Virus record (IMG/VR): IMGVR_UViG_3300042934_001089 | Coordinates: 1 to 44,164 of that record | Reading direction: 5' to 3' (one strand) | DNA: 44,164 bases | Origin: a virus | Shown here: piece by piece, positions 1 to 44,164 of the stretch | Layout of the letters: each line of letters starts with the position of its first letter | Numbering within the stretch: the first letter of the stretch is position 1 | The notes under the pieces: generated by a model | Databases searched by the model: none | Told to the model about the DNA's origin: nothing | The model's input: the letters and a program-made list of their open reading frames with translations, nothing else | Position numbers and translations under genes: made by a program

Positions 1-21
1 GGGCAGGAAGTCGTTCGTCAT
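1..21 (-). CDS. First seven codons of a small membrane protein, cut by the window edge
   Basis: The reverse strand reads ATG ACG AAC GAC TTC CTG CCC and then runs off base 1. These are the first seven codons of the complete 55-aa membrane protein found at 43774-43941. The gene is divergent from the small gene that starts at 69. Its truncation here is an end effect, not a mutation. Confidence 0.6.
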
Positions 22-68
22 GTGCACATTCTGGACGAGGCCGTCGACATCGCCGCTACGCTGCCGCG

Positions 69-242
69 ATGGACACCATCACGCCGCCGGAACTCGCCGA
101 CGAACTCGGCCACATCGAGACCCGCCGTGGACGCAAGATCCGCGCATACCTCCGTACGAAGTACCCCGATCACCCGAAGGGTGACTGGTGGATGCTCACC
201 CCCGACCAGGCCGATGATGTCCGGGCGCACTTCTCCTCCTGA
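69..242 (+). CDS. Small conserved protein, 57 aa (left copy)
   Basis: An ATG-to-TGA frame of 57 residues, rich in charged residues, with a motif KYPDHPKGDWWMLTP around residues 32-46. The family is not recognised; the compact fold with a WW-containing basic segment could bind DNA. A near-identical protein is encoded at 43989-44162. The differences between copies are overwhelmingly synonymous; the visible protein changes are D/G and D/E (GDWW versus GGWW, TPDQ versus TPEQ). That pattern shows the frame is real and under purifying selection. There is no Shine-Dalgarno sequence; a TACGCT -10-like box ends 6 bases before the ATG, so translation is probably leaderless. Confidence 0.75.
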   Translation: MDTITPPELADELGHIETRRGRKIRAYLRTKYPDHPKGDWWMLTPDQADDVRAHFSS

Positions 243-372
243 CCCGCTCGACGCGGTCGCGCAGCCACCCTGTCCCGAGTGCGGGACGGTGCTGCGTGAC
301 GATCCCCGCGGGCTCGAGTGCTGCACCTGCGGCGTGCTGTTCCTCCGCGACGGCACCCGCGTCACCCGCTGA
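214..372 (+). CDS. Possible zinc-ribbon protein, about 52 aa
   Basis: The frame ends at TGA 370-372 and contains CPECG and, about 15 residues later, CCTCG. Two paired-cysteine knuckles at this spacing are typical of a small zinc ribbon. The start is uncertain: the first plausible ATGs (214, 217) overlap the 3' end of the preceding 57-aa gene by about 29 bases. The frame sits just upstream of the next small plus-strand genes and runs in the same direction. Coding status rests only on the cysteine pattern and position, so it remains tentative. Confidence 0.4.
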   Translation: MMSGRTSPPDPLDAVAQPPCPECGTVLRDDPRGLECCTCGVLFLRDGTRVTR

Positions 373-398
373 GGCCAGTCGCCGTCGGCGGTCAGTCG

Positions 399-404
399 TA
401 CGAT
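399..404 (+). promoter_or_regulatory. -10 box TACGAT for a leaderless gene
   Basis: TACGAT fits the actinobacterial TANNNT -10 pattern and ends 7 bases before the ATG at 412, so the transcript should begin at or within a base or two of the start codon. No Shine-Dalgarno sequence is visible. The -35 region is not recognisable. Confidence 0.5.
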
Positions 405-411
405 CGAACCC

Positions 412-681
412 ATGTTCATCGGACTGATCCGCCCCGTCGAGAAGCAGACCCGCGAGGTTCGAGGCGAGGGCATCGCCGCCATCCACGAGCAGCTCGAGGC
501 GCCTGCCGGATGGGAGCTGACGCAGGCACACATGGGACGCCAGCCCGGGACGACGGAGTTCTTCACGGTCGGACAGTTCGCGCGACGTGACGAGCCGACC
601 GAGATCGAAGCCGACGACCGCGAGGCCCTGCGCGCGAAGGTCCCCGAGGGCCACGAGCTGCTCGCCATCATCCAGCGATGA
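412..681 (+). CDS. Hypothetical protein, 89 aa
   Basis: Small soluble protein beginning MFIGLIRPVEKQTREV, with an alternating hydrophobic pattern that suggests a mixed alpha/beta fold. The family is not recognised. The start is set by the ATG at 412, eight bases from a TACGAT box. Its TGA overlaps the ATG of the next gene in an ATGA junction, so the two are translationally coupled. It belongs to the rightward accessory block beside the predicted prophage end, away from the structural genes. Confidence 0.65.
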   Translation: MFIGLIRPVEKQTREVRGEGIAAIHEQLEAPAGWELTQAHMGRQPGTTEFFTVGQFARRDEPTEIEADDREALRAKVPEGHELLAIIQR

Positions 682-998
682 CCGTCCTGCACCCCGACGT
701 CCTGCTGAGCATCTCGCTCAGCGCCGCGATGAGCCGGAACCAGTACACGGCCGACCCGCAGCCGATCATCGACGAGCTGCGCCAGCTCGGCGGCGGGCGC
801 CCCGACATCCTCCTGCCCGACGTCGGCCGATGGATCGGGTACCACGGGATCCCGGAGAACGCGGCCCTCACGTCCGCGCTGCTCGAGGCGTTCCCCGGCG
901 CGGTGCCGTTCATCGCCGAGGGACAGCGGACCCGCGACCGTGGCTCGCACAGCACCCCGCGCGTGAACGACGAAAAGCCCCCGACCGCCTCGAGATGA
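678..998 (+). CDS. Hypothetical protein, 106 aa
   Basis: Starts in an ATGA overlap with the upstream 89-aa gene. It has a serine-rich hydrophobic N-terminus and a middle segment DVGRWIGYHGIPENAAL; no known family is recognised. Its last codons and stop lie inside the hairpin at 976-1012, so the transcription terminator doubles as its C-terminal coding sequence (codons for KPPTASR). It closes the small two-gene operon that starts at 412. Confidence 0.6.
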   Translation: MTVLHPDVLLSISLSAAMSRNQYTADPQPIIDELRQLGGGRPDILLPDVGRWIGYHGIPENAALTSALLEAFPGAVPFIAEGQRTRDRGSHSTPRVNDEKPPTASR

Positions 999-1012
999 GG
1001 CAGCCGGGGGCT
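976..1012 (+). terminator. Hairpin terminator closing the 412-998 operon
   Basis: Outer arms AGCCCCCG (976-983) and CGGGGGCT (1005-1012) enclose an inner stem GCCTC/GAGGC (987-991 and 997-1001). The left arm is preceded by AAAA and the right arm is followed by GAGAGTATTTCC. The stop codon of the upstream gene (996-998) lies within it. The form matches the GC-rich, weak U-tract terminators of actinobacteria. Confidence 0.7.
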
Positions 1013-1130
1013 GAGAGTATTTCCTGCTTTGGGTATCGACGCGGGATGACCTTCGCGCATGAGAAGGTGTGTCGAACACGTTTCGCGCAAGTTTCTTGCG
1101 GGCGACAGGACCAGTCGAGTTGGAGATACC

Positions 1131-2234
1131 GTGACCAAGCTGTCCCTATCGGTGCGACCCCTGCCGGACGGAGTCGAAGCCAAGATCGGCGGGCTGGGCA
1201 GCACCAGCGACTCGATTCGCTTCACGTCGACCACTCACGTCCTGTCCGCGGAGCCCACTGCCTGGCTTCCGGTTGCGACCCTCACAGCGATGTCAGCGGC
1301 CGCGCCTGTCGAGATCGCAGGCCGCGTCGACTCGATCGCGCTCGACGGGGCCCGGCGGGCACAGCGCCTGCTGGCGGGCTGGCACCGTGACATGCGACCT
1401 GTCGCAGTATCCGCCGGCGAGGTGTACGCGCCTTCAGTTGGGACGGGTCGCGGTACCGGGGTGTTCTTCAGCGGCGGCGTTGACTCGTTCTATTCAGCAG
1501 TCGCGTCAGGCGAGGAAATCTCCCACGCGATCTTCGTCACCGGTTTCGACGTGGACCCGGGAGACGCAGAGCTGGCAGAGGCAGCGCGGGCCGGCGCGCG
1601 CGATGCCGCGACGGAGATGGGTCTGACGTTCGTAGAAGTCACGACCAATGTCAGGACGGTCACAGATCCCCTCGGCGACTGGGGCGTCAAATTTCACGGC
1701 GCTGCTCTAGCCACCGTGGCACTGCTGCTCTCCGACACTGTGCATAGGGTTGTTGTGCCGGCCAGCTATCACACCACCGAACTGTTCGCGTGGGGGTCAC
1801 ACCCCGAACTCGACCCACTTTGGAGCTCAACCACGGTTCAGCTCCGCCATCACGGAGAAGACGCCACACGACCGGAGAAGGTCCAGTTCATCGCGAGCAA
1901 CGCGTCCGCGATGAGGCACCTGCGGGTGTGCTGGGAGAACCGGCACGGACGGTACAACTGCGGCGAGTGCGAGAAATGCATCCGCACGATGATCAATCTC
2001 CGCGCTGCCGGGGCGCTGGGGCGTTGCCAGACACTGCCGGACTCGATCGACATTCGCGTCCTCGACGGCTACCGGTCGGGTCACGGTTCGGCTCTATTCG
2101 CTCAGCAAAATCTCGAAGCGCTCCGCAATAACGGAGTCGACGACGTCGAACTTACGCGGGCGCTGCGTCGTATCGTCCGGCGCGCACCGCTCTGGGATGC
2201 CGCCAGGAAGGCGAGACGCCTGATCCGCCGCTAG
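1131..2234 (+). CDS. QueC-like PP-loop ATP pyrophosphatase family protein
   Basis: A 367-aa protein with the PP-loop signature SGGVDS at residues 114-119, which binds ATP and adenylates a substrate. A four-cysteine cluster follows (C267, then CGECEKC with C277, C280, C283) that resembles the QueC zinc site with slightly longer first spacing. The first 105 residues form a separate N-terminal domain. The GTG start is preceded by GGAG five bases upstream. QueC makes preQ0, but no QueD, QueE or FolE partner is present. Relatives of this type are met in actinobacterial surface-polysaccharide clusters and their substrate is unknown. Codon use is less GC-biased than in the phage core, suggesting transfer. 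It heads a rightward cassette ending in an O-antigen-ligase-like gene. Confidence 0.8.
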   Translation: MTKLSLSVRPLPDGVEAKIGGLGSTSDSIRFTSTTHVLSAEPTAWLPVATLTAMSAAAPVEIAGRVDSIALDGARRAQRLLAGWHRDMRPVAVSAGEVYAPSVGTGRGTGVFFSGGVDSFYSAVASGEEISHAIFVTGFDVDPGDAELAEAARAGARDAATEMGLTFVEVTTNVRTVTDPLGDWGVKFHGAALATVALLLSDTVHRVVVPASYHTTELFAWGSHPELDPLWSSTTVQLRHHGEDATRPEKVQFIASNASAMRHLRVCWENRHGRYNCGECEKCIRTMINLRAAGALGRCQTLPDSIDIRVLDGYRSGHGSALFAQQNLEALRNNGVDDVELTRALRRIVRRAPLWDAARKARRLIRR

Positions 2235-2324
2235 CGCAGCGCAGTAGCGAGAGGGAGCGGACAAGACCCGCAGAACCGCGATGAGGCCGGCACGTTACGA
2301 TTCGACGCAAGGGTCGCGGATCGC

Positions 2325-2354
2325 TTGGTGCGCACCTTGGACTGCCAGTACATT
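2325..2354 (+). promoter_or_regulatory. Promoter TTGGTG-18-TACATT
   Basis: A -35 element TTGGTG (2325-2330) and a -10 element TACATT (2349-2354) are separated by 18 bases. The box ends 6 bases before the ATG at 2361, so this is a leaderless start. It allows the middle of the cassette to be expressed independently of the PP-loop gene. Confidence 0.55.
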
Positions 2355-2360
2355 TCTGGC

Positions 2361-2615
2361 ATGCCCGAAGCACCCGTGACGATCCGCGACGTCTACCAAG
2401 CGATTCGCAGTCAGCTGCCTGAAGGAAGCCACATCGCGCGTGAACTCATCGAAGGATTGATGCCGTGCGCAGACGAACCGAATACCGTCCGCGTCAACGC
2501 TTCGATCCAGCTTCTCGTCCAAGCGATAGTGCGTCTAGACGAAGTTGTCAGCGCCGCGGTCAGCTACGAGCTGGGACCCAACGAGCCCGCTGGCGAAGCG
2601 ACGAGGCGGCCGTAG
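2361..2615 (+). CDS. Small helical hypothetical protein, 84 aa
   Basis: Starts MPEAPVTIRDVYQAI and is almost entirely amphipathic helix, with a long hydrophobic stretch (SIQLLVQAIVRLDEVVSAAV) suited to dimerisation or packing against a partner. There is no known domain. The start is fixed by the leaderless promoter immediately upstream. It lies between the PP-loop enzyme and two membrane-protein genes and is probably part of the same accessory cassette. Confidence 0.6.
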   Translation: MPEAPVTIRDVYQAIRSQLPEGSHIARELIEGLMPCADEPNTVRVNASIQLLVQAIVRLDEVVSAAVSYELGPNEPAGEATRRP

Positions 2616-2623
2616 CCGTCACG

Positions 2624-2629
2624 TAGAAT
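2624..2629 (+). promoter_or_regulatory. -10 box TAGAAT for a leaderless gene
   Basis: TAGAAT lies 8 bases before the ATG at 2638, repeating the arrangement seen at 399 and 2349. The -35 region is not convincing. Confidence 0.4.
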
Positions 2630-2637
2630 CCGTCAAC

Positions 2638-2829
2638 ATGGGACGACGTCAACTACAGGTCCTCGGGGTATGCCTCATCATCCTGGGCGCCGCTGGGGCA
2701 GCAGCCGTCGTCGTCCTATCCGGCGGATGGGACGAGGGCGGGATGGGTAGCAACATCGCTACCGCTGGTGGCGCGTTACCGGCGGTATTCGGCGCCATGC
2801 TCCTGTGGCACACGCGCGAGACGTCCTGA
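2638..2829 (+). CDS. Small two-helix membrane protein, 63 aa
   Basis: Two hydrophobic segments (about residues 7-27 and 36-57) are separated by a short glycine-rich loop containing GGWDEGGMG. A basic MGRRQ start suggests an N-in hairpin in the cytoplasmic membrane. It is not a recognised family. Its TGA overlaps the ATG of the O-antigen-ligase-like gene (TGATG), so the two are coupled and may act together. A small holin-like architecture is possible but the context argues for a role with the ligase. Confidence 0.6.
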   Translation: MGRRQLQVLGVCLIILGAAGAAAVVVLSGGWDEGGMGSNIATAGGALPAVFGAMLLWHTRETS

Positions 2830-4226
2830 TGCTCGAACCCCGTCGCAGCACATATGTCCCAACCCTGATCGCGGGAGCGAGTGCGGTCGCCCTTGTTCTC
2901 TTCGGAACGCGGTGGGGCAGCTACATCGGCGTAGCTCCGCTGTTCCTCACCGACATCCTGCTGGGGGCCGCCACGGTCCACTACCTGCTCGGGATGTGGC
3001 GCGCACCGCGACCAGCTCTTGGTATCGCTCGGCTGCCGATCCTAATTCTGGCGTGCTCGGTATGGGTGATCGCACGTTTTGTGCTGGGCGCCAACCTCGG
3101 GTTCGAAGCTATCCGCGACTTCGCGCCTTACCTCTATATCGCCGTCGCGATACTCGGATGGCACGCTGCGATGCGCGCAACGGAAGCAGAGAAGTCGCGC
3201 ACGGTCAAGCTGCTCACATGGGCACTCGCACTGCACGCCGCCTGGTACACCGCCCAGGCGCTAGTGCCCACGCTCCCGCTCCTGCTGCCTCAACTATCAG
3301 CCGCGCAGGACCTCCACGTCTTCTCCCCACGGCCCGACGTCGACTGCGCCCTCATCGGGGTCCTCGCCGGTCTACTTCTCACCCGCGCTCTGGAGGCGCG
3401 CCGATGGCGCTTCCTTAACCTTCTTGGCTTCGCCGCATGCTGGGGAGCCATTCTCTTGTCGATGACTCGCGCAGGCGTGCTGGGAGCGGCAACCGCGACA
3501 GCACTCGCCATCGTGCTCGTGCTCGCAGGCTCGAAGGCTGGCAAGTCACGAAAGCTCGAACTCGTCTCCGTCGCACCACTGATCCTGGTCGCCTTCATCG
3601 CGATCGTCCCCACCACCGACGTTGGGACTAAATTCCTAGCCACGCTTGACCCCAGCCTTGCCGCATCGAGCACCGTCGCCGAAGGGGCAGCGGGAACCAC
3701 TCGCGCTCGCTCGAACGCCTGGGATGCTGTCGCGGAGTGGACGCTCAACGATCCACAGCGCGCGATCGTCGGCGTCGGCTTCGGGCCGAACTTCCTTGTG
3801 GATTCAGGTGCCAGTATCCTCCTCGTCAGCAACGCGGAGGGTGGGGAAGACGTCCCACGGTCTCCTCACAATTTCTGGATCGGGACCTTTGCGCGTCTGG
3901 GCGCTGTCGGCCTCGCTCTCGTCGGGGCCGCGGTCGTCATGGCGCTAGGCCGGACGTGGCGTTCGCGCCGGGTCCTGACTTCGGACCCGCTCGCGCTGCT
4001 CACCGCCCTCATACCTGCCGCGTTGTTGATTCCAGCCACCTTCGGGGTGGTTCTCGAATCACCGTTCGCTGCTGTCCCGTTCTGGTGGTCGATCGGCGTA
4101 TCTCTTGCCCTGTACCAGCGGCGTGCGGGGACGGCCGACTTCGGTCGTGCAATCCCCGCACGCATCAGTCGCGCCCGATCTCAAAGGCCCGTCAGTCGCG
4201 TCGCGACGAGGGCCGCAAGCTCGTAA
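2829..4226 (+). CDS. O-antigen ligase/polymerase-like (Wzy-type) membrane protein
   Basis: A 465-aa protein with roughly ten to twelve membrane segments. Features typical of the Wzy/WaaL ligase fold are SMTRAGVLG (211-219), a soluble loop with a TRARSNAW arginine-tryptophan motif (291-298) and SPHNFWI (345-351). Such enzymes join or polymerise lipid-linked sugars on the outer face of the cytoplasmic membrane. The ATG at 2829 overlaps the previous stop; a start 24 bases earlier is possible. In a phage it would alter host surface glycans during lysogeny. The arginine-rich C-terminus overlaps the convergent tail-fibre gene by 46 bases. Codon use again looks less phage-like than the core genes. 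Confidence 0.75.
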   Translation: MLEPRRSTYVPTLIAGASAVALVLFGTRWGSYIGVAPLFLTDILLGAATVHYLLGMWRAPRPALGIARLPILILACSVWVIARFVLGANLGFEAIRDFAPYLYIAVAILGWHAAMRATEAEKSRTVKLLTWALALHAAWYTAQALVPTLPLLLPQLSAAQDLHVFSPRPDVDCALIGVLAGLLLTRALEARRWRFLNLLGFAACWGAILLSMTRAGVLGAATATALAIVLVLAGSKAGKSRKLELVSVAPLILVAFIAIVPTTDVGTKFLATLDPSLAASSTVAEGAAGTTRARSNAWDAVAEWTLNDPQRAIVGVGFGPNFLVDSGASILLVSNAEGGEDVPRSPHNFWIGTFARLGAVGLALVGAAVVMALGRTWRSRRVLTSDPLALLTALIPAALLIPATFGVVLESPFAAVPFWWSIGVSLALYQRRAGTADFGRAIPARISRARSQRPVSRVATRAASS

Positions 4227-6070
4227 CCGTCCTGCGTCGGATGTAAGCCGTCACTCTGGATGAGCACACCCAACCCTCGCGGATCGCGCAGGTAGGCGTC
4301 GTAGAAGTCGAGGAACCCCCAGCGCTTGACGCCTGCCAGCGCGCGTAGCTCGTCAATTCGACGGACGTGCGCCTGACCGTAAGCGGCTTCGTTCGGCCAT
4401 GCCGAAGTGTGCGGGTTCTGCCCGACAACGGCCACAGACGCGAGCGGCAGCCGGTCCTGGACTGCGGCAACCCAGTCGGCGTACGGCTTAGTCCACTGCG
4501 CGCCGCCGACCTTCGTGACCTCGTTGTGGCTGTCGTCGAAGATCTCAAGCACCTGGCCGTAGTTCGGCGTCTCGAGCTTCAACCGCGTCGCATCCGTGTG
4601 ATAGGTCATGTCGCTGCCCGAACGTGAGGCATTGATGACGGTGAGCGTTGGCGAGCCGCCGATCGTTGTAGCCGAATCTCCGAAGCGCTCCCAAAGTTCC
4701 GGGAGCGCGGGAGCGATGAGGGGCCCGTTGACACCGTCGCGGATCTGAACCTCGTAAATCTTGCCGGGGAAACCGCCGCCGGACGGCTGCCAGTCCTCTG
4801 CGCCAATCTCGAGCTGAGAGACGGTGGTCGCGAACATCGCGGACGCTGCTCCGGAGAACGACTGGGTCGATCCGAGCTGAGTCCATGTCAACGCTGCAGC
4901 GCCGAATGCGCTGTCGACTGCGGTGTAGAACTTGCAGGTCTCAGAGGTGCCCGGAACGATCTCGTTGGTCACTCGGAGCCACATCGGTGAGCCATCGCTG
5001 GGCGGCGTGACGGCTACTGACGACACCCAGTCGGCGTTCCAGCCTGTGCCGTTCTTCGACACCGCAATCCGAAGAAATCCGCTCTGAGAGAGGCGCCACC
5101 TGAACTGGTTGACGGTCGAGTAACCGGATGCCCCGTTCGGGAACTTCCGCGCGATCAGCGTCCGCTCTCCGCCGCTGCCCGGCACCCAGGAGTCAGGTAG
5201 CACCTTCATGCGGAGGTCGAGATTGCCCGTCGTGAACGCCGTCTTGCTCGCGTCCTCGGGGTAGTAGCGAAGTGATCGGGTAGTGGTACGTACGTAGCGG
5301 GGTCCATCGGAACCTGCCTGCAACACGACAGGCGGGCGGAAGTCCTGAGTGGCGTGATCCCACGTCCGGGACTCAACTCGGATGCCTGGATAAGCGGCGG
5401 CAAGCTTCTTGGCGTACCGGGTGACCCATCGAAGATCGGCCGGGTTCGAACCGTCTGAGTCTCCAGTGGAGTCACCACGCCGTCCGAAAGCGACCGATCG
5501 CCCGGCATCGAGCGCAGACCGGAGGGCCCGGAATGCGAGGTCCGTGTCGTCCACCGACGCGGCGATCTGCCCAGCAATGGCAGCGCTTACCGCAGTCGCC
5601 GTCTTGGAGGCCGGGTTCTTGAGCAGGCCCTCGGTGATGGTGTCGTTCGTGTTCCCGACGGCCGCCGCCTCCGCTGCAGCTTCGACGGCGGCAGCCTGCG
5701 CCGCCACCGCGTTCAGCCGAGCGAGTTCCGCCGCCTGCGCGCTGCTGGCCGCGGCACCCGCGTTCCCCGAGGCCATCGCGGCAGCCGCTTCTGCGGCGTT
5801 TGCGTAGACCGACAGCGACGTCATCGGAGTACGGAGCGACCCGGAGACGACGACGATCTGCATCGTCTGGTTTACGACCCGGAACGCCGGGTAGATCCCG
5901 AGGTCCGAGGACCGCAGCTCGGGCATCGGCACGCCCTGCAGGTCGGTGAGCGCGAGCGGCGTGGACAGCGTCGTGTCGGCCAGGGCGTAGACCTGTGCCG
6001 TCGCATTCCTGACGGCGTTGCCGTTGCCGTCTGCGGCGAGCGTCGCCGGGAAGTAGTCGATGATCGCCAC
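4181..6070 (-). CDS. Tail fibre/appendage protein with SGNH hydrolase interrupted by a LamG-like domain
   Basis: A 629-aa protein. Residues 1-90 form a virion-attachment domain, 90-145 an alanine-rich helical stalk, and 190-629 an SGNH/GDSL esterase. Block I is GRRGDSTGD (Ser201). A jelly-roll or LamG-like beta domain of about residues 270-460 is inserted. The later blocks follow: SRSGSDM (about 492), DSHNEV (Asn516) and SDGLHPTQDGY (Asp607, His610). It probably de-esterifies host surface glycan during adsorption. It is the last gene of the late operon and its 3' end overlaps the convergent ligase-like gene. Confidence 0.8.
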   Translation of the reverse strand: MAIIDYFPATLAADGNGNAVRNATAQVYALADTTLSTPLALTDLQGVPMPELRSSDLGIYPAFRVVNQTMQIVVVSGSLRTPMTSLSVYANAAEAAAAMASGNAGAAASSAQAAELARLNAVAAQAAAVEAAAEAAAVGNTNDTITEGLLKNPASKTATAVSAAIAGQIAASVDDTDLAFRALRSALDAGRSVAFGRRGDSTGDSDGSNPADLRWVTRYAKKLAAAYPGIRVESRTWDHATQDFRPPVVLQAGSDGPRYVRTTTRSLRYYPEDASKTAFTTGNLDLRMKVLPDSWVPGSGGERTLIARKFPNGASGYSTVNQFRWRLSQSGFLRIAVSKNGTGWNADWVSSVAVTPPSDGSPMWLRVTNEIVPGTSETCKFYTAVDSAFGAAALTWTQLGSTQSFSGAASAMFATTVSQLEIGAEDWQPSGGGFPGKIYEVQIRDGVNGPLIAPALPELWERFGDSATTIGGSPTLTVINASRSGSDMTYHTDATRLKLETPNYGQVLEIFDDSHNEVTKVGGAQWTKPYADWVAAVQDRLPLASVAVVGQNPHTSAWPNEAAYGQAHVRRIDELRALAGVKRWGFLDFYDAYLRDPRGLGVLIQSDGLHPTQDGYELAALVATRLTGL

Positions 6071-6104
6071 GTCGGCGCTCCTCTCGGGTCAGGGGTAGGG
6101 AGGG

Positions 6105-6491
6105 TCAGCCGAGTGCGCGGCGCGATTCGACCGCGGACTGGTAGGCGACACGGCCGACGACCTTCGGGTCGGGCAGCACGACGTCTTCGCCCTCGAGGAC
6201 GCTGTCCTTCGGGACGGAGCCGAGGCCGATCTTCGTCAGCCAGCGGTTCACCTTCGGGATTGCCATAATGCGGGTCACGACGGACGCGATCGCGACGAGC
6301 GAGGCGAGGACGCCGGTCGCCCACGCGATCCAAGATGCGGGCAGGATCTTCGCCAGCTCGGCGAGTACCTCGGGCGCGACGGCCGCGACCGCGAGGATGG
6401 CGGCGGCGATGGTCGTGGCACCGGAGATGAGCACGGCGATTGCGGTGCGCAGCACGCGCTGCGTCTTGAACCAGATCTCGGGAACGTTCAT
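6105..6491 (-). CDS. Two-helix membrane protein, holin candidate, 128 aa
   Basis: Two hydrophobic helices (about residues 15-40 and 53-77) are followed by a soluble, partly basic tail ending SRRALG. Size, topology and position between endolysin and tail fibre fit a holin, but two neighbouring genes also encode membrane proteins, so which one makes the hole cannot be decided by sequence alone. GAGG lies just upstream of the ATG. Confidence 0.6.
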   Translation of the reverse strand: MNVPEIWFKTQRVLRTAIAVLISGATTIAAAILAVAAVAPEVLAELAKILPASWIAWATGVLASLVAIASVVTRIMAIPKVNRWLTKIGLGSVPKDSVLEGEDVVLPDPKVVGRVAYQSAVESRRALG

Positions 6492-6506
6492 GGTGACCTC
6501 CTCAGG

Positions 6507-7013
6507 TCAGAGAGTGGTGACGGTGTCCTCGACCCCATCGGGCAGGACGTCGGTGATGCGGATCTCGAACAGTGCGGAGTCGGCGCCGGGGTCGAGCGCG
6601 ATCTGCGCCCACTCGACGACCTCGGAGTACGAGATCGAGCCGGTCACTCGCGCCTTGGCTTCGAGGTACTGGATGGCCTTGCGGAGACGGTCGCGTTCGA
6701 GGACCGCCCGCTCAAGGTCGGACTGCAGACCGGGCACGAGCTTGGCGAGGCCCTTGTACGTCTCCGCCTCCGCCGACACGGTGTCGAGCAGGGTCTGATA
6801 GCGGGCGACGTCGTCGTTCGCGCGGTCGAGCAGCCGGAGGATGAGATCGTTCGCGATCTTGTTCGCCTCGTTCGCGTCGGCCGGCGTCCGGTCCTGCCGG
6901 GCGCGACGGTTCTCGCGAGCGACGCGCCACGTGAAGATGCCGGTGATCGTGAGTCCGAGTACCGACAGTCCGCCGAGAAGCATCTGCAGCGCGAACTGCA
7001 GCTCAGGGGTCAC
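6507..7013 (-). CDS. Membrane-anchored coiled-coil protein of the lysis region, 168 aa
   Basis: One N-terminal membrane helix (about residues 8-29), then a basic stretch (RENRRARQDR) and a long predicted coiled coil (about 45-120), ending in a small domain. The basic segment after the helix suggests an N-out anchor with the coil in the cytoplasm. Its start overlaps the upstream membrane-protein gene. It could be a holin regulator or spanin-like partner; no family is recognised. Confidence 0.6.
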   Translation of the reverse strand: MTPELQFALQMLLGGLSVLGLTITGIFTWRVARENRRARQDRTPADANEANKIANDLILRLLDRANDDVARYQTLLDTVSAEAETYKGLAKLVPGLQSDLERAVLERDRLRKAIQYLEAKARVTGSISYSEVVEWAQIALDPGADSALFEIRITDVLPDGVEDTVTTL

Positions 7014-7600
7014 GTGGTTCCTCCGATGGTTCCGGCCAGATGCGCCTCCTTGCGGCGACGGTGAACGACGCTCGCGAGACGCGCGCCGAGCTGAGCGCCC
7101 GCGTAGTACGCGAACACGGTCAGCGCGACTCGATCAGCGCCGGTCGGCAGCGATGCCGACAGGACGGCCTGCGTCACGCAGTACAGGCCGATCCCGACGA
7201 GCATCATGACGATGCCAACCAGCTCGACGCCCAACCCGAACAGCGACCGACGGAGGTCGGCGCGCAGCAGCACCGGGTCGGACTGCGCCTCGCGCGCGGC
7301 GATGACGAGGCCCGTCGACGAGACGATCGCGCCGACCAGGACGAAGGCCGTCATGATCCACACGAGCACCGACCCAAGGGACGCCGCGACGACCGACGGC
7401 GTCAGCAGGAACAGCATGACCGCCCACGCCGCACCCGCCGCCTTCGCATGGAGGTGCGCGACGTCCACCCCGTTGAGCCGCTTGAACGCGTTCAGCACCC
7501 GCCGAGGGGCGAGCACTGCCTGAGCGGCTACGAGGCGGACACGCAGGAGCACAGCACTCGCGAGAGCACGCCTCCGGCGACTCACGCCCCCGTGCGTCAT
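7010..7600 (-). CDS. Four-helix membrane protein of the lysis region, 196 aa
   Basis: A basic N-terminus (SRRRRALA) precedes four hydrophobic stretches, about residues 53-70, 72-101, 120-149 and 155-175. The ATG overlaps the stop of the endolysin gene in an ATGA junction. Multi-span membrane proteins directly after the lysin are common in actinophages and are usually annotated as holin or unknown. Translation coupled to the lysin argues for a role in lysis. Confidence 0.65.
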   Translation of the reverse strand: MTHGGVSRRRRALASAVLLRVRLVAAQAVLAPRRVLNAFKRLNGVDVAHLHAKAAGAAWAVMLFLLTPSVVAASLGSVLVWIMTAFVLVGAIVSSTGLVIAAREAQSDPVLLRADLRRSLFGLGVELVGIVMMLVGIGLYCVTQAVLSASLPTGADRVALTVFAYYAGAQLGARLASVVHRRRKEAHLAGTIGGTT

Positions 7601-8478
7601 GCGGAGGGCTCGGTGCCGATCGCGAGGCGCTCGCGGTCGCGGCGGTCCTCCTCGTCGGCGTTCTTCTTCGCCATGAGTTCGAGCGTCGCGTCGTCGAACT
7701 CGATCTTGGCGGGACGAGACCCGAGGGCGTCGGCGACGGTGCGACCGATCTGCTCCTCGTCGACGTCGACCTGGATGCCGCCGCTCGCGAGCACAGCACG
7801 GACTGCGGCGGCGGTGGCCTGCGCCTGGCGCTCGACCATGAAGTCCGCCGCCTGCCAGGACAGGGCGACGGCCCATTCGGTCGCCCAGTTCATGCCGGCA
7901 GAGTCGGGGTTTTCGAAGCGTGCCTTGAGCGCACGCCACGCGTCGTCGGCCAGCGAGGTCGTGTATCCGTTCGGGAACGCGACGACGTTGGGGGTGATGA
8001 ACAGGGGTCCGGACATTTCTTCCTCCTCGATGGGGGCGGGTGCTTTCACGGCGGTAGCCGACGCGGTGCCGGCGGCGGACTGCCCGAAGTCGATCGGGTA
8101 GCCGAGGATGTCTTCGGTCCAGCCCAGGTAGGGCCGGCCGATCTGTCGCTGACGCTGATCGATCGTGCAGACGCCGATCACGCCGTTGCGGGGCCAGTCG
8201 GTCGCGAGGACCTGACCACCGCCGAGAGAGATCACGACATCACCGGCTGCGCTCGACGGCTTCCTGCCGAACCAGACCGGCACACCGCGAGGCGGATTGC
8301 GGTCGCCGGGATGCTTCCCGCCCGACCCCTCCCACCCTGAGAACGCGGTCGGCGCCGCCTGCGAGGTGCGGGCACCGTTGCGCTTGTACGCCTGCCACAC
8401 CGCCTCGAGGCAGTAGCCCGGGCGCCACGTCCGGGCTGCGACCATCGTCTGGATCGCTGCTTCTCCACTGACTGCCAT
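7597..8478 (-). CDS. Endolysin with CHAP/NlpC-like peptidase domain
   Basis: A 293-aa protein. Residues 10-132 resemble the actinophage lysin peptidase domain: candidate catalytic Cys23 in GYCLEAVWQAY, then PVWFG, then SLGGGQVLATDW and YLGWTEDILGYPI. The position where CHAP enzymes usually carry the catalytic His (GHVAI) reads GDVVI, so Asp80 replaces it or the His is supplied elsewhere. An Ala/Pro linker with a run of four Glu (151-154) leads to a 139-aa C-terminal domain, probably wall-binding. A good internal ribosome site precedes Met155 in frame. It cleaves host peptidoglycan at the end of infection. Confidence 0.75.
   Translation of the reverse strand: MAVSGEAAIQTMVAARTWRPGYCLEAVWQAYKRNGARTSQAAPTAFSGWEGSGGKHPGDRNPPRGVPVWFGRKPSSAAGDVVISLGGGQVLATDWPRNGVIGVCTIDQRQRQIGRPYLGWTEDILGYPIDFGQSAAGTASATAVKAPAPIEEEEMSGPLFITPNVVAFPNGYTTSLADDAWRALKARFENPDSAGMNWATEWAVALSWQAADFMVERQAQATAAAVRAVLASGGIQVDVDEEQIGRTVADALGSRPAKIEFDDATLELMAKKNADEEDRRDRERLAIGTEPSA
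8014..8028 (-). promoter_or_regulatory. Internal ribosome-binding site and start inside the endolysin gene
   Basis: On the minus strand GAGGAGGAAGAA is followed directly by ATG (8016-8014), codon 155 of the endolysin. It would give a separate 139-aa C-terminal protein (7597-8016). Several phage endolysins are known to make such a free wall-binding subunit. The same bases also encode the Glu-rich linker, so coincidence is possible. Confidence 0.5.
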
Positions 8479-8487
8479 GAGTCCTCC

Positions 8488-9405
8488 TCAGTAGCCGATC
8501 GCTGTCCACAGGAACGAGCGCACCCACGGGTTGCTGCTGCCCGGATACATCACGCGGAAACCTGCGCGGGACACGCCGTCGACTCCGGGCGCGATGGGTG
8601 GAGTGAGCGGCGAGGCGATCCCCGCGAAGACGGGCAGTACCGACACCGAGAGGATGCCGTTGGGGAACGCCTGCTCGAAGACGATCGAGGGCATGTACTC
8701 GTTGCCGTAAAGGCTCGTGGTGCCGGCGGTGAGCATGCCGGTCTTGATCTGCAAGCCTTGGACCGCGAGCACGCCGCTGGGAACGTCGATGCCTGGGAGG
8801 GTTGCGCCCGGATTGCCGTTATGTCGTGTCTCCGCACCGGTCACCGCCCAGGACGGTGTCCCCAGCGAGTCCAACACTCGGGACCACTCCCGTCCGCCGA
8901 TGCGAACGCGCGTGCCGAGCCGATTGAGGTACTGCAGCACAAGCTCGTCCGTCGCGAACGCGCCACCGTCGCCTCCCCAGACCCGCAGGTCGATCAGCTC
9001 GCGCACCTGCGAGAAGCCCGCCTGCACCCGTGCGAGCCACAGGGGCTGATCGTCCAGCTCGGCGAACGTGGTCTCGCGCGTCGGGATCTCTTTCGCCGAT
9101 GAGCCTTGCACGACGTGGAAGGCGGAGACGTTCTCGTCCCAATCGCGCCGCATCGTGATCAGGTCCCAGCGGGAGCCGGCCGCGACGGGCGCCAGGGTGA
9201 CGGACTCCTCGGCGTCGGACGCGTCCCGGATGCCGTAGCCGAAGCCGCGGCCGGGCGAGAGCCGCACCTCACGGTCGGCGGCACCGATGGTCGCCCGCCA
9301 GGACGCCGGGTCGAGGACGCCGTACTGGCGCCCACCGGCCAGCGACAGCAGATCGGACCACTGCGGCTCGTTGACGGAGCCGTCGTACCCTGCGCTGGTG
9401 ATCAT
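8488..9405 (-). CDS. Minor tail protein with gp53-like C-terminal domain
   Basis: A 305-aa protein. The N-terminal half (to about residue 150) resembles baseplate/fibre base proteins of actinophages (DLLSLAGGRQYGVLDPASW). The C-terminal 100 residues match the gp53-like tail-fibre fold, with AFPNGILSVSV, AGFRVMYPG and a terminal SFLWTAIGY. These domains form trimeric receptor-binding tips. The start lies 2 bases after the Gp37-like gene in the operon. It probably contacts the host surface together with the SGNH fibre. Confidence 0.75.
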   Translation of the reverse strand: MITSAGYDGSVNEPQWSDLLSLAGGRQYGVLDPASWRATIGAADREVRLSPGRGFGYGIRDASDAEESVTLAPVAAGSRWDLITMRRDWDENVSAFHVVQGSSAKEIPTRETTFAELDDQPLWLARVQAGFSQVRELIDLRVWGGDGGAFATDELVLQYLNRLGTRVRIGGREWSRVLDSLGTPSWAVTGAETRHNGNPGATLPGIDVPSGVLAVQGLQIKTGMLTAGTTSLYGNEYMPSIVFEQAFPNGILSVSVLPVFAGIASPLTPPIAPGVDGVSRAGFRVMYPGSSNPWVRSFLWTAIGY

Positions 9406-9407
9406 GG

Positions 9408-10547
9408 TTACCTTCTCTCGATCTCACGGACGGCCGTAGCCATGTCGCGGACGTACTCGATGAGCTGCGACTGCGGGTCGCGCGGGGCGATGCCCACGGT
9501 CGGGACGACGACGAAGCCGCTGCGGGTGTCGTGCGTGATGTCGACCTGGGAGATGACGTCCTCGAACTCGAGCGCGCCGACCTTCACAGGCAGGCGATCG
9601 CCCAGCTCGAACGTCTCGGCGTAGCGGAACCAGGACGCCTCCTGCAACGCCGCGGTGAAGCCCGCGCTCGCCGCGTGCTTCGCGAGTGCCGCGCGACCGT
9701 ACGGTTCGAGGTCGGCGCCCTCCTCGGCGTTGCGGGCGTCGACGAAGATCTCGAGCTGCGTGCCCATCTCGGCCTCGAGCGCCTCGTCGACGACGAGCAG
9801 GAACTGCCGTGCGGTGCCGTCGCCGCGGCCGCCGACGATCGCGCGCGTCGCGGTGGCGGGCTTGTTCACCCATGCCCACTGCTTGAGGACTCCGGACTGC
9901 GGTGTCACCGGGCGGGCGAATAGCTCGCCGGGGCGGACGGCCACGTCCCATCGGTTCGTGGCGCGGTCGCGGCCGATCGTGAGCTGCAGGCGGTCGGCGA
10001 TGAGTGGCGGGATGATGCTCTCCGCGAGAGCGTCCATCCGCAGCTCGACGGGCGCCGAGGTGCCGAGGCCCTCGGAGGGTGCGACGTCCCACGGTCGGCT
10101 GAGGCGGGCGGCGTTCGCGGCGATCGCGGCCAGCGCCCGGGTGTCGGACGGCGCCGTCATCCGCCAGTATTCGGCGGCGCCCTGTCCGGTGGCGGGTGCG
10201 CCGGGCACCTGCCACCCGAGGAGTGACCCGAGGTCGTCGAAGTCGTCGGCGACGGGGATGTCGATCGTCCCGAACGGCGACCCCTCCCCCGAGATCTCAC
10301 CGACCCTGCCCTCGAGCAGGCGCCGCCTCGTGAGCGAGTTGCCGTTGACGGTTGCCATCCAGAGGGCGCAGCGGGCGCCGGGCTCGGTCAGCAGGTCGGA
10401 GAGCACGGGGTGCGTGTCCTTGAGGGACAGCACGGCGGTCGACACCGCGTTCCATCGGAGCGAGGCGGTCGTCTTGATCCCGATCGCCTGCCGGATGAAC
10501 TCGTTGTCGCCGGTCAGGAACTCGGCGATCAGTGTCCGGCGTCGCAC
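9408..10547 (-). CDS. Siphovirus ReqiPepy6 Gp37-like minor tail protein
   Basis: A 379-aa protein of the Gp37-like family found next to the Dit protein in actinophages. It likely forms part of the tail-tip hub. Landmarks are an N-terminal RRRTLIAEF strand and a C-terminal region with LPVKVGALEFEDVISQVDI. The GTG start overlaps the previous TAG (TAGTG) with GGAGGG seven bases upstream; an upstream TTG would add five residues. The gene order Dit, Gp37-like, fibre is typical. Confidence 0.8.
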   Translation of the reverse strand: MRRRTLIAEFLTGDNEFIRQAIGIKTTASLRWNAVSTAVLSLKDTHPVLSDLLTEPGARCALWMATVNGNSLTRRRLLEGRVGEISGEGSPFGTIDIPVADDFDDLGSLLGWQVPGAPATGQGAAEYWRMTAPSDTRALAAIAANAARLSRPWDVAPSEGLGTSAPVELRMDALAESIIPPLIADRLQLTIGRDRATNRWDVAVRPGELFARPVTPQSGVLKQWAWVNKPATATRAIVGGRGDGTARQFLLVVDEALEAEMGTQLEIFVDARNAEEGADLEPYGRAALAKHAASAGFTAALQEASWFRYAETFELGDRLPVKVGALEFEDVISQVDITHDTRSGFVVVPTVGIAPRDPQSQLIEYVRDMATAVREIERR

Positions 10548-11464
10548 TAGAACGCCCTCCAATACAGCGGGGTGTGCGATGCGCGCACCGTCCCGGACCC
10601 GGAGGTGCCGATGACGAGTGGTGTGACGCCGCGTGCGGGGATGGGAGCGAAGATCTGGAACCCGAGTGCCTTAGCGCAGTCGACGCCGTTCAGCGTCGCG
10701 TACTGGCTCGACGGGTCCGTGTTGATCACGAGCACGTCGCCGGCCGTGAGCGCGAACGGGATCTCGATCAGCGCCTCGCCGAAGCCGAGCTTCGCGCCCG
10801 CCTCGAACTCGTCGCTCAGCGTCCAGGTCAGATAGCTCGGCTCGTCCCCCGGGTTCCGGATCTCGGCGTTCTGGAACGACGACCCGGGCGTGATGTGGAA
10901 CGGCGGACCCCCACCCTCCGGGATGAATGGGGTCGACTTCGGTCCCTCGAACTTCCGGGACACCTCGCGGCCACGCCAGAGCGGCCGCGGTGCGAGCAAC
11001 TCCACGCCGATCAGCGCATGCCCGGTCACGAACGGGTCGTGATCGAACGAGTAAGACCCGTCGAACGACCCGGTCAGGGGCAGACTTCGCGCGAGGTCGC
11101 CATCGCCGACGGTCCACGTCCCCTCGAGGATCGGGTGGAACGAGTCGAAGAACCCCGCGTGATCCGCCTCCCACAGATCCGCGGACGCCGCCCGGAACAT
11201 GAGCGGCCAGTACACCGGCCGCGCGGGCAGCTCGTACCCGGTGAGTTCAACACCGGGTACGAGCGGCGACGACGACGAGTGCACCTGCATCGGGGGCATG
11301 TGCAGCCCCTTCACGCCGGGCGCCATCCGCGGATTCGGGTTCCCGGGCCGTGTGAGCTGCCACTCCGAGCCATCGAAGCCGACCCACTTCATCGGCCGGT
11401 TCGACGCGCGGGCGACTGCCGCGGCCTCCGGCGGGGTCAGCGGCGACGACAGGATGATGGTCAA
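10547..11464 (-). CDS. Distal tail (Dit-like) protein
   Basis: A 305-aa protein directly after the tape measure gene. It has the beta-rich pattern of Dit/phage-tail-family proteins: an N-terminal half with WVGFDGSEWQL and VTGHALIGVELL, and a galectin-like C-terminal half with LTAGDVLVINTD and SQYATLNGVD. It would form the hexameric ring at the tail tip. It ends in TAG overlapping the next GTG. Confidence 0.75.
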   Translation of the reverse strand: MTIILSSPLTPPEAAAVARASNRPMKWVGFDGSEWQLTRPGNPNPRMAPGVKGLHMPPMQVHSSSSPLVPGVELTGYELPARPVYWPLMFRAASADLWEADHAGFFDSFHPILEGTWTVGDGDLARSLPLTGSFDGSYSFDHDPFVTGHALIGVELLAPRPLWRGREVSRKFEGPKSTPFIPEGGGPPFHITPGSSFQNAEIRNPGDEPSYLTWTLSDEFEAGAKLGFGEALIEIPFALTAGDVLVINTDPSSQYATLNGVDCAKALGFQIFAPIPARGVTPLVIGTSGSGTVRASHTPLYWRAF

Positions 11465-11473
11465 CTCGGCCTC

Positions 11474-14290
11474 CTACCGTTTGGGCAGCGACTGAACAGC
11501 GCGCCGCAGCTTCTCGTCCCGCTGGCGCTCGATGTCGCGCGGGTCGAATGCGAAGTACGTCGCGTTGTCCACGACCTGCACCAGCGGCCCCGACTGCTGC
11601 CGAGGCGCGGCACCCGCCGACACCACGATCGGCGCGGCCATCGCTGGCACGTCCGTCCGCCACGTCGACGCCGGCACCACGGGCCCGCCGTCAGCGAGCC
11701 GCAGTACGCCGGACAGCAGCGCCTGACGCAGCCGGAACACACCCGCGTGACCGCCGGCCGCGTCGACCTCCGCAGCCGTGAGCATGTGCTCGCCGTTGGA
11801 CGCCATGATCGGCACCAGATCGTCGCGCGGACCACCCGCTCCGAAGATCGGGCCACCCCACGCGCGTCCCGGGAACGTGCCACCGCTGCCGATGCGCCCG
11901 CTGCCGAGATTCGCGAAGGTGTTCGCCACGGTGGACAGCGCGAGCTTGATTGCGTCGATCGCGCGCTGCGCAGGCGAGGCGTCCGCGTTGATCACGATCG
12001 TCCCGTCGGGCAGGGTCTCCACGCGGGTAGCGAGGTTCTGCACCTTGGCCTGCTCGTCTGTCGCGTTCGAGCTGTAGGCCGTCGTCGCGGAGGGTGGCGT
12101 CTGCAGGACCGTGTCGATGAGCGCGCGCGCCTGGTCCTCGGTGAGTCCCATCGCCTCGAGCTGCGACTGCAGCGCGCTCGTCGCGGATTGGTACCGCCCG
12201 GTCAGGGCTTCCTGGCTCTCGCCCGCGGCCTGAGCTGCGGACACTTCCTCGGACAGTGCAGCGATCGCGCCGCGCACCTGGTCCTCGAGCAGGGCGCCGG
12301 ACTCAGAGGCCCGAGCGTTGCTCGCGTCGAAGCCCTCGAGCAGGAGTCGTGATCCGTCCGCCGAGTAGCCGACGCCGTCGATCGCCGTGGCGAGCCGCAG
12401 CGAGGCGTCGTTCAGGAAGCCCATTGCGACCGCGGGCTCGCCGAACTCGTTCAGCTTGCCGCGTGCCTCGTCGAGCGCCGATCCGAGGTTCTCTCGCATG
12501 GTGTCGGCCGCGATGTCCGTCTGCTCGTCGAACCCGCGCATGCTGTCGCGCAGCTTGTCGAGTTCGGCAGGTCGCCCTTCGAAGCCGTTCACTGCGTCGA
12601 TCAGGGCCGCGATGCCGTCGACCGTGTCCGCGAGCGGACCAGCGACGAAGGACCCGAAGGCCTCCGTTCCCGCGGCTGCACTCTCGACGACGGACTCGCC
12701 GAAGTCGAGCGCCCCGTTCGCGAGGTCGAGGAAGAACTGCAGCACGGGACCACGGTTCTGCGAGACCCACTCCGCGACGTCGCCGAGGGGCTCAGAGAAC
12801 GCGGACGCGAGAGCACCCTTGATCCCCTCGGCCGCGATCTCGATGTTCCGCTGCGCCTGAGCGATGCGAGACGAGTCGTTATCGGCGAGGGTGCTGAACA
12901 TCCGGTCGGCCGCGCCCTGCACGCCGTTGAGCTGGTCGACGGCGCTGGTCAGGTCGAGCGAGAACAGCGCAGCGCCGAGGTCCTCCGCCTTGGTGCCGAA
13001 CAGCTCGACGGCCGCGGCGTTGCGGACCACGGGGTCCTCGGTCTCGCGGAGCTTGTCGAGCACCTGCTGCAGACCCTCGCGGGCGCCGGTCCCGCCGGAT
13101 GCGATCTTGGCCGTCATCTCCTCCGCCGAGAAGCCGAGCCGCTCGAACCCTGCAGCCGACAGCGTTGACGCGTCGGTCGCGCGGATCTGGAACTCCTTGA
13201 GCGCGTCGGCGACGACGTCCGTGTTCCGAGCGCCGGACTCGAGGCCCTGATTCAGCAGCCCGAGCATCTCCTCGCCCGTGAGCCCGAGACGCCGCAGGAC
13301 GACCGGGTACTCGGTGAGGGTGTCGAGGAGGTCCTCGTTCCGGTTCAGGCCCTCGCGGGCGCCGGTCGCGAGGAGGTCGTACGCGCGGAGCGCCGAGTTC
13401 GCCATGCCGCTGCTGAGCAGCACGGACACCGCGGTCGCCGACCGGGTTACGTCTTCGTCGAGGACGTCGGCGATACCGCCCAGTCCCTCGACGACCTTCT
13501 GCGCATCGCGCGTCGTGGCGTCCTCGTCGATCAGATCGAACTGCAGAGCGAGCCGCGTGGTGTTCATGTTCGACTCGATCGACTCGCCGAAGTTGTTCGC
13601 GTAGGCCTCGCCGGCCACCCGCGCGAAGCGGGCCGCGGAGTCCTCGCTGATGCCAGTCAAGCCCTCGAGGCGGTCCTGGCGGACCTCGATCTGCAGCGCG
13701 GACTGGAACTCGTTGATCAGCACGTCGGCCGCGGTGTGCCCTATCTTCGCGACGGCGCCTGCGATGGGGATGCTCGCCAGGCCGGCGACGATACCGCTCA
13801 CCAGGGCAGCCCCGCCGCGTCGCCCGCCGTCGCCGCCGGCTTCCTCCGCGGAGTCCGCGACCTCGTCGAGAGCGGCCTCGGCGGATGACGTGTCGGCGTC
13901 GACCTCCATCGTGGCGCGGGCACCGCGGAGTCCGTTGAGATTCCCCTCGACGCGGCGGAGGTTCGCCTCGGCGCGTCGGATGTCAGCGGACACGTCGAGT
14001 TCGGTGGACACCGACCGCAGGTAGTCGAGGTTCCCCTGGATGCGGGCGAGGTTCTTCTCGCCCTTCTCGATGTTCGCGTCGACGCGCGCGACGACCTCGG
14101 ACGAGACGATCCGCTTCGCCTGCTCCTCGACGCGGTCCATCCCGGCGAGGGCGTCGGCCGGGTCGGCGTCGACCTTCTGCGTGATGGGCTTCTTCTCGAT
14201 GCGCTGGCCGGTGGCCTTGACGTTCTTCTCGGCACGCGCGAGGTCGTTGTCGTCGACCGTGAGCAGAACCTCGACTTCACCTGCGCGCAT
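11474..14290 (-). CDS. Tape measure protein
   Basis: At 938 aa it is the longest gene in the window. Residues 1-135 are helical and heptad-like, followed by a Gly-rich turn and a hydrophobic segment (about 150-185) that may insert in the host membrane. Next comes a phage tail tape-measure core (about 190-490, with GISEDSAARFARVAGEAYANN), then long helices. The C-terminus contains GGPIFGAGGPRDDLVPIM, a motif common in actinophage tape measures. The ATG is preceded by AGGAGG ten bases upstream. It sets tail length and is assembled with the chaperones encoded just upstream. Confidence 0.9.
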   Translation of the reverse strand: MRAGEVEVLLTVDDNDLARAEKNVKATGQRIEKKPITQKVDADPADALAGMDRVEEQAKRIVSSEVVARVDANIEKGEKNLARIQGNLDYLRSVSTELDVSADIRRAEANLRRVEGNLNGLRGARATMEVDADTSSAEAALDEVADSAEEAGGDGGRRGGAALVSGIVAGLASIPIAGAVAKIGHTAADVLINEFQSALQIEVRQDRLEGLTGISEDSAARFARVAGEAYANNFGESIESNMNTTRLALQFDLIDEDATTRDAQKVVEGLGGIADVLDEDVTRSATAVSVLLSSGMANSALRAYDLLATGAREGLNRNEDLLDTLTEYPVVLRRLGLTGEEMLGLLNQGLESGARNTDVVADALKEFQIRATDASTLSAAGFERLGFSAEEMTAKIASGGTGAREGLQQVLDKLRETEDPVVRNAAAVELFGTKAEDLGAALFSLDLTSAVDQLNGVQGAADRMFSTLADNDSSRIAQAQRNIEIAAEGIKGALASAFSEPLGDVAEWVSQNRGPVLQFFLDLANGALDFGESVVESAAAGTEAFGSFVAGPLADTVDGIAALIDAVNGFEGRPAELDKLRDSMRGFDEQTDIAADTMRENLGSALDEARGKLNEFGEPAVAMGFLNDASLRLATAIDGVGYSADGSRLLLEGFDASNARASESGALLEDQVRGAIAALSEEVSAAQAAGESQEALTGRYQSATSALQSQLEAMGLTEDQARALIDTVLQTPPSATTAYSSNATDEQAKVQNLATRVETLPDGTIVINADASPAQRAIDAIKLALSTVANTFANLGSGRIGSGGTFPGRAWGGPIFGAGGPRDDLVPIMASNGEHMLTAAEVDAAGGHAGVFRLRQALLSGVLRLADGGPVVPASTWRTDVPAMAAPIVVSAGAAPRQQSGPLVQVVDNATYFAFDPRDIERQRDEKLRRAVQSLPKR

Positions 14291-14296
14291 GCGACG

Positions 14297-15072
14297 TCAC
14301 CTCCTGGTGAGAGCCCGCCGCAGCCGGGACGTGGAGTCCGGTTCGAGCAGGGAGAAGATCAGCGTTCGGATGCCGGGCCACGGCCGCGCGCGCACGTCGT
14401 CGGACCACAGGTCGATCCCGAGGTCGAGGAGATCCGCGACGACGAGTCGCCAGTGCGTGACGATCGCGTACAGCGAGTCGTCGACCGTGCTCGCCGCCGG
14501 GTCCGCTCCGGATGCGGTCTCCGTCGGTGCGTCGGGGAGCAGCTCGGCAGGGACGGGCAGGTAGTCCGAGTACCAGCCGTCCTCGTCAGCGACCGCGCCG
14601 GGTGCCGCGAACGGCGCCCAGTCCTCGGCCGTGACTAGCCTTTTCGCGGGGCATCACCGGACGACCCGGCGCCCTGCCCCTCGGCGTTGCGCGGTGACCA
14701 CATGAGTTTCGCGAGCGCGTCGGCGTACCGCTTGCCGCGCGCCCAGTAGAAGATCGCGTAGTACGCGGCCCGGTCGATCGTCGCCGACGAGATGCCGGCG
14801 TCGCGCATCTCGTAGAACGAGGCGCCGAGCGCGGGGTGATCCCCCGCCTCGATCGAGTCGAGGACTTCCTGGATCGGCTCGGGGATCTCGACCCCGGAGA
14901 CGACGCCCATGTTCACCTCGCCGCGGACGGCGAGAGCGAGCACCTTCGCCGAGTCCTCGACGGACGGGGGGCGCACCCGGAAGGTGTGCCCCCCGTTTCC
15001 CTCGGAGTCAGCCCCGAGGTTGACGAAGACGAGATCCGGCGCCGCCCACTCCGTGAAGTCGACAGCGCTCAC
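14297..15072 (-). CDS. Tail assembly chaperone fusion made by -1 frameshift (gpG-T type), 258 aa
   Basis: The zero frame stops at 14635. The -1 frame stays open from the run of four A residues (14641-14644) to TGA at 14297-14299 and has no start of its own. A slip on AAA would fuse 144 residues of the first protein to 114 more. The extension ends with HWRLVVADLLDLGIDLW and RPWPGIRTLIFSLL, the pattern usual for the second chaperone frame in actinophages. It sits immediately before the tape measure gene, as in lambda-like tails. The slip efficiency cannot be judged here. Confidence 0.8.
14635..15072 (-). CDS. Tail assembly chaperone, short form (gpG type), 145 aa
   Basis: Main product of the chaperone gene, with mixed alpha/beta content (FRVRPPSVEDSAKVLALAV) and a helical middle. 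It binds the tape measure protein and helps recruit tail-tube subunits. It starts two bases after the major tail gene stop and ends RKG at TAG 14635-14637, just past the slip site that yields the longer form. Confidence 0.8.
   Translation of the reverse strand: MSAVDFTEWAAPDLVFVNLGADSEGNGGHTFRVRPPSVEDSAKVLALAVRGEVNMGVVSGVEIPEPIQEVLDSIEAGDHPALGASFYEMRDAGISSATIDRAAYYAIFYWARGKRYADALAKLMWSPRNAEGQGAGSSGDAPRKG
14641..14646 (-). other. Programmed -1 frameshift site CGAAAA
   Basis: On the minus strand the codons are CGA AAA GGC TAG. AAA can re-pair one base back on AAA, after which AGG CTA GTC continues the open second frame. It does not form a full X-XXY-YYZ heptamer with the preceding codon, so slippage by a single tRNA is the likelier route. 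Confidence 0.6.
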
Positions 15073-15074
15073 GA

Positions 15075-15848
15075 TCAGGCCCCGCGGGTGAAGGTGAACG
15101 GAGCCGAGGCGCCGCCTGCCGTGGTGACGACGATGTCGACGTCGCCCGCGTCACCGACCGGGAGCTGCGCCACGAGGGACACGGCGCTGACGGGCAGGAA
15201 CTCGACCGGTGCGCCCTCGATGGTGACGGCCGTCGCGCCGAGCAGACCGGAGCCCGTGACGGACAGCAGGTCGTTGTCGGTGGGGATGTTGCCGCCTGGA
15301 CCGGTGACGGAGGCGACCAGCGGCGCGGTCGCGTTCCAGCCGGTGAACGGGTTCGAGATCTCCTCGTAGGAGCCCTTCCCCGAGAGCGTCCATCCGAGGA
15401 CCTCGATCTCGCCGCCGGGGCCCGTGTTCTGACGGGACTTGGCGACGGTCGCGAAGCCGCGGCCGGCGTCTTCGGGGTTCGGGGTTCCGAACTGCGGCTT
15501 GTGGTACCAGCGGTAGTCGATGACCGCCAACTCGCCGACGGCACCCGGGCGTGTGCGGGCGAGCAGCGCCTCGATCTCCGGCAGGTACCGGCCGGTCGCG
15601 AGCGAGCGGTTCACCTGCGTGTTGAACGAGTGGCCGAAGCCGCGCGCCGTGACGTCCGAGTTCGGCGAGCCGAGGTCGTCGTACGTCTGCGCGTCCTGCG
15701 TGGTCTCGGTGTCGGCGGGCTGGTAGCCGAACATGCGTCGGACGGCCTGCCAGAGGGGCGCGTCGTACGTGCCGAGGTTGACGTCGATGCCGTACTCGAA
15801 GCTCTTTCCGAGCGTCGTGCCGGCGGGGAGCTGAGTCTGCGGGTTCAT
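15075..15848 (-). CDS. Major tail tube protein with C-terminal Ig-like (IPT/TIG) domain
   Basis: A 257-aa protein. Residues 1-175 are the tube domain (YGIDVNLGTYDAPLWQAVRR at the N-terminus). Residues 178-257 form an IPT/TIG immunoglobulin-like domain with VASVTGPGGNIPTDNDLLSV and a GxxGDVDIVVTT strand. Such added domains project from the tail surface and may bind host glycans weakly. Position between the tail terminator and chaperone genes fits the role. The ATG overlaps the upstream stop. Confidence 0.85.
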   Translation of the reverse strand: MNPQTQLPAGTTLGKSFEYGIDVNLGTYDAPLWQAVRRMFGYQPADTETTQDAQTYDDLGSPNSDVTARGFGHSFNTQVNRSLATGRYLPEIEALLARTRPGAVGELAVIDYRWYHKPQFGTPNPEDAGRGFATVAKSRQNTGPGGEIEVLGWTLSGKGSYEEISNPFTGWNATAPLVASVTGPGGNIPTDNDLLSVTGSGLLGATAVTIEGAPVEFLPVSAVSLVAQLPVGDAGDVDIVVTTAGGASAPFTFTRGA

Positions 15849-16267
15849 TGGATTGCCTCCGGGTTGTCGAGGATGATCTGGTAGTTGTCGGACCGCTCCT
15901 CGCGGCCCTTGGTGTCGGCCCCGAGGGGCCCCTGCGAGATGCGACGGATGTCGCTGATCCCTCCCACCCGGGAGAGTCCGTGCAGCACGACGAAGGCGAC
16001 GCCCGCGAGAACGTCGGCGCCGGCCGGGTCGTAGGGTGCTCCGCGCAGCCGGAGCTGCACGCGGCGCACGGAGAGGTCGTCGTCGGTCGATGCGTAGACG
16101 CGGACGCCGATCGTTCGGTTCGGGGTGTCCTGCGTCGCGCCGTAGCGGATGCCGACGACGTCCTGCGTGTAGTCCGGTGCGTCCGGGTCAGCGACCCACG
16201 ACCACCCGGGGACGCCGCCGAGGATCTCGCACAGGCGGTACGTCAGCGCGGCGTCGTCAATCTGCAC
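15845..16267 (-). CDS. Tail terminator-like protein
   Basis: A 140-aa protein in the usual tail-terminator position, directly before the major tail gene. It has alpha/beta character with TIGVRVYAS and AFVVLHGLS strands. Tail terminators cap the tube and join the tail to the head. The call rests mainly on position, length and general fold pattern. It overlaps the upstream gene by 11 bases and the downstream one by 4. Confidence 0.65.
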   Translation of the reverse strand: MQIDDAALTYRLCEILGGVPGWSWVADPDAPDYTQDVVGIRYGATQDTPNRTIGVRVYASTDDDLSVRRVQLRLRGAPYDPAGADVLAGVAFVVLHGLSRVGGISDIRRISQGPLGADTKGREERSDNYQIILDNPEAIQ

Positions 16268-16583
16268 GAAGCACCGCCCGGATATGGTCGGCGACCGGCT
16301 TCGCGACGTCGGTCTCGAGCGCGGCGGTCTCGAGGTACTTCGCCTCGCCGCCGTTCGGGTGCTCGTACTCGGTCTTCTCGTGCTGCAGCCAGGCGTGGGG
16401 CGCGTCGAAGATCACCTCGACCTCACCGGCCTCGCCGACGACGACCTTCCCGGAGCGCCAGAGGACCTTGTCGTCGACGGGCACGCGGGCTCGCGCGGCC
16501 TTGAGGACGTCGCGGCCGGCCTGTCGGAGGCCGTCGTCGGCGGCGTTCAGGATCGTGTCCGAGAGTGCGCGGTGCATCTTCAC
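16257..16583 (-). CDS. HK97 gp10-like head-tail connector protein
   Basis: A 108-aa protein with an N-terminal amphipathic helix (LSDTILNAADDGLRQAGRDV) followed by ARVPVDDKVLWRSGKV, a pattern common to HK97 gp10-like proteins, and a histidine-rich HAWLQHEKTEYEHP segment. The GTG start at 16583 has GAGGAGG five bases upstream; the ATG two codons later is an alternative. Confidence 0.7.
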   Translation of the reverse strand: MKMHRALSDTILNAADDGLRQAGRDVLKAARARVPVDDKVLWRSGKVVVGEAGEVEVIFDAPHAWLQHEKTEYEHPNGGEAKYLETAALETDVAKPVADHIRAVLRAD

Positions 16584-16593
16584 GGCGACCTCC

Positions 16594-16923
16594 TCACTCG
16601 AGGGACAGGACGAGCTGCGACGGCAGGTCGTCGCCGTTCTCCTCACGCGACACCGCGATCACGACGGCGGTGCGCTCGACGGCGCGGCCGGGCCACAGGG
16701 TGACCTCGGACCCGAGGGGCGCGTCGACGTCAACGGCCACGGTGACCCGCGCGGACGATGCGACCTGCACGCCGTCGACGCCGCGGATCATGCGGAACGA
16801 GTCGTCGACCTCGGCGCGGGTAGCCGGCGGGTCGGTGGCGCTGAGGCGCGGGCCCATGCCGGCGCCCTTGCGCATGGGCCGGATGCGGACGGTGTGAGGG
16901 AACCAGAACGCGTCGTCGCTCAC
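16594..16923 (-). CDS. Head-tail connector (stopper-like) protein
   Basis: A 109-aa, mostly beta protein (TVAVDVDAPLGSEVTLWPGR) between the adaptor and the gp10-like gene, the usual position of the stopper. Its start overlaps the end of the adaptor gene by 4 bases. Function is assigned from gene order and length; no signature motif is visible. Confidence 0.6.
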   Translation of the reverse strand: MSDDAFWFPHTVRIRPMRKGAGMGPRLSATDPPATRAEVDDSFRMIRGVDGVQVASSARVTVAVDVDAPLGSEVTLWPGRAVERTAVVIAVSREENGDDLPSQLVLSLE

Positions 16924-17315
16924 GAGTAGCCGCCCTCGGGGAACAGCTTCGACAGGGGGCGCTCGGTGGGGAACGATCCGACGGGCATCGCTCGGGTGGG
17001 CTGCGTCGCGCCGTCCGGGCAGAGGAGTCGGAGACCCGAGATGTCCTCGGGGAAGAATGCGGAGCGCACGTCGCGGTAGCTACGGTTCGTGCCGTTGCGT
17101 CCCTGCGATGCGATCGTGCCGGTCCCGATGGAAGCCGCCCGCGCGGCCACGCCCTTGAGGATCGCGACGACCGCGGTGCGCTCGGGGGTGTCGTCGTCGA
17201 ACTCGGGCAGGCAGGGTGCCAGCTGTCGGGCTCGGAGGATGAGACGGATCGCGAGGTCCTTGTCGCCGCCGATCACGTCGGCATCCACTCCCCCGATGTT
17301 GAGTGCGAACGCCAT
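16920..17315 (-). CDS. Head-tail adaptor-like protein
   Basis: A 131-aa protein following the capsid gene group. A helical core (DKDLAIRLILRARQLAPCLPEF, interrupted here at 20 residues: DKDLAIRLILRARQLAPCLP) and RTAVVAILKGVAARAA fit gp6/gp15-like adaptors, with a C-terminal arm (ERPLSKLFPEGGYS). It is separated from the previous gene by a 184-base gap with hairpins, so it may lead a new expression unit within the late operon. Confidence 0.65.
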   Translation of the reverse strand: MAFALNIGGVDADVIGGDKDLAIRLILRARQLAPCLPEFDDDTPERTAVVAILKGVAARAASIGTGTIASQGRNGTNRSYRDVRSAFFPEDISGLRLLCPDGATQPTRAMPVGSFPTERPLSKLFPEGGYS

Positions 17316-17433
17316 GCGGGACTCCTCTCGTCTGCGCCCTGCTGAGCGCTGTCAGCGCCGCGACGGCGTGACTGTGCGGGTATGCCCGCCGAGCGCGTCA
17401 GCGGGGCGCGTGGCACTCGCCACGGCAGGAGGC

Positions 17434-17470
17434 GGAACGACCCCCGGTGCCCACGGCCGGGGGTCGTTCC
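17434..17470. terminator. Perfect 14-bp hairpin in the 184-base gap between head and connector genes
   Basis: Arms GGAACGACCCCCGG (17434-17447) and CCGGGGGTCGTTCC (17457-17470) are perfectly complementary with a 9-base loop. A smaller hairpin CGTGGC/GCCACG lies at 17409-17424. There is no U-tract on the minus side, so it may attenuate rather than end late transcription, reducing tail relative to capsid message. No convincing gene is present in 17316-17499. Confidence 0.65.
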
Positions 17471-17499
17471 TGTCTTGCATCTCGACCCGAAGGTCGGGA

Positions 17500-17865
17500 C
17501 TACTTGGCGGACGTCTTCGGCGCCTGCCGAGCCGTCGCCAGCTCGGCCTTCGCCTGATCGGCGTCGGCTCGTGCTGCGACGGCGTCGGCCTTCGCCTGCG
17601 CCAGCGCAGCGGACTGCGCGTCGGTCGCGGCCTTGACCGCGGCGTCGACGTCGTCCTGCGAGAAGGCGACCGGCTCGGGCTCGACCTCGGGCAGCTCGTA
17701 CTCCTCGATGAAGCCCTGCTTCACCAGTCGCTCGAGCTGCTCCTCGGACACGCCCTGCGGGACGAGTTCGCCGCGGCGGACGAAGACGGCCACGCTGTTG
17801 CTGCCGGGGCCACCGATGGAGACCTTCACGACCGTGGCCGTTGCGATGTGCAGCGTCATGGTCAC
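17500..17865 (-). CDS. Capsid-associated hypothetical protein, 121 aa
   Basis: A beta-rich N-terminal half (residues 5-60, VVKVSIGGPGSNSVAVFVRR) is joined to an Ala-rich helix (about 70-115) with repeated AA-K-A-D units. Its position right after the major capsid gene suggests a head-completion or head-decoration part. The family is not recognised. Its start overlaps the capsid stop. Confidence 0.6.
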   Translation of the reverse strand: MTMTLHIATATVVKVSIGGPGSNSVAVFVRRGELVPQGVSEEQLERLVKQGFIEEYELPEVEPEPVAFSQDDVDAAVKAATDAQSAALAQAKADAVAARADADQAKAELATARQAPKTSAK

Positions 17866-18770
17866 TCCGTCCCGGTCAGGTAGAACGCGGACAGCGGGTC
17901 GGTCACGAGCGGCACGTGCACGTTGCGAGCCTGCAGGCGGGTCTTCTCCGCCTTCGCCTCGCGGATGGCCGCGATCTCCACGCCCGTGTCGCCGCCGATG
18001 TGGCGCATCTCGGGCGTGACGATCTGCTCACGCGCGATGCCGCCGAAGCGACGCCGGTCGAGGAACAGCGGGTCGGGCAGATCGTCGCCGTCGTCCGAGA
18101 TCCAGGTGATGCCGGCCACGGTCGGGAAGCCGTCCGTGAGCGCCTGGCGGTCGTCCTTCGGCAGGATGTCGAGCAGCTCGGGGATGACCTCCGCGTACAG
18201 CTCGCCGGGGAGCACGACGGTGTCGATGTCGTAGCCGAGCTTCTGCGCACGAGTGCGCGCCTTGATGCGCAGCGCGTCCTTGTACACCTGCTTGCCGGTG
18301 GTCCAGGCGGCGCCCGCGGCGAGGGTGTTGGTCACCGAGGAGGCGACCACGCCGAGCGCCATCTCGTTGGCCGCGAAGACCAGTTCGGTCTGCAGGAAGG
18401 TGAACGCGTCGTCGACGGGCGAGCGCAGCAGGCGGGTGACCTGCTCGTCGGTGACCTCGGTCGCGAGGCCCTCCTTCGCCGCCTGGTAGAACTCGTACTC
18501 TTCCTGCGACATCGGCGTGAGCTTGTACTCGCTGCCCGGTGCCACGACCTCGGCGCCCCGCTGCGCGCGGATGACCTCGTTCTTCGGGACGCCGATCGAG
18601 CCGCCCTGGATCGTGAAGCGCTTCGTCAGCAGGTAGAGGCCGAGGAACTGCTGCGCGGTCAGGATCTCCCCGAAGCGCCGAGCGACGAGCGTCGGCGACT
18701 TGAGGAATGCGATGACGTCCGCGGCGGTGACGTTCGCGAGCTGGCTCGCGGTGTTCGGATAGGTCTGCAT
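17862..18770 (-). CDS. Major capsid protein
   Basis: A 302-aa protein in the canonical place after protease/scaffold and decoration genes. Features fit the HK97 fold: a helical N-arm, a spine segment (FTFLQTELVFAANEMALGV), and a P-domain with LGYDIDTVVLPGELYAEVIP. There is no long N-terminal delta domain, which agrees with a separate scaffold being made from the neighbouring protease gene. Confidence 0.85.
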   Translation of the reverse strand: MQTYPNTASQLANVTAADVIAFLKSPTLVARRFGEILTAQQFLGLYLLTKRFTIQGGSIGVPKNEVIRAQRGAEVVAPGSEYKLTPMSQEEYEFYQAAKEGLATEVTDEQVTRLLRSPVDDAFTFLQTELVFAANEMALGVVASSVTNTLAAGAAWTTGKQVYKDALRIKARTRAQKLGYDIDTVVLPGELYAEVIPELLDILPKDDRQALTDGFPTVAGITWISDDGDDLPDPLFLDRRRFGGIAREQIVTPEMRHIGGDTGVEIAAIREAKAEKTRLQARNVHVPLVTDPLSAFYLTGTE

Positions 18771-18785
18771 GTCCGTCTCTCCTTT

Positions 18786-19148
18786 CTAGAGCTGGATGGC
18801 ACGGACGGCGGCGCCATCCGCGGCGGACGTGAGGGCGAGGTAGACCGCGGCGCCCGCGGCGAGGGTGCGGACCTTGCCCGCGCCTCCGGCCTCGAGGCGC
18901 TGGCCGCGGGTGACGGCACCCAGGGCGATCAGCTCGTGGATGGGCTTGCCCACCTCGACGGTGAGCTTGTCGCCGACGGCCGCGTCGTGCCCGGCGACGC
19001 CGACCACCTTCGCGGATGCGGCGGCAGCGGGCGCGACCGTCATGTCGGCGGTGCCGACCTCGACGGGAGAGCCGGCGGTGACGGCGGACGTGACGCCAAA
19101 GGTGACGGTGTCGCCCGGGCGGAACAGCGGGAGGTAGGACTTCGCCAT
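18786..19148 (-). CDS. Head decoration / DUF2190-like protein
   Basis: A 120-aa, low-charge beta protein with FRPGDTVTFGVTSAVTAG and a trimer-type turn VTRGQRLEAGGAGKVR, characteristic of capsid-stabilising decoration proteins. It lies between protease/scaffold and major capsid, the usual site. An AGGAG-like sequence precedes the capsid gene that follows. Confidence 0.7.
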   Translation of the reverse strand: MAKSYLPLFRPGDTVTFGVTSAVTAGSPVEVGTADMTVAPAAAASAKVVGVAGHDAAVGDKLTVEVGKPIHELIALGAVTRGQRLEAGGAGKVRTLAAGAAVYLALTSAADGAAVRAIQL

Positions 19149-19150
19149 GA

Positions 19151-20407
19151 TCAGGCCTCGACCTTCTGTGCGGAGGGGTACACGCGGTCGTGGAGGGCCG
19201 ACTCCGAGTCGGTCACCTCGTCCGAGTGCCCCAGTTCGGTCACCGCGAGAGCGGTGTTCTTCGGGAATCCGTTGATGACCGCGGTGAAGCGCTCCTCGTT
19301 CTCGTCGAGCGCCTCGCGCCAGGCGTCCTTCGACGCGGCGACGATGCGGCCCTCGCGGAGCGCCGTCGCCACGAACTCGTCGCGACGCGCCTTGATCTGC
19401 TCCTCGCGCGCCGTGGCGCCGAGAGCGGCCTGCGCCTTCATCTCCTCGAACGCGGCGCCGTCCACGACGACCGCACCCTTCGGGATCGGGGGCGCTGCGG
19501 CAGCGGTGGGTGCGGGTTCCGCGAGCTTGCCGTCGAGCGCGCTGAGCAGCACGTCGTCGGAAGCAGCGGCATCGGTCACACCGAGCCGCTGCGCGAGACC
19601 AGCCTTGAGGTCGTCATAACCCATGACGTTTTCCTTTCGGTGGGGTTCACCCGACTCGGTCGAGACCGGGAGCTTGTGGGCCGAGGGGCGAGCCTCGGAC
19701 GCGAACACGACGAGGCGGGCAGCGGAGTCTTCCGGCTCGTCCTCGTCGGGGATGAGGACCGTCTCATCGTCGTCACCGACGGTGTCGACGGGACCGGAGT
19801 CCTCGACCACTCCGACGCGGTCCGCGAGGCCCTGCTCGACCGCCGCGGTGGCGGTCATCCAGGTTTCGTCGGCGAGTAGCGTCGCCCAGTCCTTCTCGCC
19901 GGCCTTCGCCGTGTAGATCTCGATGATCGACTTCTCGATCCCGTCGAGGATGTCGGCCTGCTTGCGGAGCACGGTCGAGTTGCCCCAGGCGATGACCGAT
20001 GGCGAGTGGATCATCATCTGCGTGCCGGGCGACATCACGCACTCGTTGCAGCCGGCCGCGATCACGGATGCGGCGGATGCCGCGCGCCCGTCGACGACTG
20101 CCGTCACGGTGGCCTTATGCGCCCGGAGCATGTTCAGGATCGACACGCCCTCGAACACCTCGCCACCCGGCGAGTTGATCCGCAGCACGATCTTGTCGAC
20201 GGACTTCGGGAGCGCGTCGAGCACGGCGCTGACGTCCTTCGCCGAGACGCCCCAGTAGCCGCCCCAGGAGTCGATCGGTCCGTAGAGGCGGATGGTCGCG
20301 ACCGTGCCGTCGCCGCTCGGGGCGGGGGTGGTCACGGCGTTGAAGAACTCCGCCTTCGACTCGGGGACCGGGAGCTTGCCCCAGTACCGACTGTCGCGCT
20401 TGGTCAT
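19151..20407 (-). CDS. ClpP-like prohead protease with C-terminal scaffold domain
   Basis: A 418-aa protein. Residues 35-200 form a ClpP/S49-type serine protease: oxyanion segment SPGGEVFEG, catalytic Ser111 in GRAASAASV and His134 in MMIHSP. Residues 262-418 are a helical scaffold-like region (QIKARRDEFVATAL). The enzyme matures the prohead by removing scaffold. An internal start at Met262 would yield the scaffold alone, as with lambda C and Nu3. Its start overlaps the portal gene stop. Confidence 0.85.
   Translation of the reverse strand: MTKRDSRYWGKLPVPESKAEFFNAVTTPAPSGDGTVATIRLYGPIDSWGGYWGVSAKDVSAVLDALPKSVDKIVLRINSPGGEVFEGVSILNMLRAHKATVTAVVDGRAASAASVIAAGCNECVMSPGTQMMIHSPSVIAWGNSTVLRKQADILDGIEKSIIEIYTAKAGEKDWATLLADETWMTATAAVEQGLADRVGVVEDSGPVDTVGDDDETVLIPDEDEPEDSAARLVVFASEARPSAHKLPVSTESGEPHRKENVMGYDDLKAGLAQRLGVTDAAASDDVLLSALDGKLAEPAPTAAAAPPIPKGAVVVDGAAFEEMKAQAALGATAREEQIKARRDEFVATALREGRIVAASKDAWREALDENEERFTAVINGFPKNTALAVTELGHSDEVTDSESALHDRVYPSAQKVEA
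19622..19638 (-). promoter_or_regulatory. Internal start for a separate scaffold protein
   Basis: Minus strand GAAAGGAAAACGTC precedes ATG at 19624-19622, codon 262 of the protease gene. Translation from here gives a 157-aa scaffold (19151-19624) in frame, coinciding with the boundary between the acidic linker and the helical domain. Confidence 0.6.
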
Positions 20408-21870
20408 GCTGCCTCCTCGGCTTCGTCGTCATCCGGACCGAGATCGGCGCCGGCCTTGCGCACGATGTCGCGCGCTTCCTTCTTGCTCAGGACCGTGCCG
20501 ACGCCGAGGTAGACCTTCTGCACGATCTCGGCCACGTCGCGCGCCTTCTCGGTCTCGGTCTGCTCGTCGCTGTTCTCCGACTCGGTCGTCTCGTCCATGA
20601 CGGGAAGCCCGTAGAGCGCACGGAGGTGAGACTCGAGCGCGGGGTTCCAACGGATCGCGCCGGAGTCGAGCAGGGCTCGGATCGCCTCAGCGGTGGCCGG
20701 GTGCTCGGCGCCGATCTTCGGCGGGATGAGCCGCGGCGCCGGCTCGGTCGGTCCCCAGTTCGCGTCGACGAGGTCCTCGATGACGTGCTGCTGCACGACC
20801 GTGGCGATCTGTCGGGCCCGTGAGTTGAGCGACTTCGTGAAGAAGTTCGCGAACGTGTCGCCCAGCGCGTACGACCCGGTGGAGTCGTCGCCCCCGAGGT
20901 TGAGGAAGTGAGTCAGTGCGCCGCGGCCGATCTGCTCGTCGTAGTACCGGATCTGCTTGTCGAGATCCGGGACCTTGCCGGTCACGCCCTTGAAGTCGAA
21001 CTGAGCCCCATGCGGCAGCGAGACGCCCGCGGCGTCGCCAGCTCGCGCGTCCTTCGCGACCTTGAGCCCGCGGGAGATCTCGTCGTTCAGCCACTCGAGG
21101 ACCTTGTCGTCGTCGCTGAGATCGGGCGGCGGTGCACTCGTGTAGGCCGGCAGGCCGAGCCCGTTGCGTTCTGCGGCCAGCGCCTGCACTCGGAGGGTGC
21201 GGTCCTTGAGGAGCCACATCTTGTAGGCGGATCGGAGAAGCGAGACACCGATCCAGTTCGCGCCCTCGCGCTCGTTCACGAACACGACCAGACGGTCGAT
21301 CGGGATCGTGACGCCACTCGTGATCGAGCCGCCCAGCACCTGCGTGCCGCCCGGACCGACCGCGGTGCGGGTGCCGGCGCCGTGCTGGACGATGGCCTCG
21401 AGCCCGCCGTCGCGCGCCGTCTTGAAGTCGGCGATCGTGCGGGGCGGGCGCCACGCGAGCTTGCGGAGGTGGGCGCGGTTCGTCGCGTCGACGTCGTACA
21501 CCTGCTCGAAGACCGAGTGGCCGAACACCAGCTCGAGCAGCGCGAGGCGCAGGAACTCATCCCACGAGAACCGACCCTTCGTCCGCAGCGGGGCCTTCCG
21601 CTCCTTGCCGACGATGGCGAGGTCGAGGTCGTTCGCGACGTGCTCCGCCACCTCGTCGCGAACGCCCGTTGCGTCGAGCCGCCACTCCGACTCGAGGAGC
21701 GGGAGGATCACGGCCATGAGCACCGACATCACCTGCGGGTCCTCGCGGCGCATCCGGTCGTAGACATCGATGGAGAGCGGCCACACGAGATCCGGGTTCG
21801 TCTCGGCGATTTCGGCGAGCATGCCCGCCCACCCGGGGAGCCCTCCGCTCTGGTGTCCGATCTCCGTCAC
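20404..21870 (-). CDS. Portal protein (DUF935-type)
   Basis: A 488-aa protein following the large terminase. Landmarks of DUF935/Mu gp29-type portals are RREDPQVMSVLMAVILPL near the N-terminus, FGHSVFEQVYDV, RLVVFVNEREGANWIGVSLL in the wing, and RYYDEQIGRGALTHFLNLGG. A helical crown and acidic tail (DDDEAEEAA) end the protein. It forms the dodecameric ring through which DNA is packaged. ATG 21870 lies 12 bases after the terminase stop. Confidence 0.85.
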   Translation of the reverse strand: MTEIGHQSGGLPGWAGMLAEIAETNPDLVWPLSIDVYDRMRREDPQVMSVLMAVILPLLESEWRLDATGVRDEVAEHVANDLDLAIVGKERKAPLRTKGRFSWDEFLRLALLELVFGHSVFEQVYDVDATNRAHLRKLAWRPPRTIADFKTARDGGLEAIVQHGAGTRTAVGPGGTQVLGGSITSGVTIPIDRLVVFVNEREGANWIGVSLLRSAYKMWLLKDRTLRVQALAAERNGLGLPAYTSAPPPDLSDDDKVLEWLNDEISRGLKVAKDARAGDAAGVSLPHGAQFDFKGVTGKVPDLDKQIRYYDEQIGRGALTHFLNLGGDDSTGSYALGDTFANFFTKSLNSRARQIATVVQQHVIEDLVDANWGPTEPAPRLIPPKIGAEHPATAEAIRALLDSGAIRWNPALESHLRALYGLPVMDETTESENSDEQTETEKARDVAEIVQKVYLGVGTVLSKKEARDIVRKAGADLGPDDDEAEEAA

Positions 21871-21882
21871 GGGGGCCTCCTG

Positions 21883-23640
21883 TCAGAACGCGGCGGTTAG
21901 AACGTCCGCCTCAGCGGTGCTCTCGACGTCGTCGCGGGTGATGACGCGCGCCGGGGGTGGCGGCGGTGCGGGCTTCTTCTTGGCGGGCTTGAACGACTCG
22001 AGTCCGATGAGCGCGTAGTTCACGGCCACCACCGGAGCGATGTCGACCGGCGAAGCGTCGCGGTCCCACACCGGCATGCCGCTGAGAGACTTCGTCGCGC
22101 CGTTCGCGATCGCCAGGTCGAGGGGACCCTGCGACCGATGCCGGATCTTGTCCTCACGCATCCGGTCGCTGAGTCGTCCCGCCGACGTCAGCAGCACGGT
22201 GGCCGAGATGTCGACGATGTCGAACCCTGCTTCCTGCAGCAGCGAGACGAGGTCGGCCGCGTCGCAGCCCTTCGTCTGGATCGCCACCTGGTTGATGCCG
22301 GTCTTCGCGCGGACCGCCTTCGCGTGCTTGACGACCCACGTCATGCCGGTGCGCTGCGCGATCAGCTCGAGGTGCACGCGGCCGTCGTCGCGGTAGCCGG
22401 CGACGCCGATGCTGGACCGGGTGAGCCGCTTCTCGCGGTGCACGTCGATGCCCATCACCATCCGCGACGACTCTGCGATGAGGGAGCCGAGGTCGACGAT
22501 CACGCCGTCGTCGTCGACGACCGGCGCGTCGGCGGACTCTGCCCAGCTCGCTCCATCGAGGTAGGGCTCGACGCGGGAGTTCACCCAGTCGCACAGGATC
22601 TCCGTGCGCTTCGTGGCCTCCGGCTCGTCGCCGAGCAGGTCGGACCAGATCGAGTCGAAGAACATCGGCTTGTAGCCGACGGACGGGTTCGACTGCAGGA
22701 TGCCGTCGATGTCGAGCAGCGGGCGCCCCGGCTCGGCGGACCACTCGAACAGCGCGGTCGCGATGTCGTGCGTGTTCGCGAACTCCTCGAGCGACTGCAG
22801 GCCGCTGTCGACGTAGCGCTCGTACTCCTGGATCGTCTTGATCGCTCCGTCCCGCAGCGTGCGCAGGACGATCGACTTCGCGTCGCCGGCCGAGGAGATA
22901 CCCCAGAGCTGCGAGTTGAAGATGGCGTTCTTCGTCTTCGACACCGAGCCCCACACGTCCCAGGTGTGCTGCTCGCGCATCTCGTCCATGATCACGCGGG
23001 CCGCGGACTTGCCTCGGCCACCCATGCGCGACGCCGCGCGGGGCTCGTACTTCGCGCCGTTCCGGAGGCGGAGCGACTTCTTGCCGTTCGTCTTCACCGG
23101 CTTGCGCGTCTCGGTCGCGAGGTCGTCGACGACGAAGCGCTGATCGTCCTCGTCCGGGTTCGGGTCGCAGCGCTTGAGCGCGGCGTCCCACGCCTCCTCG
23201 GCGATGTCGAGGTTCTGCGCCGTGCCGAGGATGAGGAACTCCTCAGCCGGCAGGTGCTCGGGGAACGCGTCCGCATCGGTGAACAGCCACCACAGGGCGA
23301 GCACAGTGAGGAGCGTCGTCTTCCCGTTCTGTCGACCGACGAGGACGAACACCTTCCGGAACCGGTAGGTCCCGTCCTCGTTCAGCTCGAGCGCGCGGAT
23401 GAGCAGAGCCTTCTGCCACGGGTAGAGCGTGATGCCGAGCACGGCGAGAGCGAACTCAATCACCGAGAATCCGTGCGACGTCTCCGGTGTCAGCTCCCGC
23501 AGCGGCTGCGTGCACAGCCGAGGCTCTGTCGACCCGACGTGCCGGCCGTACCGCTTCGCGTCGGCGTAGACCGCCTGCCCGTAGACGGAGTCATCCGACG
23601 GCCGCGCGGGCTTCGGCCTTCTCTCGACGGATACGGGCAA
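21883..23640 (-). CDS. terL: Terminase large subunit
   Basis: A 585-aa protein from the chosen TTG start (GGAGGAG about 8 bases upstream). The ATPase domain has Walker A GRQNGKTT (about residues 102-109) and Walker B VIMDE (216-220). The C-terminal nuclease includes VMGIDVHREKRL and DLAIANG. It cuts concatemers and drives DNA into the head. The reading frame overlaps the small-subunit gene by 50 bases and stays open further upstream, so the start is uncertain by some 25 codons. Confidence 0.9.
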   Translation of the reverse strand: MPVSVERRPKPARPSDDSVYGQAVYADAKRYGRHVGSTEPRLCTQPLRELTPETSHGFSVIEFALAVLGITLYPWQKALLIRALELNEDGTYRFRKVFVLVGRQNGKTTLLTVLALWWLFTDADAFPEHLPAEEFLILGTAQNLDIAEEAWDAALKRCDPNPDEDDQRFVVDDLATETRKPVKTNGKKSLRLRNGAKYEPRAASRMGGRGKSAARVIMDEMREQHTWDVWGSVSKTKNAIFNSQLWGISSAGDAKSIVLRTLRDGAIKTIQEYERYVDSGLQSLEEFANTHDIATALFEWSAEPGRPLLDIDGILQSNPSVGYKPMFFDSIWSDLLGDEPEATKRTEILCDWVNSRVEPYLDGASWAESADAPVVDDDGVIVDLGSLIAESSRMVMGIDVHREKRLTRSSIGVAGYRDDGRVHLELIAQRTGMTWVVKHAKAVRAKTGINQVAIQTKGCDAADLVSLLQEAGFDIVDISATVLLTSAGRLSDRMREDKIRHRSQGPLDLAIANGATKSLSGMPVWDRDASPVDIAPVVAVNYALIGLESFKPAKKKPAPPPPPARVITRDDVESTAEADVLTAAF

Positions 23641-23947
23641 GGGGCGACTCCTCCACGATCTTGAGATCCGGCGGACCAGCAGGCGCGGCATCCGCCGTCG
23701 CTTCGGTCTCGGCCGCATCTCGCGTCGGTTTCGGGACCGGCTTCGGCGCCGCAGCGCGCTCGAGCTTCGTGATCGCCGAGTCGTACAGACGGAGCAGGTT
23801 CAGCGGCGCCTCGTCGGGGCCGACCTTGTCCACACGACGCGCAAGATTCCGCGCCATCCCGATGAGCGCCGCGTGCACACCGTCCTCGTCCAGCCCCGCC
23901 GCGCGGATCGTCCGATTCACCTCGACGAGGCACTGACGAGAAGCCAT
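23591..23947 (-). CDS. Terminase small subunit-like protein
   Basis: A 118-aa helical protein immediately upstream of and overlapping terL. It starts MASRQCLVEVNRTIRA with GGAGG six bases before the ATG, and ends in a Pro/Ala-rich linker and a basic tail (RIRREKAEARAAVG) suited to holding the large subunit. DNA recognition of the packaging site is inferred from position and size; no clear HTH is seen. Confidence 0.7.
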   Translation of the reverse strand: MASRQCLVEVNRTIRAAGLDEDGVHAALIGMARNLARRVDKVGPDEAPLNLLRLYDSAITKLERAAAPKPVPKPTRDAAETEATADAAPAGPPDLKIVEESPLARIRREKAEARAAVG

Positions 23948-24059
23948 GAGCACCTCCCGGAGGGTGGGAATCCGGAACCGAGGTCCGGGGGGAGAGGATC
24001 ACCTCCCCCGTGGTGGTCCCCCCTCCCGGTCCGTGTCTGGATTTTTCGAGGGGTGGGGG
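23948..24059. other. GC-rich noncoding stretch upstream of terminase, possible cos/packaging region
   Basis: About 110 bases without a gene, dominated by G-runs and C-runs. A stem GGGGGAG (23988-23994) with CTCCCCC (24003-24009) and an 8-base loop is visible. Cohesive-end sites of actinophages usually lie near the terminase genes and have GC-rich overhangs, and an HNH gene lies near too. No cut site can be identified from sequence alone. Confidence 0.35.
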
Positions 24060-24281
24060 TCAGGCGTTGGTGAAGGCGAGGACGCGGGCGGGTTGGTGGA
24101 CCGTGATCCCGGCGTAGAGGCGTAGGCGTGTCGCGGCGTCGCTGCTGAACTCGTGCAGGTAGTAGCTCGTCGGGCATCTCGTCGCAGGCGATGCGGACGA
24201 GCGTGTCGGGGTGGACCCACTCGCGGCGGACTGTGGCATGGGCGGGCGCTCACGTGGGGCCAGGTCGCGGCGACGGCGCAT
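24060..24281 (-). pseudogene. Small gene with two apparent compensating frameshifts, 73 codons
   Basis: The frame starting at ATG 24281 ends with a natural-looking segment SYYLHEFSSDAATRLRLYAG. In its middle (about 24170-24238), however, the strongly GC-ending codons are in another frame reading TVRREWVHPDTLVRIACDE, which has no start. One missing base near 24238 and one extra base near 24165 would restore a single continuous protein. This is either sequencing error, natural double frameshift, or a real but poorly coding middle. The function is unknown. Confidence 0.45.
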
Positions 24282-24283
24282 GG

Positions 24284-24667
24284 TCAGCCGCCGAGGGTGG
24301 GCGAGAAGACGTGTCCTCCCCCGTCGACGTGCTCGAGGATGGCCTTCCCGGGGTATGCGATCGTCTCGTCGCACTGCGCGCAGCGGATGACGTTCGCGTC
24401 CTCGGCCGGCGTCGCGTCGAGCAGCACGTCGGAGTAGATCACCCCGGCCGTCGGCAGGTCGTCGAGCATCCGGGATGCGACGTCGTGCAGGGCGGCGGCT
24501 GCGGCGGCGAGGATCTCCTCGGGCTGCGCGGCGTTCAGCGTCGCGTGCCCGGACTCGACGTCCAGCGTCGCGGTGACCGGGACCTCGAACGTGCCGACGG
24601 CGACCTCCTCGCCTCCGTCGAGCTGGATGGTGACGGTGCCGGAGATGCTGGCGAGCGTGGCGTTCAT
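24284..24667 (-). CDS. Hypothetical protein with C-terminal cysteine pair, 127 aa
   Basis: The N-terminal half is beta-rich (ISGTVTIQLDGGEEVAVGTF), followed by an Ala-rich helix and a C-terminal segment IRCAQCDETIAYPGKAILEH with CxxC and a distal His, suggesting a partial zinc-binding site. The ATG overlaps the stop of the upstream gene (ATGA). The family is not recognised. It lies in the small-gene group leading into the terminase. Confidence 0.6.
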   Translation of the reverse strand: MNATLASISGTVTIQLDGGEEVAVGTFEVPVTATLDVESGHATLNAAQPEEILAAAAAALHDVASRMLDDLPTAGVIYSDVLLDATPAEDANVIRCAQCDETIAYPGKAILEHVDGGGHVFSPTLGG

Positions 24668-24975
24668 GTGCTGGTCCCTTCGGTGGGCGGGTCGACGATG
24701 CGGCGGATCGTGCGGGCGAGCAGGGCGCCGTCGACGTGCGGCCGACCTACGGACTCCCACCACGGGAGCGCCTCCCGGATGCGCTCGAACCGGGCGGCGG
24801 CGGTGCACCCGTCCTCGGCGTACATGCCGGAGGTGACGGCGTCGGCGATGCGGGCGCAGTCGGCGCGCTTCTCGTACCCCTGCCCGCCGTCGGTCGCGAT
24901 GATGGCGCCATTGCCGGCGCGGAGTCGCCATGCCCAGCGGCCGTCACCGCGCTGGTAGATCTCGAGGTTCGGCAT
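24664..24975 (-). CDS. DUF1508/YegP-like small protein, 103 aa
   Basis: Starts MPNLEIYQRGDGRWAWRLRA and continues with NGAIIATDGGQGYEKRADC. The F/W-R-x-A-G-NG-x-I-I-A-x-S/D-x-QGY pattern defines DUF1508, a small beta fold of unknown function found in bacteria and phages. The ATG at 24975 has GGAGG six bases upstream, so the longer open frame starting at 25026 is not preferred. It ends in an overlap with the next gene. Confidence 0.7.
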   Translation of the reverse strand: MPNLEIYQRGDGRWAWRLRAGNGAIIATDGGQGYEKRADCARIADAVTSGMYAEDGCTAAARFERIREALPWWESVGRPHVDGALLARTIRRIVDPPTEGTST

Positions 24976-25041
24976 CGGGACCTCCGTTCGGGCGTGGTGG
25001 GGTGGGCAGGTCGCATCCGGGGTCACCGCAGCGGCAGGACA

Positions 25042-25347
25042 TCATGCCCACTCTCGGGACGGGATGCCGAGGTCGACGACGGGTGCGCCGTTCCCTCGCT
25101 CGCGGTTGCATCCGGCGTGCGACGGGCGCTTGTTCTCGGGGTCGTCCTGCATCTCGGGATGGGTCGAGACCGGCCAGTAGTGGTCTTCCTGGAACCGGTC
25201 GTCGTTCGCCCAGTCGTCCCACGCTGCGGCGTAATCAATCGGGAGGCCGCAGATCCAGCACGGCGCGTTCGCTTCCTCACACTCGACGCGGAACTCGGCG
25301 CGCTGCTTGTGCTGCCGGCGAGTGTTCGTCCTGGCGCCTGACGCCAC
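25042..25347 (-). CDS. HNH endonuclease
   Basis: A 101-aa protein with CWICG near residue 30, the core EDHYWPVSTHP (His in the first strand) and PSHAGCNRERG, giving the His-Asn-His/Cys4 arrangement of HNH nucleases. It is the first gene of the late operon, a short distance from the terminase. HNH proteins beside terminases in cos phages stimulate cohesive-end cleavage, so a packaging role is likely. Confidence 0.85.
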   Translation of the reverse strand: MASGARTNTRRQHKQRAEFRVECEEANAPCWICGLPIDYAAAWDDWANDDRFQEDHYWPVSTHPEMQDDPENKRPSHAGCNRERGNGAPVVDLGIPSREWA

Positions 25348-25357
25348 GTCGACCCCC

Positions 25358-25363
25358 TAGCCT
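25358..25363 (+). promoter_or_regulatory. -10 box TAGCCT for the lone plus-strand gene
   Basis: TAGCCT fits TANNNT and ends 6 bases before the GTG at 25370, so this gene too appears leaderless. It lies in the 22-base gap between two divergent starts. Confidence 0.45.
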
Positions 25364-25369
25364 CGGATC

Positions 25370-25762
25370 GTGCTCGCATTCCTCGCCGCCGTCGTCCCGA
25401 TCATCGGCTCGCTGTACGTCGCGGGCTCGTACCTCGTCGAGCAGATGCGCTCGTCGAACGAGAAGCGGACGCGCTACCGGGTCGCAGAGATCGCGAACGA
25501 GCACTACAACCGCATCCGTGCCGAGCAGGCCGAGGGAACGCGCCCGGCGGACATCTCTCTCGCCGGACTCGAGCAGCAGCGGGTGAAGCGGATGCTGCTC
25601 GCGGCGAACGGGCTCGACGAGAAGGGGCCGTCTTACACCGACGTCGAGATCCAGGCCGCGATGTCGGGGCATGTCCGGTCGGGCGTCGAGCTGCGGCGGC
25701 AGTGGGTCCTGCTGCTGTCGTCGGCCGCGGGCCTCGTGCTCCTCGCGATCGACTTCATGTGA
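25370..25762 (+). CDS. Membrane-hairpin protein on the opposite strand, 130 aa
   Basis: An N-terminal hydrophobic helix (about residues 2-22), a soluble, mostly helical middle (about 25-108, with KRTRYRVAEIANEHYNRIR) and a C-terminal hydrophobic helix (about 112-129). Both ends therefore anchor in the membrane. It is the only rightward gene between 4.2 and 40.8 kb, divergent from the HNH gene and followed by a strong hairpin. Isolated, oppositely oriented genes in phage operons are often expressed from the prophage. The function is unknown; an exclusion role is possible. Confidence 0.65.
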   Translation: MLAFLAAVVPIIGSLYVAGSYLVEQMRSSNEKRTRYRVAEIANEHYNRIRAEQAEGTRPADISLAGLEQQRVKRMLLAANGLDEKGPSYTDVEIQAAMSGHVRSGVELRRQWVLLLSSAAGLVLLAIDFM

Positions 25763-25767
25763 CTGGC

Positions 25768-25815
25768 GCTCCCGCGGCCGGGCATCTGGATCGGACACTC
25801 ACCGGCCGCGGGAGC
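25768..25815 (+). terminator. Perfect 14-bp hairpin after the lone plus-strand gene
   Basis: Arms GCTCCCGCGGCCGG (25768-25781) and CCGGCCGCGGGAGC (25802-25815) enclose a 20-base loop. It starts 6 bases after the stop codon at 25762. It can also act on leftward transcription from the early operon. Confidence 0.8.
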
Positions 25816-25853
25816 CACTCAGTCGACGGGGTCGGTTATCCCCGGACAGGCAG

Positions 25854-25917
25854 AAGGCCGGTCCTCACGAGCACTCCCCCGGGATGAGGTGGGGGTGACG
25901 CTCAGCGGACCGGCCTT
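25854..25917. terminator. Second, nested hairpin between early and late operons
   Basis: Outer arms AAGGCCGGTCC (25854-25864) and GGACCGGCCTT (25907-25917) enclose an inner C-run/G-run pair (CCCCC with GGGGG). It probably ends the leftward early operon, whose last gene stops at 26041. The remaining 25918-26040 holds no gene; a TTGACT/TTGACA-rich AT patch around 25975-26005 could be a leftward promoter. Confidence 0.65.
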
Positions 25918-26040
25918 CGAGTCGTTGGGTGGGTGTGCGCTCCGCTCCCCCACGACTTGCCAACTCTGACGTTAGGGTCTGTCAATACTCCGGAGTCAAG
26001 TTCGAGTCTCAGATCGGCGTGTCGCACTCGCGAGGGGTAG

Positions 26041-26283
26041 TTACGTTCCCGGGTCGACCTGGATATCGACGATGGTCACGACCCGACCGTCGCTGGCGCC
26101 CGACAGGGGGCGTACGGTCCCCAGCTCAGACCAGCGGCCGAGCAGCGTCCCGACGACATGCGACGAGTATCCGAGGGCCGCGCGTCCGGGCCGAGATCCA
26201 GCGGTGACCGCGCGCTGTTCCTCGCGGCGATCCATCCAGTGCTCGGGTCCGGGAAGCGAGCTGAGGGGTATCGGGGCATCCAT
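26041..26283 (-). CDS. Hypothetical protein, last gene of the early operon, 80 aa
   Basis: An 80-aa protein starting MDAPIPLSSLPGPEHWMDRR and ending in a beta segment DGRVVTIVDIQVDPG. GAGGAT lies about 10 bases before the ATG. It is spaced 4 bases from the upstream gene. No family is recognised. Confidence 0.55.
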   Translation of the reverse strand: MDAPIPLSSLPGPEHWMDRREEQRAVTAGSRPGRAALGYSSHVVGTLLGRWSELGTVRPLSGASDGRVVTIVDIQVDPGT

Positions 26284-26287
26284 GCGT

Positions 26288-26470
26288 TCATCCTCTCGTC
26301 CGGTGCGGTGAGGGCATAGGAGTCGGCAACCCCGCGGCGTGATCGGCTCGGAGCGCGGCGAGGCAGTCGACGCAGGTCACGAAGGACCAGTCACGAGCGG
26401 GCGTCGCGTTCCGGCCGCAGTGGACCCGGCCACCCGTGCGACCGGGTCCGTGCGCGTCATCCTTCGCCAT
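26288..26470 (-). CDS. Small zinc-finger-like protein, 60 aa
   Basis: Starts MAKDDAHGPGRTGGRVHCGR and carries HCG, then VTCVDCLAAL with CxxC: a minimal four-ligand zinc site (His/Cys with Cys-Cys) used by many actinophage small proteins. The ATG at 26470 overlaps the end of the preceding gene by 14 bases. Nucleic-acid binding is inferred only. Confidence 0.55.
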   Translation of the reverse strand: MAKDDAHGPGRTGGRVHCGRNATPARDWSFVTCVDCLAALRADHAAGLPTPMPSPHRTRG

Positions 26471-26720
26471 CGACCGGATCGGTCGGACCAGAAACCGCGC
26501 CGCGGGCCATCCACAGCAGGATCGACGAGACGTCGCGCGCCGAGACGCCAACTCCATCCTCGAACTTCCGCAGGATGTAAGGCGATACCCCGATCATCTG
26601 CCGCGACGCACTCGCGATGCTCTCACCGCGCGCCTGCCGCTCTGCCTTGAACGCGGCAGGCGCGTCGTCGATCACGAGCGAGGCGATCAGCCACGCCTGG
26701 AAGGAACGAACGGAACTCAC
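26457..26720 (-). CDS. HTH-containing small protein, 87 aa
   Basis: The middle reads SIASASRQMIGVSPYILRKF followed by EDGVGVSARDVSSIL, a helix-turn-helix followed by a helix as in Xre-type proteins, though no DNA-binding consensus is strong. It is coupled to the upstream gene by a 4-base overlap. It could regulate late or early transcription. Confidence 0.55.
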   Translation of the reverse strand: MSSVRSFQAWLIASLVIDDAPAAFKAERQARGESIASASRQMIGVSPYILRKFEDGVGVSARDVSSILLWMARGAVSGPTDPVDGEG

Positions 26721-27115
26721 GAGTCACCATCCGTGTGGACGGGGACGGCCGCATCCGGAACGGTCGAACCGGAGTCTGGCTCGGCGACGGTGTCCGTCAG
26801 ATGTCTGCAGAGATAGAAGCCGTGGGCGTGCATCCACGGGCCGACCATCGGCTCGCCCGGCCAGAGGCCCTCGCCGCAGTGACGGCAGATGACTTCCGTC
26901 CACGTCGCCCCGTCATCGGGGCTCTGCTCGAGCACGGGCTTGTCCCAGTGCGGCGCATACTTGCGCGCTTGTTCCGGCGTCTCGTAGGTCCACGAGACCC
27001 TGCTGTTCGGGTGGCGCCAGCGGAAGTTGTGGCCGCTCGCCTCCGTCGACCGCGGCGCGTGGTCCTCGTGCCGTTCTTCCTTGCCCCAGTCGCGGCACTG
27101 CGTGCACTCGCTCAT
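26717..27115 (-). CDS. Zinc-binding hypothetical protein, 132 aa
   Basis: Starts MSECTQCRDWGKEE and has a second cysteine pair in VICRHCGEGLWPGEP, with additional His residues (HAHGFYLCRH). Two CxxC pairs point to a structural zinc site. The middle contains HNFRWRHPNSRVSWTYETPE. The ATG overlaps the upstream stop. No family is recognised. Confidence 0.6.
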   Translation of the reverse strand: MSECTQCRDWGKEERHEDHAPRSTEASGHNFRWRHPNSRVSWTYETPEQARKYAPHWDKPVLEQSPDDGATWTEVICRHCGEGLWPGEPMVGPWMHAHGFYLCRHLTDTVAEPDSGSTVPDAAVPVHTDGDS

Positions 27116-27366
27116 CCCTGAATCCCTTCTCGGTTCTTCCTCATCCGGTACTGGTGCACCGGCCACCCCATGAGCACTCCCCGCCAGTACGCGAGGAGCA
27201 CGTCCTCCCGGACGACCCGCACCCGCTGCCCGTCGCGGATCGCCCACCCCATCTCCATGCCCTTCTTCCGCCACCGCCAGAGGGTGCGGATCGAGCGCCG
27301 CACCCGGGCCGCGGCTTCGCGGTAGGTGAGTAGCGGGACGCCGTCGACGTCGAGGTGCTCAGCCAC
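27112..27366 (-). CDS. MerR/excisionase-like HTH DNA-binding protein, 84 aa
   Basis: LLTYREAAARVRRSIRTLWR followed by WRKKGMEMGW and VVREDVLLAY is a winged helix-turn-helix of the HTH_17/MerR type. The GTG at 27366 is the likely start. This gene next to a larger zinc-ribbon protein is a common actinophage pair. Confidence 0.7.
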   Translation of the reverse strand: MAEHLDVDGVPLLTYREAAARVRRSIRTLWRWRKKGMEMGWAIRDGQRVRVVREDVLLAYWRGVLMGWPVHQYRMRKNREGIQG

Positions 27367-27378
27367 TGCGCGCGCCGC

Positions 27379-28038
27379 TCACGTGTAGACCTGCCCGCAG
27401 AGGGTGCACTTCGCGACCCGCTTCCCCTCGGTCGAGAGCGGCTCGTCGACGAACGTCACGACGACCTCCCCGGTGAGGCAGAGCCGGCAGATGTCCGGCT
27501 CCCGCGTGCGACGACGAGGCGTGCCGCCGAGGTACCGGTTCCGGAGCTGTCGGATCATCGCGAACAGGAAGCTCTCGCTGTCCTCGAGCTGCTCGAGCGG
27601 GGCGATCCACTGCACCCGCTCGACGAGCCACGCGACGATCGCGAACGAGTCCCGGCGGACGTCGGCGCCGAGGCGGATGCCCTGCGCCTCGCCTCGGGCC
27701 CGCCACCGGCTGACGACCGGTAGGGGTGCGAGGATCAGCGGCGCGTGACGCTGCAACAGATCGTCGACGTTCTCGGCGTACTGCACGAGCGCCGCCCACA
27801 GCTCGTCGGCACCGTCGAGCACTTCCGCACTGAACGGGAGAGGTGCGCCGTCGCGGGACGAGCTGACTCGCTCGGCACCGTACCGGCGGGAGTCGGACGA
27901 GATCCGGGGCACCTCGTCGCGCATGAACTCGAGCAGTCCCGGCACGAGGTCCAGGTGCCACGAGTACCGCTCGATCCAGCGACGCCACTGCTCGTCGGGG
28001 GTGAGCGTCGGCGCGTCTAGTGCGAATGCCTCGGTCAT
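27379..28038 (-). CDS. Actinophage protein with C-terminal zinc ribbon, 219 aa
   Basis: A helical N-terminal domain of about 175 residues is followed by a C-terminal ribbon: ICRLC near residue 190 and CTLCGQVYT at the end. The ATG overlaps the stop of the methyltransferase gene. The family resembles unnamed actinophage proteins encoded beside small HTH proteins; function is unknown. Confidence 0.6.
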   Translation of the reverse strand: MTEAFALDAPTLTPDEQWRRWIERYSWHLDLVPGLLEFMRDEVPRISSDSRRYGAERVSSSRDGAPLPFSAEVLDGADELWAALVQYAENVDDLLQRHAPLILAPLPVVSRWRARGEAQGIRLGADVRRDSFAIVAWLVERVQWIAPLEQLEDSESFLFAMIRQLRNRYLGGTPRRRTREPDICRLCLTGEVVVTFVDEPLSTEGKRVAKCTLCGQVYT

Positions 28039-29795
28039 GCGACCAGCTCGTATCCGAGGGACTCGACGCACGCGGCGATGATGTCGCGGGCGGGTGGCGG
28101 GGTGACCGCGTTACCGGCCATTCGGACCTGCTCTCTCTTGTTGCCGAGGAGGACGTACCCCTCGGGGAACGCCATGCCGTGCTTGATCTCGACGGGCTCG
28201 AGCATCCGGAACTCGGCGTCGTGCACCATCTGCCAGAGCACGTCGTCGGACAGCGCGGGCGCTGGCTCCGGCATGCTCGTCGGCTCAACGAGTGACTGGT
28301 GGCCGGCCGTGGTGAGGGTGCGCAACGGCTCGGTGACGGGCGTCGACATCTGCCCCTGATCGCCGCGCGCGGTGTTGTTCCGCATCACGAGCGCGTGATG
28401 GTTGCCGGATGCCGCGACCGTGTCGATCGGCTCCGCGGCGGTCTTCGCAACGCCGTGGTTCCGCAGTGGAACGACGAGTGCGTCTCGGTCGATCGTCGTC
28501 ACAGTGCCCATCGGCTGATCGACCGTGCGTGCGACGCCCGTCGAGAAGTACGGGACGAGCATCGCGGCGTGGTTGCCTCCCGCCACGAGTGAGGGCAGGG
28601 GCTCCGAGAGCTTCGTCGACCGCGACGTGTCCGCGCCGGAGACGTTGTTCACGATGAGCGGTGGCGTCGCGAGGAACTGCGACCCGGCCGCGGTGATCGA
28701 CCCGATCGGCGTCTCGACGGTCTTCGCCGGCACGGTGTTGCCCTCACCCCTGACGACGAGCGCCTTCGACGACGTCGTGTGCAGCGTGCGCAGCGGCTCG
28801 GTCGCCGGCCATGCGCGGTGATACGCGTCCGGGTCGCCGTGCTGCGGATGCTGCGGCGACGCGGCGTCGTACGTGTTGCCCGCGGCCTCGACGATCATCG
28901 GGAGCCAGTGGCGGCGGGCTCCGGCAAACGTGCGGAGCATCGTCTTCGGAGCGAGCTCCGGCATGCCGAGCTTCTTCCGGTCGCCGATGCGGACGCCGCG
29001 GATCGACCAGTCGATGATCGTCTCGGCGCCGAGCAGCGCGGGGAAGATCTCCGCGTTCCGGCAGGACTTGTGCGGGCACCGCAGCGTGTACTGCGTGCCG
29101 TACATCTTCATCGCCGAGCCGCCCGGCTTGAACACCTGGACCGACTTGACGAGCCCGTGCTCGGGGCACTCGGCGAGCGGCCGGAGCCACTTATCGAAGT
29201 CGGGCCGACGGTTCCCGGCCCGCCAGAAGACGACGTACACGCGGTCGCGGGACTGCGCGGCCGGGAGCCCGTAGCCCTGCGCGTGCATGCTGTTCATCCA
29301 GACGACCTCGTGGAGGTAGCCGAGGTCGTGCATGCTGCGGAGCCACTGCTCCCACTGCACGCCCTTGACCACGCGAGGGACGTTCTCGACGATCACGATG
29401 TCGTAGAGGTGGTGAGCGGAGAACCGGGGAACGTCCCACATGCCCATCCGGGACCGGTCCGCGGCCTCGTTCGGGAGGCTGTCGCCGAAGAAGTCCCACG
29501 CGAGCTGCCCGTCGGGGAGCTTCTCGCCGCGGGCCGACGACCAGTAGGTGCACTCGGGACTGAACCATCCGATCGTCGTCCGCGGGTAGCGGCTCGGGTC
29601 GGCCTTGTTGATATCGGCTTTGTCGTGGTCGGTGTCGGGGTGGTTCGTGTTGTGGGTCTCGATCGCGAGGTCCCAGTGGTTGACGGCCATCGTGACGCGC
29701 ACGCCGGGGACCATCGTCGCGCCGGTCGACGAGCCGCCCGCGCCGCAGTAGTAGTCCGACATCGTGATGTCGCTCGTTCCGGGCCGCGGGGTCAC
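28035..29795 (-). CDS. C5-cytosine DNA methyltransferase with internal repeat block
   Basis: A 586-aa protein. SAM motif I is YCGAGGSSTG (16-25); catalytic Cys82 sits in FSPECTYWS, a variant of PCQ; ENVPR is at 137-141; QSRDRVYVV at 181-189; motif X GNAVTP at 561-566. A zinc knuckle is possible around C240 and C245. Between 330 and 505 a unit of the type EPLxTxTTxGxxALV recurs about six times every 28 residues or so and forms the likely target-recognition region. The GTG start overlaps the ASCH gene and has GGAGG upstream. It probably protects phage DNA from host restriction. Confidence 0.9.
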   Translation of the reverse strand: MTPRPGTSDITMSDYYCGAGGSSTGATMVPGVRVTMAVNHWDLAIETHNTNHPDTDHDKADINKADPSRYPRTTIGWFSPECTYWSSARGEKLPDGQLAWDFFGDSLPNEAADRSRMGMWDVPRFSAHHLYDIVIVENVPRVVKGVQWEQWLRSMHDLGYLHEVVWMNSMHAQGYGLPAAQSRDRVYVVFWRAGNRRPDFDKWLRPLAECPEHGLVKSVQVFKPGGSAMKMYGTQYTLRCPHKSCRNAEIFPALLGAETIIDWSIRGVRIGDRKKLGMPELAPKTMLRTFAGARRHWLPMIVEAAGNTYDAASPQHPQHGDPDAYHRAWPATEPLRTLHTTSSKALVVRGEGNTVPAKTVETPIGSITAAGSQFLATPPLIVNNVSGADTSRSTKLSEPLPSLVAGGNHAAMLVPYFSTGVARTVDQPMGTVTTIDRDALVVPLRNHGVAKTAAEPIDTVAASGNHHALVMRNNTARGDQGQMSTPVTEPLRTLTTAGHQSLVEPTSMPEPAPALSDDVLWQMVHDAEFRMLEPVEIKHGMAFPEGYVLLGNKREQVRMAGNAVTPPPARDIIAACVESLGYELVA

Positions 29796-30253
29796 GCCGG
29801 CACCTCCGCACGGCGGGCGGCATCCGCGAGCGACTCGTCGACGCGACGCAGTCCGAGTCCGCCCCGGAAGACGATCGGTTCCCGGAGCGCGCGAGGTGCG
29901 GCGAGGGTGAGGTGCCAGCCCTCGGCCTCGGCCCACTGGGAGCAGCCGCCGCGGTCCTCGCCGAAGCCGGAGCACTCGTCCGCGTGGTGCGATTCGAGCA
30001 TCTCGACGATCCCGAGGATCGCCCCGCGGACCTTCATGCTGTCGCGCGCAGTGGCGGGCGCCGCGTCGACGGCGGTCCGGAAGCGGTCGGCGTTCCAGAT
30101 GGGGTCGGTGTCGTCGACGGCGGTCAGTCCGGCGTGGACGAGGACGGGTCCGCGGTAGGTGCCGGCGATGTTCCGGCTGCGGTTCTCGACGTCCTTCCCG
30201 CCGAAGATGATCGCCCATGCCCAGGGCTGGCGGACGGTGAGGATGCGCATCAT
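29792..30253 (-). CDS. ASCH-domain protein, 153 aa
   Basis: Begins MMRILTVRQPWAWAIIFGGK and continues DVENRSRN, the diagnostic start of the ASCH fold. Later motifs are YRGPVLVHAG and GAILGIVEMLE. ASCH proteins bind RNA or modified nucleobases; some are N4-acetylcytidine amidohydrolases. It is coupled to the methyltransferase gene, suggesting a link with modified DNA or nucleotides, which is inference. Confidence 0.85.
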   Translation of the reverse strand: MMRILTVRQPWAWAIIFGGKDVENRSRNIAGTYRGPVLVHAGLTAVDDTDPIWNADRFRTAVDAAPATARDSMKVRGAILGIVEMLESHHADECSGFGEDRGGCSQWAEAEGWHLTLAAPRALREPIVFRGGLGLRRVDESLADAARRAEVPA

Positions 30254-30687
30254 CGACCGCCCGTCAGGTGGGCCTCGTACTGCAGCGCCGCGGTGGCGCG
30301 GAGGGCGAGAGCGTCGACGAGATCCGACTGCGCGCCGCGCTCGCGGACGGCGTCCATCACGGCGAAGATGCCCGGGAAGTCCTCGTTCATCGTGAGGCGG
30401 ACGATCACCGCGAGGTCATGCTCGACCTGCGGGAGGGCGGGGTCCTCGATCGGGGCGTAGGTGACCTTCGAGCCGAAGATGGCGGTCGCCTGACGTAGGA
30501 ATCGCATCCCGGTCTCGGACCCGATCGACGCGAGCGCGATCGCGAGCGAGTTCCACGCGAGGTCGGTGTCGTCGACGTGGTTCTCGATCCAGGAGAGCAG
30601 CCGGTCGCGGTCTCCCATCGTCAGCACCGCGCCGAGGCCGGCGAGGCAGGATGCGGGCCACGGTGCCGTGGCGCAGTAGTCGGTCAT
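30250..30687 (-). CDS. Helical hypothetical protein, 145 aa
   Basis: A nearly all-helical protein starting MTDYCATAPWPASCLAGLGA and ending LALRATAALQYEAHLTGGR. It overlaps both neighbours by 4 bases, so it is co-translated with the MmcB-like and ASCH genes. No domain is recognised. Confidence 0.55.
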   Translation of the reverse strand: MTDYCATAPWPASCLAGLGAVLTMGDRDRLLSWIENHVDDTDLAWNSLAIALASIGSETGMRFLRQATAIFGSKVTYAPIEDPALPQVEHDLAVIVRLTMNEDFPGIFAVMDAVRERGAQSDLVDALALRATAALQYEAHLTGGR

Positions 30688-31484
30688 GCGTTGTCCCTGA
30701 CTTTCTCGATGGCCTCTGCCGCCTCGGCGAGGCGGGTCTGTGCGTGCTGGACATCCCAGAAGCGCGTCGCGATCGCACGCTGCACGTCCTTGTCGGCCGC
30801 GAGCCAGCGGGCGAACGAAGCCCGGATCTCGTCGACCGTGACCGCGCCGTCGTCCCATCGGCTCTCGGCGACGGAGAGACCGAGGATCTCCTCGAGCTGA
30901 TCGAGGGTGGACCGCAGACGATCGCGCTCGCGCTGCAGCCGCTCGTCACCTGTCTGCGCCGCCACCCCCGCGGCGACGCGCTCCTCGATGTCGCGGTACA
31001 GGCGCTCCGTCGTGGCCGTGCGGTCCTTCGTGATGGCGTCGATCCGGAGGCTGTCGGCGCGCTGCACGAGCGCGTGCGTCGCTTCCCACGACGGCGCCCG
31101 CTCGGGGTGCACCGCCGCCTTGACGACGATCTCCATGCGCGTCTTCGAGCGACCGAGGATCATCAGCCCCCATCCCTCGGGAAGTTCCTCCGGGCGGACG
31201 ATCGACGCGTCCGGGGCGACGACATACCAGGCGTGACAGTTCGGTTCCCACGCCTCCGCCTTTTCGGGCTGGTCCAGCTCGTGCAGCCAGTCGGCGCGCG
31301 ACACCTTGATTTCGTGCCCGACGAGGTGCCGGCCGCGGGACTGGAAGAACCCGACGTAGAGGGCGTCGGCCCGGCGGGAGCCGAGCGTGACCTCAGGCAT
31401 GAAGATGCCGCCGGCCATGAGTTCGCCGGGCTTGATGTAGTGCCGCTGCAGTCGAGCGAGCAATTCCTTCGCGGTGACGTTCAC
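30684..31484 (-). CDS. MmcB-like (PD-(D/E)XK fold) protein with coiled-coil tail
   Basis: A 266-aa protein. The N-terminal 130 residues contain RADALYVGF and the core GHEIKVSRADWLHEL, followed by CHAWYVVAP, matching MmcB-type DNA-repair proteins of the PD-(D/E)XK nuclease superfamily (E-x-K in strand 3). The rest is a long coiled coil (about 165-265). The GTG start has GGAGG eight bases upstream. It likely acts in DNA metabolism or repair. Confidence 0.7.
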   Translation of the reverse strand: MNVTAKELLARLQRHYIKPGELMAGGIFMPEVTLGSRRADALYVGFFQSRGRHLVGHEIKVSRADWLHELDQPEKAEAWEPNCHAWYVVAPDASIVRPEELPEGWGLMILGRSKTRMEIVVKAAVHPERAPSWEATHALVQRADSLRIDAITKDRTATTERLYRDIEERVAAGVAAQTGDERLQRERDRLRSTLDQLEEILGLSVAESRWDDGAVTVDEIRASFARWLAADKDVQRAIATRFWDVQHAQTRLAEAAEAIEKVRDNA

Positions 31485-31750
31485 GCCGGTACCTCCTCGG
31501 GGTGTTCTTCGCGCCATGCGGCGATGACGCGGTCGATCTCGGAGGGCATGAATCCGGGGACGGCGATGCCGCCGTACTCGGTGATCGGCGCCGACGTGTA
31601 GCCGAGGCCGCGGAAGTGCTCGAGGTCCTTCGCGCTCGACGGCGCGGTGAGGTCCTGCTCGGTGAACGGGACGCCCGCGGCCTCGAGCCGGAACTTGACC
31701 ATCCGGCACTGCACGCACGCCGGCTTCGTCCAGACGATGACGTCGGTCAC
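31481..31750 (-). CDS. NrdH-like glutaredoxin
   Basis: An 89-aa thioredoxin-fold protein with the redox pair CVQC at residues 12-15 after VIVWTKPA, and the cis-Pro segment SAPITEYGG. NrdH redoxins reduce class Ib ribonucleotide reductase; phage copies raise dNTP supply using the host enzyme, as no nrdEF is present here. It is coupled on both sides by 4-base overlaps. Confidence 0.9.
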   Translation of the reverse strand: MTDVIVWTKPACVQCRMVKFRLEAAGVPFTEQDLTAPSSAKDLEHFRGLGYTSAPITEYGGIAVPGFMPSEIDRVIAAWREEHPEEVPA

Positions 31751-32400
31751 AGGACACCCGCCTCTCGCAGCTTTGCCTCGGCGAGTGAGACGCGCTGGAA
31801 GATGCCGGCGTCGCCGCCCCGATCCGGGTGCGCAGCCCGCTGAGCGCGACGCAGCAGTCCGGCGGGCGGCAGCGCGCTCACGCCAATGACGCCGACGTCC
31901 CCCACGAGGCTCCGGAGGAAGGCGATCGCGTCGCCCTCAGTCGCGAACCCCGCTGGTGCCGCTGTCGCCTCGATCGCGAGGAAGCCGCGGTATTGCTCGC
32001 CGCGCTTCGTCACCCCGTAGCGGTCGACCTTTCGCAGGGCCTCGAGCGCGAGCGCCACGGCGCGCAGGTTGTCCTGCCACGTCGTGAACCGGTCGCACGG
32101 GTACGAGAGGTGGCCGTGCTTCGAGTCCAGCGAGAAGATCACGCCGGGGTGCTCGGCGCGGGCGTCGGCGCGCGGGCGTCCGTCGAGCCGCCACCCGCCA
32201 GCCGGGATCGCGACGAGCACCTCGGCCGAGTCCTGCTGCTGCCTCGTGTCGACCAGCTCGTAGATCTCGCGGCGCAGCACCTTGAGGGTGTCGGTGAGTC
32301 CGGCTCGGAAGGGCGACGTGCGCCGCTCGCTTGCCGGGGTCAGCTCGCCGGGCCACGTGTTGATCGGACCGCCCTGCAGTCCGGAGGGCCAGTCGCTCAA
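31747..32400 (-). CDS. Protein with C-terminal J-domain-like HPD motif, 217 aa
   Basis: The C-terminus reads LLRRAQRAAHPDRGGDAGIF; HPD (about 191-193) with a preceding basic helix and RGGD after it is the J-domain core that stimulates DnaK. The first 165 residues form an unrecognised domain with VLVAIPAGGWRLDGRPRAD. The start is the TTG at 32400 overlapping the upstream TGA (TTGA). It could recruit the host chaperone to the replication machinery, as lambda uses DnaJ. Confidence 0.65.
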   Translation of the reverse strand: MSDWPSGLQGGPINTWPGELTPASERRTSPFRAGLTDTLKVLRREIYELVDTRQQQDSAEVLVAIPAGGWRLDGRPRADARAEHPGVIFSLDSKHGHLSYPCDRFTTWQDNLRAVALALEALRKVDRYGVTKRGEQYRGFLAIEATAAPAGFATEGDAIAFLRSLVGDVGVIGVSALPPAGLLRRAQRAAHPDRGGDAGIFQRVSLAEAKLREAGVL

Positions 32401-32858
32401 GAGGCCACCGCCTCGGTGTGGCACGCGTGCGTGCACGGGACCATCTCGTCGCGGCCGTTGAGCGTCCGCCCGTCGCAGTTCCGGCACTTCCCGTCGCGGC
32501 ACTCCGGATGCAGCGCGCCGTCGACGTCGAACCCGTGCGCGGTCAGCGGCCGGCACGTCACCGACTGCGCTCGCCACGACATCCGCTCGAACCCGTCGAG
32601 GGACCACGGCGACCGGCCGCAGCACGGCATCAGCTCGGTGCCCTCCTCGGGCGCAGCGTGCACCACGTGGGCGGGGTCGCCTCCCTCGGCGCTCAGCTCC
32701 CGCGCCTCCCCCGCTGCCTTCGCCAGCTCGTTCGCGAGCGTCAGCGCGTCCGACGGCGAGTACGTCGTCAGCGGGTGGACCTGGTGCAGCTCGACCCGGT
32801 ACTCGTCGTTCAGTCCGACGGTGGCCTGCACCTCCTGGATGTCACGCACGATCGCCAT
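32397..32858 (-). CDS. Cysteine-rich hypothetical protein, 153 aa
   Basis: The N-terminal part (residues 1-60) has strand-helix character (DEYRVELHQVHPLTTYSPSD). The C-terminal third carries ECRDGKCRNCDGR and PCTHACH, a likely zinc-binding module. The ATG overlaps the upstream gene by 17 bases. Family not recognised. Confidence 0.6.
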   Translation of the reverse strand: MAIVRDIQEVQATVGLNDEYRVELHQVHPLTTYSPSDALTLANELAKAAGEARELSAEGGDPAHVVHAAPEEGTELMPCCGRSPWSLDGFERMSWRAQSVTCRPLTAHGFDVDGALHPECRDGKCRNCDGRTLNGRDEMVPCTHACHTEAVAS

Positions 32859-33102
32859 CGCGCACCCCCTCGACTTCGAGCCCGAGCTCCTGGCGCACCT
32901 CGGCGCGCAGCTCGTTCTTCCGTGCGACGCGCGCCTTCGCCGCCGCCGTGGATGCACGCGAGGTCGAGTTCTCCTCGAGCGCCGACGCCGGGAGCGTGAG
33001 CGCCCGCATCCGGTTCGAGAGCCGCAGCTCCCGAGCGATCTCCGCCAGCACATCGACGATGCGCGGGCCCTTACTGCTTGCGGCCATTGCCTTGCCTTTC
33101 AT
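32842..33102 (-). CDS. Small basic helical protein downstream of the helicase, 86 aa
   Basis: Starts MKGKAMAASSKGPRIVDVLA, or at the second ATG (33087), which has AAAGG upstream. It is mostly helix with many Arg/Lys (AKARVARKNELRAEVRQELG). It could bind DNA or the helicase. It lies 2 bases after the helicase stop. Confidence 0.5.
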   Translation of the reverse strand: MKGKAMAASSKGPRIVDVLAEIARELRLSNRMRALTLPASALEENSTSRASTAAAKARVARKNELRAEVRQELGLEVEGVRDGDRA

Positions 33103-33104
33103 CC

Positions 33105-34340
33105 CTAGTTCGGTGTCGTCGTCGGTGCCCACGGCCAAATTTGACCGGGGTTCGTGGGGTCGCGCCGGTAGAGCTGCTCCGGCCATGCGCGGGCGTCGCG
33201 GTCGCCGCGCCAGCGGGACACGCTGAACGTGCGGCGCCCGTTCTTGAGTTCCTTCTCCGGCGCGATGCCAAGACCGAACTCGGGCCAGCCGAGGAGCGCC
33301 GACGATCCGCGCGGCCGGAGGTCCCGCTCGCCACGGCTCGAGGTCGTGTGGCCGGCGTGCGCTTCGATGAGGAGCGCGACGTTCCGGTCGCGGAGCGAGT
33401 CGAGTGCGGCGATCACCGGGGCGGCGTCGTCGTCGTCCTTGATCGAGCGGGGCACGAGCTTGTAGAGCGGACCAATCAGCACGATGTCGGGCTTCGTCTC
33501 GTCGACGAGACGGTGCACCATGCCGAGGTCCTGCGGGCGGGTGATGTCGATCTGCGACGTCAGGCAGTGCAGCGCGACCTGATCTCGGGGGTCGGTGCGG
33601 CCGACGTGCGCGGCGTTCTCCGCCATCTCGCGGACCGCTCGCCTCCACTGGCGCTGACTGTTCTCGGCGTCGACGACGAGCACCCGGATGGGCCGGATCG
33701 GCGCGAACCGGAACGGATGGATGCCAGCGGCGGACAGCACCGCGATCTGCCGGAGGAACGTCGACTTGCCACCACCCTCGGACCCGGTGAGCACGAGGCG
33801 ATCGCGGCGCTCGAGGAGACCGGGCACCGCCCAGTCGTAGGCGTCGTCCTGCTCGTCGACGGCGAGGACGTCGCGCAGCATCGTCGCGTGCTCGGTCCCG
33901 GCGGACACGTCGCGGTCGCGGATGCGGCGAAGCTCCTCGAGCGAGTGCTGCAGCGCCACGCCCGGCTCGCGCACGGCGATCAGCTTCCGGCCCACTGACG
34001 CGAGATCCCGGACAAGCGCGCCCTCCCGCACGATGCGGGCGTAATAGGGTGCGGTGAGCGGGCTGGTGACCGATGACGACCAGTAGCTGAGGTGGCTCAG
34101 GTCGTAGCCGCGGACGTCCCAGTCGGCGAGCTTGTCCCACACGGTGAGGTAGTCGATCGGCTCGCCCGCTGCGGCCATGCCGATGATGCCCTTGTAGATC
34201 TCTCCGAGGCGCATCTCCTGAAAGTCGGACGGGACGACCTCCTCGCGGACGTCGCGGAGGACCGCGGGGTTCAGCAGCAGCGACCCGATGACGTAGCGCT
34301 CGGCGACCTCGGCCGGCGACTCCTGGATGTCGTCGCTCAT
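33105..34340 (-). CDS. Replicative helicase with DnaB N-domain and RepA-like ATPase
   Basis: A 411-aa protein. Residues 10-110 match the DnaB-type N-terminal helical domain (AERYVIGSLLLNPAVLRDV). A RecA-fold ATPase follows, with Walker A GSEGGGKST (186-194) and a Walker B strand VLVVDAENS, and sensor-like LLIEAHAGHTTSSRG. This architecture is usual for actinophage DnaB-like helicases, which unwind DNA at the phage fork. The ATG overlaps the upstream stop. Confidence 0.85.
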   Translation of the reverse strand: MSDDIQESPAEVAERYVIGSLLLNPAVLRDVREEVVPSDFQEMRLGEIYKGIIGMAAAGEPIDYLTVWDKLADWDVRGYDLSHLSYWSSSVTSPLTAPYYARIVREGALVRDLASVGRKLIAVREPGVALQHSLEELRRIRDRDVSAGTEHATMLRDVLAVDEQDDAYDWAVPGLLERRDRLVLTGSEGGGKSTFLRQIAVLSAAGIHPFRFAPIRPIRVLVVDAENSQRQWRRAVREMAENAAHVGRTDPRDQVALHCLTSQIDITRPQDLGMVHRLVDETKPDIVLIGPLYKLVPRSIKDDDDAAPVIAALDSLRDRNVALLIEAHAGHTTSSRGERDLRPRGSSALLGWPEFGLGIAPEKELKNGRRTFSVSRWRGDRDARAWPEQLYRRDPTNPGQIWPWAPTTTPN

Positions 34341-34645
34341 GACGCCTCCTCGCACAGGCACGCGCCGCTCGTCGACCGTTCCGTGAAGCACTCGCTGCAC
34401 ACCTCGCGCACGAGGTCGAAGCGGCCGGGCGGGCAGGTGGCGTGACGCCACGCGCCGCCGTAGACGTCGCCGTCGTCGGGGACGATGAGGTCGCCGACGC
34501 GGACGGTGCCGTCGCACTCGGGGCACGGCGTCTCGCGCACGGCGGGACGGGGCTCGGGGTCCTGGCCGGCGAGATGCCGGGCGAAGGCCGCGACGACCGC
34601 GCGGTCAGCGTCGGACGCGGAGCGGCCGCACATGAACGCGCTCAT
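34337..34645 (-). CDS. Zinc-binding small protein, 102 aa
   Basis: Cysteine pairs CPEC (about residue 41), a single ATCPPG and CSECFTE near the C-terminus, then CLCEE, give one or two zinc sites. The N-terminus reads MSAFMCGRSASDADRAVVAA. It is coupled to the helicase gene. The function is unknown; a primase-like or DNA-binding accessory is possible. Confidence 0.6.
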   Translation of the reverse strand: MSAFMCGRSASDADRAVVAAFARHLAGQDPEPRPAVRETPCPECDGTVRVGDLIVPDDGDVYGGAWRHATCPPGRFDLVREVCSECFTERSTSGACLCEEAS

Positions 34646-34884
34646 CGGCGGAAGTCCATCCACGAGTCGGACGACGGGACCGCGTCGACCGTGCCGCGCC
34701 GGATGTCGGCCGGCCACAGCGGGCGGGACTCGGTCCGGTAGTGCTGCTTCGCGACCTCCATCGCCGCGTCGAACTCGACGCCGTCGAGCAGCTCGGCCCA
34801 CGCCTCGACCATCAGCTCGGTGACCTCACGACCCTGCAGCGAGTGCACGAACACCAGCAGCGTCGCTACCTGTGACTTCTCCAT
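34642..34884 (-). CDS. Small helical protein between replication genes, 80 aa
   Basis: Starts MEKSQVATLLVFVHSLQGRE; helix-rich with a C-terminal WPADIRRGTVDAV. This pattern (paired helices, then AMEVAKQHYRTE..W-P-x-DI) resembles loader-type or replisome organiser C-terminal pieces in phages. It overlaps the preceding gene by 59 bases. Confidence 0.6.
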   Translation of the reverse strand: MEKSQVATLLVFVHSLQGREVTELMVEAWAELLDGVEFDAAMEVAKQHYRTESRPLWPADIRRGTVDAVPSSDSWMDFRR

Positions 34885-35656
34885 TGCGCATCCCTTCCGT
34901 CTGGTACCGCGCGAGGAGCGCGAGGTTGTTGTCCTGTTTCTGCTGCGCGGCGGTGCCCGATCGGGGCAGGGGCGGCGCGGCGGTCCATCGCTCCTGGTTG
35001 AGCCATGTCGACAGGAGGGGCACGTACTGCACGTCCGCCGCCGGCCACGTGCGCCACACGGCGACGTCGCGGGCGATCGCAGCGAGGAGGTCGGAGATCC
35101 CGGCGAGCCCGCCGATCGCTCGCACCGCACCCCGGAACGCGGGCTCGGTCTTCTTCCTCGTGCCGCGGCGAGGTGAGGGCCACATCGCCCACGCCTGCTC
35201 GAACGCCTCGACCACTGGGTCCGCTTTGGGGACTACAGGGGTTACGTCTACGTCAGTACGTCTATAAGAGGAGTGGTTGTCGGCGTTGTCACCGAATCCC
35301 GTCTCGGGTGTCACCAAATCCGTTCCAGATGTCACCGAATCGACGGGTGACAACTTGTCACCCCTGCGCCACGGGACCGCGATCGCGAACTCGTTCGGCT
35401 GGCCGCGGGTGCCCTTCGTCTGCAGCAGCAGCCCGCGGTCGCGGAGCTTCGAGACGAGTCGGATCACGGTCCGCCGGTCGACCCGCGCTTTCCGCGCGAG
35501 GCCGGCGTACGTGAGGTCGTCGCCCTCGACGAGATAGACGCAACGGCCGTCGTCGGCCGCGACGTCGGCCAGCGCGAGCAGGAGGATCATCTCGTTCCCC
35601 GCCAGCTCCGCGGTCTCGTCTCCGTGCCAGACCCAGCTCGATACCTTGACGCTCAT
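34826..35656 (-). CDS. Replication initiator-like protein with winged HTH
   Basis: A 276-aa protein. The N-terminal winged helix (residues 20-95) has LTYAGLARKARVDRRTVIRL and LRDRGLLLQTKGTRGQPNEF. Then comes a low-complexity Ser/Thr/Asp linker (about 100-140) where the DNA is less GC-rich, and a C-terminal domain with AFEQAWAMWPSPRRGTRKK, found in phage DnaD/replisome organiser proteins. It probably binds the phage origin and recruits the helicase encoded just downstream. An origin may lie within this gene. Confidence 0.75.
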   Translation of the reverse strand: MSVKVSSWVWHGDETAELAGNEMILLLALADVAADDGRCVYLVEGDDLTYAGLARKARVDRRTVIRLVSKLRDRGLLLQTKGTRGQPNEFAIAVPWRRGDKLSPVDSVTSGTDLVTPETGFGDNADNHSSYRRTDVDVTPVVPKADPVVEAFEQAWAMWPSPRRGTRKKTEPAFRGAVRAIGGLAGISDLLAAIARDVAVWRTWPAADVQYVPLLSTWLNQERWTAAPPLPRSGTAAQQKQDNNLALLARYQTEGMRNGEVTGSDAAGVRALAAGS

Positions 35657-36099
35657 CGCGTCGTCCTTCCTGTTGCTTCGACCAGCTCGGGCACGTTCGC
35701 CGCGAACCGGTCCCATTCCTCTGCGCCGTACACGTCCCGCATGCGGGCCACGGCATCCGCCGCGGTGATAACGACGACTCCTCCGGTCGAGGTGAGGAGT
35801 CCCCACACCCCGCGCGGCCGGTTGAACATCGGCACGAGACCCGGCTCCCGTACCCAGCGGCGGACCTTCCACCCGAGGGCGAGCGCCCGCATCTGCATGT
35901 CCGACTCGAACCGCATATTGCAGACCGAGCACGCCGTCGCCAGCTCGGCGACACCGGGGCGGACCTTCGATCCCCCGGCACCGACCGCCTGCCGGTGCTG
36001 CATCTCGAGCGGGGACGTCCGGGTGCCGCACGAGACGCACCGGTTCCCGTCTCGCAGCAGCACCTGGCCGCGGACCTTCGGCGTCGGGGCGACCATCAC
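35653..36099 (-). CDS. HNH-type endonuclease, 148 aa
   Basis: A core CVSCGTRTSPLEMQHRQAVG with the His of the HNH motif, then a second pair in ATACSVCNMRFESD. The C-terminal half (LGWKVRRWVREPGLVPMF) is an added domain. It sits inside the replication operon, so a replication or recombination role is more likely than packaging. It overlaps neighbours by 4 bases. Confidence 0.75.
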   Translation of the reverse strand: MMVAPTPKVRGQVLLRDGNRCVSCGTRTSPLEMQHRQAVGAGGSKVRPGVAELATACSVCNMRFESDMQMRALALGWKVRRWVREPGLVPMFNRPRGVWGLLTSTGGVVVITAADAVARMRDVYGAEEWDRFAANVPELVEATGRTTR

Positions 36100-36563
36100 G
36101 CGCCGCCCTGCTGGTACGTCAGGCCGACGAGCTTCGCGATCGACTGCAGCCGCATCGAATGCTCCTTGAGGAGATTCCCGGCACGCCTTGCCTCCTCGTA
36201 CGCGACCACCGCCGCGTCATAGAGGCGACGCTCGTTCTTCGTCGCGAGGGTCACGCGCGCCGAGTGCTCCCGGGCCGGGTGGCTGGCGACGTCGAGAACG
36301 GCCTGCGCGCGAGCCTCGTCTCGTTCGGCGGAGCACAGACGCATGTGCGCCTGCGCCATCTTGATGACGGTGACCATCCGCTCGGCCCACCTCGACACCT
36401 CGTTGAGCTGTCGGATCACCTCGTCGGGAGTGAGCACATCGCGCGTGTCCAGCGGGTGCGCGACAGACCGGGCGTCCTGCGTGTATCCCTCGATCGACTC
36501 GACGGTCACGGGCTCACCCGTCGGCCAGACGAGCGCCTCAGCGGACATGTCGACGTCGCTCAT
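36096..36563 (-). CDS. Helical hypothetical protein, 155 aa
   Basis: Long helices (EVIRQLNEVSRWAERMVTVI and beyond) suggest a coiled, DNA- or protein-binding role. Similar proteins occur beside recombination genes of actinophages without a known function. It is coupled to the HNH and upstream genes by 4-base overlaps. Confidence 0.55.
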   Translation of the reverse strand: MSDVDMSAEALVWPTGEPVTVESIEGYTQDARSVAHPLDTRDVLTPDEVIRQLNEVSRWAERMVTVIKMAQAHMRLCSAERDEARAQAVLDVASHPAREHSARVTLATKNERRLYDAAVVAYEEARRAGNLLKEHSMRLQSIAKLVGLTYQQGGA

Positions 36564-36931
36564 CGCGGCACCTCCTGACCGGCCGCGCGCACCCGAACGC
36601 GCTCGATCGGAGCCCGCTCGACGACGACGGGCGCACCGCCATCGGTGACCGTCGACAGGTGCACGATTCCGGTGCGGGTCCGCGACACCTCACGCACGAC
36701 GAGGTCCATCGGACCGCAGACGATCCGGTCACCGGCACGCAGGTGCCGCGCCTCGAGCGGCCCGGGGACGAGTCCGCCGAGCACACGCCAGTCGACCGCC
36801 TGCACGGCCCACGCGGCACCCGCGCGGAACGCGTCGGACTCGGCCGCACGCTGAGCGGGCGTCTCGTCCCCGAAGTTGGCCGGTTGCGCGAGATACTCCT
36901 GCACCGCCGCGTCGACGTCGACCGTGCTCAC
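36560..36931 (-). CDS. Hypothetical protein, 123 aa
   Basis: The N-terminal 50 residues are helical and acidic; the C-terminal half is beta-rich (LRAGDRIVCGPMDLVVREVS), like a small SH3-type barrel. The gene directly follows recT and is coupled to it by a 4-base overlap. Family not recognised. Confidence 0.55.
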   Translation of the reverse strand: MSTVDVDAAVQEYLAQPANFGDETPAQRAAESDAFRAGAAWAVQAVDWRVLGGLVPGPLEARHLRAGDRIVCGPMDLVVREVSRTRTGIVHLSTVTDGGAPVVVERAPIERVRVRAAGQEVPR

Positions 36932-37821
36932 GACCGACCCTCCTCAGCGATCACGGCGTCCGCCTGCGCATCGAACTCCGCAGCGATCCGCGCCTCGTAC
37001 TCCTCCTGCGACTCCTCCGCCGGAATGCCGATGGCGGGTGCTGTGTGCTCGTCTCCCGCGACAGGAGCCGACTCCGGCACCACGACAGCGTCGTGACCGT
37101 CGACGACGACCGGAGCGAGCTGAGCGACGCGCGAACGCTCCCGCGCCGGCACCCGCTCCTGACCACTCCCCTGCTCCGAGTCCCCCCGCGAGAACGCGGC
37201 GTCCATCTCCTCGTCCGTGTAGACCCCGGAGAGGTCCTGCGGGAACGCCTTTCGGAGAGCGAGCGCCTCCGCGCACTTCGCGAGCTGGCCCGGTCCGCGC
37301 TGCGCCCACATCGCTGTGAGATCACCGTTCCGCTTCGTCTGCGCGTACTCGTCCCACGTCGCGATGCCCGTCATCGGACGGTCCCAGTCGTGCCGGTACA
37401 CCCGGATGCGCGCAGCGAGCGGGTGCTCGCCGTGCACCGCCTTGACGAAGGCCGGCACCCACTGCCCCGACTCGGTCAGCCACTCCGGCTCGTCCTGCCC
37501 GGCGTACTGACGCGAACGCTCAGCGACGACGCGGAACCCGTCGATGCCGGTCTGGATCGACCACTCGAGGCCGTCCGAACCGAACCGCCCGATGCAATAG
37601 ATCTGTCGGGCGAGCGGGTCGAGACCCGTCCGCTCGCAGGTGTGCAGGAAGCGCGCCACGATCGGCCGCGGCGCGAGGACCTTCGCCCCCTTGTTCTCGC
37701 CATAGGCGTGCGTGAAGACCAGCCCGGCCGCCTCGATCGCCGCGGCCTCGTCCTCGGACCATGCGTTCCGGTCGCTCGTGACGGGCAGAGCCGTGATCGT
37801 CTTGTTCTCGCCCACGGTCAC
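36928..37821 (-). CDS. recT: RecT/Bet-type single-strand annealing protein
   Basis: A 297-aa protein. The core has EAAGLVFTHAYGENKGAKVL, RTGLDPLARQIYCIGRFG, QTGIDGFRVVAERSRQYAGQ and KCAEALALRKAFPQDLSGVY, all diagnostic of the RecT/Bet family. The C-terminus is an acidic tail. The GTG at 37821 overlaps the exonuclease stop (GTGTGA). It anneals the single strands made by the neighbouring exonuclease for recombination and repair of phage DNA. Confidence 0.92.
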   Translation of the reverse strand: MTVGENKTITALPVTSDRNAWSEDEAAAIEAAGLVFTHAYGENKGAKVLAPRPIVARFLHTCERTGLDPLARQIYCIGRFGSDGLEWSIQTGIDGFRVVAERSRQYAGQDEPEWLTESGQWVPAFVKAVHGEHPLAARIRVYRHDWDRPMTGIATWDEYAQTKRNGDLTAMWAQRGPGQLAKCAEALALRKAFPQDLSGVYTDEEMDAAFSRGDSEQGSGQERVPARERSRVAQLAPVVVDGHDAVVVPESAPVAGDEHTAPAIGIPAEESQEEYEARIAAEFDAQADAVIAEEGRS

Positions 37822-38678
37822 ACCACCGCCAGCTCGGCGCGGGCGTTCTCGGCCGCGTACCAGGAGGGCGGCGACAGCTCCTCGATCGGGCCGTCCTGTT
37901 CGTCGACGCCCGGCCACACGGACGAGGTGATGCACTCGCGGTACGTCGCGATCGCCTTCCGCATCTTGCGCCAGCCGCCGTCGATCCACTCGTCGCCCAG
38001 ACGGACGACACGCACGTCGAACGGTGCTTCCTTCTCGACGAACACGAGGACCGCAGGCTCGGCGACCTCGCCCGTCACCAGCTCGTGCAGGAACCGGTAC
38101 GTCTCCATCGACAGGTCGTAGTTGAACGACTCGACCACGCGCCGAAGCACGTGCGTCTGCACGTCCACGGTCGTCTTGACGTCGATGATCGTCTGGCCAG
38201 CGAGACGGTCGAGTCGGCCCCGCAGCGGGACGTCCGTCTCGGGGTCCCTCGCGAACAGCGACACCTCGGTGTAGCCCGGGCGCTCGAGCAGCCGGCGCGC
38301 CTTCGGGTTGCCGAGCACGGACTCGACCGAGCCGTTCACCCGCTGGAAGGTGGCGGGCTTGAGTGGCACCTTCCCCTCCGAGCGGGCCTGCGCGACGAAC
38401 TCCTTCGCGCGGGTCGTCGAGAGCGCACCGTTCGATGCGAGCATGTCCGCGGGGACCTCGACGATCGGAGCGCCGACGCCGAGGACGAGCGCGTGCACCG
38501 CGTGCCCGACGTCGAACTCGGGCTTCTCCACGCGCTCCGCTCGCGACTGCAGGTAGTGCTTCGGGGACCGGAGGATCTGCTTCATGCCCGACGCCGACAG
38601 CGCGGGGTGAGCGTGATACTCCTCCTCCGGCATGCCGTCGACGAGAGTCGCGCCGTCCTCGGGGGGCCACTCGCTCAT
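37818..38678 (-). CDS. RecE-like 5'-3' exonuclease (PD-(D/E)XK)
   Basis: A 286-aa protein. The N-terminal region HPALSASGMKQILRSPKHYL is typical of RecE/Cas4-like phage exonucleases. The active site shows D157 in RLDRLAG and D166-x-K168 in IIDVKTT. It resects double-strand ends to expose 3' single strands for RecT encoded next to it. Size and order match other RecE-RecT pairs. Confidence 0.88.
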   Translation of the reverse strand: MSEWPPEDGATLVDGMPEEEYHAHPALSASGMKQILRSPKHYLQSRAERVEKPEFDVGHAVHALVLGVGAPIVEVPADMLASNGALSTTRAKEFVAQARSEGKVPLKPATFQRVNGSVESVLGNPKARRLLERPGYTEVSLFARDPETDVPLRGRLDRLAGQTIIDVKTTVDVQTHVLRRVVESFNYDLSMETYRFLHELVTGEVAEPAVLVFVEKEAPFDVRVVRLGDEWIDGGWRKMRKAIATYRECITSSVWPGVDEQDGPIEELSPPSWYAAENARAELAVV

Positions 38679-38938
38679 ACGTGCTTTCCGTTCTCAATGA
38701 CGTTCCGGAAGGTGGACTTGCCGTAGATCGGCAGCAGCGTCGACGTGACGCCGTCGGCGCCGGGTCGCGGCTTGCGGTCGCCGACGATCGGCCGCTGCGA
38801 GAGGAGGCGGTCGCGGAGGACCGGGAGGATCTCCCGCGCCGACGGCTGGTAGCGCAACTCGATGAGCGCACGCTCGCGTCGAGCCAGTCCGGTCCGGCGC
38901 GCGGCCGGGACGGCGCGCACGGCCTGTCCCCCGCGCAT
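38675..38938 (-). CDS. Small basic protein upstream of the exonuclease, 87 aa
   Basis: Arg-rich (RAVPAARRTGLARRERALIE) and ends LLPIYGKSTFRNVIENGKH. It may bind DNA. It overlaps the preceding gene by 1 base and the exonuclease by 4. No family is recognised. Confidence 0.5.
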   Translation of the reverse strand: MRGGQAVRAVPAARRTGLARRERALIELRYQPSAREILPVLRDRLLSQRPIVGDRKPRPGADGVTSTLLPIYGKSTFRNVIENGKHV

Positions 38939-39258
38939 CAGGCCACGTCCCCGTCGTCGTCGCCCTCGGCGTCGGCGATGTCGAGCGCCTCGTTCCCCGT
39001 GCGCTGCTTGTACGCGCGCTCGAGGATCTGCAGCGCGTCGAGCTTGTCGCCCTCGAGCACGGGCTCCACCCGAGCGAACCGGACCGTCGGGTACTCCTCG
39101 CCCTTCTCGTCGTTCATCGTGCGCTTCGACTGACGCACGATCGCGACGACCACGACGTCCTCGGCGCCCGGCTTCATGAACACGTCGTGCAGACGCTCGA
39201 GACCGTTCAGCTCCTCGCCCGGCCGCTGGCCGGAAAACATCACTGACATCTGACTCAT
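38938..39258 (-). CDS. Hypothetical protein, 106 aa
   Basis: A beta-rich N-terminal half (EDVVVVAIVRQSKRTMNDEK) and acidic C-terminal tail (DIADAEGDDDGDVA), a pattern shared with single-strand-binding or ssDNA-associated phage proteins, though no OB-fold signature is clear. The ATG overlaps the RuvC-like gene stop. Confidence 0.55.
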   Translation of the reverse strand: MSQMSVMFSGQRPGEELNGLERLHDVFMKPGAEDVVVVAIVRQSKRTMNDEKGEEYPTVRFARVEPVLEGDKLDALQILERAYKQRTGNEALDIADAEGDDDGDVA

Positions 39259-39830
39259 CCCTTCTTGACAGGCGCGAGCGGCCCGTCGTCGTTCGGCCAC
39301 GCGACCTTCGCGTGAGCCGAGATCTGTGCGGCCGAGTAGTCGACCGGCATGCCGAGGAAGTAGGCGCCCGCCTCAGCGAGGGCCACCGCATCCGCGACGT
39401 TGTGGTCCGGCACGTGCGCGCCAGTCACCCGGGAGCGCACCGCGTCGAAGACGTCCGCCTTTGGCGCGTTCCCCTTGCCGGCCGCGAGCATCGCCCGCGT
39501 GCCCGGCGACACCATCGCCACGGGACCGCGCGACAGAAGCTGGTTGATCAGCAGCCACCGGAGACCGGCGCGCTCGTCCTTGAGGGAGGCCTGCAGCTTG
39601 CCGCCCATCGACGGACCCTCGATCACCGCGAGGTCGAAAGCGGGCGGGACCAGCGACATGACCTCACGGGCCATGAGGATGATGCGACGGTGCGTCGCCG
39701 CGACCGTCACGACCTCGGGCTTCGCCGCGCGTCCGCGCCACGTCTCCCAGCGCACCTTCGCCTCGGAGAAGTGCACGGACGCGCACCCGCTCACGGTCAG
39801 CGACGAGTCGATCCCGACGACGATGCTCAC
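39255..39830 (-). CDS. RuvC-like Holliday junction resolvase
   Basis: A 191-aa RNase H-fold protein. Acidic active-site residues are D8 (VVGIDSSLT), E71 (LAVIEGPS) and D142/D147 (PDHNVADAVALA), the RuvC arrangement. It resolves branched recombination or replication intermediates before packaging. The GTG start overlaps the upstream stop. It opens the recombination block with RecE and RecT. Confidence 0.85.
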   Translation of the reverse strand: MSIVVGIDSSLTVSGCASVHFSEAKVRWETWRGRAAKPEVVTVAATHRRIILMAREVMSLVPPAFDLAVIEGPSMGGKLQASLKDERAGLRWLLINQLLSRGPVAMVSPGTRAMLAAGKGNAPKADVFDAVRSRVTGAHVPDHNVADAVALAEAGAYFLGMPVDYSAAQISAHAKVAWPNDDGPLAPVKKG

Positions 39831-39967
39831 GAGAGACGCTCCGCAGCGTCGAGGCGGTGCTCGGCACGCGACCGGCGGGTGACCACGACGGCGCCCGCGA
39901 TCGCGGCACCGATGCCGGCGGATGCGGCGAGGACATAGGACAGGAAGGCGATCCACTCGGCGCTCAT
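39827..39967 (-). CDS. Tiny single-span membrane protein, 46 aa
   Basis: ATG 39967 to TGA 39827. One hydrophobic helix (about residues 6-30, IAFLSYVLAASAGIGAAIAG) is followed by a basic tail TRRSRAEHRLDAAERLS, giving an N-out, C-in topology. It overlaps both neighbours by 4 bases in the same style as the rest of the operon, which supports its reality. Function unknown. Confidence 0.65.
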   Translation of the reverse strand: MSAEWIAFLSYVLAASAGIGAAIAGAVVVTRRSRAEHRLDAAERLS

Positions 39968-40224
39968 GACCGGACCCCGTTGTCCGCGTCGGAGGTGAGG
40001 GAGCCCGCCGGGGATGCGGCGCGGGGGAAGCGAACACCCTGGGAAGTGGCACCCCCGGCGGGAGTCTTGAGGCGTCGCGGTCGAGCCACGATGACGACGA
40101 GCGCGAGAGGCGCGGCGAACACGATGGCGTCGGCGGAGTTGAGTCCCGGCGCGATGGCAGCCGGCGTGCAGAAGGCGGCGACGATGACGACCGTCGCGAC
40201 GAGGAGGAAGCGGACCGCGCTCAC
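39964..40224 (-). CDS. Two-helix membrane protein, 86 aa
   Basis: Hydrophobic helices at about residues 5-25 and 32-48 with a basic loop (VARPRRLKTP) after them and a soluble tail. The GTG at 40224 overlaps the HTH gene stop. With the adjacent 46-aa protein it forms a small membrane pair near the immunity region, a usual place for exclusion functions; that role is inferred only. Confidence 0.6.
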   Translation of the reverse strand: MSAVRFLLVATVVIVAAFCTPAAIAPGLNSADAIVFAAPLALVVIVARPRRLKTPAGGATSQGVRFPRAASPAGSLTSDADNGVRS

Positions 40225-40478
40225 GAGGTCACCTCGACTCGCCCCGCGAGGATCGTTGCGTCGACCTCGCCGCGCTCGTACCGGATCAGTCGTCCGAGCT
40301 TGTGGAACGGGAGCACCTTCACCGCGTCCTTGCGGCGCCAGTCGCGCAGCGTGTCGACGGGCACCTTCGTGTGCTCCGCGACCTCGTGCTCCGTCATCCA
40401 CTCGGGACGACGGTCGTCCGCCGCGATGGGGCGGATCGGGGTGACGGGCGCTCCCCCGAACGACGACGCGGTGCTCAT
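40221..40478 (-). CDS. Excisionase/MerR-like HTH protein, 85 aa
   Basis: WMTEHEVAEHTKVPVDTLRD followed by WRRKDAVKVLPFHKLGRLIR and YERGEVDATI is the HTH_17 winged helix of excisionases. As the second gene of the leftward early operon, opposite the integrase module, it is the best candidate for Xis. A purely regulatory role is possible. Confidence 0.75.
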   Translation of the reverse strand: MSTASSFGGAPVTPIRPIAADDRRPEWMTEHEVAEHTKVPVDTLRDWRRKDAVKVLPFHKLGRLIRYERGEVDATILAGRVEVTS

Positions 40479-40738
40479 GATGCGACCGCCGCGACGACGC
40501 GCTCACGCATCAGCTCGGACCGCGCCACGCCGAACCAGCGGGCAACGATGTCGGTCTCGTTGAGGGAGAAGTCGAGTTCCCCCGAGAGCCGACGTGCTGC
40601 TGCACGAGGCCCGATGTTGAGGCACTTCGCGAGGTCGTTCGCGGTGAGACGACGGGCTGCGAGTTCGGCACGAACGTTCGCCGCGACGAAGTCAGCGAGC
40701 GTCATATTCCGGCTCTGGATGGTGGGTTCCTGACTCAT
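40475..40738 (-). CDS. Cro-like HTH regulator, 87 aa
   Basis: First gene of the early operon, divergent from the repressor. The HTH is in RRLTANDLAKCLNIGPRAAA and RRLSGELDFSLNETDIVARW. The second half resembles the repressor (DFSLNETDIVARWF here, SFTLNDIEAFAVF there), suggesting common descent and shared operators. It likely shuts the lysogenic promoter during lytic growth. Confidence 0.75.
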   Translation of the reverse strand: MSQEPTIQSRNMTLADFVAANVRAELAARRLTANDLAKCLNIGPRAAARRLSGELDFSLNETDIVARWFGVARSELMRERVVAAVAS

Positions 40739-40858
40739 GCCGACAGTGTGCGTCTATTTAGCCGCACCTGTCAACTCCAAATAGCCGCAGGGTGAACAGT
40801 TGAGACGCACGTGCGTTCGCAATTGACCAATTGCGTCTCAGCCGATACCGTTCTCGAC
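40739..40858. promoter_or_regulatory. Divergent early/repressor promoter and operator region
   Basis: Symmetric elements are dense here. CGCAATTG-AC-CAATTGCG lies at 40818-40835. ACGCACGTGCGT at 40805-40816 is a perfect palindrome. TGAGACGCA (40801-40809) is inverted as TGCGTCTCA (40832-40840). TTTAGCCGCA (40757-40766) and AATAGCCGCA (40780-40789) are direct repeats 23 bases apart. A leftward TTGACA (about 40769-40774) could serve the early operon. These are likely binding sites for the repressor and the Cro-like protein. Confidence 0.7.
40823..40851 (+). promoter_or_regulatory. Repressor promoter TTGACC-17-TACCGT
   Basis: The -35 TTGACC (40823-40828) and -10 TACCGT (40846-40851) have the ideal 17-base spacing. 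The box ends 7 bases before the GTG at 40859, so the repressor mRNA is leaderless. The -35 lies inside the CGCAATTG palindrome, which implies autoregulation. Confidence 0.75.
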
Positions 40859-41221
40859 GTGGGAAGACAAGCTGAATCTGAGCCGGGCGACTTCGCGAAA
40901 GCGGTCTCGAGAGAGTTCCGACGCGAGGCCGGCGACCGGCGACTGTCCGGACGAAAGCTCGCGACGGCCATCGGCAAGTCCGAGAAGTACGTCCGCGAGC
41001 GCTTGGCCGACGTCCTGTCGTTCACGCTGAACGACATCGAGGCGTTCGCCGTGTTCCTCGAGATGTCCCCCGAGGAGTTCGTCGCCCGCATCGAGCGCGA
41101 CATGGCGCCGACGGCCGACATCGTGCACCTCGACTCGAGGCGCAATGTCGTAGACCCCGCAGAGGATGACCTGGATGCCGTCGCGCGTGCGACGGACCCG
41201 GACCGTGGGGAGGACCAGTGA
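40859..41221 (+). CDS. Immunity repressor, HTH type, 120 aa
   Basis: The HTH lies at about residues 28-75: RRLSGRKLATAIGKSEKYVR and RERLADVLSFTLNDIEAFAV. There is no LexA/CI-type protease domain, and the C-terminal 40 residues are acidic. It should hold the early promoter off. The GTG at 40859 is chosen because it follows a well-spaced promoter; an upstream GTG at 40811 would add 16 residues across the operators. It overlaps the protease gene by 4 bases, so cleavage by that protease is a likely induction route. Confidence 0.8.
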   Translation: MGRQAESEPGDFAKAVSREFRREAGDRRLSGRKLATAIGKSEKYVRERLADVLSFTLNDIEAFAVFLEMSPEEFVARIERDMAPTADIVHLDSRRNVVDPAEDDLDAVARATDPDRGEDQ

Positions 41222-41673
41222 CGATCGACATCCAGCTTGAGGAGATGGTCACCGCGCTCGGCCTCCGGATCGAGTACGCGGCGCTCCCCCCTGACCGCGA
41301 CGGCGAGTACCGCCCGAAGCACCGCGTCATCCGGCTGCGTCGCGGCATGCCGTCACGCCTCCACCGCAGCGTGCTCGCGCACGAGCTGGCGCACGCCGTG
41401 TTCGGTGACGAGCCGACTCACTTCGGGCCGCGTCACGCGAAGCAGGAGCGTCGTGCCGACGAGTGGGCAGCGCTCCGCCTCATCTCACACGAGGACTACA
41501 TGCACGCCGAGGCCGTCCGCGACGGGCACCCCGGAGCGATCGCGGTCGACCTCGGCGTCGTCCGCAGCATCGTCGAGGCGTACCAGCGCATCCTGCTCCG
41601 CGTCGAGAACACCGTCTACGTGCAGCCGAAGATGGGCGCCGGCATGTGGGCGCACCGCGTGGACGTGGCCTAA
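41218..41673 (+). CDS. ImmA/IrrE-type metalloprotease
   Basis: A 151-aa protein with the zinc motif HELAH (55-59) in RSVLAHELAHAVFGD and a third-ligand segment ERRADEWAALRL (E82). It is the COG2856/ImmA family that cleaves the partner repressor on a DNA-damage or quorum signal, as in ICEBs1. The GTG start overlaps the repressor TGA. Pairing of a small HTH repressor with ImmA fits a CI lacking its own cleavage domain. Confidence 0.88.
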   Translation: MTIDIQLEEMVTALGLRIEYAALPPDRDGEYRPKHRVIRLRRGMPSRLHRSVLAHELAHAVFGDEPTHFGPRHAKQERRADEWAALRLISHEDYMHAEAVRDGHPGAIAVDLGVVRSIVEAYQRILLRVENTVYVQPKMGAGMWAHRVDVA

Positions 41674-42803
41674 TGCCTCGGCCTCCGCTGCTCATCGGGA
41701 CGTGGGGGAAGATCCGCCGGGCGACGATCGACGGACAGCCGATGGCGTTCGCGAACTACCGGGACTCGTCCGGGCGCACGCGGCCGATGCAACGGAACGG
41801 GCGGACGGAGGCGGAGGCAGAACGGAACCTCGTCGCGGCGCTCAAGGCGAAGCTCGACGACGAGTCGAGTGACCTGCTGGCCGCGTCGTCCACGATCGCG
41901 GACCTCGCGGACAAGTGGCTCGACGAGCTGCGCCTGCAGAGCACCCCGCAGGGCACGCTCGTGACCTATCGGTCGGCGATCGAGGCGAACATCAAGCCGG
42001 GGATCGGCGCCCTTCGGCTGTCCGAGGCGAGCGTGCCGCGGGTCGACCGGTTCCTCAAGGGGATGCTCGACCGGCCGAGCGCGGCGCGCACCGCGCGGGT
42101 CGTGCTCGCCGGCATGTTCAAGCTCGCTGTCCGGCACGGCGCCGTCGGCCGCAACCCCGTGCCTGACACGATGCCCATCGCCGCGAAGAAGCGCGTCGTG
42201 AAGGCGAAGACCCTCGAGCACATCCACGGGATGCGCGAGCGGTTCGCCGAGTACGACCGGTCGCACGTGTCCGAGTTGTGGGAGCTGTCCGGCATGCTCA
42301 TGGGCACCGGATGCCGCATCGGCGAAGGCCTCGCGCTGCGCTGGGATCAGGACCTGCAGCTCGACACCGGCATCGTCGACATCGCGGGGACGCTCGTCGT
42401 CGGCGAGGACGGGAAGCTGCACTGGCAGCCGCACCCGAAGTCGGACGCGGGCGAGCGCAGCCTCACCCTTCCTGCCACGATGCGCGGGCTCCTCGTCGAG
42501 CGTCGCGTGAACGCGATGTACGAGCCCGTGTTCCCGTCGGCGACGGGCACGTGGCGCTGGCCTGCGAACACTCGTCGGCAGTGGCGCGCCGCGCTCGAGG
42601 GGTCGATCTACGCGGGCACGACGCCGAAGGACTTCCGTCGCGCGGTCGCGACTCACCTCGACCGACAGGTCGGCGTGAAGGCTGCTCAGCAGCAGCTCGG
42701 TCACGGCAACGAGGACGTGACGATCGAGTTCTACATCGAGCGTCAGCGCGAGGTTGCGGACTTCGCCGAAGTCATCGACACCATGTTCCAATTCGCAGGG
42801 TAA
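41673..42803 (+). CDS. int: Tyrosine integrase
   Basis: A 376-aa protein. The N-terminal arm-binding region (about 1-65) is followed by a SAM-like core-binding domain (75-160). The catalytic domain shows R215 in GTGCRIGEGLALRW, K256 in HPKSDAG, K319-x-x-R322 in TPKDFRRAVAT, H344 in LGHGNEDV and nucleophile Y354 in IEFYIER. The box II His is replaced by Lys, a tolerated variant. ATG overlaps the protease stop (TAATG). It recombines attP, just downstream, with a host tRNA gene. Confidence 0.93.
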   Translation: MPRPPLLIGTWGKIRRATIDGQPMAFANYRDSSGRTRPMQRNGRTEAEAERNLVAALKAKLDDESSDLLAASSTIADLADKWLDELRLQSTPQGTLVTYRSAIEANIKPGIGALRLSEASVPRVDRFLKGMLDRPSAARTARVVLAGMFKLAVRHGAVGRNPVPDTMPIAAKKRVVKAKTLEHIHGMRERFAEYDRSHVSELWELSGMLMGTGCRIGEGLALRWDQDLQLDTGIVDIAGTLVVGEDGKLHWQPHPKSDAGERSLTLPATMRGLLVERRVNAMYEPVFPSATGTWRWPANTRRQWRAALEGSIYAGTTPKDFRRAVATHLDRQVGVKAAQQQLGHGNEDVTIEFYIERQREVADFAEVIDTMFQFAG

Positions 42804-42865
42804 AGACCGGATCTCCCTCGACCGCTGACTCCCCGCTTGCGTGCGACTGCCCCGTAAACGCAGAA

Positions 42866-42899
42866 AAGCCCCGACAGATGGCGAGATCTGTCGGGGCTT
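42866..42899 (+). terminator. Terminator after the integrase
   Basis: Arms AAGCCCCGACAGAT (42866-42879) and ATCTGTCGGGGCTT (42886-42899) are perfect, with a 6-base loop, AAAA before and TTA after, so it can work in both directions. It separates the integrase transcript from attP. Confidence 0.88.
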
Positions 42900-42904
42900 A
42901 TCCG

Positions 42905-42943
42905 TGCACCCCCTGGGACTTGAACCCAGAACCCACTGGTAAA
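42905..42943 (-). other. attP: Putative attP core: 3' half of a tRNA (best fit tRNA-Lys)
   Basis: The reverse complement contains a complete T-arm (CTGGG, TTCAAGT, CCCAG) followed by acceptor strand GGGGTGC and discriminator A, and is preceded by a variable-loop-like GGGTT and an anticodon-stem-like ACCAG. The D-arm and 5' half are absent, so it is not a working tRNA gene. A tRNA 3' fragment directly after an integrase gene is the standard form of attP. A 5' acceptor of GCACCCC would fit tRNA-Lys. Confidence 0.8.
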
Positions 42944-42944
42944 G

Positions 42945-43041
42945 GGTTCGGTTCGGGGTGAGTTGGGTCGTGGGGGTGACGGGCGGGTTTCACGCGTAAC
43001 GATGCGGTTCGGTTCGGTGCCTAGTTGGGTTGGGTCGTGGG
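42945..43041 (+). repeat. Duplicated G/T-rich repeats beside attP, possible integrase arm sites
   Basis: GGTTCGGTTCGG occurs at 42945-42956 and 43006-43017. Each copy is followed by a TTGGGTCGTGGG-type sequence (about 42963-42974 and 43030-43041). The composition is unlike coding DNA around it. Duplicated blocks within 120 bases of an attachment core are typical of integrase arm-binding sites. No gene is present in 42804-43089. Confidence 0.6.
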
Positions 43042-43089
43042 CGGGTGTGACTAAAAACACCGAGTAAATCGAGGATCGCGGCGCCTCTG

Positions 43090-43521
43090 CTAATCGCCGA
43101 TGTGGCGAGTAGTCCCACCCATCTCGGCTGCGACCGATGCGGCATCAGCTCCGTTGACGATCCAGTCCGAGCCGACCGCGACATCGTGGGGCGAGGGATT
43201 CGTGTCCTGCAGACCTTCGAGCACGAAGATCGCGGCATCCCGCGCTGTCTCGTTCTCGTACGTCGTGAGCAGCGCGCCTCCGTCACAGTCCCCCGCCTCC
43301 TCCGCCACCGTGACGTCCCGGGGCGTGATCTCCTCGCACTCCCCACCGGCTGCGATGTACATGGCGCGGAGGTCTTCGAGCGTTGTCCCGGTCGGCGTTG
43401 AGACCGGCTCCCGCAGCTCCGTCGGCATCTCCGTGATCTCGGGCGCCGGTCCCGCGGTCGCGCATCCGGACAGAGCGATCATGACCGCGGCGATGAGCGC
43501 CGTTCCCGCGAGCTTCTTCAC
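43090..43521 (-). CDS. Secreted lipoprotein next to the attachment site, 143 aa
   Basis: A signal peptide (MKK, then a hydrophobic stretch) ends in the lipobox LSGC with Cys20, then a low-complexity Pro/Thr linker and a soluble domain of about 95 residues with two internal cysteines (GECEEITP and AGDCDGG) that could form a disulphide. It should be anchored on the outer face of the membrane. Phage lipoproteins at prophage ends often block superinfection; that is inferred from place and type only. Confidence 0.8.
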   Translation of the reverse strand: MKKLAGTALIAAVMIALSGCATAGPAPEITEMPTELREPVSTPTGTTLEDLRAMYIAAGGECEEITPRDVTVAEEAGDCDGGALLTTYENETARDAAIFVLEGLQDTNPSPHDVAVGSDWIVNGADAASVAAEMGGTTRHIGD

Positions 43522-43543
43522 GCGCCGAGCATAACCGCGCGGG

Positions 43544-43777
43544 TCAGCTCGCTTGGCGCCGCCGTGCCCGCTCAGCTCGGCGCTCGTCTCGGATGCGCCG
43601 GAGCCGGCGGACGAGCATCGGGTTCAGCTCGAGCGCCTCGCGGGTGTCGATCGTGCGAGCGAGGAGCTGGTAGTAGCGAGACGGCGTCTCCCCCAGCTCG
43701 CGACGGATCGCCTCCTCCTTGTCCCCCGTGTGCTCGCCCCAGCGCTCCTCGAACGCGAGGAGGTCGGAGACGGTCAC
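43544..43777 (-). CDS. DUF3263 family protein, 77 aa
   Basis: DLLAFEERWGEHTGDKEEAI followed by RRELGETPSRYYQLLARTID and NPMLVRRLRRIRDERR matches DUF3263, a small HTH-like family found across actinobacteria. The role is unknown; a DNA-binding regulator is likely. The GTG at 43777 overlaps the stop of the upstream membrane gene (GTGA), which fixes the start against the longer open frame. Confidence 0.75.
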   Translation of the reverse strand: MTVSDLLAFEERWGEHTGDKEEAIRRELGETPSRYYQLLARTIDTREALELNPMLVRRLRRIRDERRAERARRRQAS

Positions 43778-43941
43778 GGGCGCCGACGGCGACGCTTCGG
43801 GCTCGCTTTCAGAACGAGTGCGCCGACGAAGGCGGCGGCAATCCCGAGCCACGGCAGAGGGTTCGCGGCGATGCTCGTCCACAGCGCGTCGAGACTCAGC
43901 AGAGCGCCCTGCAGGAAGTAGGGCAGGAAGTCGTTCGTCAT
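43774..43941 (-). CDS. Small single-span membrane protein, 55 aa
   Basis: ATG 43941 to TGA 43774. MTNDFLPYFLQGALLSLDAL is followed by a hydrophobic helix (about 30-45, PWLGIAAAFVGALVL) and a basic tail SPKRRRRRP. It is coupled to the DUF3263 gene by a 4-base overlap and divergent from the 57-aa gene. The first seven codons are repeated at 1-21. Function unknown. Confidence 0.65.
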   Translation of the reverse strand: MTNDFLPYFLQGALLSLDALWTSIAANPLPWLGIAAAFVGALVLKASPKRRRRRP

Positions 43942-43976
43942 GTGCACATTCTGGACGAGGCCGTCGACATCGCCGC

Positions 43977-43982
43977 TACGCT
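43977..43982 (+). promoter_or_regulatory. -10 box TACGCT for the 57-aa gene
   Basis: TACGCT ends 6 bases before the ATG at 43989, so the mRNA should be leaderless; the same box is at 57-62 in the left copy. On the opposite strand CAGAAT lies 7 bases before the ATG of the divergent membrane gene. Confidence 0.45.
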
Positions 43983-43988
43983 GCCGCG

Positions 43989-44162
43989 ATGGACACCATC
44001 ACGCCGCCGGAACTCGCCGACGAACTCGGCCACATCGAGACCCGCCGCGGACGCAAGATCCGCGCCTACCTGCGCACGAAGTACCCGGACCACCCGAAGG
44101 GCGGCTGGTGGATGCTCACCCCCGAACAAGCCGATGATGTCCGGGCGCACTTCTCCTCCTGA
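43989..44162 (+). CDS. Small conserved protein, 57 aa (right copy)
   Basis: Same product as at 69-242 with two visible residue changes (GGWW for GDWW, TPEQ for TPDQ). The remaining base differences are synonymous. If the two ends are one locus in a circular genome, this is the strain variant of the left gene rather than a second gene. The protein is unrecognised; charged, with a conserved YPDHPKG turn. Confidence 0.75.
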   Translation: MDTITPPELADELGHIETRRGRKIRAYLRTKYPDHPKGGWWMLTPEQADDVRAHFSS

Positions 44163-44164
44163 TC

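Follow-up and report, generated by a model that had tools for sequence, protein, structure and literature searches.

The endolysin gene of a viral DNA stretch of 44,164 nucleotides (IMG/VR record IMGVR_UViG_3300042934_001089; the whole stretch is called the window below) is quite probably a two-polypeptide endolysin gene, in which one reading frame encodes both a full-length lysin and a separate copy of its C-terminal module, and the internal start from which the shorter product would arise is very probably used. Ribosomes would start at position 8478 to produce a 293-aa lysin in which an NlpC/P60-like catalytic domain is connected by a disordered linker to a C-terminal module, and would start independently at an internal ATG (8016), directed by GAGGAGGAAGAA, to produce the C-terminal module alone (139 aa). 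The free copies would probably assemble with the full-length chain and thereby add wall-binding sites, as in LysIME-EF1, CTP1L and LysP7951, and by analogy with these enzymes wall binding with assembly of free C-terminal copies is moderately favored. As predicted from pairing with the 16S tail, the internal start signal recurs in related genes that differ in their C-terminal module, in being split or fused and in their catalytic domain. The features of the region are as follows.

7597..8478, minus strand: endolysin gene with a 293-aa full-length product (open reading frame; the N-terminal part matches phrog_12298)
8083..8478, minus strand: catalytic domain, residues 1-132, with a predicted NlpC/P60- and CHAP-like fold (model, Foldseek and VIA matches)
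8017..8082, minus strand: linker, residues 133-154, with a Glu run at its end (pLDDT below 50 over residues 137-159)
8017..8028, minus strand: GAGGAGGAAGAA, internal Shine-Dalgarno sequence, with AGGAGG at 8022-8027 and a 5-nt spacer before the ATG (sequence, pairing)
8014..8016, minus strand: internal start codon ATG, Met155, in frame with the ORF 8478-7597 (sequence, translation)
7597..8016, minus strand: predicted free C-terminal product, 139 aa, about 15 kDa (translation)
7010..7600, minus strand: next gene, probably a lysis-cassette membrane protein (phrog_2344, of unknown function; hydrophobic sequence)
6507..7013, minus strand: further downstream gene with an N-terminal hydrophobic stretch, inferred to be possibly holin-like (phrog_14455, of unknown function)

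The match to phrog_12298 covers endolysin residues 18-128, and residues 1-132 have matches in Microbacterium phages that are mostly annotated as lysin A or endolysin. The best phage match is gene 22 of phage Mercedes, which is annotated as hypothetical and is 81.5% identical over endolysin residues 4-133; in Mercedes, an annotated membrane protein follows this gene, and together with the hydrophobic sequence of its product this marks 7010..7600 as a probable membrane-protein gene. The endolysin gene adjoins tail genes (tape measure, minor tail, tail fiber) and is followed by two membrane-protein-like genes, which is the usual place of a lysis cassette. Its stop codon overlaps the ATG of the next gene as ATGA (7597-7600), which suggests translational coupling between the two. 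The gene before it (8488-9405) has a lectin-like N-terminal part (phrog_1910), and its product gave a weak match, below the cut-off, to a gp53-like tail fiber C-terminus. The structural region (9000-33000) hardly resembles known phages at the DNA level; the best matches, to Gordonia and Mycobacterium phages, lie in the portal gene and cover about 1% of 24 kb. To judge from the lysin alone, the host of the virus is presumably Microbacterium.

In the full-length model the catalytic domain reaches a pLDDT of 95-98 by blocks of ten residues, and Foldseek and VIA place it with NlpC/P60 and CHAP structures (best Z 12.0; Lys2972, Z 11.8; LysIME-EF1 chain 6ist_C, Z 10.7), so that the predicted model has the papain-like NlpC/P60 fold; a PDB sequence search with a catalytic-domain profile gave no matches at E 1. 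The catalytic cysteine of this fold is found as Cys23, which is invariant in all 61 ORFs with this domain and lies at the start of a helix (residues 23-32) in the model. The usual catalytic histidine is not found, as its position is occupied by Asp80 (8239-8241), at the start of the strand 80-86, and the domain is therefore called NlpC/P60-like and not a member. This position, which we take from the alignment and from the usual motifs rather than from a superposed active site, carries His in 32 of the 61 ORFs and Asp in the other 29, to which that of the window belongs, while His56 is present in 55 of the 61; a relocated or unusual catalytic base is possible in this domain.

The original prediction, made from the DNA letters, placed the internal start at the linker/domain border of this gene, and its elements hold on inspection: GAGGAGGAAGAA is read on the minus strand at 8028-8017 directly before the in-frame ATG at 8016-8014, translation from 8016 yields 139 aa with its Met as residue 155, and the predicted model places Met155 inside the disordered linker (residues 137-159, pLDDT below 50), just before the C-terminal part. 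The gene has a catalytic domain followed by a C-terminal domain in a single reading frame and an in-frame start with a strong ribosome-binding site at the domain border, both of which are features of two-polypeptide endolysins. The Shine-Dalgarno pairing with the 16S tail was calculated as -11.6 kcal/mol at the internal site versus -10.9 at the gene's own start, and the local mRNA folding as -8.4 versus -17.3 kcal/mol. Among 245 internal in-frame ATG, GTG or TTG codons in 16 minus-strand ORFs of the window, two of which (28035-30218 and 30250-30858) may not be genes, five pair at -9 or below and Met155 is the only ATG; in any frame on either strand, 5 of 826 ATGs reach -11.5 or below. An in-frame GTG at 29795 (minus strand) inside ORF 28035-30218 pairs more strongly, at -13.1 kcal/mol. 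Synonymous codon shuffles of the window gene yield an equally strong site in 38% of cases (p 0.38), and since four Glu codons make the motif easily, the window by itself is a lead and not proof of a selected start.

Related ORFs with the catalytic domain were taken from a phage collection (representatives, not all records) and from IMG/VR, with further ORFs from one scan of genome contigs (7 loci) and from 366 Microbacterium genomes (the genus to which L057 belongs), of which 11 had a match at E 1e-10. After 26 near-duplicates had been folded in and L056 (partial catalytic domain) left out, 61 distinct ORFs remained, of which 56 carry a C-terminal tail of at least 50 aa, four end after the catalytic domain and one is cut by a contig end. 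On L002, two neighboring ORFs (3998-4525 and 4599-5054) have the same catalytic-domain type; the latter is truncated by the end of the contig and does not enter the 56. Only ATG, GTG and TTG were considered as start codons, and a pairing of -4.5 kcal/mol or below at the border was accepted, a lenient rule which 50 of the 56 pass, or 48 after L058 and L084 were discounted by eye because their starts lie 31-34 residues into the tail, with no Shine-Dalgarno core at the proper distance. Both are still counted among the modules and module groups given below, L058 also in the counts of codon phase and spacing, and the 48 include L006, which pairs at -4.7 but has no scored core.

A border start was thus found in 48 of 56 fused ORFs, several of them weak (-4.7 to -6.1), and in 18 of the 21 groups into which 54 modules (50 fused, 4 separate) fall at phmmer 1e-3, a threshold that leaves distant relatedness between groups possible. 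Three further genes (L003, L012 and L046) have an ATG at the border with weaker pairing, -3.3 to -3.5. Five of the 56 relatives have no border site: L011, with a LysM match (E 5e-7), L074 and L058, with PG_binding_1 matches (E 8e-5, and E 5e-4, below the curated cut-off), and L009 and L084, with no wall-binding domain match; L058 and L084 belong here by eye. Conservation of the site in relatives, which had been proposed as a check, is seen outside the window's own module, for which the only relative found lies on an identical contig.

The signal stands out from the rest of these genes, as the best border pairing averages -8.86 kcal/mol over the 56 relatives with a tail of at least 50 aa versus -3.23 in the catalytic domain (111 control windows; Mann-Whitney p 6e-18) and -3.34 in the C-terminal part (103 control windows, some shorter than 40 codons; p 2e-16). 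At -8.5 or below, a cut-off chosen after seeing the site listing, are 36 of 56 borders (L084 included; 35 without it) versus 12 of 214 control windows, and 14 of 21 module groups have a fused member at this level when L084 is left out. Synonymous shuffles of the 56 genes give a mean of -6.93 versus the observed -8.86, a modest excess with a combined p of 2.7e-4 over genes that are related and not independent; p is 0.05 or below in 10 of the 56.

What is conserved is the DNA motif, while the residues differ, since the core is used in two codon phases: among 45 scorable cores, 27 are xAG-GAG (Glu, Gln or Lys, then Glu) and 18 are GGA-G (Gly, then often Gly or Asp). In L077, a Glu-to-Lys change keeps the motif as AAGGAGG. 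The spacing is 4-10 nt in 44 of 48 scored sites, and the start codon itself varies, with GTG at the border in five genes and TTG in two. In five TTG-start genes (these two relatives and three with other catalytic domains), which hold 95 Leu codons, five of the six TTG codons are at the site. Relatives that keep the Glu run but lack the ATG were the pattern named beforehand as speaking against the internal start, and this is not what the relatives show: the 60 complete ORFs have 22 acidic runs of at least three residues within the first 45 residues of their tails, of which 19 have an ATG, GTG or TTG within three codons after them (two of these, L003 and L012, with weak pairing) and the other three lie inside the module after the start.

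A free product from this start may act alone and not join the lysin, for example by coating the wall to time lysis or spare neighboring cells, which we consider rather unlikely. In the passages covered of Pinto et al. (2022; PMC9430671), the LysJavan488 chains did not associate and LysPollywog was inconclusive, and the title of the CD16/50L paper proposes a role of the wall-binding domain in preserving uninfected cells; however, the lysins whose chains are described there as associating all combine a single catalytic domain with a single wall-binding domain and have the start between the two, which is the layout found here.

The arrangement also occurs as separate genes. Four ORFs are split, in Min1, in Edmundo/LiSara and Waltz (Laroyevirus) and on contig L045, with the C-terminal gene located 10-17 nt past the stop of the catalytic gene and equipped with its own Shine-Dalgarno sequence. 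In the set of 54 sequences, the separate proteins of Edmundo (E 6e-5), Waltz (E 1e-6) and L045 (E 2e-10) are homologous to fused modules, that of Min1 gave no match to a fused module, and phrog_15044 is common to the fused module of Gina and the separate protein of Edmundo. The Laroyevirus pair of catalytic and C-terminal genes is found in L078 (2462-3311), L081 and L083; as gene 82 (299 aa), a different Laroye gene, is given as the endolysin in the passages covered of a survey (PMC5513430), Laroyevirus phages may have two lysins.

The separate-gene versions imply that fusion or fission has happened within the family, and the internal signal could accordingly be a relic of a fusion of two genes that is no longer used or selected, in line with the modest synonymous-codon signal. 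This is very unlikely, because decay would be expected in diverged lineages, yet the signal is kept in those 48 fused genes and 18 module groups, with 35 genes at or below -8.5, and the Lys codon of L077 preserves the motif. That an acidic or glycine-rich stretch is selected at the protein level, its Shine-Dalgarno look being a by-product of GAG and GGA codons, is least credible of all: it would account for the many shuffles of the window gene that equal the site and for the Glu and Asp preceding many starts, but the residues switch between Glu-type and Gly-type at constant nucleotide motif and spacing, the acidic runs not followed by a start codon are those inside the module, and TTG, which makes up about 7% of Leu codons, occupies the site in five genes, although sites were searched among start codons.

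The predicted start signal also occurs in genes with other catalytic domains. Relatives of the Gina, Kumotta and Pointis modules are found behind Peptidase_M23 in Margaery, Liebe, Berrie, Elesar and Hestia, and behind Amidase_2 in DrRobert; these six genes, hand-picked among the matches listed of 143 records, all have an internal border start (6/6, -6.0 to -14.8). At least part of the Kumotta module is shared by 109 records, all from phages of Arthrobacter sp. ATCC 21022, and at least part of the Pointis module by 23 records, all from phages of A. globiformis, the matches being partial except for 4 of the 109 and 3 of the 23, which reach module coverage of at least 80%. Of the records with the Gina module, 9 are from M. 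paraoxydans and 2 from M. foliorum, while the catalytic domain of Pointis spans hosts, with 27 records from Arthrobacter phages, 2 from Rhizobium phages and 2 from Lactococcus phages. This distribution is suggestive of modules that keep to host groups, which may reflect the few isolation hosts used. Put together, these patterns allow the tentative proposal, for which we see slightly less than an even chance, that a ribosome-binding site plus a host-specific subunit forms an exchanged cassette in Microbacterium and Arthrobacter phages, which would be swapped under unrelated catalytic domains and change between split and fused forms, with independent translation conserved and fusion as a secondary tether, and that the window's subunit would represent an undescribed wall-binding family.

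For the window's own module, the original prediction of a separately translated wall-binding domain stands in part, as the internal start is borne out by the relatives, and the wall-binding identity found no backing in a Pfam family, a relative or a fold; the host grouping of other such modules bears on it indirectly. The 139-aa product has no Pfam family at the curated cut-off, and matches to Amidohydro_3 and TPR_TTI1_C, far below it, were discarded. Relatives of the module were absent from the phage collection at E 0.01, and in IMG/VR, searched with patterns reaching close relatives only, it was found only on the identical contig. Comparing profiles with the Mercedes group gave a probability of 2.2 and E 0.021 over 42 columns, which was not accepted, and a BLAST match to Mercedes (25.6% over 90 aa, E 4e-4 in the 54-sequence set, without composition correction) was too weak. 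In the full-length model the C-terminal part has low confidence and consists of a short strand pair and long helices, and modelling of the module alone did not resolve a fold (mean pLDDT 51.8); the PDB structure matches listed are confined to residues 1-131 and are uninformative on it.

If two products are indeed made, many genes annotated as lysin A in Microbacterium and Arthrobacter phages would yield a second protein, which is listed in none of the annotated regions examined in these phages. Their C-terminal modules, mostly of unnamed families that seem to follow the host, would be candidates for host-specific binding to the wall, and a family that contains both split and fused forms lends itself to natural comparisons of the reasons for retaining a free subunit. 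In the literature searched, which included passages of PMC7302621, PMC5513430, PMC8758107, PMC9224216, PMC9030533 and PMC9671378, there was no mention of internal starts in lysins of these phages; the supplement of PMC9430671 may list some.

The two-polypeptide arrangement as such is already known. Endolysins of two polypeptides encoded in single genes are treated by Pinto et al. (2022; PMC9430671), where, in the passages covered, they are predicted for 1,946 of 3,780 endolysins from phages of Gram-positive bacteria and mycobacteria. The tested examples there come from other hosts, with "Microbacterium" absent from the main text as far as covered, and unlike those systems the window's C-terminal part matches no known wall-binding family and its products are predicted ones. 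A predicted internal start is not always productive, as LysP008 and Lysc2 have such starts, yet gave no two polypeptides in expression tests, according to part of PMC9371310. The closest likeness in layout is to LysIME-EF1 (passages of PMC7098653) and to Lys170 (named in PMC9430671), in which a full-length chain is joined by free C-terminal wall-binding copies from an internal start; for LysIME-EF1 the complex and its activity were measured, whereas the C-terminal domain of the window is not matched to those of LysIME-EF1 or Lys170. Likewise, in the passages covered of PMC4777826, an internal start in CTP1L, CD27L and CS74L supplies the wall-binding domain in free form, which then associates with the full-length enzyme, although these lysins belong to clostridial phages and come with structures and activity tests. 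With NlpC/P60 and CHAP peptidoglycan hydrolases in general, the window's lysin shares the predicted fold and Cys23 but has Asp80 at the usual His. In PlyC, the catalytic and wall-binding subunits are separate proteins, which resembles the split arrangement of Min1 and the Laroyevirus phages, whereas most members here are fused with an internal start. Compared with these systems, the present analysis would add a family-wide pattern, the occurrence of split and fused forms, a start signal that appears to pass with the module across catalytic domains, and a series of uncharacterized modules.
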